Origin: Deltaproteobacteria bacterium
Lineage (GTDB): Bacteria > Desulfobacterota_B > Binatia > UBA9968
Assembly: GCA_016193385.1 (NCBI GenBank)
Contig: JACPSF010000225.1
Coordinates: 17,250-24,392, forward strand
Direction of reading: 5' to 3'
Length of the DNA stretch: 7,143 bases
In this document: one piece after another, positions 1 through 7,143 of the stretch
Numbering within the stretch: position 1 is the first letter of the stretch
Layout of the letters: every line of letters begins with the position of its first letter
Made by a program: the position numbers and the translations under genes
Notes under the pieces: generated by a model
Told to the model about the DNA's origin: nothing
Seen by the model: only the letters and a program-made list of their open reading frames with translations
Databases searched by the model: none

Positions 1-568
1 GATACTCAAGTTCGGCGCCGTTGGTCCGGGGACTGCGACTTATGACATCAGTAAGATCGTTGTGGCGACTGTGGGACTGTCCATTCAACTGGTTTCCGGC
101 TACAAAGGGACGGCGGAAATCCGACTCGCCTTCAACAGCGGTGAGGTTCAGGGGGTGACCAACGCCTGGGAGTCGTTCAAGGCGAGTTGGCCCACGGAGC
201 TTGCGTCCGGCGCTGTCGTGATTGTCCTGCAAGCCATCCCGCGCCGCCATCCTGAGCTGCCCAATGTGCCGCTGGTTATCGACTATGCCAAGACCGACGA
301 GGCGCGAAAACTCATCCAAACCGGCGTCCACGACTATGCGGCCGTCGCTCGTCCCTACGTTCTGCCTCCCGCTACGCCCAAAGAGCGCGCGCAACTGTTG
401 CGCAAGGCGTTGATGGATACCCTGAAGGATCCGGAGTTCCTGGCCGAAGCCAAGAAGTCCAAGCTGGACATTGAGCCGTTGAGCGGCGAAGAGCTGGAGA
501 GGATTGTGAGCCGGACCTTCAAGCTCGAACCCGAGTTGGTGGAAAAACTGAAGGAGATTCTGAAGTAA
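1..568 (+). CDS. Tripartite tricarboxylate transporter (TTT/Bug-type) substrate-binding protein, C-terminal part
   Basis: The reading frame is open from the left edge (first full codon at base 2) to a TAA at 566-568, giving about 188 residues. The 5' end and any signal peptide lie outside the window. A GTG at 62 is only an internal codon. The sequence fits the second half of a Bug/TctC-like periplasmic receptor: a small-residue run FGAVGPGTATYD, a GYKGTAEIRLAFNSGEV stretch where the family carries its Y(K/R)G...A...G-EV motif, then PRRHPELPNVPLV, matching the family's R....PDVPT segment, and a charged helical C-terminus. Family members bind small carboxylates or related solutes in the periplasm and pass them to TctA/TctB-type permeases. 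It is quite different from the TctC encoded at 2813-3822. It is convergent with the tct operon, so it is not part of that transcript. Family assignment is fairly confident; the substrate is unknown. Confidence 0.72.
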   Translation, partial: ILKFGAVGPGTATYDISKIVVATVGLSIQLVSGYKGTAEIRLAFNSGEVQGVTNAWESFKASWPTELASGAVVIVLQAIPRRHPELPNVPLVIDYAKTDEARKLIQTGVHDYAAVARPYVLPPATPKERAQLLRKALMDTLKDPEFLAEAKKSKLDIEPLSGEELERIVSRTFKLEPELVEKLKEILK

Positions 569-599
569 TCGAGCAACGGACGGACTCGGCATCGACATC

Positions 600-629
600 A
601 GCCCAGACGGGGTCCACCCGACCCGGGCT
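600..629 (+). terminator. Bulged hairpin downstream of the receptor gene, possible terminator
   Basis: AGCCC (600-604) pairs with GGGCT (625-629), and directly inside it GGGTC (610-614) pairs with GACCC (620-624) around a 5-nt loop. The left side carries a 5-nt bulge (605-609). It begins 32 nt after the stop codon of the upstream gene. No T-run follows, so it is not a classical intrinsic terminator; it could be a 3'-end stabilising stem or chance in GC-rich DNA. Confidence 0.25.
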
Positions 630-675
630 AGCTCAACCTGATCGTGAGCCCCAAATGCTGGATAGGCTAAGGATC

Positions 676-820
676 TATAGTGACGGAATTAAATAAGTTG
701 GCATCAAATCCCCACTCACCCCCCTAAATCCCCCTCGATCCCCCTTTACCAAAGGGGGAGAAAGGGGGATTTGAGAGGGGATGGGGGAATTATGGTAATT
801 TTCTTTTTTCCTTCACTATA
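676..820. repeat. 145-bp palindromic MITE-like element with TATAGTGA terminal inverted repeats
   Basis: The ends are exact 8-bp inverted repeats, TATAGTGA (676-683) and TCACTATA (813-820). Similarity continues inward: about 21 of the first 29 positions match between the two ends. The core is a strong hairpin: arm 726-747 pairs with arm 751-772 at 19 of 22 positions around a 3-nt ACC loop, flanked by further C-rich (709-725) and G-rich (773-787) arms. The whole element is thus one imperfect palindrome with no coding capacity. The TA at each outer edge would fit TA target duplication of IS630/mariner-type elements, but this is inference. CCCCCT/AGGGGG palindromes of this look are common interspersed repeats in environmental genomes. 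It ends 2 bp before the tctA stop codon and lies between convergent genes, where the hairpin could terminate transcription from both sides; on the plus strand it is followed by a T-rich stretch (799-809). Confidence 0.6.
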
Positions 821-822
821 AG

Positions 823-2331
823 TCAGTTTCCGATCTGCGCAGCCAGTTCTTCCCTCTTTGTCTTAAAGGCGGGAATCAAGGACGTGACTAAACACGTCAA
901 ACTCAGAAGCATCAATACAGCGGCAACCGGGCGGCTAAAAAAAATGGCGAAGCTTCCCTGAGAAATCAGGAGCGACTGCCGGAGCGAGCTCTCCATTATC
1001 GGTCCCAACACCAGCGCCAGCAAGAACGGAGCGCCCTCGAAACCGACCCTTCGGAGCAAAAGCCCAATGAAGCCAAAAATCACCATGATGAATATCTCGA
1101 CCACGTTGTTGTTGAGGCTGTAAACGCCGATCAAGCAGAAAAGGAAGATGAGGGGATAGAGAATCGTGTAAGGAATTTTCAACACTCTGACCCAGATACC
1201 GATCAGCGGGAGATTGAGCACGAGAAGCATCGCATTCCCGACGTACATGCTTGCCACGACTCCCCAAAACAGTTCGGGATAATTCTTGATGAACAGTGGC
1301 CCCGGCTGGATACCGTGGATCATTAGCGCCCCGACGAAGAGGGCCATGACGATGTTGCCCGGAATGCCCAGGGAGAGGAGCGGTATAAAGGCCCCGGCGG
1401 TGGCCGCATTGTTCGCGGATTCGGGCCCAGCCACTCCCTCGATGGCGCCGGTCCCGAACTTCTCGGGATGACGCGAGAGCCGCTTCTCCATGGCATAGGA
1501 GGCAAAGGAGGACATGGCGCCGCTAGGTCCGGGAAGGATACCGATGAAAAAACCTACGATCGATCCCCTGACAATCGGCCAAGAGCTCTCTTTCCAATCT
1601 TTAAGGTTGGGCAGAAGCCCTTTGATCTCCGTTTCATAGACTTCTCCCCGCAGAGTCTTCCCCAAGTTTTCCAGCACCTCGGCGATGCCGAACAAACCCA
1701 TGGCCGCCGGCACGAGCCCGAGCCCGTCTCCCAAAGTGAGGCTCCCGTAGGTAAAACGCTCCTCCCCGGAGATCGGATCCATTCCGATAGTCCCAAGCAA
1801 GAGACCCAGGATCGCCATGAGGAAGGCCCTAGGCACGGAGCCGCGTGAGAGATAGGCAACCAGAGTGAGACCGAGGAAGGTTAGGGCAAAATATTCCGGC
1901 GGCCCAAAACGCAGGGCGACCGCCCCGAGGACCGGAGCGAAAAACATGAGGGCGACCACGCCAAAAGTGCCGGCGATGAAGGAGCCGAAGGCAGAGATTC
2001 CCAAAGCTGGCCCTGCCCTTCCCTGCCGGGCCATCTGATAGCCGTCGAGGCACGTAACCACAGAGGCTGCCTCGCCTGGAATGTTGACGAGAATAGATGT
2101 GGTGGAGCCTCCATACATGGCGCCGTAGTAAATCCCAGCGAGCATGATGATCGCTGTGGCCGGAGCCATTTTGAATGTCAAAGGGAGAAGGAGGGCAATG
2201 GTCGCGATCGGACCTAGGCCCGGAAGCACGCCGATGAAGGTCCCCACCAACACACCGATGAAACAGAAGAGTAAATTGGTGGGTTCTAGAGCAACAGAAA
2301 AACCCAGCCCCAAGTTCGCCAGTGCATTCAC
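823..2331 (-). CDS. tctA: TctA family large permease subunit of a tripartite tricarboxylate transporter
   Basis: This 502-residue protein has the usual TctA length (about 500). It is the large, roughly 12-helix inner-membrane subunit that moves a carboxylate, delivered by the periplasmic receptor, using an ion gradient. Family hallmarks are all present: GVLPGLGPIATIALLLP at residues 34-50, YGGSTTSILVNIPGEAAS at 73-90 followed by DGYQMARQGRAGPALG, the second-half counterpart GILPGPSGAMSSFASYAMEK at 264-283, and EGVAGPESANNAATAGAF at 298-315 followed by SLGIPGN. The two G-LPG motifs reflect the internal duplication of the family. The start is a GTG at 2331-2329, supported by the typical N-terminus (MNALANLGLGFSVAL), an AAAGG just upstream at short spacing, and only 6 nt separating it from the tctB stop, which suggests translational coupling. 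The frame is intact. The substrate cannot be read from sequence; 'tricarboxylate' is a family label. Confidence 0.95.
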   Translation of the reverse strand: MNALANLGLGFSVALEPTNLLFCFIGVLVGTFIGVLPGLGPIATIALLLPLTFKMAPATAIIMLAGIYYGAMYGGSTTSILVNIPGEAASVVTCLDGYQMARQGRAGPALGISAFGSFIAGTFGVVALMFFAPVLGAVALRFGPPEYFALTFLGLTLVAYLSRGSVPRAFLMAILGLLLGTIGMDPISGEERFTYGSLTLGDGLGLVPAAMGLFGIAEVLENLGKTLRGEVYETEIKGLLPNLKDWKESSWPIVRGSIVGFFIGILPGPSGAMSSFASYAMEKRLSRHPEKFGTGAIEGVAGPESANNAATAGAFIPLLSLGIPGNIVMALFVGALMIHGIQPGPLFIKNYPELFWGVVASMYVGNAMLLVLNLPLIGIWVRVLKIPYTILYPLIFLFCLIGVYSLNNNVVEIFIMVIFGFIGLLLRRVGFEGAPFLLALVLGPIMESSLRQSLLISQGSFAIFFSRPVAAVLMLLSLTCLVTSLIPAFKTKREELAAQIGN

Positions 2332-2337
2332 GACCTT

Positions 2338-2787
2338 TTAGATGCCCAGGAAGCCTGCCGGCAGAGGGGTATGGAGCAGCAAGCCAAAAAGAACGTAAGA
2401 AAGGAACGAAGCGGAAAACGCTACGACAATCGCCACCCCCCATTTTTCTCGATCCACGGCGCGCAGCAGGAACGTAACGAAGAGGAAAGTCGTCACAAGA
2501 TAACCCAAGCTCTCAAAGAGGAAGCCAAAAGCAAAAAGCGCCCCCAGGGCCAGGCCGATTTTTTTCCAGCCCAATTGCTCCCGAGGCACAACGCCTTCTT
2601 CCCGCTCTTTCACAACCTCCACTAGAACAAGCAGGGAAATAATTGCCAGCATTACGGAGAGAATGAGCGGGAAGAAGCCCGGCTGCGGTGCGCTCACTCT
2701 GCCGAAGGGAAGCTTCCTTGCCTCGATAAAGGCTCCGAGGGCGAGCACCAGGAAGAGGACGGCCGTGATGGTAACGCTTTTCCTCAT
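2338..2787 (-). CDS. tctB: TctB family small permease subunit of a tripartite tricarboxylate transporter
   Basis: A 149-residue, four-helix membrane protein matching the usual TctB size. Hydrophobic segments lie at about residues 5-22, 38-58, 77-108 (probably two helices, or one long region with the break near GY 95-96) and 116-138. Family features include APQPGFFPLIL at 34-44 after the first helix and the C-terminal LLLHTPLPAG (136-145). TctB is the small, poorly conserved membrane partner of TctA. The ATG at 2787-2785 is preceded by no obvious Shine-Dalgarno sequence; the gene starts 25 nt after the tctC stop, so it probably depends on coupled or leader-independent initiation within the operon. 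Identification rests on both the motifs and the position between tctC and tctA. Confidence 0.9.
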   Translation of the reverse strand: MRKSVTITAVLFLVLALGAFIEARKLPFGRVSAPQPGFFPLILSVMLAIISLLVLVEVVKEREEGVVPREQLGWKKIGLALGALFAFGFLFESLGYLVTTFLFVTFLLRAVDREKWGVAIVVAFSASFLSYVLFGLLLHTPLPAGFLGI

Positions 2788-2812
2788 GGGACGATCAGAC
2801 GGCGCGCGCGGG

Positions 2813-3822
2813 TCATTGGCTGATCTTTGCTACTCTGGCCACCTCCGACCACTTTTTCTGTTCTTGGGCGAGGAATTTCGCTGCCTCCTCCGGGCCGCGA
2901 TTTTCTACGAACACCCCTGCTTTCTCGATCTTCCCCGTAATCTCTTTGTCCTGTAATGCCTCCTTAAAGGCCTTGGCTAGTTTATCTACGATGGGGGCTG
3001 GAGTATTTACGCGCACCAAAAAGATAAACCAGGGGCTCACATCGATCGATGGGTAGCCTTTCTCGACTACGGTAGGCACATCGGGAAATGCGTTCGCGCG
3101 CTTTTGAGCCGTCACCACCAGCGCTCTCAAGGTTCCAGCCTCAAGGTGAGCGCGGACCGTCCCCAGGGCTATGATGCTGGTATGGATATTGCCGCCTAGA
3201 ATCGCCGTGGCAACGGGCGCTTCCCCTCCCATGGGGACATGAATGAAATCAGTACCGGTCTCCATCTTGAACAGCTCCAACCCGAAGTGGCCGCTGGTTC
3301 CGGTGCCGGGAGTGCCGAAGGTGAGCTTGCCCGGGTTCTTTTTAGCATCTGCAATGAGCTGCTCCAGGCTCTGCCAGGGAGAATCCGCTTTCACCACCAT
3401 GACTGCGGGATTGCTCCCGGCGAAATTGATCGGGGTGAAATCGCTGACGGCGTAACCGATGCCCTTCCGCGCCAGCGGAATGAGGGCGAACGGCGGCGGG
3501 ACGATCAGGAGCGTGTAGCCGTCAGCGGGTGCGTCCTTGGCGGCTTTAATTCCCACGGCTCCGCCTCCGCCGGTCTTATTGACGACGACGACGGCTTGCC
3601 CCAACAGAGAAGATAGTTTGTCGCTGAGTATCCGTGCGACAAGGTCCGTGCTGGCGCCGGGAGGAAAGGGATTGATAATCTGAATTGTTTAAAGGGATTG
3701 ATAATCTGGATTGTTTTTGTCGGGTACTCCGCCCCATGGGCGACGGGGATGAAAAACGTGGCAACGAGAATCACCAACCCTAGTGCGGAAACGATCGAGT
3801 ATCTCTTGTAAAGTTGGGACAT
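2813..3822 (-). pseudogene. tctC: TctC/Bug periplasmic receptor of the tct operon, frameshifted by a 26-bp tandem duplication
   Basis: The ATG at 3822-3820 has a strong Shine-Dalgarno (AAGGAG at 3834-3829, 6 nt spacing) and starts a Sec signal peptide (MSQLYKRYSIVSALGLVILV, then ATFFIPVAHG with likely cleavage before AEYP), followed by the family's YPTKTIQIINPF strand. The frame then diverges into unrelated sequence and stops at 3505. The rest of the receptor (GQAVVVVNKTGGGGAVGIK, DGYTLL, FGTPGTGTSGHFG, FPDVPTVVEKGYP, C-terminus VARVAKISQ) is in another frame that is open from 3688 to the TGA at 2815-2813. Between them is a 26-bp tandem duplication (3665-3716). Deleting one copy restores ...INPF-PPGASTDLVARILSDKL... 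and an uninterrupted 327-residue protein, the normal TctC length. A TTG at 3604 would give only a leaderless fragment. As written no full-length exported receptor can be made. Possible reading: a real recent mutation, a phase-variable state, or an unmerged overlap in assembly. Confidence 0.85.
3665..3716. repeat. 26-bp tandem duplication inside tctC
   Basis: Two adjacent 26-bp copies, 3665-3690 and 3691-3716, differ at one base only (A at 3683, G at 3709). Because 26 is not a multiple of three, the second copy shifts the tctC frame, and the junction creates an in-frame TAA (minus strand, 3691-3689) in the downstream frame. Read in the ancestral frame, the single difference is synonymous (ATT versus ATC, both Ile before Gln). 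Confidence 0.95.
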
Positions 3823-3828
3823 TGGTGG

Positions 3829-3834
3829 CTCCTT
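3829..3834 (-). promoter_or_regulatory. Ribosome binding site of tctC
   Basis: Minus-strand AAGGAG lies 6 nt upstream of the ATG at 3822. It fixes the ancestral tctC start before the signal peptide rather than at internal codons such as 3604. Confidence 0.75.
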
Positions 3835-3857
3835 TTCTTAGTTTTTGGGGGCGGCCT

Positions 3858-3886
3858 TTTTTAGCACGGAGCCCCAGATCGGTCAA
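3858..3886 (-). promoter_or_regulatory. Putative sigma70-type promoter of the tctCBA operon
   Basis: On the minus strand TTGACC (3886-3881, 5 of 6 to the -35 consensus) is followed after exactly 17 nt by TAAAAA (3863-3858, 4 of 6 to the -10 consensus). Transcription would begin near 3851, leaving a leader of about 29 nt that contains the Shine-Dalgarno of tctC. Predicted from consensus and spacing only. Confidence 0.45.
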
Positions 3887-3912
3887 GGCAGGCAGGCAGA
3901 GCCTTTTTCCGA

Positions 3913-3942
3913 TTGACCTTGTCCCCTCTTTGGTCCTAAATA
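3913..3942 (+). promoter_or_regulatory. Weak candidate promoter for the dehydrogenase gene
   Basis: TTGACC (3913-3918) is followed after 18 nt by TAAATA (3937-3942), only a poor -10. It is an inverted counterpart of the GGTCAA at 3881-3886 that forms the tct -35 box, so the divergent promoters may be arranged back to back, or the two half-sites (26 nt apart) may bind a regulator. A second TTGACC at 4036-4041 is an alternative -35, also with a weak -10. No clear choice can be made. Nothing else recognisable was seen in the 252-bp divergent region. Confidence 0.2.
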
Positions 3943-4074
3943 ACTGGCTGTTCGTTGGTCTGTACTGAAGGAACTGAAGATCGGCGAGCTGGGGCAGAAG
4001 TGACGGAACCCGGGACGCCTTGGTGTATGTCTCAGTTGACCCTGCGGCCCTGTAGGGTTTCGATGGATTAACGG

Positions 4075-5046
4075 GTGAATGGCATGTCTCTCGGTCGACT
4101 ATTGGTAGAGAAGTTCCAACCGGACCTGCTTGAGTGGCTCGGCTCCCGAGTGGAGATCGTGGTTGTAGATCCGTGGGTCGAGCCGGAACGCTGGGAGAGA
4201 GAAGTCTCACGGGTGGATGCCGTCATCAGCAGAAAAGGCAAGGTTACAAGGGAGCATATGGAGAAGAGTCGAGGCCGGCTCAAGATCGTGGCGCGAACCG
4301 GTGTTGGGGTGGATCCATCCAGAGTCGATCTTGACGCCGCTAAGGAGCATCGAGTGTGGGTGACGAACATGCCAGGGAGCAATTCGGTTTCAGTTGCCGA
4401 GCTGGTTTTCGGCCAGATGATAGCCTTGGTGCGCCACATCATAGAAGCCGACAGGGCCGTGAAAGAAAACCGTTGGGAGGACTATCTGCAATTCCTTGGA
4501 ACGGAGTTGGCAAACAAGACCATCGGCATCATCGGCATGGGGAACATAGGAACGAGGGTCGCGATAAGAGCCCGGGCGTTCGAGATGTCTTTCCTGGTTT
4601 ATGATCCTTATATTCCCGAATCTCATGTTACCGCTTTGGGAGGCCGGTGGGTCGGCCTAAACGATCTGCTCTCCGACTCTGACTTCGTGACCATCCACTG
4701 TCCCCTAACCCGCGAGACGAAACGAATGATCGGTGAAAAGCATCTCTCGCTTATGAAAACCTCGGCGTATCTGATTAATATGGCGCGCGGGGGAATCGTG
4801 GACGAAGACGCTCTTTATCGAGTCCTGAGCCAGAAGCGAATCGCGGGGGCCGCGCTGGACGTCATGGAAAACGAACCTCCAGGTAAGAATCACCCCTTAT
4901 TTCAACTCAACAACGCAATCTTCACGCCCCATCTGGGCGCAGTCACCAGGGAAGCCTCAAAACGGGCTGAGTGGGGTGCCGCCGAAGAGGTCGTTCGGGT
5001 CCTTGAGGGGAAGAGTCCTAAAAATCCCGTGGTCCAGTTAAAGTAG
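4075..5046 (+). CDS. NAD-dependent D-isomer-specific 2-hydroxyacid dehydrogenase (phosphoglycerate dehydrogenase-like)
   Basis: A soluble 323-residue enzyme of the D-2-hydroxyacid dehydrogenase family, interconverting a 2-hydroxyacid and a 2-oxoacid. The N-terminal part of the substrate domain (1-105) includes the typical KIVARTGVGVD (70-80) and VTNMPGSNSVSVAE (96-109). The Rossmann fold carries GMGNIG at 154-159, and Asp177 (VYDPY) at the end of strand beta2 indicates NAD rather than NADP. The catalytic set is complete: Arg238 in MARGGIVDE, Glu267 in DVMENEPP and His286 in TPHLG. There is no C-terminal ACT domain, unlike long biosynthetic SerA, so a catabolic or glyoxylate/hydroxypyruvate-type role is as likely as serine synthesis. 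The GTG at 4075 opens the longest frame; the ATG at 4084, 6 nt after a GGGTG, is an equally good start and gives a 320-residue protein. It is transcribed divergently from tctCBA, suggesting it may act on the imported carboxylate. The exact substrate is unknown. Confidence 0.92.
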   Translation: MNGMSLGRLLVEKFQPDLLEWLGSRVEIVVVDPWVEPERWEREVSRVDAVISRKGKVTREHMEKSRGRLKIVARTGVGVDPSRVDLDAAKEHRVWVTNMPGSNSVSVAELVFGQMIALVRHIIEADRAVKENRWEDYLQFLGTELANKTIGIIGMGNIGTRVAIRARAFEMSFLVYDPYIPESHVTALGGRWVGLNDLLSDSDFVTIHCPLTRETKRMIGEKHLSLMKTSAYLINMARGGIVDEDALYRVLSQKRIAGAALDVMENEPPGKNHPLFQLNNAIFTPHLGAVTREASKRAEWGAAEEVVRVLEGKSPKNPVVQLK

Positions 5047-5069
5047 CCGTCCTTAGACGGGCCTTCGAG

Positions 5070-5096
5070 TTGACATCACGGCGCCTGATCGGATCA
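5070..5096 (+). promoter_or_regulatory. Candidate promoter/operator region upstream of the ABC binding-protein gene
   Basis: A perfect -35 hexamer TTGACA (5070-5075) lies in the 122-bp gap after the dehydrogenase stop. No good -10 follows at normal spacing (GATCAA at 5092-5097, 3 of 6). The expected -10 area overlaps an 11-bp perfect palindrome, TGATCGGATCA (5086-5096), which could be an operator half or chance. Predicted from sequence alone. Confidence 0.25.
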
Positions 5097-5168
5097 AAGG
5101 GGTCTTTTGTTGTTTGTTGAGCGAAATTGAGGTGGATTCTGACAGATGGAGAGGGTCCTTGCGGGTTC

Positions 5169-6152
5169 ATGACCCGCTTCAAGCTTCAATTTCTGATCGT
5201 CATCTCTTGTGCGCTGCTCCTTCTGGGTCAGCGGGCGCCCGCGCAGGAAATGAAGCGCATCTACTACGGCACCACGGCCTCGCCTTCCCATCTCCCGGTA
5301 TGGGTCGCAAAAGATGCCGGATTCTTCGCCCGGCACGGTCTGAACGTCGAGCCGGTGCAGATTCGGGGCGGCTCGTTGATCACCTTGGCGATCATAACCG
5401 GCGATCTGCCCTTTTCCGGCGTGGGTGCGGAGTCGGTCGTGGCTGCGCGCGTGGCCGGAGGCGACGTGGTTTTACTCGCCTGTCCCGTTGACGCCGACCC
5501 CGTTTACTTGATCACGCGCCCTGAAATCAAATCCCCCATGGAACTTAAGGGCCAAGCAAGCGCCGTAACGCGCTACGGATCGACCACGCATTTCTATCTA
5601 CGGGCGGCGCTAAAACATGTCGGGCTCGACCCGGAACGAGATCTAACCGTCATGCAGTTGGGGGCCGGCCCGGAGATGGTGGCTGCGCTGGAAGTGGGAC
5701 GCATCCAGGCCGCGGCTCTCACGACTCGCTACGCGATTCCCTTTTTGCAACGGGGCTGGCCGGTGCTCGTCGACCTCAGCAAAACGGATCTGGTCTATCC
5801 TTCTTCGTGCGTCGCCAGCAGCCGGGCCTTTATCAGAGCGGAGCCGAAGACAGCCGAGGATTTTCTCAGGGCCTATGTCGCGGGTATTCACTTGATCAGA
5901 AAAGATCAAAACTTCGCTGAGAAATCCTTTTCCAAATGGCTGCGGGAAAAAGATCCTGCGATCGTCAAAAGGTCGGTTGCAGCCTACGCGGGCCTCTTCA
6001 AGCCGGCTCCCGTCGTGCCGGACAAGGGGATCGAAAATGTAGTGAGAGACTTGCTGAGGAGGCGCCCCGAGTTCAAAGAATATCTGGGCTGGCCGGAGCC
6101 GTTCCGTGAAAACGGACCGCTGGAAAGAGCTTTGCGAGATACGACGAAATAA
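5169..6152 (+). CDS. NMT1/SsuA-like ABC transporter substrate-binding protein
   Basis: A 327-residue periplasmic solute receptor with a Sec signal peptide: MTRFKLQ, hydrophobic residues 8-19, then QRAPA with cleavage expected after Ala25 (AxA rule). A VISC at 11-14 resembles a lipobox but lies inside the hydrophobic core, so lipidation is unlikely. The mature protein begins as the NMT1/TauA/SsuA group does: KRIYYGTTASPSHLPVWVAK (29-48), GFFARHGLNVE (51-61), IRGGSLITLAIITGDLPFSG (65-84), then EIKSPMELKGQASAV, GLDPERDLTVMQLG and ALEVGRIQAAALT, where the family binds sulfonates, taurine, pyrimidine precursors or nitriles. The ATG at 5169 was preferred over an in-frame TTG at 5127 because it places charged residues directly before the hydrophobic core; its Shine-Dalgarno is mediocre (GGAGAGGG 13 nt upstream). 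No ABC permease or ATPase gene adjoins it, so it is an orphan receptor in this window. Substrate unknown. Confidence 0.85.
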   Translation: MTRFKLQFLIVISCALLLLGQRAPAQEMKRIYYGTTASPSHLPVWVAKDAGFFARHGLNVEPVQIRGGSLITLAIITGDLPFSGVGAESVVAARVAGGDVVLLACPVDADPVYLITRPEIKSPMELKGQASAVTRYGSTTHFYLRAALKHVGLDPERDLTVMQLGAGPEMVAALEVGRIQAAALTTRYAIPFLQRGWPVLVDLSKTDLVYPSSCVASSRAFIRAEPKTAEDFLRAYVAGIHLIRKDQNFAEKSFSKWLREKDPAIVKRSVAAYAGLFKPAPVVPDKGIENVVRDLLRRRPEFKEYLGWPEPFRENGPLERALRDTTK

Positions 6153-6155
6153 TTC

Positions 6156-6184
6156 TTGACGGAATTCTGTACGTTATATATACT
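6156..6184 (+). promoter_or_regulatory. Sigma70-type promoter of the toxin-antitoxin operon
   Basis: TTGACG (6156-6161, 5 of 6) and TATACT (6179-6184, 5 of 6) are separated by exactly 17 nt. Transcription should begin near 6191, leaving only about 14 nt before the antitoxin ATG. The -35 box starts 4 bp after the stop codon of the preceding gene, so the module has its own promoter. A GAATTC palindrome (6162-6167) and an AT-rich partly symmetric stretch (6169-6183) within it might be the operator for autorepression; that is inference. Confidence 0.6.
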
Positions 6185-6191
6185 GCTCGCC

Positions 6192-6196
6192 AGGAG
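6192..6196 (+). promoter_or_regulatory. Ribosome binding site of the antitoxin gene
   Basis: AGGAG with 8 nt to the ATG at 6205. With transcription predicted to begin at about 6191, the site is at the very 5' end of the mRNA, an unusually short leader. Confidence 0.6.
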
Positions 6197-6204
6197 AAGA
6201 GTTT

Positions 6205-6486
6205 ATGTCTATTTCGTCCAAGGATATCGTTCCTCTTACGCGGGCCAGGGCCAAGCTTGCGGAGCTCTGCGAAGAGGTCAAGAAGGAGCACGCGGAGAAA
6301 ATTCTCACCAAAAACGGGGAAAGCTGCGCCGCCCTCATTGACGCGGAGCGGCTCGATTACTACCACCGTCTGGAACGGGAACATATCCACCTCACGCTCC
6401 TCGATGAAGCCGAGCGCGGGGTCGAGGACGTGAACGCGGGGAGGGTTCTAACGGCGGCCAAACTCAAGGCCCGGTATGGCCGGTAG
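6205..6486 (+). CDS. Type II antitoxin, Phd/YefM family
   Basis: A 93-residue protein with the Phd/YefM plan. The N-terminal DNA-binding part runs IVPLTRARAKLAELCEEVKK (8-27) and then ILTKNGESCAALIDAERLD (33-51), matching the family's 'S.AR..L..L...V' helix and '(I/V)TKNG.P.A.L(I/V)...E' strand-turn. The C-terminal part (about 55-93), rich in charged residues, would be the flexible arm that wraps and neutralises the toxin. Such antitoxins act in the cytoplasm and, alone or with the toxin, repress their own operon. The downstream gene overlaps by 11 nt, giving coupled translation with the antitoxin made first. The start ATG is set by a good Shine-Dalgarno. The exact subfamily is not certain, but the pairing with a RelE/ParE toxin supports the call. 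Confidence 0.85.
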   Translation: MSISSKDIVPLTRARAKLAELCEEVKKEHAEKILTKNGESCAALIDAERLDYYHRLEREHIHLTLLDEAERGVEDVNAGRVLTAAKLKARYGR

Positions 6487-6847
6487 GATCAGGCCACTTT
6501 TTACCGAGAATTTTGCCGTCAATTTAGACTCCGTCCGCTTGTTCTTGGAACCCGAGGGTCAAGCTGCCTTTCGGCGGCTTTTAGGTCGCCTCTTCGACGA
6601 CATCGTTCCCACTCTGTGCCGTTTTCCGCAATCGGGTCGTGCGGTGCCGGCTCGTGCTGTTCGTTCTCTAGAAGCTCAGGTATTGGTGAACCGTCTTAAT
6701 GCCGCGCTTCGCAAAGGAGATGATCTCCGGGAGTTTGTTGTGGATGACTACGTCATCCTCTATCTGGTCAGGCGCAACCGGCTCTACTTTCTGGCCGTCA
6801 AGCATCACCGACAACTGTCGTTTGATCTCCGGCGATTTTGGCCGTAA
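6476..6847 (+). CDS. Type II toxin, RelE/ParE family
   Basis: A 123-residue basic protein of the RelE/ParE fold: FTENFAVNLDSVRLFLEPEG (9-28) forms the first strand and helix, followed by LLGRLFDDIVPTLCRFPQSG (35-54) with the common FP-xx-GR motif (50-55), then the core strands LREFVVDDYVILYLVRRN (84-101) and LYFLAVKHHRQLSFDL (103-118). ParE members poison DNA gyrase and RelE members cut ribosome-bound mRNA; this sequence alone does not decide between them. The KHHRQLSFDL ending belongs to a recognisable subgroup paired with Phd/YefM-like antitoxins. The first ATG (6476) lies inside the antitoxin gene (11-nt overlap), with AAGG at 6466-6469 and 6 nt spacing. It appears intact and in full length, somewhat longer than the typical 90-100 residues owing to an insert at about 56-83. 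Confidence 0.85.
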   Translation: MAGRIRPLFTENFAVNLDSVRLFLEPEGQAAFRRLLGRLFDDIVPTLCRFPQSGRAVPARAVRSLEAQVLVNRLNAALRKGDDLREFVVDDYVILYLVRRNRLYFLAVKHHRQLSFDLRRFWP

Positions 6848-6933
6848 CCCGCCCTGATACTTCCGATCCCGGCGCACGGTCGCGAGCACGACGACAATCA
6901 CGGTATTTATCCTTTTCATCCCTCATTCTTTCC

Positions 6934-7056
6934 CCTGCTGCCTGTTGCCTCAAGCCTCTCGCCTGGTGCCTGTTTTGTCGTCTCGCTGGCCATGCGCCTG
7001 TCACCCAACGCCCGGAGCTAAAAAACAAGCCTCAAATTTTCCCCTGACGCCTTGCG
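6934..7056. repeat. Degenerate 7-bp tandem repeat tract, consensus CCTNNNG
   Basis: Six contiguous heptads start at 6934, 6941, 6948, 6955, 6962 and 6969: CCTGCTG, CCTGTTG, CCTCAAG, CCTCTCG, CCTGGTG, CCTGTTT. After two degenerate units the same phase resumes at 6990 (CCATGCG), 6997 (CCTGTCA), 7004 (CCCAACG) and 7011 (CCCGGAG). Two more units out of phase, CCTGACG and CCTTGCG, are at 7043-7056. On the minus strand the unit reads CNNNAGG. The tract is non-coding and looks like an ageing minisatellite. Confidence 0.65.
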
Positions 7057-7108
7057 CCATACTGTACTAAGTAACCCCATTCAATAAGGTTTAAAACGGG
7101 CTGGAGAC

Positions 7109-7129
7109 AGGGGTCTGCTCTTGACCTTT
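7109..7129 (+). other. Small hairpin near the right edge, possible repeat-element end
   Basis: AGGGGTC (7109-7115) can pair with GACCTTT (7123-7129) over 7 bp including G-U pairs, around a 7-nt loop. The GGTC...GACC look resembles short palindromes seen near REP/RAYT-type elements, but the element, if any, continues outside the window. Confidence 0.2.
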
Positions 7130-7143
7130 TGGGGGCCGAACAC

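Follow-up and report, generated by a model that had tools for sequence, protein, structure and literature searches.

A 26-bp tandem duplication splits a tctC receptor gene in a Binatia contig: an assembly join or a loss-of-function mutation

In Bacillus subtilis 168, the product of gudB (gudBCR) is inactivated by a short perfect direct repeat of 9-bp units, while the gene is functional in closely related strains, and the repeat constitutes a mutational hot spot (PMC3681913). In the capsule genes of pneumococcus, spontaneous sequence duplication switches the capsule off in a reversible manner (Waite et al., 2001, 2003, cited in PMC4243769). Receptors of the Bug family, which serve the tripartite tricarboxylate transporter TctCBA, carry between the first strand and helix the motif P-F-X-A-G-G-X-X-D, an almost ubiquitous signature of the ligand loop that coordinates the carboxylate (PMC5812351). 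Local errors have been described in metagenome assemblies, among them flanks left in duplicate where pieces are joined and local repeats given in the wrong number, and 13 local errors have been reported in a single 1.13-Mb genome (PMC7111523).

Here, we describe a stretch of 7,143 nucleotides (hereafter, the window) in which a tctC gene is broken by a 26-bp tandem duplication. The gudB repeat is 9 bp long, perfect and in frame, duplicating three residues, whereas that of tctC is 26 bp long, imperfect and frame-breaking (PMC3681913 for gudB); the pneumococcal duplications come from cultured strains (PMC4243769), whereas that of tctC comes from one contig. If real, it is by analogy of the kind known from gudB and the pneumococcal capsule genes. 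We take the duplication to be one of two things, a join made during assembly or an ordinary mutation that cost the gene its function.

The tctCBA locus and its split receptor gene

The features of the window are collected in Table 1. The gene order tctC-tctB-tctA and the three Pfam families are common to the window and to described TctCBA systems, and a loop of the PF..G..D type after the first strand, described as the signature of the family, is also found in the window (PMC5812351). Matches to PF03401, PF07331, and PF01970 all lie above the family cut-off in adjacent genes on one strand, as in a tctCBA operon, and both open reading frames and Pfam matches bear out the claim of the initial annotation that tctA and tctB are intact. 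Unlike the usual TctCBA, tctC is split over two frames.

Table 1. Features of the window (positions counted from its first nucleotide).
Feature	Position	Strand	Remark
3′ end of distant TctC-like receptor gene	2..568	+	PF03401 7.3e-4 (below family cut-off); cut by window edge
Inverted repeat	707..791		intergenic; C-rich/G-rich runs; 41-nt arms, 73% complementary, 3 nt between
tctA, intact, 502 aa	823..2331	-	Pfam TctA PF01970 1.2e-168
tctB, intact, 149 aa	2338..2787	-	Pfam TctB PF07331 5.6e-22
C-terminal ORF of broken tctC, 263 aa from TTG	2813..3604	-	Pfam TctC PF03401 3.1e-60
N-terminal ORF of broken tctC, 105 aa	3505..3822	-	signal-peptide-like start, TctC up to NPF, out-of-frame tail
Unit copy B	3665..3690	-	1 base differs from copy A; homology of N-terminal frame ends here
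TAA in C-terminal frame	3689..3691	-	made by copy A/copy B junction (sequence)
Unit copy A (first in gene direction)	3691..3716	-	encodes T-I-Q-I-I-N-P-F, N-terminal frame
D-2-hydroxyacid dehydrogenase	4075..5046	+	divergent from tctCBA
NMT1-like substrate-binding protein	5127..6152	+	divergent from tctCBA
Phd/YefM-type antitoxin	6205..6486	+	PF02604 8.8e-9; overlaps toxin gene
ParE-type toxin	6476..6847	+	PF05016 1e-6

The initial annotation had reported a 26-bp tandem duplication within tctC, and this was confirmed both by a repeat search, in which the two adjoining copies agree at 25 of 26 bases, and by Tandem Repeats Finder (3665-3716, period 26, 2.0 copies, 96% match, score 97). No longer array of the unit exists at the site, which holds two units only. 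A 13-bp sub-period also returned by Tandem Repeats Finder (62% match) is a weak internal resemblance that fails to account for the 26-bp copy. Near-perfect tandem units of 15-80 bp were then counted over 62 sequences (L001-L061 plus the window; 448,424 bases in all, with overlap between some loci), which gave 15 rows, in the window and four other loci (L006, L009, L029, and L039). The periods were all multiples of 3, the exceptions being that of the window and a single row of 25 bp within the L029 array. Because such units are this few in the scan, the repeat of the window is not a matter of chance, and it is unusual as well as frame-breaking.

The reading frame that begins at the start codon (3822) enters copy B out of register and continues through sequence unlike the family until its stop at 3505, placing the frame break between NPF and PPGASTD. 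The signal peptide (judged by eye) and NPF thus lie in one frame and PPG..D in another, and no continuous TctC with both export signal and domain-1 ligand loop is encoded. The N-terminal ORF alone has no Pfam match, and the C-terminal ORF has neither a signal peptide nor the PPG..D portion of the ligand loop; the latter piece (protein 2816-3604) sits in the protein collection as its own entry, P0001, with 2 member sequences and a longest listed contig of 24,392 bases. No cause of the break other than the 26-bp duplication is visible, as had been claimed; the open reading frames break at the repeat, and both pieces, compared separately, match intact relatives. The closest relative of the C-terminal piece is P0002 (89%, among the matches listed, the best 120 of 2351), the top match of the N-terminal piece among short proteins is P0121 (93%), and the N-terminal sequence is identical in P0121 and P0002. 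Because P0002 matches the one piece and P0121, with its P0002-like N-terminus, matches the other, both sides of the join belong to one gene. A chimeric join of unrelated organisms is ruled out, both sides being the same gene and syntenic with the two closest loci, L001 and L002.

As for the surroundings, a hydroxy acid may be the substrate of the tctCBA operon, judging from the two divergent neighbor genes. The inverted repeat sits between the end of the TctC-like ORF and tctA, and its core pattern occurred in 0 of 68 other loci searched. The overlapping antitoxin and toxin genes (6205-6847) are likely to form a type II toxin-antitoxin module, as their domain matches suggest. A plasmid search of the window returned a single match of 95 bases, in Variovorax.

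The repeat site in relatives and the age of the break

A genome scan yielded 41 loci, the closest of which, L001 and L002, belong to groundwater MAGs titled Deltaproteobacteria bacterium. The window is syntenic with both over about 3.07 kb, at DNA identities of 84.2% and 82.9%, respectively, with the match ending about 70 bases upstream of tctC, and the global alignment to each opens a single gap at the repeat, exactly 26 bases long. When L001-L005 are aligned together, every one of them has one unit. The order to which the genome of L001 belongs was searched over 35 genomes; 10 of them yielded 12 matches at E ≤ 1e-70, all of which lie in open frames (324-369 codons, no internal stop) and have the unit once at the site. 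As L001-L004 are common to both sets, these amount to 13 distinct loci, and in this comparison with tctC of close relatives, all 13 carry one unit; of the 41 scan loci, it took in L001-L005, the other 36 having 40% identity or less. At the protein level, the NPF-PPG type motif occurs once in 114 of 122 related proteins (the best 120 of 2351 matches plus two from the short-protein search), twice in none, and is absent from eight, namely the window's own fragment, the full-length P0021 with a variant motif, and six that start downstream of the site. Hence, no duplication shared by a lineage was found in the 13 loci and 122 proteins examined. TctC-type matches at E ≤ 1e-20 number 7, 7, and 6 in G001, G002, and G003, none with an internal stop, and 6 of these 20 places were looked at for unit number. 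The junction pattern was not found in the viral contigs searched, and among the papers listed by literature searches, which were directed at this question only in part, no report of tandem duplication in tctC came up.

The single mismatch between the copies is synonymous in the old frame (Ile ATC/ATT), as had been claimed; among L001-L005, three have T and two have C at this third position. Within the 24 in-frame bases of the unit, 15 of the 72 possible substitutions and 8 of the 24 transitions are synonymous. Microhomology at the borders of the duplication is zero, position 3664 differing from 3690 and 3717 from 3691. Where slippage occurs between short direct repeats, some microhomology usually remains, whereas an overlap between contigs would leave none.

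Over the C-terminal 263 codons, dN/dS is 0.102 against L001 and 0.101 against L002, in between the values of tctA (0.074 and 0.079) and tctB (0.189 and 0.189). Changes private to the window in this piece comprise 29.5 synonymous and 8.5 non-synonymous; the intact relatives fare no better, at 33.5 to 11.5 and at 29.5 to 14.5. The piece contains no stop or further frame break, where 71 of the 2367 possible single substitutions (about 3%) would yield a stop. Because its codons show no decay, tctC was functional until recently, or still is. An old pseudogene is ruled out by the dN/dS of 0.10 together with the lack of any further lesion, both counted on the C-terminal piece.

Explanations for the extra unit

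The explanation that we consider best, and to which we give slightly better than an even chance, is that the extra unit is an assembly artefact, in which two strain haplotypes were left unmerged. Two strains present together would have supplied contig ends that share 26 bp but for one synonymous difference, and these ends would have been joined one after the other without merging; living cells would have a single unit and a functional TctC receptor. We infer here both a metagenome-assembly origin of the window and the artificial join within it. Unmerged haplotypes are slightly favored because the mismatch is synonymous, the C-terminal codons are undecayed, and the borders show no microhomology. 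The synonymous T/C difference counts in this direction because L001-L005 vary between the same two bases, as strains might, and so does the single unit in every distinct locus examined. The copies therefore differ in a strain-like manner between flanks that belong to one locus, which is consistent with an artefact but does not prove it. The initial annotation had named an unmerged overlap as a serious alternative, and we agree: both the mismatch, being synonymous, and the sharp borders are slightly better accounted for in this way.

Local errors described for metagenome scaffolds resemble the window in that overlapping flanks remain as duplicates and local repeat numbers are wrong; however, the flank duplicates described there carry inserted Ns, whereas the join in the window has none (PMC7111523). 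The artefact is weakened by this lack of Ns, and also because the mismatch makes the overlap something other than an exact k-mer. It is further weakened because neither identity nor GC changes in a step at the join, identity to L001 and L002 showing nothing beyond the rise from promoter to gene and GC remaining steady along the window (0.51-0.60), and because the join is well within the interior of the contig, flanked in the window by about 3.4 kb to the left and to the right. The related MAG loci scanned contained no further short duplication that breaks a frame in this way, so that a frequent assembler error in such loci is unlikely. The artefact reading would not survive if the second member of P0001 came from a separate assembly that had this break as well. 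Our weighing of artefact against true duplication is a judgement and not a computation.

A real and recent 26-bp tandem duplication, arising by template switch or end joining during replication or repair and inactivating tctC, is a tentative second explanation that we place somewhat below an even chance. It accords with the clean two-copy structure without Ns, and the otherwise undecayed C-terminal piece would make the event young; similar events are documented in gudB (PMC3681913) and in the pneumococcal capsule genes (PMC4243769). The loss of one receptor may also be tolerated, given the several TctC-type receptors per genome (7, 7, and 6). However, fresh copies should be identical, and the mismatch calls for one more change in these 52 bp, by chance a synonymous one, in a gene that otherwise shows no decay; moreover, the borders lack microhomology and the duplication was seen in 0 of the 13 distinct loci. 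If the duplication is real, translation from 3822 would give an exported stub of 105 residues, and the C-terminal piece could be started only at internal codons (e.g., the TTG at 3604) and would stay in the cytoplasm if translated. The receptor would be inactive, the C-terminal piece having neither signal peptide nor ligand loop, while TctB and TctA could still be made, perhaps in lower amounts due to polarity, and might serve other Bug receptors. For such sharing of TctB and TctA there is as yet no evidence, according to a review of the family (PMC5812351). Reversion is a property of gudB (PMC3681913) and for the 26-bp unit of tctC only a possibility, in that loss of one unit could restore the frame, as in gudB and the capsule genes, with nothing that would maintain a switch.

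The initial annotation had gone further and proposed an on/off switch of carboxylate uptake, for which we find no support, since the repeat is in 0 of 13 loci and there is neither an array nor microhomology. A maintained phase-variable switch, in which slipped-strand gain and loss of the unit toggles TctC, could draw on the unit length of 26 bp, which is not divisible by 3, each unit gained or lost therefore shifting the frame as expected of a contingency gene, and on the ability of tandem repeats to lose a unit. We nevertheless regard it as very unlikely: there are only two units, and these differ at one base; relatives of a switching locus should vary in unit number, and all 13 loci have one; the 12 places of the order-level search lie in open frames without internal stops; and the doubled motif is in 0 of 122 related proteins. 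A periplasmic receptor is not known as a usual target of phase variation.

A recoding event, in which the ribosome shifts by -1 past the junction to give a full-length receptor with a nine-residue insertion, can be rejected as scarcely credible, for although the C-terminal frame is indeed the -1 frame as counted from the start, and stays open between the junction and 2813, a TAA stands in this target frame exactly at the junction (3691-3689). Canonical -1 sites need the phase X-XXY-YYZ, and the TTTAAAC at the junction is out of this phase (by eye); the copy pair is also in none of the relatives examined.

Implications for the Bug/TctC family

The locus calls for caution in two respects. One extra copy of a 26-bp unit is enough to split a conserved receptor, and the resulting 263-aa piece then stands in a protein collection as a protein in its own right; and a switch deduced from one contig can be an assembly join. 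That a two-allele 26-bp polymorphism toggles carboxylate uptake in this uncultured bacterium, whose relatives are named Deltaproteobacteria or Candidatus Binatia, seems highly improbable to us. If it were true, with both alleles in one population, the toggling unit would adjoin the ligand-loop codons of a Bug/TctC receptor, and tandem duplication would, unusually, be switching a nutrient receptor in this bacterium and not a surface antigen.
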